NCBI GenBank assembly: GCA_035530055.1
Contig: DATKVN010000008.1
Span: 1 to 50,645, forward strand
Length of the DNA: 50,645 nt
Source of the DNA: a bacterium
GTDB lineage: Bacteria > UBA6262 > WVXT01
Reading direction: 5' to 3'
Positions 1 to 50,645 of this stretch are shown here, one piece after another. Numbering within the stretch: position 1 is the first letter of the stretch; each line of letters starts with the position of its first letter. The notes beneath the pieces were generated by a model. The model was not told the origin of the DNA. It saw only the letters and a program-made list of their open reading frames with translations, and did not search any database. The translations under genes and the position numbers were made by a program.

Positions 1-146
1 ATGAACTCGGGTTGCCGGTAGATATAAATAATCCTTTCCGGGGAATAGATACAGCAAGAATTTCTGGTACAGATTGGCAGGAGCTGGCTCCTTTATTTGC
101 TGTGGCTGTAGGGCTGGCTACCAGGCGCGAAGGGGACACCAAATAG
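1..146 (+). CDS. pilM: Type IV pilus assembly protein PilM, C-terminal end (partial)
   Basis: This is the last 47 codons of a gene that enters from the left edge; the reading frame begins at base 3 and stops with TAG at 144-146. The translated tail contains a 'NPF' motif followed by a run ending in 'FAVAVGLATR', the pattern that closes PilM/ActA-like (actin-fold) pilus proteins. PilM is cytoplasmic and docks onto the N-terminal peptide of PilN. The downstream order pilN-pilO-pilP-pilQ supports the assignment. No catalytic part is visible in this fragment. Confidence 0.8.
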   Translation, partial: ELGLPVDINNPFRGIDTARISGTDWQELAPLFAVAVGLATRREGDTK

Positions 147-151
147 GAAGT

Positions 152-171
152 GACAGAGTGATAGCTCTGTC
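152..171. repeat. Short hairpin after pilM
   Basis: GACAGAG (152-158) pairs with CTCTGTC (165-171) across a 6-base loop. No T-run follows, so it is not a convincing intrinsic terminator. It sits immediately upstream of the cloverleaf repeat at 181-233. Confidence 0.5.
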
Positions 172-180
172 TCAATGTAG

Positions 181-233
181 GTAGTGTAGGGGCTTGTCCC
201 CGTAAAAATTACGCCCATAAAGGGCTACACTAC
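181..233. repeat. 53-bp cloverleaf-forming palindromic repeat (type A, copy 1)
   Basis: The 53 bases divide without remainder into an outer stem GTAGTGTA / TACACTAC (8 bp) and three abutting arms: GGGG-cttgt-CCCC, GTAA-aaa-TTAC and GCCC-ataaa-GGGC. There are no unpaired junction bases, so RNA or single-stranded DNA could form a four-way cloverleaf. A second copy of the same length is at 43848-43900 and a composite partial copy at 38277-38337. It lies between pilM and pilN. Confidence 0.85.
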
Positions 234-299
234 TTTGTTGAATGTATTGAATCCGCGAGTGGGATAAATCCGACCCCTATATTTAGAAGATGTTAAAAA

Positions 300-848
300 A
301 TGATTAAGATTAATTTATTACCTAAAGAGGTAGAGAAGAAAGTTGCTCTGCGGGAGAAAAAGCTTCTACTTTCTATCATAGTTCTCCTGGTGGTAGGAGG
401 ATTTTTAGGATTATACTTCTTAAAGGTTGGACAATATACTCGCCTGAAGAAAAAGGTAAAAAGAGTGGAGAAGGAACTTAGCCTTTTAGAAACGATAGTT
501 AAAAAAGTTGATGAAATAGAAGAGTCCAAAGAAGCTCTGGCTAAGAAATTAGATGTCATTCAGAGCTTGCTGGGAAATCGATTGGTCTATCCCCAACTAT
601 TTGAGGATTTAGCAAGGATAGTTCCTTCCCGAGTATGGTTAACTTCCTTACTGACTAAAAGTGAGCCTGACTTCTTAACTATTACCATTGAGGCTTCAGC
701 TGTAGATAATTATGCAATTGTTGACTTTATTACTAAATTGAGTAAGGCTAAGAATTTTTCTAAAGTTGAACTGAGCAATATAACTACCAGAAAAGGGAAA
801 GAAGAAGTAGCAATAAAAAATTTCGGCGCAACCTGCGAATACAGGTAA
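300..848 (+). CDS. pilN: Type IV pilus inner-membrane assembly protein PilN
   Basis: The 182-residue protein begins with 'MIKINLLPKE', the conserved cytoplasmic N-terminal motif by which PilN binds PilM. One membrane segment follows (about residues 22-41), then a charged coiled-coil stretch (about 45-90) and a small periplasmic ferredoxin-like domain. Length and topology are normal for PilN. It forms the PilN/PilO heterodimer that links cytoplasmic PilM to the periplasmic PilP/PilQ complex. It lies between pilM and pilO and is separated from pilM by a cloverleaf repeat. The ribosome-binding site is weak. Confidence 0.9.
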   Translation: MIKINLLPKEVEKKVALREKKLLLSIIVLLVVGGFLGLYFLKVGQYTRLKKKVKRVEKELSLLETIVKKVDEIEESKEALAKKLDVIQSLLGNRLVYPQLFEDLARIVPSRVWLTSLLTKSEPDFLTITIEASAVDNYAIVDFITKLSKAKNFSKVELSNITTRKGKEEVAIKNFGATCEYR

Positions 849-877
849 CCCCATTTTCTAATAAGTGAGATAATAAG

Positions 878-1447
878 ATGACAAAACAACAGAAGGTATT
901 GTTGGGTATTCTGGGAGTCTTAGTTTTTTTTATATTCTATAAATATCTCTATGGTCCGCTGGGGCTTAAGTTAAAAAAGGTCAAGAATGAGTTGGCCACA
1001 AAGCAATCAAAACTTACACTCGCCAGAGCAAGAACAGGTCGTCTGGAGCAGCTAAAAACTGATTATGAACTGCTCAGAGTTAAGGTGGCAGAAGCAGAAA
1101 AAAAGTTACCCAGAGAGAAGGAAATTCCTCGCCTGCTGCGAGATATAACCAGTGCTGGACGGAAGTTTAAGATTGATATTTCTGATTTCCGGCCGCGAGC
1201 AGAAAAACAGCAGGAATATTACATATCCCACCCTTTTCTAATAACTCTGGATACTAACTACCATAATTTGGCGGACTTTCTGGCTGAAATAGGTCAATAT
1301 GAGAGAATTTTTCATATTAAAAATTTAAGCGTAACACCAATATTGGAAGATGAAAAAAAACTGAAAGGCATTTCCACGGATTTTCAACTATATACCTACA
1401 CCTTTAAAGAAAAAAAGGAAGAAGAAGAAAAAGTAAAAAGTAAATGA
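878..1447 (+). CDS. pilO: Type IV pilus inner-membrane assembly protein PilO
   Basis: The 189-residue protein has a short cytoplasmic start, one membrane segment (about residues 7-25), a lysine- and glutamate-rich coiled coil (about 30-75) and a periplasmic ferredoxin-like domain. It ends in a highly charged Lys/Glu tail. Order, size and topology match PilO, the partner of PilN. Its stop overlaps the start of pilP by 4 bases (ATGA), which suggests translational coupling. The sequence alone is weakly diagnostic; synteny carries much of the call. Confidence 0.87.
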   Translation: MTKQQKVLLGILGVLVFFIFYKYLYGPLGLKLKKVKNELATKQSKLTLARARTGRLEQLKTDYELLRVKVAEAEKKLPREKEIPRLLRDITSAGRKFKIDISDFRPRAEKQQEYYISHPFLITLDTNYHNLADFLAEIGQYERIFHIKNLSVTPILEDEKKLKGISTDFQLYTYTFKEKKEEEEKVKSK

Positions 1448-1920
1448 ATAGTAAAATTGTTCTAATTATTTTTATCCTGATTCTCCTGGGGCTCAATGGC
1501 TGTCCTAAAAAAAAGGCCAGGCCGGTTTCCAGAGAACCTATAAAAGAGAAAGAGATTGTCACGGCTAAAAAAACAGAGGAGAAAAGGCAAGTCAGGTATA
1601 CATATGGCGGTAAGAAGTATAAGGACCCATTTGCTCCTCCTGAAGACATGGGAGGAGGAATTGAAAGGGTTGGTAAAGGTGTAGAAATTGACCTGAGTAG
1701 ATTGAAATTAACAGGAATTATGATTTCTCCTTCAGCTAAGGATAACTATGCCCTTATTGATGCTGGCGGAGGAAGAGGATATGTAGTTAAAGGTGGAAAG
1801 CTAATAGATAATTACAATAGGGTTGTAGATGGTGTGGTGGCCATAGTGAGAAAAGATAAGGTAATTCTAATTACCCGTAATAATGTCATTCGAGAGCTTA
1901 AATTGAAAACTGAAAAATGA
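1444..1920 (+). CDS. pilP: Type IV pilus lipoprotein PilP
   Basis: The 158-residue product starts with a lipoprotein-type signal peptide and a lipobox-like 'LNGC' with the lipidated cysteine at residue 20. A basic linker follows, and then the 'KDPF' motif (residues 60-63) typical of the PilP family. The C-terminal half (about 80-158) has the small beta-sandwich pattern that binds the secretin N domains. PilP joins PilN/O to PilQ. It overlaps pilO upstream and abuts pilQ downstream. It is slightly shorter than the well-studied proteobacterial proteins. Confidence 0.87.
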   Translation: MNSKIVLIIFILILLGLNGCPKKKARPVSREPIKEKEIVTAKKTEEKRQVRYTYGGKKYKDPFAPPEDMGGGIERVGKGVEIDLSRLKLTGIMISPSAKDNYALIDAGGGRGYVVKGGKLIDNYNRVVDGVVAIVRKDKVILITRNNVIRELKLKTEK

Positions 1921-1943
1921 GAATTAAAAGAGGAGAATATCGA

Positions 1944-3758
1944 ATGAGAAAACTACTTTTTCCCAAGATAGTATTTATTTTAGTGTTAGGATTGGTCTGT
2001 TTTGTAAATGTTGGACCAGTTGCCCGGGAGGGGAACCCTGTACCCGAGTGGGAAGAGTTGACTAATGTGAAAGTTCAGAAGATCAGTGAAACTAAATCGA
2101 ACATCATAATTACCACTACGGGACCCATAAAATACCACTGTTTCAAGATTACTAATCCGCCAAGGTTGGTAGTGGAGATGACTAATACAGTTCACAACTG
2201 GAAGCAGAAAGAGTTGGAAGTAGACAATTTCTTACTTAAGAGAATCCGTTCCGGTCAGTATCAGAATGAACCTATTAAAATAACTCGCGTAGTTCTCGAT
2301 TTACAGAGGCCGGTTGATTATGAGTCTACTGCCACTGAGAAACAGATTATCCTGACTATTTTTGGTAAAGGAACCATAGAAAAGGTAGAAAAAGAAGTGC
2401 CGAAAATAATAAAAGTAGAAAGGGAGAAAAGGCCAAAGATAACAAAGAAAAAAATAATAAGGGAAGAAGGAATTGCACCAAACATTCAAGATGAAGAGCA
2501 TAAAAGGTTAGTAGAGAAGATAAAAAAAGAAGAGAGAAGGCCGGCTAAGATAGCAATAGAAGAGAAGAAAAGACCAGTGGCGATAGGAGAGTTAATGGGT
2601 CCAATCAGCCAGGAGCCAGTGAGTTTAGATTTTGTTGACGCTGACATATCACAAGTAATTCGCTTCTTTGCCTTGAAGACGAAGATGAATTTTGTCCTGG
2701 CTGAAGACGTTGAAGGGGAGGTCACCATCCACTTACACAGCATACCTTTCGATGAAGCACTAAGAACTGTTCTGGATCAAAAAGGACTGATAGGAATTCA
2801 ACATTCTGAAAATGTTATCAAGGTTGTAAACAAGAGCAAAATGCCCACTTATAGAAAGACATTTTCGCTGCAGAATAGAAATGCTTCAGAGGTCAAAGAT
2901 ACCATTGATACGTCATTAACAGAAGAAGAAAAGAAGTATACCACTGTTGGTGTATCTGATGTTACTAACGCCTTAATTATAACTTCCACTTCCGAGGGTA
3001 TAGAGAAGCTTTCCCAGCTCATTGAGGAATTGGACATCAAGATGCCTCAGATCAGAATTACGGCAAGGATTATGGAAGTAGATATCAGTAAAGGTGTAGA
3101 TCTAGGAATAGATTGGACAATGACTAAAACCTTTACTGGCAGTGCTACATTCGGTGATACAACGGTGACTGGAAATGTAGAAGATATGGCTGCACCTTTT
3201 AGTTATGGAACGCCAGCAACCTTAAATATAGCTACAATAATGAGCGGAGCAGATCTTGCGCTCACTTTAAAGGCTCTGGTAAAAAAGGCCGAAACAAAGA
3301 CATTGTCTAATCCCACCCTGGTGGTGGAGAACAACCGTCCAGCGCACATCCATGTGGGCGATTCGTTACCTTATAAGGAAACTATAGTTACCGCGGCGGG
3401 AGTCACCGAGACCACGAAGCAACTGGAAATCGGAACTACTCTCGATGTTACTCCTACAGTTAGCCCTACGGGTAATCAGATAAGTATGGATGTTAACGTA
3501 GCAGTGAAAGACTTTGTGGGTTTTACTGCGGCGGGACCACAAACCACAGACCGGGAGGCGACGACAAAAGTCACAATAAGAGAAGGACAGACAGTGGTGG
3601 TTGGTGGATTGGTTAGTGAGACGGAAAAGGGCACGACATACCAGGTACCAATTTTAGGCGATATTCCCATTTTAGGTTACTTGTTTAAGAAGAAAGAAAC
3701 ACACAAGCGGACATTGGAACTTCTGATTTTCTTAACTCCCCATGTCATGCGCCACTAA
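1944..3758 (+). CDS. pilQ: Type IV pilus secretin PilQ
   Basis: The product forms the outer-membrane secretin pore through which the pilus leaves the cell. The ATG at 1944 is preferred because AGGAG (1931-1935) sits 8 bases upstream; a longer reading frame starts at 1917. The 604-residue protein has a signal peptide, an AMIN-like domain (about 35-145), a Lys/Glu/Arg-rich linker (about 150-215) and a secretin short N-terminal domain starting near residue 225 ('SLDFVDADIS'). A NolW-type domain and the secretin beta-domain follow and end in 'LLIFLTPHV'. Only one AMIN-like region is visible, so the protein is compact for PilQ. Confidence 0.93.
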   Translation: MRKLLFPKIVFILVLGLVCFVNVGPVAREGNPVPEWEELTNVKVQKISETKSNIIITTTGPIKYHCFKITNPPRLVVEMTNTVHNWKQKELEVDNFLLKRIRSGQYQNEPIKITRVVLDLQRPVDYESTATEKQIILTIFGKGTIEKVEKEVPKIIKVEREKRPKITKKKIIREEGIAPNIQDEEHKRLVEKIKKEERRPAKIAIEEKKRPVAIGELMGPISQEPVSLDFVDADISQVIRFFALKTKMNFVLAEDVEGEVTIHLHSIPFDEALRTVLDQKGLIGIQHSENVIKVVNKSKMPTYRKTFSLQNRNASEVKDTIDTSLTEEEKKYTTVGVSDVTNALIITSTSEGIEKLSQLIEELDIKMPQIRITARIMEVDISKGVDLGIDWTMTKTFTGSATFGDTTVTGNVEDMAAPFSYGTPATLNIATIMSGADLALTLKALVKKAETKTLSNPTLVVENNRPAHIHVGDSLPYKETIVTAAGVTETTKQLEIGTTLDVTPTVSPTGNQISMDVNVAVKDFVGFTAAGPQTTDREATTKVTIREGQTVVVGGLVSETEKGTTYQVPILGDIPILGYLFKKKETHKRTLELLIFLTPHVMRH

Positions 3759-3780
3759 AAAAGGTGACAGGTACTTTTTT
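3757..3780 (+). terminator. Possible weak terminator after pilQ
   Basis: AAAAAAG (3757-3763) and CTTTTTT (3774-3780) are perfect inverted repeats around a 10-base loop, beginning inside the pilQ stop codon. The stem is AT-rich and weak. Its position between two functional blocks and the terminal T-run make a terminator plausible. Confidence 0.4.
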
Positions 3781-3840
3781 CAAGGAGAGAGAGGATAGCG
3801 AGTTACAAATATATATACCAAAAAAGTTATCTATGCAATT

Positions 3841-5535
3841 TTGTGCCTGATTCTTATATTTTCCCCTCTCGCTCGTGCGAGTATGGATATTTGGACGCTG
3901 ACTCTTGTCTATCTCTTCTCTCTTTTTGCTCTCCTCCTGTATAGTATCCTCCTAGTATGGTTTCCTCCAGCTACTTCAGAATCACAGACTTCCTTCCGCG
4001 TTCAGCTTAAGAGGCTTTCTTTTCCTCTGGTCCTCTTTTTGAGCATGGCTTACATCTCCTTTCTCTTTTCCACTAACAGATTCAATAGCAGAAACGAAAT
4101 CTTCAATTTGCTCAATTATTTTTTTCTGTTTTATTTAGTAACTACTATAATAAAAAAGAAAAAGAGACAGAATTTAATTCGTTTAGTATTATTAGTAGGC
4201 ATCTTTCTCTCGATAACCGGAATATACCAATTCATTAGAGGGAATGTAGCGGCCGGGACAATGGTTAATCCCAATATTTTGGCCGGATATTTAACAATGG
4301 TAATTCCATTTACGACAGGACTGATTCTCTCCTTGTCAAATTCGATTAACAGAGAATTCATCAAATCCCACCTTTTTTATTTAGTTGGTTGGTTATTAAT
4401 GGTTGCTTGCTTATTCCTGACGAAATCCCCGGGAGGGATTATAGGAGTAATTTTGGGAATTTGTGTAATTCTCTATTTCAAGCATGGGAAGCAAATTTTT
4501 ATTAAATTTCGATATATATTTATCGCTATAGCTGTAGTTATCGTAATTCTGCTACTTTTTAAACTCAGACAATTACAGGTTTATAATCGCCTCCTTTGCT
4601 GGTGGGGAGCATTGAGAATGGTTTACCAACGTCCTCTAATAGGGGTTGGCCTTGGTGGGTTCGAAACCGCCTATGCCAGGTATAAACTAACAGGCTTAAA
4701 TCCATTATATGCTTATAACTATTTCTTGCAACTTGCAGCAGAGATGGGAGTTGTAGGATTGGGTGTTTTCCTCTGGTTCCTGTTTATGGTTGGGAAGCAT
4801 ATTAAATTTTTATCTAAGGGTTTCAAGTTCTTTTCTTTTGAAGTCGGGGTATTGGGAAGTATTGTTGCCATATTGTTTCATAATCTTACCGATTATAACC
4901 TGTGTATTCCGGCAAATGCAATACTTTTCTGGGTTTTCTTGGGGCTATTAATTACTGGCCCAGGATTTCTGGAGTCCACCCGAAAGGGAGGAAACTCGGC
5001 AGTCCCCAGGCACCGATTGGGGAAGATTAATAAACTACTACTTACCGGAGCAATTACTTTTTCCATTCTTGGAGTGGGGGTAGGGCTTACCAGACTATCT
5101 CTGGCAAATCGCCATTACCAGTTGGGTAAGCATCTTTTTGAGATTAGAAAGTTAGAGAATTTAGTGAAAGTAGAAGGGGTGAACTTAGAGAAGGCAGAAT
5201 TTGAATATGGACGAGCGATCGAGTTGGACTCCTTGAATTCCTGGTATCATCACGGACTTGCAGGGGTATATTTAGCCAGATACTGGAGAGAAGGATATTC
5301 GAGCTATTTGGATGAAGCAATAATTGAGTTGAGAGAAGCGGTTGAGCGGATGCCTTATTATGGACCGTTTTACGCTAATCTCTCCTATGTGTATGAGTTA
5401 AAGAAAGATTACAAGAAGGCTATTCTTTACATGGAATCTGCCATAGCCTGCGACAGGCAAAATGGTGATTACTGGCAAAGAATAAGCGAATTGGTGGGAA
5501 GAATGCAAACCAGGATAGATGTTGAGAATAATTAA
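3841..5535 (+). CDS. O-antigen ligase/polymerase-like membrane protein with C-terminal TPRs (Wzy_C family)
   Basis: The roughly 564-residue protein has about ten or more hydrophobic segments, a 'NPNILAGYL' motif near the middle of the membrane part and a periplasmic-loop motif 'RPLIGVGLGGFE'. Both patterns are usual for the Wzy_C/WaaL family, which ligates or polymerises lipid-linked glycans on the periplasmic side. The last 130 residues carry TPR-like helices. The start is uncertain: TTG at 3841 is the first usual start codon, but the open frame continues upstream to a stop at 3796 and no clear Shine-Dalgarno site is visible. It overlaps its paralogue at 5519 by 17 bases. Confidence 0.8.
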   Translation: MCLILIFSPLARASMDIWTLTLVYLFSLFALLLYSILLVWFPPATSESQTSFRVQLKRLSFPLVLFLSMAYISFLFSTNRFNSRNEIFNLLNYFFLFYLVTTIIKKKKRQNLIRLVLLVGIFLSITGIYQFIRGNVAAGTMVNPNILAGYLTMVIPFTTGLILSLSNSINREFIKSHLFYLVGWLLMVACLFLTKSPGGIIGVILGICVILYFKHGKQIFIKFRYIFIAIAVVIVILLLFKLRQLQVYNRLLCWWGALRMVYQRPLIGVGLGGFETAYARYKLTGLNPLYAYNYFLQLAAEMGVVGLGVFLWFLFMVGKHIKFLSKGFKFFSFEVGVLGSIVAILFHNLTDYNLCIPANAILFWVFLGLLITGPGFLESTRKGGNSAVPRHRLGKINKLLLTGAITFSILGVGVGLTRLSLANRHYQLGKHLFEIRKLENLVKVEGVNLEKAEFEYGRAIELDSLNSWYHHGLAGVYLARYWREGYSSYLDEAIIELREAVERMPYYGPFYANLSYVYELKKDYKKAILYMESAIACDRQNGDYWQRISELVGRMQTRIDVENN

Positions 5536-7651
5536 TTTAGGTTTAATATTTATCTTTCTATATATTCCTTGGTTTAATGGTGGAGAAAAGATATTTCCCC
5601 GCTCATTAATCCAGGCAATAATTCTCATTTTATCAATTCTCTACTTAGCAAAAAGGAAAAATTTTAACTCTCTTTGGACGAAACTTTACATCTCGCCTTC
5701 ACTCCATTTTCCAGTCTGTCTTATTCTATTCTTTTCCTTCTTTTCAGTAGTTAATTCCACATATTTACACAATTCCCTTCTCTCTTTTATAAAAATAGTT
5801 ACTTTTGTTCTCTTCTATTTTCTCTTAGTAGAACATTTAACAGATAGAGACATATTGAGAGGAAATTATCTATTTAAAATAATTTTCGTTTCCGCTTCAA
5901 TTCTTGCAGTCACTGGTCTATTCCAGTCTTTCTTTCATTTAGAAATTAAAGCAACTCTTCCCACTCCTGACTTTTTAGCCGGTTACCTGACAGTGGGAAT
6001 AACCCTGGGAATAACTGAACTACTGACTTTTAGAAAGTGGAGTGGTCCAAATAACGTTAATGTAAACATTAAGAATATAATTAGCCAACATAGAGTTCCC
6101 TTTATCATTTATCTTATAACTACACTTATAATGTTTATATGCTTAGTTTTGACTCGCTCGTTAAGCGGAGTACTTGCTCTTTTAGCTGCAATCATATTTA
6201 TAACTATTTTTCTATACAAGAAGAGGGCAGCATATATAATCTTTACTCTCATAGGAATATTTCTAATCTTTCCTTCTACGATGAAAGTTTTTCAATTGTT
6301 GGGAGGGGAAACTCTGAAAGAGTTCTTCCTCCAGAGATTGGGAATTTGGAGTCGATGTGTGGAAGTAATCTCAGCACATCCGTTCCTGGGAGTAGGCCCG
6401 GGAAACTTTGGCAATTTTCGGATTGCTTCTGGCTATGGCACTTATACAAAATTTGCCTACAATGAGTATTTACAGATAGGTGCTGAACTGGGAATGATTG
6501 TAGTATTTCTCGTATGTTCCATTTTTTACATAATGGTGAAGGGAGTAAAGAAATTATTAAAGAATAATCTCTCTCTTAAATCTCAAGCTGAGGTGGTTTC
6601 TGCCTCGGCAGGCGCTTTAGCAGTATTAACCCAGGGCCTATTTTATTTCAATCTCCACCTTCCGGCAATAACCTGTATTTTACTCTTTTTTATAACAAAG
6701 ATTATGGTTGATAATCATAATCTATTTCTATCCCGGATTTCCCCTGACGAAAAGCTCGGTTCACTTTCTGACCTTCAAGCTCCCGGGTGGCTAAGAGTGA
6801 CGTCTATTTCTTTTCTCTCAATTTTGTTTCTCCTCGTTTCAGTAATCTATCTTGGAAACCACTATGCATATAAGGGAGAATACAGGAAGGCCGTGAAACT
6901 TGTTCCTTTGAATGCTGAATACCATAAGGAATTGGCCGATTATTACAGGAAAGAAGAAAAACAGGATAGAGCAATTTCAATTTATGGGAAGGTTATAAAA
7001 TTACATCCCCAAGAGGCGGATTATCATGACCAGTTAGGCCGTATTTACTATCGTCTTAAAGACACAGTAAGCGCTTTAAAGGAATTTAAACTAGCAGTGA
7101 AGCATAACCCCTACAATCCGTTTTTCCGCTTTGCCCTGGGTTCTTACTATCTAGACCGCTGGGAATTTAAGAAAGCAAAAATAGAATATCAAAAAGCAGT
7201 TGATATAGAACCATACTATCTATTAGCCCACTTGCGGTTGGGAGAGAGCCAGTTGGGTTTAAAGGAGATTGCCAGAGCCAAGGAAGAATTCTACAAGGTC
7301 TTAAAGTTGAAAGGACTACTTCCCCAATTGGTCTTCTCGGGGAAAGATTATGAAAATAGATTATTTGAATTTGATTATTCTCGTGTTTATGTGGGTTTGG
7401 GAAGGTGCTGGATGGAGGAAGGGAATATAATTCAAGCCATTGCTGAGTACAGAAAAGCCCTGAAATTGAATCGCTATTCTGCAGCTGCCCATAGCGGACT
7501 TGCCGATGTCTACTTTATCCAGAAGAGGTACGACTTAGCAACAGATGAGATTAAAAAGGCAATAAAACTGGCTCCTCAAAATGAAGCTTACAGAATGAAC
7601 CTTAACCTAATTGAGGAAGCCATCTCAGGAGTAGAGCTTCCGTCCGAATAA
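5519..7651 (+). CDS. O-antigen ligase/polymerase-like membrane protein with extended TPR domain (Wzy_C family)
   Basis: The 710-residue protein repeats the plan of the gene before it: about a dozen membrane segments, a 'DFLAGYL' motif and a 'HPFLGVGPGNFG' loop motif. About 270 C-terminal residues then hold several TPR units (for example around residues 470-600 and 640-700). It overlaps the upstream paralogue by 17 bases, so the two are probably co-translated and arose by tandem duplication. TPR extensions on this family are thought to recruit acceptor or partner proteins at the membrane. Whether it ligates O-antigen or glycosylates a protein such as a pilin cannot be told from sequence. Confidence 0.82.
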   Translation: MLRIINLGLIFIFLYIPWFNGGEKIFPRSLIQAIILILSILYLAKRKNFNSLWTKLYISPSLHFPVCLILFFSFFSVVNSTYLHNSLLSFIKIVTFVLFYFLLVEHLTDRDILRGNYLFKIIFVSASILAVTGLFQSFFHLEIKATLPTPDFLAGYLTVGITLGITELLTFRKWSGPNNVNVNIKNIISQHRVPFIIYLITTLIMFICLVLTRSLSGVLALLAAIIFITIFLYKKRAAYIIFTLIGIFLIFPSTMKVFQLLGGETLKEFFLQRLGIWSRCVEVISAHPFLGVGPGNFGNFRIASGYGTYTKFAYNEYLQIGAELGMIVVFLVCSIFYIMVKGVKKLLKNNLSLKSQAEVVSASAGALAVLTQGLFYFNLHLPAITCILLFFITKIMVDNHNLFLSRISPDEKLGSLSDLQAPGWLRVTSISFLSILFLLVSVIYLGNHYAYKGEYRKAVKLVPLNAEYHKELADYYRKEEKQDRAISIYGKVIKLHPQEADYHDQLGRIYYRLKDTVSALKEFKLAVKHNPYNPFFRFALGSYYLDRWEFKKAKIEYQKAVDIEPYYLLAHLRLGESQLGLKEIARAKEEFYKVLKLKGLLPQLVFSGKDYENRLFEFDYSRVYVGLGRCWMEEGNIIQAIAEYRKALKLNRYSAAAHSGLADVYFIQKRYDLATDEIKKAIKLAPQNEAYRMNLNLIEEAISGVELPSE

Positions 7652-7654
7652 TAA

Positions 7655-7710
7655 CGCAGAGCAAGCTCTGCTACTCCACAGTTTTTTGGAGTAGCGAAAC
7701 TTGTTTCGCG
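7655..7710. repeat. Permuted copy of the TGGAGTAGC cloverleaf repeat
   Basis: Compared with the copy at 28936-28990, the modules here are on the opposite strand and circularly permuted. Hairpin GCAGAGC-aa-GCTCTGC (7656-7671) is followed by GCTACTCCA (7670-7678), an 8-base spacer, TGGAGTAGC (7687-7695) and hairpin GCGAAAC-tt-GTTTCGC (7694-7709). The two outer-stem halves face each other across the spacer instead of enclosing the arms. It lies just after the second ligase gene. Confidence 0.75.
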
Positions 7711-7719
7711 ATGATGGCT

Positions 7720-7772
7720 GGTAGTCGGGCTCGTCCCACACTTCGGTAGTCGGGCTCGTCCCTGAGCCCGAC
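7720..7772. repeat. 18-bp direct repeat ending in a GC-rich hairpin
   Basis: An 18-base word beginning GGTAGTCGGG occurs at 7720-7737 and again at 7745-7762. The second copy runs into a 9-bp hairpin, GTCGGGCTC (7749-7757) with GAGCCCGAC (7764-7772). No T-run follows directly. The hairpin separates the ligase pair from the regulator promoter and may end upstream transcription. Confidence 0.6.
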
Positions 7773-7790
7773 ATTGCCTAAAAATAGGGC

Positions 7791-7819
7791 TTGACAAAAG
7801 GGGAAAGTTATAATATACT
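7791..7819 (+). promoter_or_regulatory. Sigma70-type promoter of the GbsR/MarR-like regulator
   Basis: TTGACA (7791-7796) and TATACT (7814-7819) are separated by exactly 17 bases. Transcription would start near 7825-7827, about 46 bases before the ATG at 7873. This is one of the two strongest promoter matches in the window. Confidence 0.75.
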
Positions 7820-7822
7820 TTG

Positions 7823-7847
7823 TTTAGAACATTCTAAACGTTCTAAA
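7823..7847. promoter_or_regulatory. Operator with three TTCTAAA half-sites
   Basis: TTTAGAA (7823-7829) and TTCTAAA (7832-7838) form a perfect 7-2-7 palindrome, and a third half-site TTCTAAA follows at 7841-7847. The half-sites start every 9 bases. The block covers the predicted transcription start, so a bound protein should block RNA polymerase. The adjacent winged-helix gene is the obvious candidate repressor (autoregulation, inferred). Confidence 0.7.
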
Positions 7848-7872
7848 CCAACTATTACAAAGCCATAAAATT

Positions 7873-8376
7873 ATGGAAAACCCTGAACTTGATAAAATAA
7901 GAGATGAATTCACAGAAATTGCTGGTCAGCTGGGTGTGCGCCTGGGGCTTAGCCGCACTGTGGGACAGCTATACGCATTGCTTTTCCTAAGCGATGAGCC
8001 ACTCTGTCTCGATTATATGGTGGAAAGATTAAAAGTAAGCAAGGGGAGTGTAAGTACAAATATTCGCGAATTGGAAAAATGGGGTGGGGTGAGAAAAGTA
8101 TGGGTGAAGGGTTCCCGAAAGGATTTTTACGAGGCAAACCCTGATACCTTGAAAATAGTAATTAACAGGTTTAAAGGTGGCATACAAGAAAGAGTAAATG
8201 AAATGTCAGGAGGAATAGATAAATTTGAGAAAGCCTTATCTAAGATAGAAAACAGCCTTTCTGTAGAGGAGAAAAAGAAGGCTCAGTTCTACAAAGAGAA
8301 ATTCAGAAAAGTGAAGAAAATGCAAACCCTGATTAATACCTTCTTGAAAATCATCCCCAAGAAAATTTTCCTATGA
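7873..8376 (+). CDS. GbsR/MarR-family winged-helix transcriptional regulator
   Basis: The 167-residue protein has a winged-helix domain (about residues 20-105). Its recognition-helix region reads 'LKVSKGSVSTNIRELEKWG', and the wing region ends in 'GSRKDFYEA', a pattern typical of GbsR/MarR-like regulators. The C-terminal 60 residues are helical and charged, suited to dimerisation. It has its own promoter and a palindromic operator over the start site, so autorepression is likely. It stands at the head of the polysaccharide locus and may control it; the effector is unknown. Related proteins in other genomes respond to osmolytes, but nothing here shows that. Confidence 0.8.
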   Translation: MENPELDKIRDEFTEIAGQLGVRLGLSRTVGQLYALLFLSDEPLCLDYMVERLKVSKGSVSTNIRELEKWGGVRKVWVKGSRKDFYEANPDTLKIVINRFKGGIQERVNEMSGGIDKFEKALSKIENSLSVEEKKKAQFYKEKFRKVKKMQTLINTFLKIIPKKIFL

Positions 8377-8401
8377 AAAGAACTTTGAAAAAGATAGAGC
8401 C

Positions 8402-8459
8402 ACTTCCGGAGTCCTTCCGAAAGGAAGATGACTTCCGGAGTCCTTCCGAAAGGAAGGGA
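8402..8459. repeat. Two tandem 29-bp units, each with a GAAA-capped hairpin
   Basis: Units 8402-8430 and 8431-8459 are nearly identical. Each contains GGAGT followed by the hairpin CCTTCC-GAAA-GGAAGG. Related hairpins with different stem bases but the same loop and the same GGAGT lead-in occur at 28999-29019 (CCTTGC/GCAAGG) and 43918-43938 (CCTCCC/GGGAGG). Confidence 0.75.
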
Positions 8460-8525
8460 ACATTCCAGATGGTTCTTTCTTCGCTAAAGAGACCGTTGAG
8501 CGACAATCTTGAGTCCAGGTGATGT

Positions 8526-9671
8526 ATGAAAATAGGAGTCTGCATGATTAGTGCATATTTTCCTCCAGTCGTTGGGGGAACCGAAATACAAACTTTGAGG
8601 CTGGCCAAGGCATTAATCGCTCGAAATGTAAATCCTTTTGTTATTACCGAAAGGTTAAAAGGACTGAAGAGATTTGAAAAGTTAGATGGAGTTCCAGTTT
8701 ATAGATTGTTCGCTTTGGGTTCGGGAATTGTTGCTTCCTTGTCATTTATGTTTTCATCATTTCTTTTCCTGATGAAAAATCGAAGGAAATACCAGATTAT
8801 CCACGCCCATTTAGCGTCTTCCCCGGCAATTACAGCAGCAATTGCAGGCAAACTGCTGAGAAAGAAGGTTATCGTGAAATTTGGCCGTTCCGGGAAAGTA
8901 GGAGATATCCAAACTTCCGATAGAACTTGTCTTGGAAGGGCAAAGCTCAAAATTCTAATGAAATATGGTGACGTTTTCGTTTGTCCCAGTGAGGAAGTGA
9001 AGAGGGAATCAATAGACTATGGATTTGCTAAAAGGAAGGTAGTAAAGATTTCCAATGGTGTAGATACAGCCCTTTTTCATCCAGTCGACGACCTACAAAA
9101 ACAGGACTTGAAGAGACGCTTCAATTTTCCATCACTCCCAATTATGGTCTATTCGGGGAGACTGGAATCGGTTAAAGGACTGGCAGTATTATTCATGGCC
9201 TGGCAAATAGTCATAAAATCTGAAAAAGAAGGTTACCTGCTTATTATAGGCAATGGTTCCCAGAAAGGTAGCTTGATTAGTTTAGCGAAGGAGTTAAAAA
9301 TTATTGAATCTATAAAATTTACTGGTCAAGTTGATAATGTCAATGAATACCTTCAAACTGGTAATGGCTTTGTCTTTCCTTCAACTGCGGAAGGATTATC
9401 TAATGCACTACTGGAAGCAATGGCTACAGAACTGCCGATTGTGGCTACTAAGATAGGTGGCACGGAAGAAATAATTGAGAATAAAAAGAATGGATTCTTA
9501 GTTGAACCGGGCAAAGTGCACCAATTTGCAAAAGGAATAATAACATTACTAAGCCAGCCTGAAGTTGGTCATAAATTGGGCCGGGAGGCAAGGCGGACAA
9601 TTGAAGAAAATTACTCCATAGGTATGGTAGCCCAGAAGCATGTGCAGTTATATGAGGAAATGATTAAATGA
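8526..9671 (+). CDS. GT4-family glycosyltransferase
   Basis: The 381-residue GT-B protein has an N-terminal acceptor domain starting with the usual glycine-rich loop 'PPVVGGTE' (about residues 14-21). Its C-terminal donor domain carries the EX7E motif at Glu289 and Glu297 ('AEGLSNALLEAMA'). It should transfer a nucleotide-activated sugar to a lipid-linked glycan at the cytoplasmic face. Donor and acceptor are unknown. It begins the run of polysaccharide genes after the regulator. It most resembles the gene at 15348 (shared 'KGLKR/KGLRR' region after the first strand), so the two may be paralogues. The GT remnant at 9668 overlaps its stop by 4 bases. Confidence 0.87.
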   Translation: MKIGVCMISAYFPPVVGGTEIQTLRLAKALIARNVNPFVITERLKGLKRFEKLDGVPVYRLFALGSGIVASLSFMFSSFLFLMKNRRKYQIIHAHLASSPAITAAIAGKLLRKKVIVKFGRSGKVGDIQTSDRTCLGRAKLKILMKYGDVFVCPSEEVKRESIDYGFAKRKVVKISNGVDTALFHPVDDLQKQDLKRRFNFPSLPIMVYSGRLESVKGLAVLFMAWQIVIKSEKEGYLLIIGNGSQKGSLISLAKELKIIESIKFTGQVDNVNEYLQTGNGFVFPSTAEGLSNALLEAMATELPIVATKIGGTEEIIENKKNGFLVEPGKVHQFAKGIITLLSQPEVGHKLGREARRTIEENYSIGMVAQKHVQLYEEMIK

Positions 9672-9877
9672 GATTTGCGTTGGTAGACCACGATACAAAC
9701 TATTTCACAAAACCAGAACAATTGGAGAATGTATACGAAAAAATCTGGGATAAAACACCGATATGTTTATCAAATTTAAAGAAGGTAAGAGAGAACGCGC
9801 GAAAGAAGATATTAGACAATTTTTTTATTTCCCGAATTATTTCCTTCTATATTCAGGAGGTTTATTTTGGGACTTAA
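9668..9877 (+). pseudogene. Probable C-terminal remnant of a glycosyltransferase (69 codons)
   Basis: The reading frame overlaps the preceding GT stop (ATGA) and the next start. Its product resembles the last 60-70 residues of a GT4 enzyme: 'ALVDHDTNYF', then 'RENARKKILDNF' and an ending '..SFYIQEVYF', the helix that normally closes the donor domain. No acceptor domain, glycine-rich loop or EX7E motif is present, so it cannot be an active transferase. It reads as the 3' end of a deleted gene that gained a start codon at the join. A functional small protein is not excluded. Confidence 0.5.
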
Positions 9878-11453
9878 AATTGTCAGCACAAATTTAAAGA
9901 TAGCAAAAGCAGCATTAATTTTGATAGTTGCAAGTACTTGCGGGCATATACTAAGTTTAGGAAAGGAAATCCTTGTTGCAAATTATTTTGGAATTACAAA
10001 GGTTATGGATGCTTTTTATGCAGCAATTACTGTTCCAAATTTAATAAATAGTGTTCTATTATCAACATTTGGAGCTGTTTTTATTCCTATATTTATTAGG
10101 TATAAACTTAAAGACAAAAGTGAAGCAAATCATATTTCTTCAGTAATCACAAATTATCTTTTTATTTTTTTTATCTTTGCGTCTTTATTTCTTTATATTT
10201 TTGCTCCCTGGATTATCAGATTTGGTTTCCATGGTTTAAAACCAGAGACTATTAATTTAGCAATAAAGATGTTGCGTATAGTCTGCTTTACCCTTATTTT
10301 AAGTGGGCTGATAGGGATTATGGCTGGCATTCTTAATGCTTTTGAGCATTTTGCTTGGCCGGCTTTTTCACAGATGTTTGTTACAATCACCACAATTTTG
10401 TTTATTTTATTCTTTGTAAAACAGTTGAGCATTTTTACCCTTATTTATGGATTACTTGTAGGTCTAATTCTGCAATTCATTTTCTTAATTCCTATTACAA
10501 AGGGAAAAGGGTATCATCATTACTTTGATTTTAACCGGGAACACCCGGCAATAAAAGAAATGATATCCTTAAGTTTTATTTTTTTCATAGCTATGGTTGC
10601 CTCTCAATTGAATATCGTTGTTGATAGAATTATGGCCTCTTATCTAGCTCCCGGAAGTATTGCTGCTCTTGGCTATGCAGGAAGGCTTGTTCAGGTTCCT
10701 TTGGTAATTTTTTCTTCATCTATTGCTATTGCAGTTTTCCCATTCTTCTCATCTCAGATTGCTGAAAACAAAATTGAAGAAATGAAGGATTCTGTTGCCA
10801 AAAGCATAAGGATGTCTGGCTTTATCTTTATACCATTAACTGTGATTTTAGTTATCCTTGCAAAACCGATAATAACGCTCTTATTCCAGAGGGGGCTATT
10901 TGATTCCCATGCAACAAATTTAACTTCGATAATTCTTATATGCTATTCCTTCCAGTTTTTCTTTTATACAGTGGGAATGATTCTGGCAAGGGTATTCCTT
11001 GCTTTTCAAGATATGGCAACCCTCTTAAAAATAACCATCGTCGGAGTAATAATGAATATAGTCTTAAACTTTCTTTTTATAAAAATTATCAATCCTCCCG
11101 CTGCAGGAATTGCTCTTTCGACGTCGGTAACATATTTTACTATAATGAGTCTTCTTTTTATTTTTTTAAAAAAACAAATGTCTCTATCTACAAAGTACAT
11201 ATTGGAAGGAATTACCAAAATTATTATAGCCTCCATAACTGCAGGGATAGGTATCTTTTTTATATTTAACCTTTTGAATCAGATAATCGCTTCTGTGACG
11301 ATTATCAATCAAGTGATCCAGATTGGAGTCCCCATAATTATTTCGGGATGTCTTTTTATAGGAACAATTTTTTTGTTAAAAATGGAAGAAGTAAATAAAT
11401 TTTTGGGATTAATGAAAAGCAAAGTTTTTAGTTTTGGAGATAAAATAAGATGA
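9867..11453 (+). CDS. MurJ/MviN-like lipid flippase (polysaccharide export)
   Basis: The 528-residue integral membrane protein has about 14 hydrophobic segments and the MviN/MurJ pattern, including the N-terminal 'LSLGKEILVANYFGITKVMDAFYAA' region (residues about 30-55) and 'QRGLFDSHAT' near residue 345. TTG at 9867 is chosen because AGGAGG (9855-9860) lies 6 bases upstream. Family members flip undecaprenyl-linked intermediates across the inner membrane. Among glycosyltransferase genes it more likely serves as the Wzx-type exporter of this polysaccharide than as the housekeeping lipid II flippase. Its AT-rich codon use differs visibly from the pilus and fab blocks, which fits lateral transfer of this part of the locus. 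Confidence 0.85.
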   Translation: MGLKIVSTNLKIAKAALILIVASTCGHILSLGKEILVANYFGITKVMDAFYAAITVPNLINSVLLSTFGAVFIPIFIRYKLKDKSEANHISSVITNYLFIFFIFASLFLYIFAPWIIRFGFHGLKPETINLAIKMLRIVCFTLILSGLIGIMAGILNAFEHFAWPAFSQMFVTITTILFILFFVKQLSIFTLIYGLLVGLILQFIFLIPITKGKGYHHYFDFNREHPAIKEMISLSFIFFIAMVASQLNIVVDRIMASYLAPGSIAALGYAGRLVQVPLVIFSSSIAIAVFPFFSSQIAENKIEEMKDSVAKSIRMSGFIFIPLTVILVILAKPIITLLFQRGLFDSHATNLTSIILICYSFQFFFYTVGMILARVFLAFQDMATLLKITIVGVIMNIVLNFLFIKIINPPAAGIALSTSVTYFTIMSLLFIFLKKQMSLSTKYILEGITKIIIASITAGIGIFFIFNLLNQIIASVTIINQVIQIGVPIIISGCLFIGTIFLLKMEEVNKFLGLMKSKVFSFGDKIR

Positions 11454-12838
11454 AGTTACTGCTTGTTAATGCGATTGAGAGTAAAACAACGACAGAGGAA
11501 GAATATTTTCCTCCACTTGGTTTAGGATACATTGCATCTTATTTACGAAAGAATATGCCATCAATAAAGATAAGAATAATTGAGAAAAATATAAATGAAG
11601 AACTAGGAATGTTTAAACCTGATATCGTCGGCATATATTCTCTATCTCAAAATTTTGGGAAAGCAAAAGAAATTAGCAAAATCTGCAGAAATTTAGGCCT
11701 TCAAGTAATAATAGGAGGACCCCATATTACTGCTTTACCTTCTAGCCTAACAGCAGATATGGACCTGGCAGTTATGCAGGAAGGTGAGGAAACTATGCTG
11801 GAATTGATGGAGATGTTTCAGGGAAGTGGGATAAATTTTGAGCAGATAGGTAAGATTTCTGGAATTGCTTTTTACGATAAAAGCGGTAAACTAAAGGTTA
11901 CCAAAGCAAGAGAACTAATAGTTCCATTGGACCGTATTCCTTTTCCAGCGAGAGATTTACTTGGTGTTAAAAAGCAAGATAGAGTGCATTTGGTTTCTTC
12001 CAGAGGTTGCCCTTATCACTGTCGTTATTGTGCTTCCAGCAGTTTTTGGAAGAGTGTCCGTTTCTTCTCAGCTCGATATGTACTTGAGGAATTAAAAATG
12101 TTAATATCCAAGTATTCACCAAGCATAATATGTTTCTATGACGATCTTTTTATTGCAAATAAAGAAAGATTGTCTAAAATTGTAGAGCTGATAAAAAAAG
12201 AAGGAATTAATAAGCAAGTAAGTTTTTTTGTGACCGTTAGAGCAAATCTAATTGATGAAGAAACTGTTAAATTGTTAAAGGAGATGAATGTAACTTCCAC
12301 TAATATTGGATTGGAATCAGGAAATGCAAGAATACTTCATTATCTAAAGGACAGAGTTACAATGGAAGATAATATTAAAGCAATTAAAATAATGAAAAAA
12401 TTTGGGCTTAACATAGGGGCTAGTTTTATAATTGGTTCACCTGATGAAACTAAGGATGAAATCTTGGAAACGTTATCTTTCATTTGCAATAATAATATTG
12501 TTTCTACATCTAATATTTACATCTTAACTCCTTTACCAGGAACCTATTTTTGGGAATACGCCTTGAAGAAAGGATTAGTTTTGGAGGATATGAATTGGAA
12601 GAAATTAAAGATTGAATCAAAAGATAATCTTGAAGAAAAAGTCATATTAACAGAAAAAATTGAGAGAAAGAAATTGTTTGAATTGTATTATCTTTTTAGA
12701 CGTATGAGAAAAAGGTCTTACTTTACAGAGATAATGAGACAGCGATTTACAAAATGGTTGTATAATCCCGTGGAAATTTTTCTATCTTTATTTAGATATT
12801 TTAAGAGAATTACTGCAAAAGGCTTGAGGAGGGAGTGA
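11450..12838 (+). CDS. B12-binding radical SAM protein
   Basis: The 462-residue protein has an N-terminal cobalamin-binding-like domain (about 1-150, with 'PPLGLGYIASYL' and 'VIIGGPH'). A radical SAM barrel follows, with the [4Fe-4S] cysteines Cys187, Cys191 and Cys194 in 'RGCPYHCRYC'. The C-terminal region is basic. Family members carry out radical methylations or rearrangements. In a polysaccharide locus it could methylate or rearrange a sugar or lipid; the substrate cannot be read from sequence. It overlaps the flippase stop by 4 bases, so it is in the same operon. The second enzyme of this type is at 25169. Confidence 0.85.
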   Translation: MKLLLVNAIESKTTTEEEYFPPLGLGYIASYLRKNMPSIKIRIIEKNINEELGMFKPDIVGIYSLSQNFGKAKEISKICRNLGLQVIIGGPHITALPSSLTADMDLAVMQEGEETMLELMEMFQGSGINFEQIGKISGIAFYDKSGKLKVTKARELIVPLDRIPFPARDLLGVKKQDRVHLVSSRGCPYHCRYCASSSFWKSVRFFSARYVLEELKMLISKYSPSIICFYDDLFIANKERLSKIVELIKKEGINKQVSFFVTVRANLIDEETVKLLKEMNVTSTNIGLESGNARILHYLKDRVTMEDNIKAIKIMKKFGLNIGASFIIGSPDETKDEILETLSFICNNNIVSTSNIYILTPLPGTYFWEYALKKGLVLEDMNWKKLKIESKDNLEEKVILTEKIERKKLFELYYLFRRMRKRSYFTEIMRQRFTKWLYNPVEIFLSLFRYFKRITAKGLRRE

Positions 12839-12842
12839 AAGA

Positions 12843-13733
12843 ATGAAAGAAAGGTTATTAGATTATCTTTGTTGCCCAAAGTGTAAGGCAGATCTCAAAA
12901 TGGAAATTCAAGAGACCAAACAGGAACAAATTAAAACAGGGAAGCTAATTTGTTCGAAATGTCAGCAGGAATATGAAATTAGGGATGGGATTCCAATTAT
13001 GCTTGATAAACAATCTCGTATATTATTACAACAGAGCTCGAAACCCTCTATGCAGATAGGTTTATTTAAGCAACGGATTTCAAAAATATTAAGAAAAATG
13101 CATTCCCTAGAGCCATATTCTATAAATAGTCTATACCAACGAGTTGAAAAATTTCTGAACTATTTTGATTACGGAGCAAAAACTTGTGATTTGGGGTGTG
13201 GATATAGAAGATTTGATCAGCGGATAGTTAATCTGGATATAGCACTTTCTGAATATGTGGATATAGTTGGAGATGCTCATATCCTCCCTTTTGCTGACGA
13301 GACTTTTGACGGGATAATTTGCACATCGGTATTAGAGCATGTCTGGAATCCAGTGAAGGTAGTAAATGAAATTTATAGAATTTTAAAAAAAGGTGGGAAA
13401 ATCTATATTGAAGTTCCATTTTTATATCCTTATCATCCGGTAACAGGAACAGATATGGATTATCAGCGTTATACTGAAGCAGGGTTATTGAATCTATTTA
13501 AAGATTTCAAGCCTTTGGAGTTAGGCGTTAGTGGTGGACCAAATGTGGCTTTGATTGTTTTTTTAAGACAATATTTTTCTGAATTATTTAATTTCTGGCA
13601 TAATCACGATGCTCCTCGTGAGATTATCAGTATAATTACTGGTTGGATATTGCTTCCGTTGAAGTATTTGGATCCACTTTTGATAAAAAGAAAATCTATT
13701 GCAAGTATTTTCTATTTTGTAGGGGAAAAATAA
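12843..13733 (+). CDS. SAM-dependent methyltransferase with N-terminal Trm112-like zinc ribbon
   Basis: The 296-residue protein begins with a zinc-ribbon domain: Cys10/11 and Cys14 in 'CCPKCK', then 'CSKC' around residue 40 and 'YEIRDGIPIML', as in Trm112-like modules. A class I methyltransferase fold follows, with a glycine-rich 'CDLGCG' near residue 120 and the acceptor-loop motif 'EHVWNP'. The target is unknown; in such loci these proteins often methylate sugars. A second zinc-ribbon methyltransferase (14413) and a plain one (13742) follow directly. Confidence 0.8.
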   Translation: MKERLLDYLCCPKCKADLKMEIQETKQEQIKTGKLICSKCQQEYEIRDGIPIMLDKQSRILLQQSSKPSMQIGLFKQRISKILRKMHSLEPYSINSLYQRVEKFLNYFDYGAKTCDLGCGYRRFDQRIVNLDIALSEYVDIVGDAHILPFADETFDGIICTSVLEHVWNPVKVVNEIYRILKKGGKIYIEVPFLYPYHPVTGTDMDYQRYTEAGLLNLFKDFKPLELGVSGGPNVALIVFLRQYFSELFNFWHNHDAPREIISIITGWILLPLKYLDPLLIKRKSIASIFYFVGEK

Positions 13734-13741
13734 TATAGAAA

Positions 13742-14413
13742 ATGACAAAAAGATGGCAAGAATATTTTCAGAGGCAAGAATATAAACATCATAGCGTCTT
13801 GGATTTTGCGGTTAACCACTGGAATTACAACGAACCACTATATTTCAGAATTAAAAGATTGATGCAACCACCAGCGAGAATTTTGGATGTTGGTTGTGGA
13901 CTTGGCTATTCTGATATTTATCTTCAAAAATGTGGGTATGAGGTGGTAGGCATTGACGATGATGCGAATATTGTGGAAAAAGCCAGGAAAAATGCTGAAT
14001 ATTTTCGCTCCAATGTTAAATTTGAACAGGTAGATGCTTTTGACCTGTCAAAGTATTATGGCAAGTTTGATTTAGTATATTCAGTTGGTGTGGTAGAACA
14101 TTTTGATAGAAAAACAACAATTGTTTTACTTAAAGAACAAGCAAAATGTGCAAAATATATGATAGCGGTAATTCCGACTAAATTTACAAGATATTCTGGT
14201 GAAATAACTGACGAAAGAATTTATACTATTTCTCAATTGCGTGGAATATTTAAGTATGCCGGATTAGAAGTAATAGGTAAGTTCGGGTATGGTAACATTG
14301 TTTCGCCATTTCATAATTGGGTGCATCGACTTCTACCTCATGGATTGTATCGGATTCTCCAAAATAATTTCTCATATGCCATGGGAATTGGTTGTATAGG
14401 AAAGAAAAAATAA
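13742..14413 (+). CDS. Class I SAM-dependent methyltransferase
   Basis: The 223-residue protein has the full Rossmann methyltransferase pattern: motif I 'ILDVGCGLGYSDIYL' (about residues 44-58), an acidic end of strand 2 ('VVGIDDD') and 'VYSVGVVEHF' as motif IV. It has no zinc ribbon, unlike both neighbours. The stop overlaps the next ATG by one base (TAATG), so the trio at 12843, 13742 and 14413 is likely co-translated. A sugar O-methyltransferase role is inferred from context only. Confidence 0.82.
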   Translation: MTKRWQEYFQRQEYKHHSVLDFAVNHWNYNEPLYFRIKRLMQPPARILDVGCGLGYSDIYLQKCGYEVVGIDDDANIVEKARKNAEYFRSNVKFEQVDAFDLSKYYGKFDLVYSVGVVEHFDRKTTIVLLKEQAKCAKYMIAVIPTKFTRYSGEITDERIYTISQLRGIFKYAGLEVIGKFGYGNIVSPFHNWVHRLLPHGLYRILQNNFSYAMGIGCIGKKK

Positions 14414-15345
14414 TGAAAGATAGATTATTAAGACTTCTTTGCTGCCCTGAATGCAAATCGGATTTAGGCATAGCTAAATCCAAAAGTGTAAACAGTGAAA
14501 TTGAAAGCGGTATTTTGCATTGTCCCATTTGTCAAGCGGAATATCAAATCATAAATTTTATCCCTCGGTTTGTTTCAACAGATAAATATGTGGAAAGTTT
14601 CAGTTTTGAGTGGAAAATTTATAAAAAAACGCAGTTAGACAGCGCAACAGGAAGGACAGAATCCAAGGTTACATTTATAGAAAAGACAGGTATTGAGTTA
14701 GAAAAGTTAAGAGATAAGATTGTTCTGGATGCTGGGTGTGGTATGGGACGGTTTATGGAAGTAGTTCAGCCCTATGCAAAGGAAGTAATAGGAATAGATT
14801 TATCCTTTGCTGTAGATTCTGCATATGAAAATCTAAAAAAGTTTGATAATGTTCATATTATACATGCCGATATTTTTAACCTTCCTCTCAAAAATAATAC
14901 ATTTGATTATATTTACAGCATAGGCGTTTTACACCATACTCCTGATACTAAGAAAGCATTTATGAACCTCCCCTGTCTTTTGAAAAGCGGAGGAGAAATT
15001 GCTATCTGGGTTTATTCTGATGAAACGAGTTATACACAAATCATTACTGATTTTTATAGACTTTTTACTGTTCATCTACCAAAGAAATTGTTGTGGTATT
15101 TATCTCATTTGGCGATTCCTTTTTATTACTTTAAAAAAATCCCGAAGGTTGGGGCATTGATTAACGTTTTTCCCATGAGTAGTCATTCCGATTGGAAATG
15201 GAGAGTGCTGGATACTTTCGACTGGTATTCACCAAAGTATCAAAATAAGCATCCCTGTTATGAAGTTATGAGTTGGTTTGAGGAAGCCGGTTTAAAAGAT
15301 ATTAAATTATTACATTTTCCAGTAGCAGTCAAGGGGAGGAAGTAA
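14413..15345 (+). CDS. SAM-dependent methyltransferase with N-terminal zinc ribbon
   Basis: ATG 14413 is preferred over an in-frame TTG at 14392 because it overlaps the previous stop. The 310-residue product starts with a Trm112-like ribbon (Cys10/11, Cys14 in 'CCPECK', then 'CPIC' near residue 37). A methyltransferase domain follows, with motif I 'VLDAGCGMGRFMEVV' and 'YSIGVLHHTPDT' as motif IV. The C-terminus carries an aromatic-rich segment (about 200-300) ending in 'DWYSPKYQ' and a substrate-like lid. It resembles the protein at 12843 in domain order but is clearly divergent. The substrate is unknown. Confidence 0.82.
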   Translation: MKDRLLRLLCCPECKSDLGIAKSKSVNSEIESGILHCPICQAEYQIINFIPRFVSTDKYVESFSFEWKIYKKTQLDSATGRTESKVTFIEKTGIELEKLRDKIVLDAGCGMGRFMEVVQPYAKEVIGIDLSFAVDSAYENLKKFDNVHIIHADIFNLPLKNNTFDYIYSIGVLHHTPDTKKAFMNLPCLLKSGGEIAIWVYSDETSYTQIITDFYRLFTVHLPKKLLWYLSHLAIPFYYFKKIPKVGALINVFPMSSHSDWKWRVLDTFDWYSPKYQNKHPCYEVMSWFEEAGLKDIKLLHFPVAVKGRK

Positions 15346-15347
15346 AA

Positions 15348-16496
15348 ATGAATTTTAGAATTTGCATGATATGTTCTCAATTTTATCCTGTTGTTAGTGG
15401 GGCAGAACAACAAGCAGAAGCATTAGCAAGGGAGCTTTTAAAAGAGGGAGCAAAAGTATTTGTTCTTACCCAGAGGGTAAAGGGCCTAAGAAGAAGAGAG
15501 AACTTGAATGGATTGATAGTATATAGAGAGATAATTGCCCCTCAGTGGGGACCTATTTTTGGATTGAGTTATTTATTGAGTACTTTTCTATTTCTTTTTT
15601 TTAAAAGAAATGATTATGACATCATCCATTGTCATATTTTGTACTTACATACAATCTCAGCAGTCATTATGAATATGTTATTCAGAAAAAAAGTTATTGT
15701 TACCATTCAATGTACTAGAGAATATGGTGATGTTGTAAGACTTAAAAGAATAAAAGGTGCAAATATTATCTTCAGAATTATCAAAAAAGTTAACAAGTTT
15801 ATTGTGGTCAGCTGGGAAGCAAAGGATGAATTAAAGAGTATCGGTATTAAAGATGAGAAAATTATCAGAATTCCTAATTTTGTAGATGAAAGTAAATTTT
15901 ATCCTGTAGTAAACAATGTAAAGAATAAATTAAGAGATAAGTTGCTATTGCCACCGGACAAAAAAATTGTGACATTTGTGGGACGGCTCACTCCTCAAAA
16001 AGGAATTTTCTATTCAATAGAAGCGTGGTTTGAAGTGATTATTTCATATCCTGAAGTGGCTTTATTAATTATCGGGGATGGACCTCTGATGAAGAGTTTA
16101 AAAGATCAGGCATGTGCTTTAAACTTATTGGATAAGATAGAATTTTTAGGAAAGAAAAAAAATATCTCTGAATATCTTCAGGCGAGTGACATATTTGTTT
16201 TACCCTCACTTGCAGAAGGGATGTCTGTTGCACTTTTGGAGGCAATGGCTTGTGGGCTTCCTTGTATAACAACAAAGATTGGAGGTAATGTTGACTTAAT
16301 TGATGATGGTAAAGATGGAATTTTAGTAAAACCATCAAGTAGTGAAGAACTTGCATCTGCTATATTGAGGTTATTAAAAGATAAAAAATCCTTTAAAGAT
16401 TTCGGTAGTCAAGCGAGAAAAAAAATTCTAAAACGGTATTCAATAAATTCTATAGTTCCGGCTTACATAAATTTATACAAAGGACTCTTAAGCTAA
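15348..16496 (+). CDS. GT4-family glycosyltransferase
   Basis: The 382-residue GT-B protein has 'YPVVSGAEQQAEALAREL' at the start, where a glycine-rich loop normally sits; here the usual Gly-Gly is Ser-Gly. The donor-domain EX7E is at Glu290 and Glu298 ('AEGMSVALLEAMACGLP'). It lies two bases after the methyltransferase gene, with a purine-rich ribosome-binding site inside that gene's end. Sugar and acceptor are unknown. It shares with the gene at 8526 the region after the first Rossmann strand and probably has a common ancestor with it. Confidence 0.86.
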   Translation: MNFRICMICSQFYPVVSGAEQQAEALARELLKEGAKVFVLTQRVKGLRRRENLNGLIVYREIIAPQWGPIFGLSYLLSTFLFLFFKRNDYDIIHCHILYLHTISAVIMNMLFRKKVIVTIQCTREYGDVVRLKRIKGANIIFRIIKKVNKFIVVSWEAKDELKSIGIKDEKIIRIPNFVDESKFYPVVNNVKNKLRDKLLLPPDKKIVTFVGRLTPQKGIFYSIEAWFEVIISYPEVALLIIGDGPLMKSLKDQACALNLLDKIEFLGKKKNISEYLQASDIFVLPSLAEGMSVALLEAMACGLPCITTKIGGNVDLIDDGKDGILVKPSSSEELASAILRLLKDKKSFKDFGSQARKKILKRYSINSIVPAYINLYKGLLS

Positions 16497-16532
16497 CGGC
16501 TCTGGTAACATAACGAGCTTTGGAAATTTGTA

Positions 16533-17609
16533 ATGAGTAACAAAAAGATTCTTTTCGTATTCTATCGCATCTACGGTGGTGGGGCAGAGAAACAAATGCA
16601 ATATATTTTGAGATATATTGATAGAGAAAAGTTTGAGCCGAATCTTGCTGTTTTTCACTTGACAGGAACCGAGAAAGAGCTGGTGCCAGAAAATGTTCCT
16701 ATTTTTGATTTGAGTACAAAACTGAGACCAGCTTCGATTTTTTTAACCTTCAAACTCATAAATTTAATTAAAAGGAGTAAACCCGATAAGATATTGTCTT
16801 TTCTCTGGGGAACGAACTTGATTTCCATTTTAGCAGGGATTCTTACGAAGACAGACTTTCTAATAAGTGAAAGAACGTTCTCAGGGATAGATATAAAAGG
16901 ATATTCTCTTCCAAAGTTAAGAAAAAAAATGATTTCACTACTTTATCCCAAAGCAGAAAAGATAATTGCAGTCTCATATAATGTCAAGGAGAATTTATGT
17001 AAATATTTTGATATTCCAGAAAGTAAAATTGAAGTAATTTATAATGGAATAGATTTAGAAAAGATAAAAAAATTAAAAATTGAATATGAAATTAATCTCC
17101 AAAGTTATTTGCTTGCGTGTGGGGGTTTACACAAATGGAAAAATTATGATTTCTTAATTGAAGTAATGGCAGAACTTAAAAGCTTATCTCTGGTTATTTT
17201 GGGTGAGGGTCCTTTAAGGAAACATCTTAAAGAGAAAGCAGAATCTTTGGGAGTAGATTTAATTCTGCCTGGTTATATTAATAACCCGTATCCTTATTTT
17301 AAGAAAGCAAGAGCTTTTGTCTTGACTTCTTTATATGAAGGGTTTCCTAATGTTATTTTAGAAGCAATGGCTTGTGGAGTTCCTGTTGTTTCGGTTGATT
17401 GTCCGGGCGGTGTGAATGAAATTATTGAAAATGGAAAGACAGGCCTTTTAGTTCCTCGTGGTGATAAAAAGGCACTGGCTCGGGCTATGATTAAATTACT
17501 TAAGGATGAAAATTTGCGTAGAATTCTCATAGAAAATGCCTATAGAAAAGTAAAGGAAGAATTTACATTGGATCGGATGGTTAAGAGTTATGAGGATGTG
17601 TTGAAATAA
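16533..17609 (+). CDS. GT4-family glycosyltransferase
   Basis: The 358-residue protein has the GT-B start 'YRIYGGGAEKQMQYILRYI' (residues about 10-28) with an intact glycine loop. The donor domain has 'GGLHKWKNYD' and EX7E at Glu269 and Glu277 ('YEGFPNVILEAMACGVP'). This sequence type is common among capsule and O-antigen glycosyltransferases that transfer GalNAc or related sugars, but the donor here is not determined. Its last base is the first base of the asparagine-synthase start (TAATG), a coupled junction. Confidence 0.87.
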   Translation: MSNKKILFVFYRIYGGGAEKQMQYILRYIDREKFEPNLAVFHLTGTEKELVPENVPIFDLSTKLRPASIFLTFKLINLIKRSKPDKILSFLWGTNLISILAGILTKTDFLISERTFSGIDIKGYSLPKLRKKMISLLYPKAEKIIAVSYNVKENLCKYFDIPESKIEVIYNGIDLEKIKKLKIEYEINLQSYLLACGGLHKWKNYDFLIEVMAELKSLSLVILGEGPLRKHLKEKAESLGVDLILPGYINNPYPYFKKARAFVLTSLYEGFPNVILEAMACGVPVVSVDCPGGVNEIIENGKTGLLVPRGDKKALARAMIKLLKDENLRRILIENAYRKVKEEFTLDRMVKSYEDVLK

Positions 17610-19537
17610 TGTGTGGAATTTGTGGAATATTAAATTTTGATGGTAAGCCGATATCTGAAGAATTATTGAAGAAGATGAACAATCAAATAATTCATCGGGG
17701 ACCGGATGATGAGGGATACTATATTAGCGGAAAATATAAAAAGCAAAATGAGGCAAAATATAACGTGGGGATGGGGATGAGGCGGCTGAGTATTATTGAT
17801 TTGGAAACAGGACAGCAGCCGATTCATAATGAGGATAAGTCAATATGGGTTATATTAAACGGTGAAATTTACAATTTCCAGGAGCTTCGGGATAATCTCA
17901 AAAAAAAGGGTCATTGTTTTTACACAAAGAGCGATACAGAGGTACTTGCTCATCTGTATGAGGACTACGGGACTGACTGCCTCAAATATATGAATGGAAT
18001 GTTTGCCTTTGCCCTGTGGGACGAAAATAAACACTGCCTCTTCATTGCAAGGGATCAGGTTGGGAAGAAGCCTCTATATTATATGAGAATAGGTGACAGG
18101 TTCTATTTTGCTTCGGAGATAAAGTCATTTCTGGTAATACCGAAATTTAAGAAGGAGATTAATCTAAAGGCAATTCATTATTATCTTACATATCAATACA
18201 TTCCTTCTCCTATGACGATATTTAAAGATGTCTTTCGCCTTCCACCGGCTACATTTATGGTTATTGATTCACAGGGCAGGATAAAAAGCTGCAAGTACTG
18301 GTCGCTAAATTTCAGACATAAGACAGATTTGACTTTTCATGAAGCCAAAGAGAGAATCAGGTCGCTCTTGAGAGATGCTGTTAGAATTAGGATGATTGCC
18401 GACGTTCCTTTAGGTGCATTTCTTTCTGGTGGGCATGATTCTTCCATAATTGTGGCATTGATGAGTCAATTATCATCTCAACCGGTAAAGACATTTTCTA
18501 TTGGCTTTGAAGAACAAGAATTTTCAGAATTGAGATATGCTAGAATACTTGCTAAGAAATTTGGATGTGAGCATCATGAATTTATCGTTAAACCAGATTA
18601 TATTGATATTTTACCTAAGATTGTCTGGCATTATGACCAACCTTATGCTGATAGCTCAGCCTTACCAAGTTTTTATGTTGCTAAGATGACACGTGAATAT
18701 GTAAAAGTTGCCTTAAATGGAGATGGGGGGGATGAGAATTTTGCCGGTTATCTGAGATATTCTGCCTTAAGAAATTTTACTATTCTGGCTTTGCCCTTTC
18801 AAATAATTCCTCATAAATTATTTTCAGAATTTTTGAATTTAATCCCTGATGTTGAATCATCTCAACGGAACCCCATTCGTTATGCAAAACGGCTTTTGTC
18901 TACTTTAAATGAATCTCCTTCTCGTAGAAACATCATCTGGCATTGTTTCTTTGATAATTTTTCAAAAAAGCGGATCTATTCTGATGAGATGAAAAATAGA
19001 TTTTCAGATATTGATACTTATGAATATCTCAGCAATTTATTTGAGCGGGCGCCGGCGACCGGGGTTATTGACAGAGCTCTTTATACTGACATCAATGCCT
19101 ATCTTCCGGAGGATTTACTTATAAAGATGGATGTGGCTACAATGGCGAATTCCCTTGAGGCACGCTCGCCATTTCTGGACTATCGCATACTTGAATTTAC
19201 TTCCAGCCTTCCATCTTCATGGAAAATGAAGATTTTTTCTCAAAAGTACATTCTAAAAAGAACATTTCAGGATTTACTTCCTCCTGAAATCCTGCATCGT
19301 TCTAAACAGGGATTTGGCATTCCTGTCGGAGAATGGTTTCGTCATCAATGGAAGGATTATTTCAGAGAAATTGTCCTTTCCCCAAAAGCAGAAAGAGGTT
19401 ATTTTGATATGAAAGAAGTGGAGGCATTATTTCAGGAGCATATCTTGGGAAGACGAGACCATGGTTATCGCCTATGGGCTCTTTTTATGTTAGAATTATG
19501 GCATAGAGTTTTTATTGATGGAGATATTGTAGTATGA
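17609..19537 (+). CDS. Asparagine synthase-like glutamine amidotransferase (AsnB family)
   Basis: The 642-residue protein has an N-terminal class II glutaminase domain with the nucleophile Cys2 in 'MCGICG' and 'RGPDDEG'. The C-terminal ATP-pyrophosphatase domain carries the PP-loop at residues 273-279, 'SGGHDSS'. AsnB uses glutamine to amidate aspartate. In polysaccharide loci homologues such as WbpS amidate uronic-acid sugars, and the WbpA/WbpP-like pair at 26672 and 27983 could supply such a sugar, so sugar amidation is a reasonable alternative. The stop codon overlaps the ATG of the gmd remnant by 4 bases, showing that gmd was once the next coupled gene. Confidence 0.85.
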   Translation: MCGICGILNFDGKPISEELLKKMNNQIIHRGPDDEGYYISGKYKKQNEAKYNVGMGMRRLSIIDLETGQQPIHNEDKSIWVILNGEIYNFQELRDNLKKKGHCFYTKSDTEVLAHLYEDYGTDCLKYMNGMFAFALWDENKHCLFIARDQVGKKPLYYMRIGDRFYFASEIKSFLVIPKFKKEINLKAIHYYLTYQYIPSPMTIFKDVFRLPPATFMVIDSQGRIKSCKYWSLNFRHKTDLTFHEAKERIRSLLRDAVRIRMIADVPLGAFLSGGHDSSIIVALMSQLSSQPVKTFSIGFEEQEFSELRYARILAKKFGCEHHEFIVKPDYIDILPKIVWHYDQPYADSSALPSFYVAKMTREYVKVALNGDGGDENFAGYLRYSALRNFTILALPFQIIPHKLFSEFLNLIPDVESSQRNPIRYAKRLLSTLNESPSRRNIIWHCFFDNFSKKRIYSDEMKNRFSDIDTYEYLSNLFERAPATGVIDRALYTDINAYLPEDLLIKMDVATMANSLEARSPFLDYRILEFTSSLPSSWKMKIFSQKYILKRTFQDLLPPEILHRSKQGFGIPVGEWFRHQWKDYFREIVLSPKAERGYFDMKEVEALFQEHILGRRDHGYRLWALFMLELWHRVFIDGDIVV

Positions 19538-19706
19538 AAAAAGGACTGATTAACGGGGATCACAGGACGGGATGGTTCATATTTAGCAGAATTTTTGTCA
19601 TCAAAAGGATATGAAGTTCATAGAATAATTAGAAATCATCAAAGAAGAGTGTTCGTTTCATAAAATAGTTCCTCAATACTTGAATCTCTACCATAAACTT
19701 TTTTAA
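19534..19706 (+). pseudogene. Chimeric scar: 5' end of a GDP-mannose 4,6-dehydratase gene joined to the 3' end of a glycosyltransferase gene
   Basis: An ATG overlaps the asnB stop (ATGA) and begins 'MKKGLI'. One extra A at about 19552 shifts the frame, after which 19553-19663 reads '[14 protein letters not shown]' and '[11 protein letters not shown]', the NAD-binding start of Gmd. From about 19647, in a third frame, the sequence reads '[16 protein letters not shown]' and stops at 19704-19706; this is the closing helix of a GT4 enzyme (compare 'SIVPAYINLYKGLL' at the end of the gene at 15348). Everything between is missing. The scar suggests deletion of most of gmd, any following genes and most of a glycosyltransferase. 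Confidence 0.75.
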
Positions 19707-19707
19707 G

Positions 19708-20946
19708 ATGAATAAGGAAAAGAAATACTTAATTTTCATTTTCGTACTGGCATTAATCTTAAGGTTAACGTACGTCCTATTTTTCCCTCAGTTAAAAATA
19801 GAAAGTGATGCTTTGCAATATGATACTATTGGCTGGAATTTAGCTTCTGGTGATGGTTTTTCACTGGAACCCGGTGTGCCGACACCGGTTAGAGCGCCTG
19901 TGTATCCGTTTTTTTTGAGTCTGATTTATCTTGTATTTGGACACAGTTATCTGGCAGTAAGATTAGCACAAACAATAGTCAGTGCTTTGACTTGTTTGGT
20001 CATCTATTGGCTGGGAAAGGAGATTTTTGACGAAGAGATGGGTCGGGTCACTTCCTTAATTATAGCTTTGTATCCGGTTCTGATAAGTTACACTGGGTTT
20101 CTTCTAACGGAAACCTTGTTTACTTTTTTGCTATCTATTACAGCCTTATTTCTAGTGAGAGCAGTAAAAAATAGATTAGGTAAATATTATGCAATTAGTG
20201 GCATGTTGTTGGGAATAACAACTCTATGTCGAGCGACAACGATGTTATTTCCGTTTTTTATCTTTGTAGGATTATGGGCTGTTTATAAAGTAAAGATTAG
20301 AGCAATTGTCCATTTTTTGATTTTTCTTTCAATGATGGTTGTTGTAATAATTCCTTGGACGGTGCGCAATTACTTTCGGTTTCATACCTTTTTACCTGTT
20401 GCCACAGGAGGAGGATTGACATTATGGGCAGGTACTTATGTGCCCTGGGACGGTAAATATCAAGGAGTGACAACAGAACCCCTAAGAACCATGGGAGAAG
20501 AATATTCACCTATAGAATTAGATAAAAGGTTATTTAAGGAAGGAGTGAGAAATATCAAGGAGCGTCCAATAAAATATTTCATTATGTCCATAAAAAAATT
20601 TCCCAGATTCTGGATAACCAGTCATAGTAGTGTATTTGGCATTGACAAGCCGAATTCTTGGTATCTACGGGAACGTCAGTATTTTCCGCTTTTCGTGAAA
20701 TTTTGCCTCTTACTTCTGCACACTGTTACGCTTATTTTAGGTATTATAGGAGTTTTCTTGATTAGAAGACAATGGAAGTCTTGCATAATTCCTTTATTAC
20801 TGATTTGTTTTTTTACAGGGCATATTTTTTTGGTTACTATACCCCGTTATCATGTCCCAGTTTTACCTTATGTCTTTATTTTTGCTTCAGTATGTTTAAT
20901 AAAAATCAATAAAAAAATTATAGAATCAAAAGTTAAATTAGGATGA
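19708..20946 (+). CDS. GT39-family (ArnT/PMT-like) membrane glycosyltransferase
   Basis: The 412-residue protein has roughly ten membrane segments. The first periplasmic loop has the acidic pair pattern 'SDALQYDTIGWNL' (about residues 36-48) followed by 'RAPVYPFFLSLIY', as in ArnT/PMT enzymes that take a sugar from a polyprenyl-phosphate donor. It should act on the outer face of the inner membrane. A second enzyme of the same plan is at 22355. The methyltransferase and polyprenyl-phosphate sugar synthase (GT2) genes lie between them, and 4 bases overlap the next gene. The acceptor may be a lipid, a glycan or a protein. Confidence 0.82.
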   Translation: MNKEKKYLIFIFVLALILRLTYVLFFPQLKIESDALQYDTIGWNLASGDGFSLEPGVPTPVRAPVYPFFLSLIYLVFGHSYLAVRLAQTIVSALTCLVIYWLGKEIFDEEMGRVTSLIIALYPVLISYTGFLLTETLFTFLLSITALFLVRAVKNRLGKYYAISGMLLGITTLCRATTMLFPFFIFVGLWAVYKVKIRAIVHFLIFLSMMVVVIIPWTVRNYFRFHTFLPVATGGGLTLWAGTYVPWDGKYQGVTTEPLRTMGEEYSPIELDKRLFKEGVRNIKERPIKYFIMSIKKFPRFWITSHSSVFGIDKPNSWYLRERQYFPLFVKFCLLLLHTVTLILGIIGVFLIRRQWKSCIIPLLLICFFTGHIFLVTIPRYHVPVLPYVFIFASVCLIKINKKIIESKVKLG

Positions 20947-21662
20947 CAGAGAGTGAGATCGGTGAAATGATAGAAGCGATTCAGAATTTAGATAGAATGG
21001 CGAAGACTGTCAATTACAATAATTGGATATATAAAATAATTAAGCCTTTTATTGGAAAAAGGATATTGGAGATTGGTTGCGGCATTGGAAATATGACCAA
21101 ATTTTTTCTTGATTATGAAGCAATAGTCGCCATTGATAATTCAGCTGAGTGTATAGAAATTATGAAATCTAAATTCTCTCATTATAAGAACTTACGGATC
21201 GTCAATCACGACATATCCAATGAAGGGTTTGGAGAGCTGAGAGAGTTCAATTTCGATACCGTTGTTTGCATAAATGTGTTGGAACACATAAAAGACGACC
21301 TTCAAGCACTAAGACATTGCTATCAATTACTCAAAGAGCGGGGGAGATTAATTTTGTTTGTGCCCGCTCTCAAAATTCTTTATGGCACGGTTGACCGGGC
21401 TGATTCTCATTATCGGAGGTATACTAGGATTGAACTAACCAAGAAATTGAGAGAGGCTGGTTTTGTTATCAAAAAAGCATCCTATGCAAATTTTTTTGGA
21501 ATTTTTCCATGGGTTTTGCACAGCAAAATCTTGAAGAGGTCGTTACATCCCCCCAGGCAGATGGTATTCTTTGATAAGTTTGTGCCCTTTTTCGCTTTCT
21601 GGGAAAAGCTGTTTCTGCCTCCTATTGGACTTAGTTTACTTTTCGTTTGCCGGAAAGGCTGA
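20943..21662 (+). CDS. Class I SAM-dependent methyltransferase
   Basis: The 239-residue protein has motif I 'ILEIGCGIGNMTKFF' (about residues 39-53), strand 2 'VVAIDNS' and motif IV 'VVCINVLEHIKDD', then 'GTVDRADSHYRRYT' near residue 160. This last pattern is common in methyltransferases encoded beside, or fused to, GT2 polyprenyl-phosphate glycosyltransferases. The next gene is exactly such a GT2, three bases away. It may methylate the lipid-linked sugar or the glycan. It overlaps the GT39 gene upstream by 4 bases. Confidence 0.82.
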   Translation: MTESEIGEMIEAIQNLDRMAKTVNYNNWIYKIIKPFIGKRILEIGCGIGNMTKFFLDYEAIVAIDNSAECIEIMKSKFSHYKNLRIVNHDISNEGFGELREFNFDTVVCINVLEHIKDDLQALRHCYQLLKERGRLILFVPALKILYGTVDRADSHYRRYTRIELTKKLREAGFVIKKASYANFFGIFPWVLHSKILKRSLHPPRQMVFFDKFVPFFAFWEKLFLPPIGLSLLFVCRKG

Positions 21663-21665
21663 GGT

Positions 21666-22358
21666 ATGAAATTATCAGTCATAATGCCTGTTTATAATGA
21701 AAAACATACCATAAAGGAAATCGTACGCAAGGTAATGAATGTAAATATGGAGAAAGAGATTATAATTGTGGATGATTGTTCAATAGATAGCACGCGAGAT
21801 ACATTAAGGAGAATTGATAATAATAACATCAAAGTGATTTATCATGATAAAAATATGGGAAAAGGGATGGCGATAAGAACAGGGATTAAGTATGTAACCG
21901 GAGATATCATAATTATTCAAGATGCTGATTTAGAATATGAGCCCGAAGACTATTATGAATTGACCCGGCCCATTATTGAGGGGAAAGCAGATGTGGTATA
22001 CGGGTCTCGAGAACTTCTTAAACAAAATAAATGGTCTTACTATCGGTATGCCATCGGAGGCAGATTCTTGAGTTGGCTGACAAATCTACTTTACCATTCG
22101 AGTATTACTGATGAGCCAACTTGTTATAAAGTATTCAAAGCTGACATTTTGAAAAGTATCAATTTGGACTGTAAGAAGTTTGAGTTTTGTCCTGAAGTCA
22201 CAGCTAAGGTACTAAGAAGAGGTATTAAAATCTATGAAGTACCCATTCATTATTATTCGAGGTCAATAGAACAAGGAAAGAAGATAGGGTTGAGGGATGG
22301 ATTGCAAGCGATATGGACCCTCATAAAATATCGTTTTATAGATAAACATTCTTTGTGA
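21666..22358 (+). CDS. GT2 polyprenyl/dolichyl-phosphate sugar synthase-like glycosyltransferase
   Basis: The 230-residue GT-A protein begins 'SVIMPVYNEKHTIKEIVRKV', has 'IIIVDDCSIDSTRD' for UDP/GDP-sugar binding and the metal site 'IIQDADLEYEPEDY' (about residues 80-93). Length and motifs match the soluble DPM1-type group, which makes polyprenyl-phosphate mannose or glucose. There is no C-terminal membrane segment. Its product is the kind of donor used by the GT39 enzymes on either side. It overlaps the downstream GT39 start by 4 bases. Confidence 0.86.
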   Translation: MKLSVIMPVYNEKHTIKEIVRKVMNVNMEKEIIIVDDCSIDSTRDTLRRIDNNNIKVIYHDKNMGKGMAIRTGIKYVTGDIIIIQDADLEYEPEDYYELTRPIIEGKADVVYGSRELLKQNKWSYYRYAIGGRFLSWLTNLLYHSSITDEPTCYKVFKADILKSINLDCKKFEFCPEVTAKVLRRGIKIYEVPIHYYSRSIEQGKKIGLRDGLQAIWTLIKYRFIDKHSL

Positions 22359-23644
22359 GTGTGCCAATGAAAAAAGAGCTCGAAAAAATTATGGCTAGCA
22401 AATTGGTAATTAATGAATACTTATTCTTAATAGTTTTATTTTCGTTAGCCAGTCTTTTGAGAATTTTATATGCCTTTTATTTAAAAGGAAATATTCCTGT
22501 CAGTGATGCTGCAGGATTTGATCTATTAGGGATAAATATTTTGAAGTATGGCCAATATGCTTTTCAACCCGGTATTCCTACAGCACACCGTGCACCTATA
22601 TATCCACTTTTTCTATCAGGAGTATACTTTCTCTTTGGGCACAGTTATCTTGCAGTAAGGATAATTCAGTCATTAATTGGTAGTTTAACCTGCGTGGCGG
22701 TTTATTTTATTGGCAGGAGAATAGCAAATAAGAATGTGGGCGTTATTGCGGCTATTATCTGCGTATTTTATCCATTTTTTATCTATTACACGGGGTATTT
22801 ACTTGTGGAGACATTGTTTACATTTCTCTTAGCGGTTGCTGTGTACTGCCTTATCACCAGCGTGGATAAGCCTGATTGGAAGAATCTTAGCCTGGGTGGG
22901 GCGTTTATGGGACTGGCAGCGCTGTGTAAGCCAACAGCCTTTGCTTTCGTTCCTTTCTCTGCTTTAAGTTTCTTGGTGATTTTGGGAATTAGGAAAGTGT
23001 CAACATATAGAAATATTGGGATCTTTTTGCTTTTTTTTACTATTACTTTGTCTCCTTGGGTTATTAGAAACCATATTGTTTTTAGAAGAATTATCCCGTC
23101 TACTACACAGTTAGGCTTTGCGTTATTAGACGGAAGCTTGCTATTCGATGCTGAGCACCAGTGGCGGATCGAACAGGAAGAGCAAAAAAATCCTATATTA
23201 CTAAAAGGGAAAGAATTGAATGAAATAGAACAAAACAACTACTTTACCAAGGAGGCTTTAAAGTTTATAAGAAATAATCCAAAATACATGATGAAATTAG
23301 CCCTCAGGAAATTCCTTAAATTTTGGAGATTGTACCCGCATACGGAAAATATCTATACCTACGGGCAATCAAAAGGTCTGTTAGTTCTCCTTAGCCTTCT
23401 TTCTTATGGTATACTTTTACCTTTTAGCCTACTTGGAATCATCTTTTCCATCAAGAACTGGAAACGGTTCACATTTTTTTATGGTTTGATACTATCTTTT
23501 ACTATTATACACCTGATTGTTTGGTCGCAAATCAGGTACCGCTTGCCGATTATGCCTTATATGATAATTTTTGCAGCATTCAGCTTAAACTTTATTTTGT
23601 TGAAAGCGAAATCGCTGAGATTGGCGAAGCGACTCAAAATTTAG
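22355..23644 (+). CDS. GT39-family (ArnT/PMT-like) membrane glycosyltransferase
   Basis: The 429-residue protein shares the plan of the gene at 19708: first-loop acidic pattern 'SDAAGFDLLG' (about residues 50-60), 'HRAPIYPLFLSGVYFLFGHSYLAVR' (given here only as the region at about 70-95), and about ten membrane segments. Its start is either GTG 22355, overlapping the GT2 stop, or ATG 22367; the overlap favours the first weakly. The pair probably arose by duplication and uses the lipid-phosphate sugar made by the GT2. The acceptor is unknown. Confidence 0.82.
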   Translation: MSVPMKKELEKIMASKLVINEYLFLIVLFSLASLLRILYAFYLKGNIPVSDAAGFDLLGINILKYGQYAFQPGIPTAHRAPIYPLFLSGVYFLFGHSYLAVRIIQSLIGSLTCVAVYFIGRRIANKNVGVIAAIICVFYPFFIYYTGYLLVETLFTFLLAVAVYCLITSVDKPDWKNLSLGGAFMGLAALCKPTAFAFVPFSALSFLVILGIRKVSTYRNIGIFLLFFTITLSPWVIRNHIVFRRIIPSTTQLGFALLDGSLLFDAEHQWRIEQEEQKNPILLKGKELNEIEQNNYFTKEALKFIRNNPKYMMKLALRKFLKFWRLYPHTENIYTYGQSKGLLVLLSLLSYGILLPFSLLGIIFSIKNWKRFTFFYGLILSFTIIHLIVWSQIRYRLPIMPYMIIFAAFSLNFILLKAKSLRLAKRLKI

Positions 23645-23672
23645 ATAGAATATAAAGGACATCGGAACAAAT

Positions 23673-23972
23673 ATGGCTGGAAAATTAGTAATCAAGGTAG
23701 TCGAGATTAAGGGAAGATGCCCGGTGTATAGGGTCGGGGAAATGATTGTACTTGATGAAGGATATAAAATAAACCTCAGAGAGACTGCCAATATCTGCAT
23801 GCACTCTTTGGCTTCAATTATGCCTTATTATAATGCTTTGTATAACGGTGTTGCCCCGGAAAAATTGGGGCTTGCCAACAAGGATGGAAAAGCTTGTGTG
23901 CAGTGCCTGGACCCTTGCGAAATTACTGGTGGCGGAACTGTTGTATTTGAAATTACAACTGAAGAGAAATAG
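23673..23972 (+). CDS. TIGR04076-like small cysteine-rich protein
   Basis: The 99-residue protein matches what I know of the TIGR04076 family: an N-terminal strand pair ending in 'GRCPVYRVGE' (about residues 14-23), a central 'ICMHSLASIMPYYNALYNG', and a C-terminal half with 'CVQCLDPC' before a final strand. The cysteines near residues 16, 42 and 73-79 are suited to metal or redox roles. The biochemical function of the family is not known to me. The gene sits alone between a GT39 and a GT4 gene, with short gaps on both sides, in an otherwise purely polysaccharide setting. Confidence 0.72.
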   Translation: MAGKLVIKVVEIKGRCPVYRVGEMIVLDEGYKINLRETANICMHSLASIMPYYNALYNGVAPEKLGLANKDGKACVQCLDPCEITGGGTVVFEITTEEK

Positions 23973-24011
23973 AGTGTGGAGTAGCCTGATAAATTTTGAA
24001 CGATTGTTTCG

Positions 24012-25172
24012 GTGGGCAAATTGAGATCGTTTAATTTACTACAAGTTGTGCCTGGTTTGACTGTGGGGGGGACGGAAAAGATGTTCGTTCAGTTCCTTCC
24101 ATTGTTCAATAAAGCCAGGTACAATCTTTCAGTTTGTTGTCTAAAGGGTCGGGGAGCTTTGTCCACCGAGTTGAAAGAAAGGGACATTAAGGTAGAATAT
24201 TTGAATATGCCCAGAGGTCCAGGTTTTTTGATTCTTCTGGACAGCTTTAGAGCTATTATCAAATTATTCTACTTGATGAAGAAGAGAAAAATTGATATTG
24301 TACACTCTTACCTATTCCGTGCAAATATATTATGCCGTATAGCTGCAAAATTGGCTGGAGTACCAGTGGTGATTTCTTCTATGCAAGGCATAGAGGTGAC
24401 TAGAATGTGTCCTCTTTTGCTGGAGAAGGTAACTTCACCGCTTGTAGATAAGTTCACTGCAGTCTCGGATGCCATAAGGATTTATATCATTCAAAAAGCC
24501 CGCATAGACCCTGAAAAGATAGTGACTATCCATAACGGAATCGGGCTTATTGAAGCGAAAGAGGCACCAATAGAAAGAAAGGAATTTGGTTTAAGGCCAG
24601 GTGTACCAATTGTGGGTGTGGTGGGCCGATTGGCAAAGGAGAAGGGACACGAATATCTTTTGAATGCAGTCAGGATTGTAATCAGAGAATATCCCCAGGC
24701 ACACTTTCTTGTTGTGGGAGATGGAGCCCAACGCAAAGAGTTAGTAAATTTGGCATTCGATTTGGGATTGAAAGACCATATTACCTTTACTGGATACAGG
24801 AGAAATGTCCTCCGCGTCTTGGCTCTTTTTGATATTTTTGCTTTAGCCACACTCTGGGAAGGTTTATCTATGGTGATTTTGGAAGCTATGGTAATGGCTA
24901 AGCCTGTAGTTACCACTAATGTGGCAGGAAATCCTGAAGTGGTAGTTGACGGAGTTACAGGATTTCTGGTAGCGCCTCGGGATGCAGAGGGTTTAGCTGA
25001 GCGGATACTAACATTATTAAAGGATGAGAATTTGAGGAAACGAATGGGCAGTGCGGGAAGAAGACGGATAGAGGAGAAGTTTACCATAGAAAGAATGGTA
25101 AGTGAAACCGAAAAACTTTATGAAGAATTACTTGTGAAGAAAAGAGGAGAAAAAAGAGGTAATAAATCTTGA
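24012..25172 (+). CDS. GT4-family glycosyltransferase
   Basis: The 386-residue GT-B protein has the glycine loop 'VPGLTVGGTEKM' (about residues 13-24), a donor domain starting 'VGVVGRLAKEKGHEY' and EX7E at Glu283 and Glu291 ('WEGLSMVILEAM'). The usual start is GTG 24012, without a clear Shine-Dalgarno site. The C-terminus is basic ('KKRGEKRGNK'), which may help membrane binding. Sugar specificity is unknown. Its TGA overlaps the TTG start of the radical SAM gene. Confidence 0.86.
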   Translation: MGKLRSFNLLQVVPGLTVGGTEKMFVQFLPLFNKARYNLSVCCLKGRGALSTELKERDIKVEYLNMPRGPGFLILLDSFRAIIKLFYLMKKRKIDIVHSYLFRANILCRIAAKLAGVPVVISSMQGIEVTRMCPLLLEKVTSPLVDKFTAVSDAIRIYIIQKARIDPEKIVTIHNGIGLIEAKEAPIERKEFGLRPGVPIVGVVGRLAKEKGHEYLLNAVRIVIREYPQAHFLVVGDGAQRKELVNLAFDLGLKDHITFTGYRRNVLRVLALFDIFALATLWEGLSMVILEAMVMAKPVVTTNVAGNPEVVVDGVTGFLVAPRDAEGLAERILTLLKDENLRKRMGSAGRRRIEEKFTIERMVSETEKLYEELLVKKRGEKRGNKS

Positions 25173-26671
25173 TTTCCAGAAAGATAGAAAAAATATTACT
25201 GATCCAGCCACCGTATGACATTTTAAGAATTGAACCCAAGACCACTCATCCTCCACTGGGACTGGCCTATCTTGCTAGTGTCTTAGAAAAGGACTATGAA
25301 GTAAAGATACTTGATGCTGTTGTAGAAGGTTTCGAAAATGAACAGGTTATCGATAGAGAATTCAAGAGATATGGTCTACATTTTGATGACATAAAGAGAG
25401 AAATAGAAAAATTTAATCCAGATGTTGTGGGAGTTTCTTGTCTTTTTTCTACTCAGGCTGAAAATTCTCATAAGGTTATCAAGCTTGCCAAGGAAGTAAA
25501 CCCAGATATAATTACACTATTTGGCGGAGCACACCCTTCGGCTCTTCCGGAGTTAGTAATGGAAGATGGCAATATTGATTTCGTCATAATTGGGGAGGGG
25601 GAGCACACTGCAAGGGAGTTACTTAGGGCGTTAGAGACAGGAAGTGGTTTTTTAGCGCTGGATGGATTGGCTTTCAGAGAAAATGGAAGAGTAAGAGTTT
25701 TACCGAAGACGAATTATATTCAACACCTGGATAGTCTTCCTTTTCCAGCGAGACATTTGCTTTTAATGGAAAAATATTTTAAAATAAATACTCCCATGGG
25801 AACAACAACTCGCAGAATACCGAATACTTGTCTTTCCACATCGAGAGGCTGTCCCGCTAATTGTATTTTCTGTTCTATCCATACGGTTTGGGGTAGAAAA
25901 TATAGACCTCGTCCTCCAGAAAATGTAATAAGTGAGATGGAATTTTTGATAAAAGAGTATGGAGTAAAGGAATTACAATTCTATGATGACAACCTCACGT
26001 TCGATAGAGAGAGGGCTTTTCGGATTTTCGATGAAATGATTAAAAAAAGACTTGACCTGTTATGGACTACTCCCAATGGAGTTGCCATTTGGGCGCTGGA
26101 TGAAGAATTGCTGAGGAAAATGAGGGAAAGCGGGTGCTATAAGATAAGTCTTGGGGTAGAATCTGGCGATGATTATGTTCTACGCCGTATAATTCAAAAA
26201 CCCCTGAACCTCAAAAAGGTAAAGCCAATAATCAATTTCTGCAGAAAATTAGGGATGGGTATAGATGCATTTTTTGTGGTCGGTTTTCCTGGAGAGACCA
26301 AGGAGCAGATGGAAAAGACTTTGAGATTTGCCCGAAGTTTGAAAGTAGATAACCTGAGTGTTACTCTTGCTACCCCGCATCCAGGCACCCGTCTCTACGA
26401 AATTTGTCAAAAAGAAAATTATCTCAGGCCGGGTTTTAACTTTAAAGTCATCAGGTCTCGCAGAGGTCAAATTGATACCCCTCAGTTTACTGCTAAAGAA
26501 GTAGAGAAGATGGTCTCCAGGGTTAACTTTATTTCTCGCTTAGAACTCGTCTTCAGGAGTCCAGCTGCTTTTTATGAGAGAGTAGTAAAGCGACTATTTA
26601 AAGAGCCAAAGTTTTTTATGGCTTTGGCTTATGAAACTATTAAGAAAATGTTTTCTTTAGGAGGAAGATAA
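25169..26671 (+). CDS. B12-binding radical SAM protein
   Basis: The 500-residue protein has a cobalamin-binding-like N-terminal domain (about 1-180, with 'HPPLGLAYLASVL' and 'LFGGAHPSALPE') and a radical SAM domain with Cys228, Cys232 and Cys235 in 'RGCPANCIFC'. A helical C-terminal tail follows. TTG 25169 is chosen because AGAGGT lies 8 bases upstream and the start overlaps the previous stop. Relatives include cobalamin-dependent methylases of lipids and natural products. The substrate is unknown. It abuts the sugar-nucleotide dehydrogenase gene with no gap. Confidence 0.85.
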   Translation: MISRKIEKILLIQPPYDILRIEPKTTHPPLGLAYLASVLEKDYEVKILDAVVEGFENEQVIDREFKRYGLHFDDIKREIEKFNPDVVGVSCLFSTQAENSHKVIKLAKEVNPDIITLFGGAHPSALPELVMEDGNIDFVIIGEGEHTARELLRALETGSGFLALDGLAFRENGRVRVLPKTNYIQHLDSLPFPARHLLLMEKYFKINTPMGTTTRRIPNTCLSTSRGCPANCIFCSIHTVWGRKYRPRPPENVISEMEFLIKEYGVKELQFYDDNLTFDRERAFRIFDEMIKKRLDLLWTTPNGVAIWALDEELLRKMRESGCYKISLGVESGDDYVLRRIIQKPLNLKKVKPIINFCRKLGMGIDAFFVVGFPGETKEQMEKTLRFARSLKVDNLSVTLATPHPGTRLYEICQKENYLRPGFNFKVIRSRRGQIDTPQFTAKEVEKMVSRVNFISRLELVFRSPAAFYERVVKRLFKEPKFFMALAYETIKKMFSLGGR

Positions 26672-27955
26672 ATGGAATTGAAAGAGAAAATTGTTCGGCA
26701 CAAAGCTAAAATCGGGGTTATTGGGTTAGGATACGTTGGGCTTCCTCTGGCAATGGAGTTTAGTAAAGCGGGATTTGATGTTACTGGAATTGAAATCGAT
26801 AAGGATAAAGTGAGAATGATTAATCGGGGAGAATCCTATATTCAAGATGTCAAGCAGAGCGAGTTAGAGGAGTTGGTAAAAAACAATAAACTGAAGGCAA
26901 CGATGGACTTCTCAGTTTTGAAAAAGATGGATGCCGTAAGTATATGCGTGCCCACGCCTTTACGCAAGACGAAAGACCCTGATATCTCTTATATTATTTC
27001 TGCCGTTGAAGAAGTGGCTAAATATTTGCGCCCAGGACAACTGGTTATACTGGAAAGCACTACCTATCCAGGCACAACGAGAGAGGTAATTCTTCCCCGA
27101 TTGGAAGCGAGAAATCTTCAAGTAGGAAAAGACTTCTTTCTGGTTTTCTCGCCGGAACGCGTAGACCCTGGCAATAAGATTTACACTATAAGGAATACAC
27201 CAAAAATTGTAAGTGGTATCACAAAGAAATGTACCAGTATTGCTGTTACTCTCTATGAACAGATAATTGATGAGGTGGTTCCTGTCTCCACGACGGAATC
27301 TGCGGAGATGGTAAAACTTCTGGAGAATACCTTTCGCATTGTTAACGTGGGATTGGTTAATGAGATTGCCCTCATCTGTGATAGGCTGAAATTGGACACC
27401 TGGGAGGTGATAGATGCAGCGGCCACAAAGCCATTCGGTTTTATGCCTTTCTATCCAGGTCCTGGTTTAGGAGGCCACTGCGTACCTGTAGACCCCCACT
27501 ATCTTTCCTGGAAACTGAAAGCTTTAAACTTTTATGCTCGTTTTATTGAACTGGCTGGTGAGATAAATATTAAAATGCCTGAGTTTCTGGTCAGTAAAAT
27601 TGATGCTGCACTGAATGAGAGAAAGAAAAGCATAAAGGGATCTAAAATCTTAATCTTAGGGGTAGCCTACAAAAGTAATGTTTCGGACATTCGGGAATCC
27701 CCGGCTTTGGATGTTATGAGGCTTCTCAAAGAAAGAGGAGGAAAGGTCGTATATAATGACCCTCATGTGCCTCAAGTAGAAGGACTGAAATCGATTCCCC
27801 TGACGGGGAGTTCTTTAAGAAATGCTGATTGCGTGGTAATCACCACTGCCCATAGTGACTATGATTATAAGCAGATTGTAGAGAACGCAAGGCTGGTTAT
27901 CGATTCCAGAAATGCAACCAAAGGAATAAAGAGTAAAAAGATAGTAAAACTGTGA
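26672..27955 (+). CDS. UDP-N-acetyl-D-glucosamine/galactosamine 6-dehydrogenase (WbpA/WbpO-like)
   Basis: The 427-residue NAD-dependent enzyme has the Rossmann start 'GVIGLGYVGLPLA' (about residues 16-28), 'CVPTPLRKTKDPD', 'ESTTYPGTT' and 'FSPERVDPGN'. The catalytic cysteine is Cys270 in 'GPGLGGHCVPVDP'. The motif set is that of the WbpA/TviB branch rather than the UDP-glucose dehydrogenase branch. It oxidises C6 of a UDP-HexNAc to the uronic acid. The neighbouring WbpP-like epimerase could make or use the galacto form. It is directly joined to the radical SAM gene upstream. Confidence 0.87.
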   Translation: MELKEKIVRHKAKIGVIGLGYVGLPLAMEFSKAGFDVTGIEIDKDKVRMINRGESYIQDVKQSELEELVKNNKLKATMDFSVLKKMDAVSICVPTPLRKTKDPDISYIISAVEEVAKYLRPGQLVILESTTYPGTTREVILPRLEARNLQVGKDFFLVFSPERVDPGNKIYTIRNTPKIVSGITKKCTSIAVTLYEQIIDEVVPVSTTESAEMVKLLENTFRIVNVGLVNEIALICDRLKLDTWEVIDAAATKPFGFMPFYPGPGLGGHCVPVDPHYLSWKLKALNFYARFIELAGEINIKMPEFLVSKIDAALNERKKSIKGSKILILGVAYKSNVSDIRESPALDVMRLLKERGGKVVYNDPHVPQVEGLKSIPLTGSSLRNADCVVITTAHSDYDYKQIVENARLVIDSRNATKGIKSKKIVKL

Positions 27956-27982
27956 AAAGCAACAAAGGGAAAGGAGAGAAGG

Positions 27983-28921
27983 TTGGCGTTATATTTAGTG
28001 ACTGGCGGAGCCGGTTTTATTGGCTCAAATATTGTTGAAGAATTGGTTAAAAAAGGGGAGAAAATCAGAATATTGGATGATTTCTCTACTGGTAAGAGAG
28101 AAAATATTGACGGGGTTAAAGATAGTATCGAGCTCATTGAAGGAGACCTCAGGGATTGGGAAATAGTTAAGAGAGTAATGGCGGGAGTCGATTTTGTCCT
28201 CCATCAGGGAGCTCTGCCCTCTGTAGAGAGGTCAATAGAAGACCCTCTCACCACTACTAAGGTTAACATCCTGGGGACATTGAATGTCTTATCGGCGGCG
28301 CGCGAGGCGAAAGTTGAAAGATTGGTTTATGCTTCTTCCTCATCGGTTTATGGAGATACTCCCACCTTACCTAAGAAAGAAGGAATGAAAGCTAATCCTC
28401 AGTCTCCCTATGCGGTCACTAAGTTGATTGGAGAAGAGTATTGTCGAATATACTATTCTATTTATGGACTGGAGACAGTTTGTCTGCGTTACTTTAATGT
28501 TTTTGGTCCCAGGCAGGATCCCGGTTCGCAATATGCAGCAGTCATTCCCAAATTCATCACTCTCATGTTGAAAGGCAAATCGCCTCCCATCTATGGTGAT
28601 GGTGAGCAATCGAGGGACTTCACTTTTATAGATAACGTAGTAGAAGCTAATTTACAAGCATGCACAGCAAAAGGGGCACCGGGAGAAGTATTCAATATTG
28701 CTTATGGTAAAAGAGTCACTATAAATGAATTGGTAGAGAGGCTGAATAAGATTCTCCAAACCAGAATAGAGCCTACTTATCAGAGTCCAAGAAAGGGTGA
28801 TGTGAGACATTCTTTGGCAGATATTTCTCAGGCTCGGAAGACTCTCCATTATTCACCTGAGATTGGGTTTGATGAGGGTCTAGAAAAGACTGTTCAGGGG
28901 TTTAGAGGTACCTTTTTCTAA
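27983..28921 (+). CDS. NAD-dependent UDP-HexNAc 4-epimerase (WbpP/TviC-like)
   Basis: The 312-residue extended SDR protein begins 'YLVTGGAGFIGSNIVEEL', and the catalytic YxxxK is in 'SPYAVTK' near residue 145. It has 'GDGEQSRDFTFIDNVV' and 'PRKGDVRHSLADIS', which are features of the WbpP/TviC branch that inverts C4 of UDP-GlcNAc or its uronic acid. TTG at 27983 is used; AAGGAGAGAA lies about 4-8 bases upstream. Together with the dehydrogenase it could produce UDP-GalNAcA. The next 200 bases hold tandem palindromic repeats. Confidence 0.85.
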   Translation: MALYLVTGGAGFIGSNIVEELVKKGEKIRILDDFSTGKRENIDGVKDSIELIEGDLRDWEIVKRVMAGVDFVLHQGALPSVERSIEDPLTTTKVNILGTLNVLSAAREAKVERLVYASSSSVYGDTPTLPKKEGMKANPQSPYAVTKLIGEEYCRIYYSIYGLETVCLRYFNVFGPRQDPGSQYAAVIPKFITLMLKGKSPPIYGDGEQSRDFTFIDNVVEANLQACTAKGAPGEVFNIAYGKRVTINELVERLNKILQTRIEPTYQSPRKGDVRHSLADISQARKTLHYSPEIGFDEGLEKTVQGFRGTFF

Positions 28922-28935
28922 ATTTTAAAAGCCTG

Positions 28936-28990
28936 TGGAGTAGCAGAGCTTGCTCTGCGTTATCATCGCGAAACAAGTTTCGCTACTCCA
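28936..28990. repeat. 55-bp cloverleaf-forming repeat (type B, copy 1)
   Basis: The 55 bases split exactly into an outer stem TGGAGTAGC / GCTACTCCA (9 bp) and three abutting arms: AGAGC-tt-GCTCT, GCG-ttatcat-CGC and GAAAC-aa-GTTTC. The layout is the same as in the 53-bp type A repeat, but the sequence is unrelated. Other copies are at 29064-29113 and 47324-47380, with a permuted copy at 7655-7710. Confidence 0.85.
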
Positions 28991-28998
28991 AAAACCCT

Positions 28999-29019
28999 GG
29001 AGTCCTTGCGAAAGCAAGG
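28999..29019. repeat. GAAA-capped hairpin with GGAGT lead-in
   Basis: GGAGT is followed by CCTTGC-GAAA-GCAAGG. Compared with the two units at 8402-8459 (CCTTCC/GGAAGG) and the one at 43918 (CCTCCC/GGGAGG), the stem differs on both sides in a compensating way while loop and lead-in are constant. Confidence 0.7.
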
Positions 29020-29031
29020 GATATTCAAAAA

Positions 29032-29113
29032 TGTAGCAGCAAAGCGTAAGCTTTGCCTTCCTTTAGCAGAGCTTGCTCTGCGTTATCATCGCGAAACAAG
29101 TTTCGCTACTCCA
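29032..29113. repeat. Hybrid palindromic repeat (type B, copy 2, with foreign left arm)
   Basis: From 29064 to 29113 the sequence is identical to the type B copy at 28941-28990. Its left outer-stem half is replaced by TGTAGC (29032-29037) and the hairpin GCAAAGC-gtaa-GCTTTGC (29038-29055), a module also found at 32547 and 36636. The copy therefore looks like a recombinant of two repeat types. It ends 16 bases before the TPR gene start at 29130. Confidence 0.75.
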
Positions 29114-29129
29114 AAACTAAAGGGGAAAG

Positions 29130-30152
29130 ATGAGTATTAAGTTAATAATTGGCGTTGCAACAGTTATCGTCTTTGTTGTATTATACTTTTTGTTAAAAGG
29201 ACTCTTACTCTCACTTTCCCGAAAAAAGAAGTATAGAAAAGTGAAAGATAGAATAAAGAGAAGTATAAAACCTCTCTCTAAAGAGAAAAGAGGCGAGAAA
29301 AGGTATTCGGTTTCTGAATATGAGGAATGTATCAGGAGGACTAAGGATAAGAATGTGAAAGCTTGGGGGAAGTGGCTTCTGGCTCAATTTTACCATGATA
29401 ATCCCCACCGCCAGAAAGATTACCTTGATAAAGCAATTGAGTGCTATACAGATATAATGAAGGAATTTTCGGATTACCCTTTTCACGAAGAGAGTTTATT
29501 CCGCTTGGGAAAGCTTCTCTTCTTTGAGAAGTTGGATCATAGGAAAGTCTGCGATGTATATCAACAGTTACTCAAGAAATATCCACGCTCTAAATGGGTG
29601 ATCGTTGCCAAGGAGAGAGTGGGGCTCGTTAGAAATAATCTTACCTACCCCCAGGCATTAAATGATTATATTCTTGCAGAAAAATATTTTGAACGGGGCA
29701 AATATGAAAAGAGCATCCAAAGTTTGCTCGATATCATTGAAAAATATCCCCAATCAGGACTGGCCAGCGAGGCCTTATATTTTCTGGGTGACATATATCA
29801 GTTTAAACTTAAAGATTACAGTAAAGCAATAGATGAATATCAGAATCTTATTCAGGAGTTTCCTCAGAGTAGATTTGTGGCCAATGCCCAATTTAAAATT
29901 GCCGAATGTTGTCGTAAACTGGAAAAGTGGCAAGAGGCAATTAAAGCCTACGAGAAATTCGTAAAAAATTACAGTCAATATGGCTATTCCGATTACGCCC
30001 AATTCTATATAGGGCAGTGCTATGAGAAATTGGAGGATTGGAAAAAGGCAAAAGATTCATATAGTTTAATTTCCGCTAATTATACTGAAAGCATATGGAC
30101 TGATATTGCCCGTAACAGGATTAAATATTTAGATAAACACCCAGGAGGTTAA
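29130..30152 (+). CDS. Membrane-anchored TPR protein
   Basis: The 340-residue protein has one N-terminal membrane segment (about residues 5-26) followed by a basic stretch and then helical repeats. At least four TPR units in the YbgF/BamD style are visible from about residue 175 to 330 (for example 'ALYFLGDIYQFKLKDYSKAI' and 'AQFYIGQCYEKLEDWKKAKD'). The soluble part would face the periplasm if the N-terminus is inside. It probably acts as a scaffold for envelope or polysaccharide assembly; no enzymatic motif is present. It lies two bases before the WecA-like gene and likely shares its transcript. Confidence 0.8.
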   Translation: MSIKLIIGVATVIVFVVLYFLLKGLLLSLSRKKKYRKVKDRIKRSIKPLSKEKRGEKRYSVSEYEECIRRTKDKNVKAWGKWLLAQFYHDNPHRQKDYLDKAIECYTDIMKEFSDYPFHEESLFRLGKLLFFEKLDHRKVCDVYQQLLKKYPRSKWVIVAKERVGLVRNNLTYPQALNDYILAEKYFERGKYEKSIQSLLDIIEKYPQSGLASEALYFLGDIYQFKLKDYSKAIDEYQNLIQEFPQSRFVANAQFKIAECCRKLEKWQEAIKAYEKFVKNYSQYGYSDYAQFYIGQCYEKLEDWKKAKDSYSLISANYTESIWTDIARNRIKYLDKHPGG

Positions 30153-30154
30153 CT

Positions 30155-31165
30155 ATGGTTTTCTATGTAGTGGCATTTTTCTTTGCTCTGGCTCTAGCGT
30201 ATGTGTTGACTCCTCTATTCCGAAAAATAGCACTTAAGTTTAAAATTCTCGACCATCCGGTCCCGAATATAAAAATTCATTCAAGGCCAGTTCCCTATTT
30301 AGGAGGCTTAGCCATCTGGTTGGCTTTTATTGTGACTCTTCTGGGAGTGAGGCTCCTCACCAGTTTTCCTACAGGCACTCTTCGTAATCTCCGCGGAATT
30401 TTCTATGGGGGAACTTTGATAATGGTCTTAGGACTTATTGACGACATTTGGAGGCTCGACTATAGAGTGAAACTTTTTGGACAGTTCATTGCTAGCATCA
30501 TCCTGATCCTGTACAATGTCAGGATAGAATTCATTTCCAGTCTCCCCCTGTCCATTTTTCTAACTATTTTCTGGGTAGTAGGCATAACTAATGCAGTTAA
30601 CATTATTGATATAATGGATGGTTTGGCTGCGGGAGTGGTAGTTATTGCCGGTTTGGCTTTTTCCTTCATTGCTTTACCCACGGAAAAGATTTATGTCAAC
30701 TTTGCTGCCTTAGCTCTTGCTGGAAGTTGCCTCGGTTTCTTAAGATACAACTGGCGACCGGCCAGGATATTTATGGGAGATTCCGGGAGCCTGTTTATCG
30801 GGTTCATTCTGGCTGCTGTCTCATTGGGGGAAAGTTATACAACAATAAATAATATTGGGCTTTTTGCTCCCTTTTTAGTCTTAGGCATTCCCATATATGA
30901 CACCTTATTGGTCATATTTTTCCGGCTAATTAATAGGAAGTCGATATTTGCTGGAAGTCGTGACCATTTTGCCTTCAGGCTGGAGGCAATGGGATACAAT
31001 AGAAAGAAAGTCGTTCTGATTAATTACTATCTCACAGCAATCTTAGGGCTTGCAGCATTTCTTATTACCGTAGTTAAATTTGAACTCGCAGTCATTATAT
31101 ATGCAGCGATTATCGCTTTTGCTATTCTTTACGCGACTCGTTTGATTTATGTCAGGGTGGAATGA
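30155..31165 (+). CDS. WecA/TagO-like polyprenyl-phosphate sugar-1-phosphate transferase
   Basis: The 336-residue protein has about ten membrane segments and the PNPT-family signatures: 'HSRPVPYLGG' (about residues 46-55), 'GLIDDIWRLDYRVK' (Asp-Asp metal site, about 96-109), 'NIIDIMDGLAAG' and 'RIFMGDSGS'. The C-terminal loop has 'SRDHFAFRL', where MraY and WecA use histidines in substrate binding. It should start glycan assembly by moving a HexNAc-1-phosphate to undecaprenyl phosphate. WecA/TagO fits better than MraY because no peptidoglycan genes are nearby. The ribosome-binding site AGGAGG at 30143 is strong. Confidence 0.87.
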   Translation: MVFYVVAFFFALALAYVLTPLFRKIALKFKILDHPVPNIKIHSRPVPYLGGLAIWLAFIVTLLGVRLLTSFPTGTLRNLRGIFYGGTLIMVLGLIDDIWRLDYRVKLFGQFIASIILILYNVRIEFISSLPLSIFLTIFWVVGITNAVNIIDIMDGLAAGVVVIAGLAFSFIALPTEKIYVNFAALALAGSCLGFLRYNWRPARIFMGDSGSLFIGFILAAVSLGESYTTINNIGLFAPFLVLGIPIYDTLLVIFFRLINRKSIFAGSRDHFAFRLEAMGYNRKKVVLINYYLTAILGLAAFLITVVKFELAVIIYAAIIAFAILYATRLIYVRVE

Positions 31166-32520
31166 TGGCTGGAAAAGTGTTAATAATAGGAGCGGGATTA
31201 ACCGGTTTAAGCACTGCTTTCCATCTGGAAAAGGTGGGAAGAATAGACTACTCAGTTTTTGAGAAAGAGAGAAAGGTCGGTGGTTTATGCCGTTCAGAGT
31301 ATAAGCCATGTCCAGGATTGAAAGGGAAGTTTACCTTCGATATCCTGGGACACCTCCTGCATCTGAAAGAGGAATATACAATAGGATTGGTAAAAGAACT
31401 CCTCAGTAAGAATCTCATATCCCATGATAGAGATGCCCATATCTATTCAAAAGGTGTGTATACGAGGTACCCATTCCAGGCAAACACATATGGTTTGCCA
31501 CCAAAAGTGGTGAAAGAATGTGTCTTTGGATTTATTGATGCCAAGTACCATTCTCTTCACTGCAAGACACGTCCACCTGAAGGATCGTTCTATAATTGGA
31601 TTCTGCAAAATTTTGGAGAGGGGATTGCTAAACATTTTATGATTCCCTATAATCAAAAAATATGGACAGTTCACCCACGAGACTTGACTTGTGGATGGAT
31701 AAAAGTGAACCCCAAATATGTGCCTTCGCCTAACATTCAGGAGGTAGTAATTGGTGCTTTGGAATACCAGAAAAAACATTTTGGATACAATGTCCGTTTC
31801 GACTATCCCCGCAGAGGGGGGATCCAGAAATTGCCTGACGCATTTGAAGCGAAGATTAAGAATCCGGTATTGAAAACAAACCTTTCCAGGGTAGACATAA
31901 GAAAAAAGGTGGCCTACTTCGATGGTGGAAAAATCGAGGAGAAGTTCCGATTTCTGGTTTCCACAGTTCCTCTACGAGAATTGATTTTGGAGATAATAGA
32001 AGATGTGCCAGGAAAGGTTAAGAACGCTGCTCTTAAATTGAAATATACTTCAGTTTTGAGTTTGAATCTGGGAATTAAACGCGAGGAGATGGACCATGGA
32101 CATTGGGTCTATTTTCCTGAAAAGGAATATCGCTTCTATCGGGTCGGCTTTCCCAAGAAGTTTTCAGATGAGATGTGCCCTCCTGGCACAAGCTCAGTCT
32201 ATGTTGAGATTGCCTATAAGCCTGGCGAAATAACCCCAGAAAAGGAAAGAGAACTCATCGCCAGGGCAAAAAAGGACCTGATCAAGGCTGGGATTCTGAG
32301 AACAGAGCGTGAAATCCTTGTGGAGCATCGGGAACGGATAGCCTATGCTTATGTCATTTATGACCGAAATCGAGATAGGAATTTAAAGATAATTCAGGAT
32401 TATCTGAAAGAGAAAGATATTTATTCAGTGGGACGATATGGTGGCTGGAAGTATTCTACGATGGAAGAGGCGATTTTAGAAGGAAAGGAAGTTGCAGAAA
32501 AGATAGCTTCAGAATTGTAG
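31165..32520 (+). CDS. FAD-dependent UDP-galactopyranose mutase-like/protoporphyrinogen-oxidase-like flavoprotein
   Basis: Two ATGs (31162, 31165) are possible; the second has better spacing from AGGGTGG. The 451-residue product begins with a dinucleotide-binding fold 'VLIIGAGLTGLSTAFHL', then 'FEKERKVGGLCRSE', and ends with the FAD-contact motif 'GRYGGWKYSTMEEAI' (about residues 415-430). The family includes UDP-galactopyranose mutases and amine-oxidase-like proteins. In this locus a role in sugar-nucleotide chemistry is likely but not proven. Its TAG stop (32518-32520) lies inside the left edge of the palindromic repeat at 32516. Confidence 0.75.
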   Translation: MAGKVLIIGAGLTGLSTAFHLEKVGRIDYSVFEKERKVGGLCRSEYKPCPGLKGKFTFDILGHLLHLKEEYTIGLVKELLSKNLISHDRDAHIYSKGVYTRYPFQANTYGLPPKVVKECVFGFIDAKYHSLHCKTRPPEGSFYNWILQNFGEGIAKHFMIPYNQKIWTVHPRDLTCGWIKVNPKYVPSPNIQEVVIGALEYQKKHFGYNVRFDYPRRGGIQKLPDAFEAKIKNPVLKTNLSRVDIRKKVAYFDGGKIEEKFRFLVSTVPLRELILEIIEDVPGKVKNAALKLKYTSVLSLNLGIKREEMDHGHWVYFPEKEYRFYRVGFPKKFSDEMCPPGTSSVYVEIAYKPGEITPEKERELIARAKKDLIKAGILRTEREILVEHRERIAYAYVIYDRNRDRNLKIIQDYLKEKDIYSVGRYGGWKYSTMEEAILEGKEVAEKIASEL

Positions 32521-32572
32521 CTGCAGAGCGAAGCTCTGCCAATGAAAGCAAAGCTCACGCTTTGCTGCTACA
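32516..32572. repeat. Palindromic repeat (type C) overlapping a stop codon
   Basis: The outer stem TGTAGC (32516-32521) / GCTACA (32567-32572) encloses hairpins GCAGAGC-gaa-GCTCTGC (32523-32539) and AGCAAAGC-tcac-GCTTTGCT (32547-32566). The stop codon of the flavoprotein gene is the TAG in TGTAGC. The same outer stem and arms enclose the nested element at 36546-36661. Confidence 0.8.
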
Positions 32573-32580
32573 GTATGCGC

Positions 32581-32610
32581 CCGACCAAAGGCGGGTCGGT
32601 CGCCTTTTTT
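32581..32610 (+). terminator. Intrinsic terminator or attenuator before the epimerase gene
   Basis: AAAGGCG (32587-32593) pairs perfectly with CGCCTTT (32601-32607) around a 7-base loop, and the T-run continues to 32610, as in a rho-independent terminator. The loop and its border hold GGTCGG (32594-32599), which can pair with CCGACC (32581-32586), so an alternative fold exists. The Shine-Dalgarno of the next gene (GGAGG, 32611) follows at once. Confidence 0.55.
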
Positions 32611-32619
32611 GGAGGAAAA

Positions 32620-33561
32620 ATGCGTTGTCTGGTTACTGGTTGTGCTGGATTTATTGGTTCTCATCTGGCTGAGAAGTTGATTCAATCCGGCTTTGAGGTT
32701 GTGGGAATAGACTCCTTTACAGATTACTACGACCGAAGAATTAAGGAAACTAATGTGCAAGGCCTGTTGAAATCGTCCAATTTCACTCTTATAAGAGAAG
32801 ACCTTTTGGCTATAGATTTAGATAAGTTGTTGGAAGGGGTCGATTATATTTTCCACCATGCTGCCCAGCCAGGAGTTCTCGCCAGTTGGGGAAGGCGTTT
32901 TGAAACCTATTTAAATAACAACGTTCTGGCTACACAGAGATTACTGGAGTCAGCAAAGAAAATCTCTCTGAAATCGTTTATTTTCGCCTCGTCTTCCTCT
33001 GTTTATGGAGATTGTGAGTTACCGATGAGGGAAGATAGATTGCTTTTACCAGTCTCTCCTTATGGTGTCTCCAAGTTGGCCTGTGAAAGTTTGTGTTATT
33101 CATATTGGAAAAACTTTGGAGTTCCTGTTGTATCCTTGAGATATTTTACTGTCTACGGACCACGCCAGAGACCAGATATGGCTTTCCATAAGTTTATCAG
33201 AGCAATGTTGAAGGGAGAAGTGATTACCATCTACGGCGATGGAAACCAGACTCGAGATTTCACCTATATCGAGGATGCTGTGAATTCCAATATTTTGGTG
33301 ATGGAAAAAGCTTGCACAGGCGAAATTTTTAACATTGGGGGTGGCAGTTATATCTCTGTAAATGGCGCGATCAAATTATTGGAGGAAATTATTGAAAAAA
33401 AGGCCCAAATTAAATACACAGAAAAGAGGAAAGGAGATATGCGGGCGACTTGGGCAGACATAAAAAAGGCAAAGAAGATGTTAGGGTATAATCCCAGATT
33501 TAATTTGAAAGAAGGTCTAATTAAAGAAATAGAATGGATTAAAGGGGTAATGGTTAAATAG
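32620..33561 (+). CDS. NAD-dependent sugar-nucleotide epimerase/dehydratase (UDP-glucuronate 4-epimerase-like)
   Basis: ATG 32620 is chosen because GGAGG at 32611 precedes it and the NAD-binding motif starts at once ('MRCLVTGCAGFIGSHLAEKL'); a longer frame from 32542 would read through the repeat. The 313-residue extended SDR has 'GIDSFTDYYDRRIKE', typical of UDP-glucuronate 4-epimerases. It has YxxxK in 'SPYGVSK', 'SLRYFTVYGPRQRPDMA' and 'IYGDGNQTRDFTYI'. UDP-glucose 4-epimerase or UDP-glucuronate decarboxylase activity is not excluded. A terminator-like hairpin lies just upstream. Confidence 0.83.
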   Translation: MRCLVTGCAGFIGSHLAEKLIQSGFEVVGIDSFTDYYDRRIKETNVQGLLKSSNFTLIREDLLAIDLDKLLEGVDYIFHHAAQPGVLASWGRRFETYLNNNVLATQRLLESAKKISLKSFIFASSSSVYGDCELPMREDRLLLPVSPYGVSKLACESLCYSYWKNFGVPVVSLRYFTVYGPRQRPDMAFHKFIRAMLKGEVITIYGDGNQTRDFTYIEDAVNSNILVMEKACTGEIFNIGGGSYISVNGAIKLLEEIIEKKAQIKYTEKRKGDMRATWADIKKAKKMLGYNPRFNLKEGLIKEIEWIKGVMVK

Positions 33562-34713
33562 ATGAGAAAGTATAAAGTGGCGACAATTATTACAAAACTG
33601 GAACTGGGAGGAGCCCAAGAGATCGCTATTTACACTACCGAAAACCTTAATCGAGACAGATATAACCCTATTTTAATCTCTGGCTGTGGGGAGATTCTGG
33701 ATGGTGAAGTCAAAAGTAATCCCAGGATAAAGTCATTTTTTATTCCCCAACTGATTCGGATGCTGAATCCTATAAAAGATGCGATTACCTTAATGAAGAT
33801 ATGGAGGCTTTTAAAGTCAGAAAAGGTCGACTTAGTACATACCCACTCCTCCAAGGCGGGAATTCTTGGCCGGTGGGCAGCCCATTTTGCTGGCGTGCCT
33901 CAGATTTTCCACACATACCACGGTTTTGGGTTTAATGAGTATCAGAAGTGGTGGATAAGAAAAGCTTTTATCTGGGTAGAGAGAGTAACTGCCTGGATTA
34001 CTGACAAATTAATCGTAGTATCTTCCGAAAATGTGAAAAAAGGCCTGGCTAATAGGATTGGGAAGAAAAGACAATATGAGGTGGTACATTGCGCTACAAA
34101 TATTAAAGCATTTTCTGAAATAAAAATCGACTTTGACCAAAAAAAGAGAGAATTCGGAATTAACTCTGGAAGTCCTGTAGTGGCAATGATTGCCTGTTTC
34201 AAGCCTCAAAAGGCTCCTCAAGATTTCATTTTTCTTGCCCATCGTGTCAGCCAGGTTTTACCATCCACAAGGTTTCTTTTGGTGGGAGATGGGGAGTTAA
34301 GGCCTGAAGTGGAAGAATTGATCAGGAGGTTCAAACTGAAAGAAAAAGTTATTTTGACTGGCTGGCGACGCGATGTCCCGGAGATTATGCAGATTATTGA
34401 TGTTTTGGTGCTTACTTCCCTGTGGGAGGGTCTTCCTATTGTGTTTGCTGAAGCTATGGCTTCTGGAAAGCCTGTTGTAGCCACAGCTGTGGACGGCGCT
34501 AAAGAAGCAATTATTGAGGGAGTAAATGGATTTTTGGTCGAGCCTCACAATATAGAAAAATTTGCTGAGAGGGTAATTAAGTTGCTTAGAGATCGGAATT
34601 TGGCTCAGAGAATGGGTAGGGAAGGCAAGAAAAGGGTCTATCCTACTTTTGATCTCACTCACATGTTGAACAGGATAGAAGCCCTCTACGAAAAATCACT
34701 TGTTGAATTTTGA
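33562..34713 (+). CDS. GT4-family glycosyltransferase
   Basis: The 383-residue GT-B protein begins 'TIITKLELGGAQEIAIYT', with the glycine loop at about residues 16-18. It contains 'VHTHSSKAGILGRWAA', a pattern common in N-acetylgalactosaminyl-diphosphoundecaprenyl glucuronosyltransferase-like enzymes. The donor domain has EX7E at Glu289 and Glu297 ('WEGLPIVFAEAMASGKP'). The similarity to second-step enzymes acting on lipid-linked HexNAc fits the nearby WecA-like initiator, but the donor is not established. It starts directly after the epimerase stop and closes the polysaccharide locus. Confidence 0.86.
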   Translation: MRKYKVATIITKLELGGAQEIAIYTTENLNRDRYNPILISGCGEILDGEVKSNPRIKSFFIPQLIRMLNPIKDAITLMKIWRLLKSEKVDLVHTHSSKAGILGRWAAHFAGVPQIFHTYHGFGFNEYQKWWIRKAFIWVERVTAWITDKLIVVSSENVKKGLANRIGKKRQYEVVHCATNIKAFSEIKIDFDQKKREFGINSGSPVVAMIACFKPQKAPQDFIFLAHRVSQVLPSTRFLLVGDGELRPEVEELIRRFKLKEKVILTGWRRDVPEIMQIIDVLVLTSLWEGLPIVFAEAMASGKPVVATAVDGAKEAIIEGVNGFLVEPHNIEKFAERVIKLLRDRNLAQRMGREGKKRVYPTFDLTHMLNRIEALYEKSLVEF

Positions 34714-34724
34714 GGAGATTAATT

Positions 34725-36020
34725 ATGGGTAAGACTATCTCTGAAAAAATTATTACCTCCCGTTTGGGAAGAGAAGTAACTGCAGGGGATATTGTGATTG
34801 TGCCGGTAGACCTCTGTATGGTGCAGGATGGCACAGGTCCCCTCGCTATTAAGCAGTTAAGAAAATTAAAAAGAGGTGGAACTTTAAGCGGCCCAGGTAA
34901 AGTGGTTGACTGCGGAATTTTTGCTCCAGAGAAAACGATTATCTTTCTCGACCACGCTGTTCCTTCTCCGCGCAAAGAACTTTCCAATGTCCAAAGAGAG
35001 TTACGAGATTTTGCAAGAGAAACCAAGGTAAATTTCTCGGAAATAGGGGAGGGAATTTCTCATCAGAGACTGGTGGAAAGCTTTGTGAATCCCGGCGATA
35101 TTGTTATTGGTGCCGATTCTCATACCTGCACTTCTGGGGCTTTAGCTGCCTTTGCTACCGGAATGGGCTCTACGGATGTGGCTGTAGTGATGGCTACAGG
35201 AAAGACCTGGCTTAAGGTTCCCCTGACTTTCTTGATTAATGTAGAAGGAGACTTTCCCAAAGGTGTCTGTGCTAAGGATTTGATTCTGTACATTATTGGT
35301 ATGCTGAGAGCTGATGGAGCAACTTACAGAGCTTTAGAATTTGCCGGGAAAGCGGTGGAAAAGATGTCCATCTCCGGAAGGCTCACTCTTTGCAATATGG
35401 CCGTAGAAGCAGGAGCTAAGACTGGACTTGTTGCTTCGGATAGTTTGACCAGAGCCTACCTCAAGGAGAGGGATCGGGAGGATGGATATAGAGAAATCAA
35501 GGCAGATAAGGATGCGAAATACGAAAGAGTTTTTGAAATCGATGCCTCAAAATTGGAACCAATGCTTGCCTGTCCTGAGACCCCGGACAATGTTAAACCA
35601 ATTTCTCAAATAAAGGCTAAAAACGTCAGAATTGACCAGGTTTTTATTGGTACCTGCACCAATGGACGAATAGAGGATTTGCGCCTGGTGGCAGAGATAT
35701 TGAAAGGACGAAGATGTGCTCCGGGAACAAGGTTACTCATTGCTCCAGCTTCCCGCCAGGTTTACCTGCAGGCAGTGAAAGAAGGAATTTTTGAGATACT
35801 TATTGGAGCTGGGGCTACTATCTTAAACCCGGGTTGCGGACCCTGCGTGGGGTTGCAGGGAGGAATTTTGGCTGATAACGATAAATGCCTGTCCACAGCG
35901 AACCGCAATTTTAAAGGCAGAATGGGTAACCCCAATTCCCAGATATACCTTTCTTCTCCGGCTACAGCTGCCTGGACAGCAGTAAAGGGAAAGATAAGTG
36001 ACCCCAGGGAAACAACGTAA
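34725..36020 (+). CDS. Aconitase/3-isopropylmalate dehydratase family, large subunit (LeuC-like)
   Basis: ATG 34725 is preferred (GAGGAG about 8 bases upstream). The 431-residue protein has the three [4Fe-4S] ligands of the family: Cys311 in 'GTCTNGR', and Cys371 and Cys374 in 'NPGCGPCVG'. It also has 'GADSHTCTSGALAAFATGMG' near residue 125. Size matches the archaeal-type LeuC/HacA group with a separate small subunit (36034). It could dehydrate isopropylmalate, homocitrate or citrate. The next dehydrogenase is an isocitrate dehydrogenase rather than LeuB, which points to a citrate/isocitrate role (inferred). Confidence 0.85.
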   Translation: MGKTISEKIITSRLGREVTAGDIVIVPVDLCMVQDGTGPLAIKQLRKLKRGGTLSGPGKVVDCGIFAPEKTIIFLDHAVPSPRKELSNVQRELRDFARETKVNFSEIGEGISHQRLVESFVNPGDIVIGADSHTCTSGALAAFATGMGSTDVAVVMATGKTWLKVPLTFLINVEGDFPKGVCAKDLILYIIGMLRADGATYRALEFAGKAVEKMSISGRLTLCNMAVEAGAKTGLVASDSLTRAYLKERDREDGYREIKADKDAKYERVFEIDASKLEPMLACPETPDNVKPISQIKAKNVRIDQVFIGTCTNGRIEDLRLVAEILKGRRCAPGTRLLIAPASRQVYLQAVKEGIFEILIGAGATILNPGCGPCVGLQGGILADNDKCLSTANRNFKGRMGNPNSQIYLSSPATAAWTAVKGKISDPRETT

Positions 36021-36033
36021 AAAGGAGAAAAGA

Positions 36034-36531
36034 ATGATTATTAAAGGCAAAGTACATAAGTTTGGGGATAACATCAGCACAGATTTGATTGCACCTGGGA
36101 GATATTTCCATTTAAGGAACAATTTGCCAGAGCTGGCTAAACATACACTGGAAGACGCCAATCACGGATTTATAAAGAAAGTAAAATCAGGAGATTTCAT
36201 TGTGGCAGGGAAGAACTTTGGTATGGGTTCATCCCGGGAGCATGCTCCCGCAATAATCAAACTGTGTGGCGTAAAGGCAATTTTAGCCAAGTCTTTTGCC
36301 AGAATATTCTTCCGCAATGCAATCAATATTGGACTGCCTGTTCTGGAATGTGAAACTGAGAAGATTGCTCGGGGAGATGAATTGGAAATCGATTTAGCTA
36401 AAGGTATAATAAAAAATAGAAAGAAGGGACTGGAACTAATATTCCGTCCGCTTCCTAAGGTAATGGTTAACATTTTGCGCGATGGCGGATTGGTGGAACA
36501 TATCCGGAAACACGGTAGTTTTCAACTATAA
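36034..36531 (+). CDS. Aconitase/3-isopropylmalate dehydratase family, small subunit (LeuD-like)
   Basis: ATG 36034 follows AAGGAGA by about 6 bases. The 165-residue swivel-domain protein has 'NISTDLIAPGRYF' at the start and 'GKNFGMGSSREHAPAIIK' (about residues 59-76), with the Ser-Ser-Arg residues that contact the substrate carboxylate. The specificity loop reads 'GRYFHLRNN'; in the family this loop decides between isopropylmalate, homocitrate and citrate, and I cannot assign it from memory. It pairs with the large subunit 13 bases upstream. Confidence 0.85.
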   Translation: MIIKGKVHKFGDNISTDLIAPGRYFHLRNNLPELAKHTLEDANHGFIKKVKSGDFIVAGKNFGMGSSREHAPAIIKLCGVKAILAKSFARIFFRNAINIGLPVLECETEKIARGDELEIDLAKGIIKNRKKGLELIFRPLPKVMVNILRDGGLVEHIRKHGSFQL

Positions 36532-36545
36532 AGACTGTCTCATAA

Positions 36546-36661
36546 TGTAGCTGCAGAGCGAAGCTCTGCATGTAGGGGTGGCACTCAGTGGCCACCCGAA
36601 TGCAGGGACGGCACAGAGTCCGTCCCCTACGGAGAAGCAAAGCTTGCGCTTTGCTGCTACA
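36546..36661. repeat. Nested palindromic repeat: a GTAGGGG-type element inside a type C element
   Basis: The outer stem TGTAGC (36546-36551) / GCTACA (36656-36661) and its arms GCAGAGC-gaa-GCTCTGC and AGCAAAGC-ttgc-GCTTTGCT match the element at 32516. Between the arms lies a second complete palindrome, GTAGGGG (36572-36578) / CCCCTAC (36624-36630). This encloses GGGTGGC/GCCACCC and GGGACGG/CCGTCCC hairpins. The block fills the gap between leuD-like and idh genes. Confidence 0.8.
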
Positions 36662-36681
36662 ACAGATAAAAGGGGGCGATT

Positions 36682-37740
36682 ATGTATAAAGTTACCTTAA
36701 TTCCTGGTGATGGTGTGGGGCCGGAAGTGGTCGATGCTGCTCGAAAATGTATTGAGGCCACAGGGGTAAAGATTAATTGGGAAAAAGTCGATGCCGGAGC
36801 CGATATTATGGATAAGTATGGAACGCCTTTACCTGATAAGGTAATCGATTCCATAAAGAAAAATAGGATTGCCTTGAAAGGTCCGGTCACTACACCTGTA
36901 GGCATAGGGTTTCGCAGCGTTAATGTTGCCCTGCGTCAGAAACTTGACCTCTACGCTTGCCTCCGTCCCTGTAAGTGGTATCCTGGCGTGAGGTCACGGT
37001 ATGAAGGGGTCGATTTAATAGTGGTCAGAGAGAATACGGAAGATGTATATTCAGGAATAGAATTTGAAGAGGGAAAGCCTGAGACCAGTGAACTCATTAA
37101 TTTTATTTACACTTCCACGAATGTGAAGATTTCTGATGATTCTGGAATAAGTATCAAGCCAATTTCCCGACACGCTTCAGAACGGATTATTCGTTTTGCA
37201 TTCGACTATGCGAGGAAGAATAACCGAAAAAAGGTCACCGGGATACATAAAGCCAATATAATGAAATATTCAGATGGAATATTTGTGAAAGTATTCCACG
37301 AAGTCGCCCGCGATTATCCGGACATCCAGGCTGAAGATAAAATCGTGGATAATATGTGTATGCAATTAGTGCAAAAGCCTGCACTTTACGATGTACTCGT
37401 CCTGCCTAATCTCTATGGGGATATAATCTCCGATTTATGCGCAGGATTGGTGGGAGGGCTTGGTTTAGCTCCCGGAGCAAATATTGGTGAGGAAATTGCT
37501 GTTTTCGAGGCAACTCACGGTAGTGCGCCGAAGTATAAGGGAAAGAACAAAGTAAATCCCACGGCTATGATTCTATCGGGGGTATTGATGTTAAGGCATT
37601 TGGGAGAGGAAGAAAAGGCAGAGAGGTTGGAGAATGCTGTGGCTCGAATAATTGCTAAAGGAGAGACAGTTACCTATGATTTGGGAGGAACTGCTACAAC
37701 TTCCCAGATGGCTAAAGCAATCATCAAAAATTTAAAATGA
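36682..37740 (+). CDS. icd: Isocitrate dehydrogenase (isocitrate/isopropylmalate dehydrogenase family), NADP-type residues
   Basis: The 352-residue protein has Ser79 and Asn81 in 'RSVNVALRQKLDLY' and 'RENTEDVYSGIE' (residues 116-127), the isocitrate-type active site. Isopropylmalate dehydrogenases have a 'RELTGGIYFG' type motif instead. In the coenzyme loop 'HGSAPKYKGKNKVNP', Lys284 and Tyr285 match the NADP-binding Lys344/Tyr345 of the E. coli enzyme, where NAD-dependent enzymes usually carry Asp-Ile. It should make 2-oxoglutarate and NADPH. It follows leuC/leuD-like genes and precedes the glutamate synthase block. It is shorter than the E. coli protein. Confidence 0.85.
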   Translation: MYKVTLIPGDGVGPEVVDAARKCIEATGVKINWEKVDAGADIMDKYGTPLPDKVIDSIKKNRIALKGPVTTPVGIGFRSVNVALRQKLDLYACLRPCKWYPGVRSRYEGVDLIVVRENTEDVYSGIEFEEGKPETSELINFIYTSTNVKISDDSGISIKPISRHASERIIRFAFDYARKNNRKKVTGIHKANIMKYSDGIFVKVFHEVARDYPDIQAEDKIVDNMCMQLVQKPALYDVLVLPNLYGDIISDLCAGLVGGLGLAPGANIGEEIAVFEATHGSAPKYKGKNKVNPTAMILSGVLMLRHLGEEEKAERLENAVARIIAKGETVTYDLGGTATTSQMAKAIIKNLK

Positions 37741-37815
37741 GACTGTGGAAGAAGTTTCCATCTCCAACCCGGGACAGGCTCGGTGAAAAATCTCAAGTTG
37801 TGGAAGGAGAAAATC

Positions 37816-38256
37816 TTGGAACGCACATTAGTAATTATTAAGCCAGATGCATTCTCTAAGAAAATAGTAGGAAAAGTCATTACCACATTTGAACAGAAGA
37901 ATTTCAAAATTGTTGCCTTCAAAATGGTCCTTATTAGTCGGGAAAAGGCAGAGGAGTTTTATCAAGAACATAAAGGAAAGGAATTTTATGAGCCTTTAGT
38001 CAATTTTATGTCATCCAATCCCTGTCTGGTGATGGTTTTGGAGGGAGAGAACGCAACTCAGAAGATTCGAGATATTGCCGGCAATACAGACCCTCAAAAA
38101 GCAGAAGAGAAAACCTTGAGGAGGCTCTACGCTCAAGATAACCGTCACAACATCCTCCATGCAGCAGATTCACTGAAATCAGCAGAGAGGGAGGTTAAGT
38201 TCTTCTTTTCTGAAAACGAAATACACCACTGGGAAGAAAAAATATACAAAAAATAA
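37816..38256 (+). CDS. ndk: Nucleoside diphosphate kinase
   Basis: TTG 37816 is chosen: AGGAG (37805-37809) lies 6 bases upstream and the product then begins 'MERTLVIIKPDAFSKK', the standard NDK start. At 146 residues the length is normal. The phosphorylated histidine is His115 in 'HNILHAADS', where most NDKs have 'HGSDS'; the Gly-Ser to Ala-Ala change next to the active histidine is unusual. The enzyme equilibrates nucleoside tri- and diphosphates. Its place between idh and the glutamate synthase genes has no obvious metabolic reason. Confidence 0.9.
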   Translation: MERTLVIIKPDAFSKKIVGKVITTFEQKNFKIVAFKMVLISREKAEEFYQEHKGKEFYEPLVNFMSSNPCLVMVLEGENATQKIRDIAGNTDPQKAEEKTLRRLYAQDNRHNILHAADSLKSAEREVKFFFSENEIHHWEEKIYKK

Positions 38257-38276
38257 GCCAGAAAGATTTTGGTCGC

Positions 38277-38337
38277 GTAGGGGCGACCTTTATGGTCGCC
38301 CAGGGGTTTATCCCCGTAAAAATTACGCCCATAAAGC
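38277..38337. repeat. Composite partial copy of the type A repeat
   Basis: GTAG (38277-38280) is followed by hairpin GGGCGACC (38281-38288) / GGTCGCCC (38294-38301). GGGG-tttat-CCCC (38303-38315) comes next, and then a segment identical to type A copy 1 (GTAAaaaTTAC and GCCCATAAAG). The right arm and outer stem TACACTAC are missing. An extra hairpin arm thus replaces the left part and the right end is lost. Confidence 0.7.
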
Positions 38338-38377
38338 AGCCATCAGCAAAAAATAGAGTTGACCCCATTTTTTACAA

Positions 38378-39223
38378 ATGTATAAAATTTTAAAGAAGCA
38401 AAATTTGGCTCCTTCTATAAAAGAATTTCTGATATCTTCGCCGGAGATTGCCCGAAAAGCTCAGCCAGGACAGTTCGTAGTGGTGAGGATTGATGAAAAA
38501 GGAGAAAGGATTCCGTTAACTATTGCAGATTATGAAAGAGATAAAGGAACCATAACTATCGTAATTCAGGAAGCAGGAAAGAGTACTTGTCAGTTGGGAA
38601 GGCTAAATTCAGGCGATACCCTCTCTGATGTTATTGGACCTTTAGGCAGACCCACCCATATGGAAAAGGCAGGCACAGTAGTTTGTGTAGGTGGAGGCGT
38701 GGGAATACCGCCCGTCTATCCTGTAGCGCGGGGCTTCAGGGAAATCGGGAACAAGATAATATCGATTATCGGTGCGCGCACTAAGGAACTGGTGATCTGG
38801 GAAGATAAGATAGCCTCTGTCTCGGACGAAGTTTACATTACTACTGATGATGGTTCTTATGGCCGGAAAGGTTTTGTATCCGATGAATTGCAAAGGTTGA
38901 TTAAAGGAAAGAAGGAATTTGCTTTGGTCTTTGCCGTGGGGCCCACTCTTATGATGCGTGCTGTTTCTGAAGTGACCAGACCACATAAATTGAGGACTAT
39001 AGTGAGTCTCAATCCCATAATGGTTGATGCTACCGGAATGTGCGGTGCTTGCCGAGTTTCGGTAGGGGGCAAGACAAAATTCGTTTGTGTGGACGGTCCG
39101 GATTTCGATGGTCACCAGGTAGATTTTGACCAACTCCTCAGTCGTCAGAGAATTTACCTACCAGAGGAAAAGAAAGCTCTCCAATGCTATGATGCGGCCC
39201 ACAAACATGGTAGAATAGAATGA
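38378..39223 (+). CDS. Ferredoxin-NADP+ reductase-like subunit (glutamate synthase beta-like partner; NfnA/SfnA type)
   Basis: The 281-residue protein has an FNR-like FAD domain (about 1-95, 'RIPLTIADYE'), an NAD(P) domain starting 'VVCVGGGVGIPPVYPVAR' near residue 105, and a C-terminal [2Fe-2S]-type motif 'GMCGACRVSVGG' with a later cysteine in 'FVCVDGPDFDGH'. The pattern is that of dihydroorotate-dehydrogenase electron-transfer/NfnA subunits. It overlaps the GltA-like gene by 4 bases, the usual arrangement for this pair. The complex may be an NADPH-dependent glutamate synthase or an electron-bifurcating NADH-ferredoxin:NADP oxidoreductase; sequence does not decide. No clear Shine-Dalgarno site is visible. 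Confidence 0.83.
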   Translation: MYKILKKQNLAPSIKEFLISSPEIARKAQPGQFVVVRIDEKGERIPLTIADYERDKGTITIVIQEAGKSTCQLGRLNSGDTLSDVIGPLGRPTHMEKAGTVVCVGGGVGIPPVYPVARGFREIGNKIISIIGARTKELVIWEDKIASVSDEVYITTDDGSYGRKGFVSDELQRLIKGKKEFALVFAVGPTLMMRAVSEVTRPHKLRTIVSLNPIMVDATGMCGACRVSVGGKTKFVCVDGPDFDGHQVDFDQLLSRQRIYLPEEKKALQCYDAAHKHGRIE

Positions 39224-40623
39224 AAATTGTTCCTAAAAAAGTAAAAATGCCACGTCAAAAACCCAAAGTCAGGGTGACGAATTTTAATGAGGTGGCTTTG
39301 GGCTATACAAAAGAGCAGGCACAACAGGAATCCAGAAGGTGTCTCCAGTGCAAGAAGGCTCCCTGCATCAAGGGCTGTCCAGTGGAAATCGATATTCCCA
39401 GCTTTATTGCTAAGATTGTCAAAAAGGATTACCGGGGAGCCATCCACAAGATTAAGGAGGCTAACCTTTTGCCGGGTATGTGTGGGAGAGTATGTCCCCA
39501 GGAGGGGCTTTGCGAAAAGGCCTGTACTTTAGGTAAAAAGTACGAGCCTGTCGCCATTGGACGCCTGGAGCGTTTTGCCGCTGATTGGGAAATCAAGAAG
39601 GGAAACCCGGAAAGCTCACCACTCCCGTCTTCCACTGGAAAACGCGTGGCAGTCATTGGCTCTGGTCCTGGCAGCTTATCCTGTGCCGGCGATTTAATCA
39701 GGTTGGGACATAGTGTGACCATTTTCGAAGCATTACATAAACCAGGTGGCGTTCTGGTCTACGGGATTCCAGAATTTCGTTTACCTAAAGCTATTGTGGA
39801 AAGGGAAGTAAAGTACATTAGCTCCCTGGGGGTGGAAGTAAAAACTGGCCATGTGATTGGCAAGATTTATACTCTCGATGAACTTTTCTCCCAGGGTTAT
39901 GATGCTATTTTCATTGGAATTGGGGCTGGTTTGCCCAAGTTTATGGACATTCCCGGAGAAAACCTCAATGGGGTCTATTCAGCCAACGAATTTTTAACCA
40001 GAACCAACATGATGAAGGCATACTTATTTCCCCAGTACGATACTCCCGTAAAAATTGGGAAAAGGGTTGCAGTAATAGGAGGGGGAAACGTGGCAATGGA
40101 CGCCTCGCGGGTAGCCTTAAGGTTAGGAGCTCAAAAGGTTTACAATATTTACCGCCGTTCCCCACAGGAGATGCCTGCGCGGGCGGAAGAAGTGCAAAAT
40201 GCCAAAGATGAGGGAGTAGAATTTAAATTTTTGACCAATCCAGTGCGGATTCTTGGCAATAAAGAGGATTGGGTTACTGGAATTGAATGTATAAGGATGG
40301 AACTGGGGGAGCCTGATGAGTCTGGACGCCGCCGGCCAGTACCGATTAAGGGTTCTGAATTCACCATAAAGGTTGATATAGTAGTAATGGCTATCGGCGC
40401 TGGTGCCAACCCTCTGCTTCCCTCTGCTACCCCGGATTTGAAATTAAACAAACGGGGCTATATTGTTATAGATGAGGCCAGTGGAAAGACCTCAAAAGAA
40501 GGTGTCTGGGCTGGAGGGGATATCGTTAGTGGTGCAGCCACGGTGATTTCCGCTATGGCTTCTGGTAGGAGGAGTGCCAAAGCAATCCATCAATATCTAA
40601 TGGCCTCCCATAGAAGCACGTGA
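39220..40623 (+). CDS. gltA: NADPH-dependent glutamate synthase small-subunit-like protein (GltA/NfnB)
   Basis: The 467-residue protein starts with a double [4Fe-4S] region ('RCLQCKKAPCIKGCPVEIDIP' region about residues 37-57; 'CGRVCPQEGLCEKAC' about 88-102). An FAD site 'VIGSGPGSLSCAGDL' (about residues 145-159) and an NADPH site 'VIGGGNVAMDASRVALRLGA' near residue 287 follow. The FAD loop usually reads GSGPAGL; here Ala-Gly is Gly-Ser. It ends in 'VWAGGDIVSGAATVISAM', the second FAD contact. It works with the FNR-like subunit upstream. Next to isocitrate dehydrogenase it suggests glutamate formation from 2-oxoglutarate; NfnAB bifurcation is the alternative. Confidence 0.86.
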   Translation: MKIVPKKVKMPRQKPKVRVTNFNEVALGYTKEQAQQESRRCLQCKKAPCIKGCPVEIDIPSFIAKIVKKDYRGAIHKIKEANLLPGMCGRVCPQEGLCEKACTLGKKYEPVAIGRLERFAADWEIKKGNPESSPLPSSTGKRVAVIGSGPGSLSCAGDLIRLGHSVTIFEALHKPGGVLVYGIPEFRLPKAIVEREVKYISSLGVEVKTGHVIGKIYTLDELFSQGYDAIFIGIGAGLPKFMDIPGENLNGVYSANEFLTRTNMMKAYLFPQYDTPVKIGKRVAVIGGGNVAMDASRVALRLGAQKVYNIYRRSPQEMPARAEEVQNAKDEGVEFKFLTNPVRILGNKEDWVTGIECIRMELGEPDESGRRRPVPIKGSEFTIKVDIVVMAIGAGANPLLPSATPDLKLNKRGYIVIDEASGKTSKEGVWAGGDIVSGAATVISAMASGRRSAKAIHQYLMASHRST

Positions 40624-40629
40624 TTTTTC

Positions 40630-40658
40630 TTGACAAACCCATTTTTAACTTGTAATAT
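40630..40658 (+). promoter_or_regulatory. Sigma70-type promoter of the rpmF-plsX-fab operon
   Basis: TTGACA (40630-40635) and TAATAT (40653-40658) are 17 bases apart, with TG directly before the -10 element. The start would be near 40665, about 25 bases ahead of the rpmF ATG. Confidence 0.7.
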
Positions 40659-40689
40659 TAAAGATTATTGTTTAGGACAGGAAAATATT

Positions 40690-40905
40690 ATGGCTAATCC
40701 CAAGAGAAGACATTCTGTTTCCAGACGAGATAAACGAAGAGCCAACTGGAAACTACATATCCCCACTCTATCTGTTTGCCCGATGTGTAAGGAATTTAAA
40801 CTTCCCCATTTTGCTTGCTTCAATTGTGGCTATTATAATGAAGAAAAGATAATTAAGACAAAAAAAGAGATAGAGGAAAAAAGGAAAAGAAAAAGGAAAA
40901 GTTAA
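40690..40905 (+). CDS. rpmF: 50S ribosomal protein L32
   Basis: ATG 40690 (AGGA about 8 bases upstream) starts 'MANPKRRHSVSRRDKRRANW', the conserved L32 N-terminus; a longer frame from 40630 would begin at the -35 box. The 71-residue protein has the zinc-binding pairs 'CPMCKEFKLPHFACFNCG' (region about residues 30-47) and a long Lys/Glu/Arg-rich tail. L32 sits in the 50S subunit near the exit region. Its place before plsX is a very common bacterial arrangement. Cys-plus and Cys-minus forms of L32 exist; this is the zinc-binding form. Confidence 0.95.
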   Translation: MANPKRRHSVSRRDKRRANWKLHIPTLSVCPMCKEFKLPHFACFNCGYYNEEKIIKTKKEIEEKRKRKRKS

Positions 40906-40920
40906 CCAGGGGTCTTATTT

Positions 40921-41901
40921 ATGCGAATCGCTGTAGATGCTATGGGGGGCGACTATGCTCCCGGAGTAGTGGTGGAAGGAGCAGTTCAAGCTGTCAAAAA
41001 AACCCCTTACGAAATAGTTTTAGTGGGGGATAAAACCCGCTTAACAGGGGAGATGAAGAACTATCGAAGTTCATCTTTACCCCTTTCCATTTATCACTGT
41101 TCGGAGGTTATTGGTATGGATGAGTCACCGGCGATAGCTTGTCGCCAAAAGAAAGATTCCTCCATCATGGTCGCTACCCGATTAGTCAAAGAGGGCATGG
41201 CTGACGCCATGGTTTCTGCAGGAAACTCAGGTGCAGTATTGGCCTCAGCATTGATGGTTTTGGGGAGATTGCCCAAAGTCGATAGGCCTGCTATTGCTGC
41301 ATTAATACCTACTCTAAAAGGTGTAGTTGCACTTCTCGATGTTGGCGCAAACGTCAACTCTACGGCAAAAGGTTTGCTCCAGTTTGCGGTAATGGGTAAC
41401 ATCTATATGAAGACAATTATGAATAAAGAATCTCCCCGTATTGGACTGTTGAGTACCGGGGCGGAAGAAACCAAGGGGAATGAGGTGACTGTAGAAACCC
41501 ATCGTCTCTTGCGCCAATCGGGATTGAATTTTGTGGGTAATGTAGAAGGCAAAGATATTGTGAAAGGAAAGACTGATGTTATCGTTTGTGATGGATTTGT
41601 AGGCAATGTTCTTCTGAAATTTAGTGAAGGTATAGCTGAAGAATTTATTAGTTTGTTTAGAGATGAAATTCTCAAATATCCTTTCCGAAAAATAGCACTT
41701 ATATTGTTGAGAGGCGCCTTTAAAGATATCAAGAAGAGAGTCGATTATGCTGAATATGGAGGAGCTCCTCTTTTGGGCGTAGATGGCTGTTCCATTATTT
41801 GCCACGGCAGTTCCAACGCTAAGGCAATTTCCAATGCTATCCGGGTAGCGGGAGAGTTTGTGGAAAAGAGGATCAATCAACAAATCAAAGAAAGTTTATA
41901 G
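40921..41901 (+). CDS. plsX: Phosphate acyltransferase PlsX
   Basis: The 326-residue protein starts 'MRIAVDAMGGDYAPGVVVEG' and has 'SAGNSGAVLASALMVLGR' near residue 100 and 'DGFVGNVLLKFSEG' near residue 223, all PlsX hallmarks. It makes acyl-phosphate from acyl-ACP for phosphatidic acid synthesis at the membrane. It lies 15 bases after rpmF and overlaps no gene, with the fabH start 13 bases beyond its stop. Confidence 0.95.
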   Translation: MRIAVDAMGGDYAPGVVVEGAVQAVKKTPYEIVLVGDKTRLTGEMKNYRSSSLPLSIYHCSEVIGMDESPAIACRQKKDSSIMVATRLVKEGMADAMVSAGNSGAVLASALMVLGRLPKVDRPAIAALIPTLKGVVALLDVGANVNSTAKGLLQFAVMGNIYMKTIMNKESPRIGLLSTGAEETKGNEVTVETHRLLRQSGLNFVGNVEGKDIVKGKTDVIVCDGFVGNVLLKFSEGIAEEFISLFRDEILKYPFRKIALILLRGAFKDIKKRVDYAEYGGAPLLGVDGCSIICHGSSNAKAISNAIRVAGEFVEKRINQQIKESL

Positions 41902-41914
41902 GAGTAGAAAAATA

Positions 41915-42892
41915 GTGGGTATTTGTATAGTGGGAACTGGGTCATATCTGCCAGAGAAAGTCTTAACCAATAAGGATCTTGAGAAAATAGTCGATACATC
42001 CGACGAGTGGATTGTAAGTCGTACGGGAATCAGAGAGAGAAGGATATGTTCCGATAAACAGGCTGCTTCTGATCTGGGGATTAAAGCTGCCCAGAGAGCA
42101 ATGGAGGATGCTAATGTAAAAGTTGAAGATATCGATTTACTTATTGTGGCAACGATTACTCCGGATATGTTCTTCCCTTCAACAGCTTGTATAATACAGA
42201 CTAAGTTAGGGATAAAAGGTGCTGCTATTTTTGATTTGAATGCTGCCTGCGCTGGCTTTATTTACTCTCTTTCTACTGCCCAGCAATTTTTACAGATGGG
42301 AACATATAAAACAGCGTTGGTCATTGCCACGGAAACTCTTTCTAAAATTACTGACTGGGAGGACAGGAATACTTGTGTGCTTCTGGGGGATGGCGCGGGA
42401 GCAGCAGTTTTGAAAAAGGAGAAAGGTGATTCAGGGATTCTCTCTTGTTATTTAGACGCAGATGGTCAGTATGGCGATTTGTTGAATATGCCCGCTGGGG
42501 GCTCGCGACTCCCGGCAACTATAGACACAGTCAAGAACAGGCTCCATTACCTGAAGATGAAGGGAAATGAGACTTTCAGAATAGGCGTACCGGAAATGGT
42601 GAACTCTGTCAAACGAGGATTGAAAGGATGTGGACTTAAGATAGAGGACGTGGCTCTTTTGATACCACATCAGGCAAATATCAGGATAATTAAAGCAATC
42701 GTAAAGAGATTATCTATATCCATGGATAAGGTTTTCGTAAATATTGATAAATGCGCAAATACTTCAGCAGCTACTGTGCCTATTGCTCTGGACCAAGCAA
42801 ATCGCCAAGGCAGAATTAAACGAGGAGATATTATAGAATTGGTTGCCTTTGGTGCTGGGTTCACCTGGGGTTCCTGTGTGATTAAATGGTAA
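41915..42892 (+). CDS. fabH: 3-oxoacyl-ACP synthase III FabH
   Basis: GTG 41915 is preferred (GGAG about 10 bases upstream), giving 'VGICIVGTGSYLPEKVLTN' as the start; a longer frame begins inside plsX. The 325-residue enzyme has the catalytic triad Cys112 ('AACAGF'), His252 ('PHQANIR') and Asn282 ('CANTSAAT'). It starts each fatty acid by condensing an acyl-CoA primer with malonyl-ACP. The stop overlaps the fabD start by 7 bases. Confidence 0.95.
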   Translation: MGICIVGTGSYLPEKVLTNKDLEKIVDTSDEWIVSRTGIRERRICSDKQAASDLGIKAAQRAMEDANVKVEDIDLLIVATITPDMFFPSTACIIQTKLGIKGAAIFDLNAACAGFIYSLSTAQQFLQMGTYKTALVIATETLSKITDWEDRNTCVLLGDGAGAAVLKKEKGDSGILSCYLDADGQYGDLLNMPAGGSRLPATIDTVKNRLHYLKMKGNETFRIGVPEMVNSVKRGLKGCGLKIEDVALLIPHQANIRIIKAIVKRLSISMDKVFVNIDKCANTSAATVPIALDQANRQGRIKRGDIIELVAFGAGFTWGSCVIKW

Positions 42893-43851
42893 AAGTTGCT
42901 TTCCTCTTTCCAGGTCAGGGCTCACAATACGTAGGTATGGGGAGAGAACTATACGAAAGGTACGAGCCGGCCCGGAAGATTATTGACCGGGCAAATGATA
43001 TTTTAGGTTACGACCTAAGAAAAAAGATTTTTTATGGCCCTGAGGAGGAGTTACAACAAACTTTAATTACTCAGCCCGCCGTCTTTACTATAAGTGTTGC
43101 TTGTTTGGAAGTTCTCCAGAGACCTGAAAGTTACTCTTCTAAAGAAATCTTAAGACCCCAGATTGTAGCCGGCCATAGTTTGGGAGAATATACTGCTTTA
43201 GTTGCTGCAGGGGTTTTCGGTTTTCCCCAAGCCTTATTAGTAGTTCAAAAAAGAGCTGAGTTTATTCATAAGGCTTCCCAGGAGAAGCCCGGAGCAATGG
43301 CAGCCATTATAGGATTGGAAAGAGAGAAATTAGAAGAAGTTATTGAGGAAGTTAGAGGAGAAGAAGTACTGGAAGCTGTAAATTTCAATTCTCCTCATCA
43401 AATAGTTATTGCTGGAGAATTGAAAGCGATTGAGAGAGCTGTGGAAGGAGCCAAAGCAAAAGGCGCAAAGAGGGCTATTATTCTAAAAGTTAGCGGAGCT
43501 TTCCACTCCCAGTTGATGGCTCAAGCGGGGAAGAATCTGGCCAGAGAATTGGAGAATTATGAGTTGAAAGATCCCGTTATTCCTGTGGTGACAAACTGTA
43601 ATGCGAAACCGGCAACTTCACGGGAAGAAATCAGAAAAGCATTGGTTTCACAAATAGATAATCCTGTATTATGGGAAGATAGTATAAAAGAGATGTTCCA
43701 AAGAGGTGTGGAGATTTTTATTGAGGTAGGTCCAGGGAAGGTGTTAACTGGACTTTTAAGTAGAATAACCAAAGGGTCTTCTGGATTAAACGTGGAAGAC
43801 GAGAAAAGTCTTCAGGAAACCCTTAAGAAACTAGAAACATTGAATATGTAG
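42886..43851 (+). CDS. fabD: Malonyl-CoA:ACP transacylase FabD
   Basis: The 321-residue protein has 'FPGQGSQYVGMGREL', the nucleophile Ser98 in 'GHSLGEY' and His207 in 'SGAFHSQLM'. It loads malonyl groups onto ACP. The start overlaps fabH. The TAG stop at 43849-43851 is part of the left outer stem (GTAGTGTA) of the cloverleaf repeat that begins at 43848, so the last residues and stop may have been set by insertion of the repeat. The protein still has normal length. Confidence 0.95.
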   Translation: MVKVAFLFPGQGSQYVGMGRELYERYEPARKIIDRANDILGYDLRKKIFYGPEEELQQTLITQPAVFTISVACLEVLQRPESYSSKEILRPQIVAGHSLGEYTALVAAGVFGFPQALLVVQKRAEFIHKASQEKPGAMAAIIGLEREKLEEVIEEVRGEEVLEAVNFNSPHQIVIAGELKAIERAVEGAKAKGAKRAIILKVSGAFHSQLMAQAGKNLARELENYELKDPVIPVVTNCNAKPATSREEIRKALVSQIDNPVLWEDSIKEMFQRGVEIFIEVGPGKVLTGLLSRITKGSSGLNVEDEKSLQETLKKLETLNM

Positions 43852-43900
43852 TGTAGGGGTTTATCCCTGTGAGAATTACGCCCATAAAGGGCTACACTAC
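43848..43900. repeat. 53-bp cloverleaf-forming palindromic repeat (type A, copy 2)
   Basis: The copy has the same length and division as 181-233: outer GTAGTGTA / TACACTAC and arms GGGG-tttat-CCCT, GTGA-gaa-TTAC and GCCC-ataaa-GGGC. Compared with copy 1, C to T in arm 1 and A to G in arm 2 turn Watson-Crick pairs into G.U wobbles, so the + strand RNA would keep both stems. It contains the fabD stop codon. Confidence 0.85.
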
Positions 43901-43916
43901 TTAACGTAGAAAGTTT

Positions 43917-43970
43917 TGGAGTCCTCCCGAAAGGGAGGAAAAAATCCTCCGATTTCATCGGAGGACTCCA
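43917..43970. repeat. Palindromic repeat with GAAA-capped arm (type D)
   Basis: Outer TGGAGTCCTCC (43917-43927) / GGAGGACTCCA (43960-43970) are inverted repeats. Inside, CCTCCC-GAAA-GGGAGG (43923-43938) and TCCTCCGAT-ttc-ATCGGAGGA (43945-43965) can form as alternatives or together with a shorter outer stem TGGAGT/ACTCCA. It stands between the type A repeat and fabG. Confidence 0.75.
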
Positions 43971-44015
43971 TATTATAAACTATCTTTTTAATGTTATATT
44001 GGGGGGTGATTGGTT

Positions 44016-44756
44016 TTGGGTTTAAAAGGTAAAGTAGCGATTGTAACTGGAGGGGCGCAGGGGATTGGAAAGACCATTGCTACTCAGTTGGCTCAAGAGG
44101 GAGCAAATGTGGTTATCGCAGATGTTGTGGAAGAAGTAGCTAAAGCTACTGCCCAAGAAATTTCCCAAAACGGAAGTGAAGCTATCTCCATTGGGGTAGA
44201 TGTCTCTATTCTATCTTCGGTGGAAGAAATGGTGAAAAAAACTCTTGACAAATTTGGCAGAATTGATATATTAGTCAACAATGCTGGAATAACTCGAGAT
44301 GCACTGGTAATGCGCATGAAAGAAGAGGATTGGGACCTGGTTTTGAATATTAATCTCAAGGGCGCATTTAATTGTATTAAGGTAGTTTCACCCGTTATGA
44401 TGAAGCAAAAGGCTGGAAAGATTGTTAATATTGCTTCCATTGTAGGGATAATTGGTAACGCTGGTCAAGCTAACTACTCAGCATCTAAGGGAGGGCTGAT
44501 TGCTTTAACCAAGACCTGTGCCAGAGAACTCGCTGGCCGCCGAATAAATGTTAATGCTGTGGCTCCGGGTTTTATTCAAACGAGCATGACTGAACGATTA
44601 TCTGCACAAGTAAAAGAGAAATTATCTTCTCAAATTCCTTTTGGTGAGATAGGGAAACCCGAAGATGTGGCTAGCGCAGTCCTATTTTTAGTATCTGAGA
44701 AAGCCAGTTATATTACCGGAGAAGTAATTAAAGTAGATGGTGGCATGGCAATGTAG
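44016..44756 (+). CDS. fabG: 3-oxoacyl-ACP reductase FabG
   Basis: A strong ribosome-binding site GGGGGGTGAT (44001-44010) points to TTG 44016; TTG 44010 is possible but too close. The 246-residue short-chain dehydrogenase has 'VTGGAQGIGK' at the NADPH site, 'NNAGITRD', and Tyr154/Lys158 in 'NYSASKGG'. It ends in 'ITGEVIKVDGGMAM', the standard FabG tail. It reduces beta-ketoacyl-ACP in each elongation cycle. The two repeats upstream separate it from fabD. Confidence 0.94.
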   Translation: MGLKGKVAIVTGGAQGIGKTIATQLAQEGANVVIADVVEEVAKATAQEISQNGSEAISIGVDVSILSSVEEMVKKTLDKFGRIDILVNNAGITRDALVMRMKEEDWDLVLNINLKGAFNCIKVVSPVMMKQKAGKIVNIASIVGIIGNAGQANYSASKGGLIALTKTCARELAGRRINVNAVAPGFIQTSMTERLSAQVKEKLSSQIPFGEIGKPEDVASAVLFLVSEKASYITGEVIKVDGGMAM

Positions 44757-44768
44757 AGTTTTCAAAAC

Positions 44769-44796
44769 GTGTAACTTTTTAATTGTTTGGTTACAC
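44769..44796. repeat. Inverted repeat before acpP
   Basis: GTGTAAC (44769-44775) and GTTACAC (44790-44796) form a 7-bp stem around a 14-base AT-rich loop, just before the strong acpP ribosome-binding site GGAGGTGA. It may be a weak hairpin in the fabG-acpP transcript or a protein-binding site; nothing more can be said. Confidence 0.45.
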
Positions 44797-44824
44797 AATT
44801 CTTTTGTGGAGGTGAAAAAACAAA

Positions 44825-45064
44825 ATGGCAGTAGCCGAAAAGGTAAAAGAAATCATTGTTGAACAACTTGGGGTAGATCCGGAAGAGGTGACTATTGAGG
44901 CTTCATTTGTTAATGATTTGGGAGCCGATTCTTTGGATACTGTAGAACTTGTAATGGCACTGGAAGAAGAATTTAATATTGAAATCCCAGACGAAGAAGC
45001 AGAGAAATTAGATACAGTTGGTAAAGCGATCGAGTACATTAATAAACATAAAGCTCAATCCTAA
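44825..45064 (+). CDS. acpP: Acyl carrier protein
   Basis: The 79-residue acidic protein has the phosphopantetheine site Ser36 in '[10 protein letters not shown]'. Helices and length are typical. It carries growing acyl chains for the surrounding Fab enzymes and for PlsX. The ribosome-binding site GGAGGTGA about 8 bases upstream is the best in the operon, which fits high ACP demand. A rho-independent terminator follows. Confidence 0.97.
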
Positions 45065-45076
45065 ACTAACAAGAAG

Positions 45077-45136
45077 AAAACCGCTACACAGTAGGAATTT
45101 TTGGCGTGGTAGCGGTTTTGTATTTTATTTTTTTTC
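45077..45136 (+). terminator. Intrinsic terminator after acpP
   Basis: AAAACCGCTA (45077-45086) pairs with TAGCGGTTTT (45110-45119), and the tract after it is mostly T (45121-45136). It would end most transcripts after acpP, leaving fabF to read-through or a weak promoter of its own. It may help set ACP above FabF levels. Confidence 0.85.
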
Positions 45137-45161
45137 TTCTGATTAAATTTTTGGAGGGGGA

Positions 45162-46412
45162 ATGGACCGCAGAGTAGTGATTACGGGATACGGAGTCATT
45201 TCGCCAATCGGAATCGGAGCAGATGATTTCTGGAACTCACTAGTGAGCGGAAAGTCGGGCATAAGTAGAGTCTCGACCTTTGATACCTCTCAGTTCTCAA
45301 CCCAGATTGGTGCTGAAGTAAAAAATTTCCAACCAGAAAAATATATTGATAAAAAAAAGATTAGAAAGATGGATCGTTTTAGTCAACTTGCGTTTGCTGC
45401 TGCCAAGATAGCCATAGAGGACGCAAAGCTTGACATGAAGAAGGAAGATCCTTTTCGAGTAGGAGTTATCGTGGGTTCTGGCATAGGAGGATTATCTACT
45501 GTTGCTCATGAACATAAGGTATTATTAGAGAAAGGACCTCGTCGGGTAAGTCCTTTTATGATCCCCATGCTAATTACCAATATTGCTGCTGGAGAGATTG
45601 CCATTGCTCACAACATCAAGGGGCCAAACTATTCATTATCCAGCGCCTGTGCTACCAGTAACCATACGATAGGAGATGCTTTACGCCTCATCCATTATGG
45701 GGATGCAGATGTAATTATTGCCGGTGGTTCGGAAGCGGCAGTTACTCCCCTGGGCCTTGCTGGCTTCTGTTCAGCCAGAGCTTTGTCTACTCGAAATGAC
45801 GACCCTGAACACGCCAGTCGGCCTTTCGACAAGGAGAGAGATGGTTTTGTAATGGGAGAAGGAGCTGGAATTGTAATTTTGGAATTGTTAGAACACGCCC
45901 TTTCCCGGGGAGTTACCATTCGTGCTGAACTGATTGGCTATGGAGCTACAAACGATGCTTACCATATTACTGCTCCCTCTCCTGACGGGCAGAGTGCTGC
46001 TCGGGCTATGTCTAATGCTTTAGCCGATGGCGGTGTAAAACCCGAAGAAGTCGATTACATAAATGCTCACGGCACTTCCACTCCTTTAAATGATAAGGTA
46101 GAAACCTTTGCCATAAAGAAAGTTTTTGGGGACTATGCCTACAAGATTCCCATTTCATCAAACAAGTCTATGATCGGACACCTCCTGGGAGCAGCAGGAG
46201 TTGTAGAATTAATTGCCACAATTCTTAGCATGGAAAAAGAGATGCTCTCTCCAACGATAAATTATGAATTTCCTGATCCCGAATGTGACCTGGACTATGT
46301 CCCCAATAAGGCCCGCCCTAAGAAAATCAATGTAGCCCTCTCCAACTCTTTAGGTTTTGGTGGCCATAATGCCACCTTGGTAGTAAGAAAATATAAACCA
46401 GAAACAGTGTAG
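45162..46412 (+). CDS. fabF: 3-oxoacyl-ACP synthase II FabF
   Basis: The 416-residue enzyme has its catalytic residues at exactly the E. coli positions: Cys163 ('SSACATSNH'), His303 ('NAHGTSTP') and His340 ('GHLLGAAG'). It begins 'MDRRVVITGYGVISPIG' after GGAGG. It elongates acyl-ACP chains. It stands after the terminator that follows acpP. Confidence 0.96.
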   Translation: MDRRVVITGYGVISPIGIGADDFWNSLVSGKSGISRVSTFDTSQFSTQIGAEVKNFQPEKYIDKKKIRKMDRFSQLAFAAAKIAIEDAKLDMKKEDPFRVGVIVGSGIGGLSTVAHEHKVLLEKGPRRVSPFMIPMLITNIAAGEIAIAHNIKGPNYSLSSACATSNHTIGDALRLIHYGDADVIIAGGSEAAVTPLGLAGFCSARALSTRNDDPEHASRPFDKERDGFVMGEGAGIVILELLEHALSRGVTIRAELIGYGATNDAYHITAPSPDGQSAARAMSNALADGGVKPEEVDYINAHGTSTPLNDKVETFAIKKVFGDYAYKIPISSNKSMIGHLLGAAGVVELIATILSMEKEMLSPTINYEFPDPECDLDYVPNKARPKKINVALSNSLGFGGHNATLVVRKYKPETV

Positions 46413-46443
46413 TTTGCAGTTACAATTTCGAATTTTAAAGCAT

Positions 46444-46516
46444 TTGTAGGTCCCGATTCATCGGGACAAGAATGGTTTTGCATCCCGATTTTCAATCAGG
46501 AAATCTGTGTCTACAA
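46444..46516. repeat. Degenerate palindromic repeat (TTGTAG/CTACAA outer stem)
   Basis: TTGTAG (46444-46449) and CTACAA (46511-46516) enclose a hairpin GTCCCGAT/ATCGGGAC (46450-46467) that abuts the outer stem, and an imperfect arm TCC-GATT/AATC-GGA around 46477-46495. The plan matches the cloverleaf repeats, but the middle is less regular. It lies in the fabF-rnc gap. Confidence 0.6.
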
Positions 46517-46526
46517 TTGATTATGC

Positions 46527-46556
46527 TGTCATTGCGAACGGAGTGAAGCAATCTCG
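46527..46556. repeat. REP-like palindrome (ATTGC..GCAAT)
   Basis: The 30-base segment starts TGTCATTGCG and contains ATTGC (46531-46535) and GCAAT (46548-46552) as inverted repeats. I recall very similar short palindromes scattered in many environmental bacterial genomes, but cannot search here. Only one copy is seen in the window. Confidence 0.5.
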
Positions 46557-46575
46557 TAAGTCAGGTTTTAATTTT

Positions 46576-46594
46576 GCACAGATTGAATCTGTGC
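46576..46594. repeat. Hairpin upstream of rnc
   Basis: GCACAGATT (46576-46584) pairs with AATCTGTGC (46586-46594). It lies 28 bases before the rnc start. In other bacteria RNase III cuts a hairpin in its own leader; this stem is short, so such autoregulation is only a possibility. Confidence 0.45.
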
Positions 46595-46621
46595 TTACAA
46601 CGAAACGGAGGATTCTTTAAT

Positions 46622-47308
46622 ATGAACTCGAAGAAGCTTGAACAAAAGTTAAAAATAAATTTTAAAAACAAAGAACTGTTTTGGCAGGCTTTAACGCATA
46701 AATCTTATGCGCACATGTCCGGTATAAAAGAAGATAATGAACGACTCGAGTTTCTAGGGGACAGTGTGCTGAATTTAGTGATATCTGAGCACCTTTATCA
46801 GCGGTATCCAACATACGACGAAGGGAAGTTAACTAAACTGAAATCGAGCCTGGTAAACGGAAAGTCTCTTCTGCTCTGGGCCAAGAAATTATCCCTGGGC
46901 GACTATCTTTTAATAAGTGAAGAGGAAGAGAAAGCAGGCGGTCGCCAGAGAGCTTCTCTGTTAAGTAATGCCTTGGAGGCCCTAATCGGTGCGATTTACC
47001 AGGATCAGGACTGGGATAAGGCAAAGAAGTTTATTCTGGGACAGATTTTCACGCTTAAGGGCATAAGGAAGGTAGATTATAAAAGTAGTCTTCAAGAGTT
47101 GATTCAAAAGAAATATAAGATTTTACCAGAATATAAGGTGAAAACAGAGTCGGGTCCAGCCCACAAAAAATTTTTTGAAATCGAAGTGAAAGTGAAAAGT
47201 AGAATTTTTGGCCGGGGCACGGGGTTGAGCAAAAAAACAGCCGAACAAGAAGCAGCTAAAAAGGCACTAAATAAGATTAAAGCTAAGAAAAAAACGAAGA
47301 CACAATAA
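46622..47308 (+). CDS. rnc: Ribonuclease III
   Basis: ATG 46622 follows GGAGG by about 10 bases; a longer frame from 46574 would cross a hairpin. The 228-residue enzyme has the signature 'ERLEFLGDSVL' from Glu40 to about residue 50, with the metal-binding Glu43 and Asp47, and 'ALEALIGAIY' near residue 120. A C-terminal dsRNA-binding domain (about 155-222, 'SSLQELIQKKYKILPEY', 'AEQEAAKKAL') and a basic tail follow. It processes rRNA precursors and structured RNA. The window's hairpin-rich repeats, if transcribed, are potential substrates. Confidence 0.95.
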   Translation: MNSKKLEQKLKINFKNKELFWQALTHKSYAHMSGIKEDNERLEFLGDSVLNLVISEHLYQRYPTYDEGKLTKLKSSLVNGKSLLLWAKKLSLGDYLLISEEEEKAGGRQRASLLSNALEALIGAIYQDQDWDKAKKFILGQIFTLKGIRKVDYKSSLQELIQKKYKILPEYKVKTESGPAHKKFFEIEVKVKSRIFGRGTGLSKKTAEQEAAKKALNKIKAKKKTKTQ

Positions 47309-47323
47309 ACAGTTTTCAGACTG

Positions 47324-47380
47324 TGGAGTAGCAGAGCTTGCTATGCGTCAACTAATCGCGAAACAAGTTTCGCTACTCCA
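47324..47380. repeat. 57-bp cloverleaf-forming repeat (type B, copy 3)
   Basis: The outer TGGAGTAGC / GCTACTCCA is identical to the copy at 28936. The arms are AGAGC-tt-GCTAT (one mismatch), GCG-tcaactaat-CGC and GAAAC-aa-GTTTC. The middle arm keeps its GCG/CGC stem while its loop differs in length and sequence. It ends 17 bases before the acyl-CoA dehydrogenase ATG. Confidence 0.82.
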
Positions 47381-47397
47381 ATTTTTTGGAGGGCGAT

Positions 47398-48561
47398 ATG
47401 GAATACTTTCTTAGTGAAGAACAGAAGATGATTTGTGAATTAGCCAGAAGGATTGCTGAAGAGAAAATTAAGCCAGTACGAGAGCATTATGATGAGACTG
47501 AAGAATTTCCCTGGCCAATTGTGGAGGAGCTGGCCAAAGCAGACCTCTGCGGGGTGTATATTCCTGAGGAATATGGCGGAACTGGCGGAGGGGTGTTTGA
47601 GCTATGCCTTGCCGTGGAAGAGCTCTGCAAAATTGATGGAGGAATTGCTTTGGTATTAGCTGCCACAGCCCTGGCTGCTTTTCCTATTATGCTTTTTGGT
47701 AACGATGAACAGAAGAAGAAATATCTCCCGGATATTGCAGCGGGTAAGAAATTGGCAGCCTTTGCTCTCACTGAGCCAGGTGCTGGTTCCGATGCCTCAG
47801 CTATTCAGACCACTGCTAAGAAAGAAGGGGACAGCTATATCCTGAATGGCACGAAATGCTTCATTACCAATGGAGGGGAAGCACAAATTTATATAGTAAT
47901 TACCATGACCGACAAAACAAAAGGTTCCCGGGGAGCATCTGCCTTCATTGTGGAAAAAGATACTCGTGGATTCTCATTTGGAAAGAAAGAGAAAAAGATG
48001 GGAATTCGCGGCTCTGCGACAAGAGAACTGATTTTCAATGAGTGCAAAGTTCCTAAAGAAAACCTTTTAGGTAGAGAAGGTCAAGGATTTATAATTGCCT
48101 TGAAAACTTTCGACGTTTCTCGTCCGGGAGTGGCTGCTCAGGCTCTGGGGATTGCTGCTGGTGCTCTGGAGGATGCGATTAATTATTCCAGGGAGAGAGA
48201 ACAGTTCGGACAGTCCATCTCTTCCTTTCAGGCAATCCAGCATCTTTTAGCTGATATGGCCACTGAAGTGGAGGCAGCTCGAGCATTAATCTATGCTACT
48301 GCCAGGATGATCGATAAAGGCCCAAAAACGAGAACTACCAAAGAGTCGGCGATGTGTAAACTCCTTGCTTCCGACGTGGCTATGAAGGTTACCACTGACG
48401 CTGTTCAAGTTTACGGAGGCTATGGATATATGCGCGAGTATCCCGTGGAAAAACGAATGCGTGATGCCAAGATTACCCAGATTTACGAAGGGACAAACCA
48501 GGTTATGAGAAATGAGATAGCACTTGCCCTGATAAAGGAAGCGGCTAGGAAAAAGAAATGA
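47398..48561 (+). CDS. Acyl-CoA dehydrogenase (short/medium chain)
   Basis: ATG 47398 follows GGAGGG at 47387. The 387-residue flavoprotein has the family's 'ALTEPGAGSDASAIQTTA' (about residues 123-140), 'FITNGG', 'KMGIRGSATREL' and the C-terminal 'YGGYGYMREYPVEKRMRDAKI' region. The catalytic base is Glu364 in 'YEGTNQV'. It oxidises an acyl-CoA to the 2-enoyl-CoA and passes electrons to ETF. It overlaps etfB by 4 bases. Chain-length preference and direction (degradation or fermentation) are not clear; no thiolase or hydratase is nearby. Confidence 0.93.
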   Translation: MEYFLSEEQKMICELARRIAEEKIKPVREHYDETEEFPWPIVEELAKADLCGVYIPEEYGGTGGGVFELCLAVEELCKIDGGIALVLAATALAAFPIMLFGNDEQKKKYLPDIAAGKKLAAFALTEPGAGSDASAIQTTAKKEGDSYILNGTKCFITNGGEAQIYIVITMTDKTKGSRGASAFIVEKDTRGFSFGKKEKKMGIRGSATRELIFNECKVPKENLLGREGQGFIIALKTFDVSRPGVAAQALGIAAGALEDAINYSREREQFGQSISSFQAIQHLLADMATEVEAARALIYATARMIDKGPKTRTTKESAMCKLLASDVAMKVTTDAVQVYGGYGYMREYPVEKRMRDAKITQIYEGTNQVMRNEIALALIKEAARKKK

Positions 48562-49343
48562 ATTTCATTGTCTGCATTAAACAGGTCCCAGGAACTACAG
48601 AGGTAAAGATTGACCCTAAAACAAACACTTTGATTCGCGAGGGGGTCGAATCGATTGTAAACCCATTCGATAGTTATGCGATTGAGGAAGCTTTGAGACT
48701 CAAAGAGAGAATGGGAGGAAAGGTAACTGTAATTTCCATGGGACCTCCACAAGCTGAATCGGCTCTCCGAGAAGCTTTATCTATGGGATGCGATGAAGCC
48801 ATCCTCCTTACTGACCGTGCCTTTGCAGGAAGTGATACCTTAGCCACTTCCTATACTCTGGCGTGCGGGATCAAGAAGATAGGAGAATTTGGGCTGGTCA
48901 TCTGTGGTAAACAGGCTATTGATGGAGATACAGCACAGGTCGGTCCGGGGATTGCAGAAAAACTGGGAGTTCCTGCAATTACTTATGTAAAGAAGATAGA
49001 AGAAATAAACGAAACTCGTATAAGAGTAGAAAGGATGATGGAAGAAGGATATGAGGTAATTGAGACGGGATTTCCTGCTCTAATTACAGTGGTAAAGGAG
49101 ATTAACGAGCCGAGGCTTCCTTCTTTAAAAGGAATGGTGCGGGCAAAAAAGGCTGAAATTCATAAGTGGAATGCCTCTGATATTGCCTGTGAAAAGAGCA
49201 GGATTGGACAATCCGGTTCTCCCACTATTGTCAACAAGATATTTACTCCGCCTCCCCACAAAGGAGGGGAGACAATACTGGGAGATCCTGAAGAACAGGT
49301 TCAAAAATTGGTGGAGAAGCTCCGCCAGGCAAAAGTAATCTAA
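48558..49343 (+). CDS. etfB: Electron transfer flavoprotein beta subunit
   Basis: The 261-residue protein starts 'MNFIVCIKQVPGTTEVKID' and has 'NPFDSYAIEEALRLKE', 'CGKQAIDGDTAQVGPGIAEKLG' (given as region about residues 115-136) and 'PRLPSLKGMVRAKK' near residue 190, the AMP-binding and recognition segments of EtfB. It accepts electrons from the dehydrogenase upstream. EtfA, which holds the FAD and is normally the next gene, is not found in the 1.3 kb that follow. Confidence 0.94.
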   Translation: MNFIVCIKQVPGTTEVKIDPKTNTLIREGVESIVNPFDSYAIEEALRLKERMGGKVTVISMGPPQAESALREALSMGCDEAILLTDRAFAGSDTLATSYTLACGIKKIGEFGLVICGKQAIDGDTAQVGPGIAEKLGVPAITYVKKIEEINETRIRVERMMEEGYEVIETGFPALITVVKEINEPRLPSLKGMVRAKKAEIHKWNASDIACEKSRIGQSGSPTIVNKIFTPPPHKGGETILGDPEEQVQKLVEKLRQAKVI

Positions 49344-49880
49344 TTAAAAAAGTTCCCTCTCCCCTCATGGATGAAATTATCAATCATATTTTTCCCGTTA
49401 GAAGTAGTCCATCATAGATTGACGTCAGTTCTAATCGGGACTCATCACCTCCATCCACGCTCGCAGGAAGCAAAGCACGTAGGCTGGTGCTCGCTTCGTG
49501 TCACTCCGTTCGCCGTATGCGTCGTCTACGACGCCGTAACCCTCCACCCCTACCCTTGAACGCTCGTCGTCCCTCCAGCAGCCCATCCACACTTGTCCGC
49601 CAGTCTGTTTGGAGGATTGCGTCTGGGTTTTGTGGTGGCAGACTCGCTTTTTGTCCCCATCACCAAAAAGGAATTTCTGCCGCGAAGCGGGCAGATGAAG
49701 GTGTCGCCGACAAAAGTCCCCATGTCTTAGGTTTCGGCAGAAACCTCGAGGAGAAAAAATCCTTAAATTCGTGCCTGTTCCGCTGTCCAGAAACGAAGTT
49801 TCTATCGGGATGTATTCGTGCCTATTCGTGGTAGGCCAAAGGCCAGTGTTTTCTCGAGAAATTTTTTAGTGGAAATGCCC
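49344..49880. other. Gene-free, more GC-rich stretch after etfB
   Basis: No reading frame here resembles a protein; those present are rich in Ser, Pro and Arg and have no domain pattern. The segment 49430-49740 is visibly richer in G+C than its surroundings. It contains a small perfect hairpin GCGTCG-tcta-CGACGC (49519-49534) and a wider inverted repeat TTTCTGCCG (49674-49682) / CGGCAGAAA (49735-49743). I see no trace of etfA. It may be the border of an inserted island or a decayed region. Confidence 0.6.
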
Positions 49881-49909
49881 TTGACAAAAATATTGAACTA
49901 TGATAGCAT
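49881..49909 (+). promoter_or_regulatory. Possible promoter of the HTH gene
   Basis: TTGACA (49881-49886) is perfect. With 17-base spacing the -10 hexamer would be TAGCAT (49904-49909), which is poor; TATGAT (49899-49904) is a better hexamer but too close. An inverted repeat CAATATT (49923-49929) / AATATTG (49934-49940) follows in the leader and could be an operator. Confidence 0.45.
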
Positions 49910-49970
49910 ATGCAGTGTTAGACAATATTAGGAAATATTGGGTACTTTTTATATCAAGAGGTACTATTAA

Positions 49971-50150
49971 ATGGATCGATGGATGACCATAGAAGAAATT
50001 GCTAAATATTTAAATGTCAGTAAAGATTCTATTTATCGCTTAGCACAAAAGGGTGAAATCCCAGCATCAAAGTTGGGGAATCTCTGGAGATTTAAAAAAG
50101 AAGAAATTGACGAATGGATGAGGAATAACAGAAATAACAAAAGAAAATGA
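49971..50150 (+). CDS. Excisionase-family helix-turn-helix DNA-binding protein
   Basis: This 59-residue frame starts after AGAGG (about 9 bases upstream). It reads 'MTIEEIAKYLNVSKDSIYRL', 'GEIPASKLGNLWRF' and 'KKEEIDEWM', the complete HTH_17/MerR-like excisionase domain with no extra sequence. Such proteins act as recombination directionality factors or small regulators, and are often found beside restriction-modification and mobile genes. A CAATATT/AATATTG inverted repeat in its leader may be a binding site. It sits between the gene-free stretch and the methyltransferase remnant. Confidence 0.82.
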   Translation: MDRWMTIEEIAKYLNVSKDSIYRLAQKGEIPASKLGNLWRFKKEEIDEWMRNNRNNKRK

Positions 50151-50238
50151 ATACAGACCCCAAATCGACCAAATGGTGTATAAACTCTGCGGCTTTACAA
50201 AAGAAGAGATTGAAATAATTGAAAGCCAAAGTAAATGA
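50149..50238 (+). pseudogene. C-terminal remnant of a restriction-modification (TaqI/Eco57I-like) DNA methyltransferase
   Basis: In a frame different from the HTH gene, these codons read 'QIDQMVYKLCGFTKEEIEII' and stop with TGA at 50236-50238. The pattern 'iDxxVYxLYgLTxeEixiVE' is, from memory, the usual last segment of type IIG/TaqI-like methyltransferase-specificity proteins. No methyltransferase motif and no start of a long frame precede it: the frame is closed by a stop at 50119. It appears to be what is left after deletion of the body of the gene. Confidence 0.6.
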
Positions 50239-50251
50239 TAAGAAATATAAT

Positions 50252-50645
50252 ATGGAAATAAAGAAAATATCTGAAATTAAAAATCTTGGAACTTTTACCA
50301 ATTTTCAGTGGATAAACGGTTGTAATGATTTTAAGAGATATAATTTTTTCTATGGGTGGAATTATTCGGGTAAAACAACATTGTCAAGAATTTTTAGATG
50401 TTTGGAAGATAAAAAAACACATCCCGATTTTCCCAATGCTTCATTCAAAGTAGAAACAGATGCCGACAATATAACAGAAAAAGATATAGGGAAAGATTTC
50501 AATATCCGTGTTTTTAATGAAGAGTTTGTTGAAGACAATTTTAAATGGAATGATAATAAACATGAAATTAATCCAGTTTTATTGTTAGGTAAAGAATCTG
50601 CTGAATTAGAAGAGAAAGTTAAAGAATTAACACAAGAAAATCAAA
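50252..50645 (+). CDS. AAA_13-family ATPase (RloC/PrrC-like), N-terminal part
   Basis: The frame is open from ATG 50252 to the window edge (131 residues seen). It begins 'MEIKKISEIKNLGTF', has a Walker A 'GWNYSGKTT' at residues 35-43 followed by 'LSRIFRCLE', and then 'IRVFNEEFVEDNF', a segment typical of AAA_13 proteins. A glutamate- and lysine-rich coiled coil starts near residue 115. Known members include anticodon nucleases RloC and PrrC, which guard restriction systems; whether this one has a nuclease domain lies beyond the edge. The methyltransferase relic just upstream fits such a defence setting. Confidence 0.75.
   Translation, partial: MEIKKISEIKNLGTFTNFQWINGCNDFKRYNFFYGWNYSGKTTLSRIFRCLEDKKTHPDFPNASFKVETDADNITEKDIGKDFNIRVFNEEFVEDNFKWNDNKHEINPVLLLGKESAELEEKVKELTQENQ

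Follow-up and report, generated by a model that had tools for sequence, protein, structure and literature searches.

Does a 53-bp repeat that folds into a complete cloverleaf point to a transcribed RNA or to a piece of mobile DNA? The window, by which we mean the whole 50,645-nucleotide stretch analysed here, carries such a repeat at positions 181-233 and again at 43848-43900. An earlier note had divided both copies into 8+13+11+13+8, leaving no junction base unpaired, and had described changes in copy 2 from G-C to G.U in arm 1 and from A-T to G.U in the middle arm; both the partition and the changes were verified. The copies, their units and the related repeats in the window are:

181-233, plus strand: REP doublet copy 1, a B unit, a 3-nt spacer and an inverted A unit
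181-205, plus strand: B-type REP unit, GTAGTGTA-GGGG(CTTGT)CCCC-GTAA, exact unit match
209-233, minus strand: A-type REP unit, GTAGTGTA-GCCC(TTTAT)GGGC-GTAA, exact unit match
28937-28989, plus strand: doublet of a third REP family with GGAGTAGC heads, the family flanking the RAYT of contig C35 (L007)
approximately 38303-38336, plus strand: third copy, truncated and mosaic, with the B-unit hairpin, the middle arm and part of the A unit
43848-43900, plus strand: REP doublet copy 2, in the gap that separates a fabD-like from a fabG-like gene
43876-43900, minus strand: A-type REP unit of copy 2, exact unit match
43918-43969, plus strand: doublet of another REP family with GGAGTCC heads, the family flanking the RAYT of contig C43 (L006)

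The repeat unit is 25 bp long and consists of the 8-nt head GTAGTGTA, a 13-nt hairpin and the tail GTAA, and the 53-mer is built as 25+3+25 from two inverted units with their heads outward and a 3-nt spacer between them. Because the units are inverted, head pairs with head in the outer 8-bp stem and tail with tail in the middle arm, the side arms being the hairpins of the units themselves; the exact 8+13+11+13+8 partition therefore follows from the inversion of a unit that is also found alone. The truncated third copy, which the earlier note overlooked, adjoins the end of a GTCGCCC repeat. Copy 2 has five differences from its nearest master sequence and lies directly 5′ of the GGAGTCC doublet; the fabD-like ORF (42886-43851) ends in a TAG stop (43849-43851) that belongs to the GTAG head of this copy. 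Further GGAGTAGC copies were found at 29060-29112 and near 47331. We also noted that the first two of these GGAGTAGC doublets, when taken as 28941-28993 and 29064-29116, are identical 53-bp copies lying 123 bp apart.

The genome to which the window belongs (G000) is an assembly of 1,678,755 bases in 106 contigs and is 96% complete. BLAST with a 62-base query returned approximately 40 long matches to the 53-mer as well as partial copies, and a pattern search in which head and tail were fixed and the stem was left free (GTAGTGTAG-N11-13-GTAA) identified 92 exact units, against none for the reversed-pattern control. GTAG stands directly 5′ of a short palindrome, with a fully Watson-Crick 4-bp stem in 86 of the 92 units and a single G.T in 2 more. 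The copies are almost all intergenic, only three of the 58 clusters that they form being inside called ORFs. Another exact unit was found within 100 bp of 63 units, the remaining 29 being alone; the resulting pairs comprised a main class of 32 outward-facing pairs (20 of them with a spacer of 2-4 bp), 6 same-strand pairs and 1 inward pair. Approximately 33 doublets are full-length, several of them identical at unrelated loci, while single exact units are also common and units occur in mosaics and tandem arrays together with other REP families. No match to the element was found in viral contigs or plasmid collections. We consider it very probable that these are GTAG-tagged REP doublets of the BIME/REPIN type, which are non-autonomous mobile DNA elements. 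What we observed in this respect is the unit anatomy, the copy number, the doublet arrangement, covariation of the stems, site differences between congeners, and RAYTs that have REP families of their own.

For copy 1, RNA as well as DNA parameters gave the cloverleaf as the structure of minimum free energy on either strand (RNA, -21.5 and -22.9 kcal/mol; DNA, -11.5 kcal/mol on both strands), a single long hairpin being far worse; for the GGGC/GCCC version, a rearranged long hairpin is favoured by DNA parameters. Four fully paired stem versions were found: GCCC/GGGC (type A), GGGC/GCCC and GGGG/CCCC (both type B), and GGCC/GGCC, which occurs once in G000 and recurs in other genomes. The stems covary as whole sets inside the unit, as is expected equally for folded DNA and for folded RNA. 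In G000, each of the 32 outward pairs whose units are no more than 100 bp apart (a few clustered units being counted in two pairs) joins one A unit to one B unit, with no A-A or B-B outward pair seen among them. An A+A pair would form a near-perfect 53-bp palindrome, and a mixed pair makes a poorer long hairpin; the clover therefore clearly wins for copy 1. A preference for heterodimers without an obvious explanation has been reported for GTAG REPs (PMC3733652). Perfect palindromes may be lost in cells or during assembly, which could account in part for the rule seen here, and the 32/32 consistency of this rule supports either avoidance of a perfect long palindrome or the clover being the active form.

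The geometry, for which the earlier note knew no described family, has precedents. GTAG REPs that form outward hetero- and homodimers with short spacers, and whose heads supply stop codons, were described in PMC3733652; REP doublets were recognised as mobile units in PMC3116915, where a clover fold is proposed for them (Fig. S11); and TnpA_REP recognises single-stranded GTAG plus hairpin (PMC8266576). Like the head-to-head heterodimers of PMC3733652, the units described here are multicopy, intergenic, short perfect hairpins ended by GTAG, facing outward with differing stems that may contain G.T, and there too some units are 1-5 bp apart and heads often provide a TAG stop; the present family differs in its shared 8-nt head GTAGTGTA, in a GTAA tail that also pairs, in that all outward pairs found are heterodimers, and in a strong co-direction with genes in G000. 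With REPINs (PMC3116915) it shares the inverted doublet as the unit, the hairpin or clover, the occurrence of singlets and clusters, and RAYTs in the genome, whereas here the stems are mutually mismatched, the long hairpin of copy 1 is much weaker than its clover, and no RAYT is linked to the GTAGTGTA family. The two inverted REP types, the mosaic and tandem arrangements and the GTAG 5′ of the hairpin recall E. coli BIMEs and TnpA_REP (PMC8266576), but the short stems here are perfect, without the bulge that is conserved in E. coli REPs, and come closer to group 3 REPs, which are perfect palindromes. By analogy, the hairpin and its candidate guide tetranucleotide also resemble IS200/IS605 ends, which are recognised by Y1 enzymes in single-stranded DNA, although no transposase lies between the units here.

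Eight Y1_Tnp genes were identified in G000, four of which scored above the curated cut-off of NCBIfam NF047646 (REP-associated tyrosine transposase, RAYT); the other four comprised two that matched NF047646 below the cut-off and two IS200/IS605 transposases. The four RAYTs lie on contigs C43, C35, C69 and C14, each is flanked by its own family of GTAG/GGAG hairpin REPs, and two of these families, those of L007 and L006, are the GGAGTAGC and GGAGTCC families of the window. In the L007 family the GGAGTAGC heads are combined with two different stems in inverted orientation; judged from the arrangement of the L007 and L006 families, an outward, differently stemmed doublet is thus the form that RAYT-linked repeats take in G000. 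No RAYT linked to the GTAGTGTA family was found in its own genome, in five relatives or in five other genomes, the family was absent from the immediate flanks of the Y1 genes examined in G000, G003, G061 and G062, and G001 contains copies of the element without any Y1 gene. One candidate in G062 (L135) was rejected as a linked RAYT, as the A unit lies approximately 1.3 kb from the Y1 gene with another gene between them. RAYT linkage can be lost (PMC3733652); with no linked RAYT found and a linkage that can be lost, we therefore filed the family as a REP doublet or BIME that is REPIN-like, and not as a proven RAYT-linked REPIN. Further Y1 genes at L003 (1177-1926), L005 (1197-1984) and L074 (1149-1982) have plain inverted repeats, not REPs, in their flanks; scores were obtained for two of them, both under the RAYT cut-off, and as a group they are like the TIR-associated tyrosine transposases of PMC3733652.

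Comparison with congeners revealed turnover at individual sites. G001 and G003 belong to the same genus and are 93-94% identical over fabD-fabG. In the gap between these genes, where G000 carries the doublet, G001 has a related mosaic, G003 lacks the doublet and G002 shows a different array of repeats. At the L012 site, the doublet of G000 corresponds to a single A unit in G002 and is missing from both G001 and G003. Copy 1 is found at the same site in G001 (L048). This turnover fits mobile or rapidly lost elements. The fabD-fabG and L012 comparisons recovered no clean empty site that would bear on the exact ends and on target duplication. Some copies have further sequence around them. On G000 contigs C14, C9, C64, C100 and C78 (L032, L033, L053, L038 and L023, respectively) the doublet lies within a larger inverted repeat of approximately 100 bp, GGGATAGTTATCGGAGTCGCTCG ... 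AGAAAACCTGGCGGA ... CTATCCCTTCATC, and the array in the fabD-fabG gap of G002 is related to this larger repeat and lacks the doublet. At L036 (1440-1553; G000 C20:7206-7258) the doublet directly follows the 3′ end of an apparent tRNA gene, and a decayed copy occupies this position in G003 (L127). In several copies (L016, L025, L059, L103 and L111), also in G003 and G062, a similar CCACAA(A/C)TTTTGGA stands just past the CTAC end; this 3′ flank may belong to the element as an extra part, or it may be a target that is preferred.

Among the genome contigs scanned, 44 stretches contained the 25-bp A unit, the MAGs concerned being labelled Clostridia bacterium (the window's genus, as judged from coordinates that agree with G001 and G003), Thermodesulfovibrionales, Endomicrobiales and Omnitrophota. 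The Thermodesulfovibrionales MAG (G060) has more than 30 copies, and its ribosomal protein L2 is only 56% identical to that of G000; an Omnitrophota contig has only the element in common with G000, at up to 100% identity. Genomes with one copy may reflect mis-binning of single contigs. Several other genomes join the units with longer, variable spacers, so the compact 53-bp clover belongs mainly to the window's genus and the units themselves are shared. That exact units occur in MAGs separated by deep divergence contrasts with the view, stated in PMC8049555, that REPINs show no evidence of significant horizontal transfer, at least at the species level. We also observed that in G060 (L087, L093, L101, L102, L109 and L113) the A unit lies inside a longer repeat of approximately 120 bp, often at contig ends, in which it is followed by a conserved ACTACACTTTTTGGAGAAGAACC.

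The earlier note had instead suggested selection on a transcribed structure, and an RNA cloverleaf acting in the gene-sense direction, as an untranslated-region or attenuator element, would indeed accord with the clover being the best RNA fold; overall, we regard this as unlikely. Constraint on pairing, one part of that suggestion, held up: 26 distinct copies showed 96.3% standard pairs (with double changes in one pair), and relative to the nearest master there were 30 substitutions at paired and 24 at unpaired positions where 75% were expected to be paired, a deficit in pairs (p=0.001) to which the variable 3-nt spacer partly contributes. The strand-specific part did not. Among 38 doublets from the window's genus and one other genome, read on the plus strand, the non-Watson-Crick cells were 12 G.T, 11 A.C and 8 others; the hairpin arms lean towards the RNA reading (8 G.T to 3 A.C), but the middle arm (3:3) and the outer stem (1:5) do not, and the wobble bias that two copies had suggested disappeared, along with one-strand G.U compensation. 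The two copies first noted were a small sample of the family. The converse prediction of a REP model, that G.T would be kept on the GTAG strand of each arm, was also unsupported, the right arm having 5 G.T and 2 A.C on the plus strand, although these numbers are small. Also against an RNA are the common single units and mosaics that lack the clover, the lack of conservation of the compact clover in other genomes, the absence of any Rfam family matching the window, and a place relative to genes that is not fixed (median distances of 47 bp to the upstream gene and 60 bp to the downstream one). Orientation favours it: the earlier note would have taken copies without a preferred orientation relative to transcription as counter-evidence, and the B-to-A direction in G000 instead ran with the genes in 38 clusters and against them in 9 (47 clusters between co-directional genes, genes called by a simple longest-ORF rule; p=2.5e-5 with clusters taken as independent), both for doublets (20:5) and for single units (18:4). 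In the same stretches the corresponding counts for other REP families were 9:7 for GTCGC, 6:4 for GGAGTAGC and 13:2 for GGAGTCC, and the A unit in the distant genome G060 had no such bias (11:8). A significant orientation bias is not among the features by which REPs are usually defined, and it counts against the REP reading. GC skew showed, however, that the genes of G000 are almost all on the G-rich strand, which is probably the leading strand, in nearly every stretch; with genes and G-rich strand coinciding, replication-fork bias and selection on a transcript are therefore inseparable here. A replication-linked insertion bias explains the orientation equally well, and a fork-linked bias is known for IS200/IS605 elements (PMC6006769). 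Of all the observations, the orientation bias alone still leaves room for a role at the transcript level. It is doubtful, to a similar degree, that the family is at once without a linked RAYT, spread between phyla, restricted to mixed-stem doublets that favour the clover, and gene-directed because the folded RNA functions in the host.

Two further explanations dispense with both RAYTs and RNA. A MITE that owes its movement to a DDE transposase of the conventional type, and whose terminal inverted repeat is GTAGTGTAG, would likewise be short, multicopy and intergenic with inverted ends, but the half-elements, head-to-tail tandems and mosaics with other GTAG hairpin families that are common here are unlike a MITE, the inner hairpins covary as units, and G000 contains four RAYTs with repeats of matching architecture, all of which make this very improbable. 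Intergenic palindromes can act as terminators or protein sites, and selection could have produced such a binding site or terminator-type palindrome repeatedly, with no mobility involved, a reading compatible with the orientation bias; near-identity over 53 bp at unrelated loci, presence that differs between congeners, and the general absence of a T-run after the copies inspected leave it with hardly any credibility.

The GTAGTGTA repeat is, then, a new family of a well-known kind and not a new RNA, and by analogy with TnpA_REP its spread may be pictured as follows. In single-stranded DNA the units would fold into the clover, a RAYT (an HUH/Y1 enzyme) would bind GTAG and the hairpin and cut beside the hairpin, and the doublet would be pasted at another intergenic site. 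We infer that the GTAGTGTA family is mobilised by a RAYT in this way; the enzyme may be one that is now lost or unbinned, or a present RAYT acting in trans. Identification as a REP explains the cloverleaf with no need for a new class of RNA, and a lineage about which little is known thereby gains a well-documented GTAG REP family.
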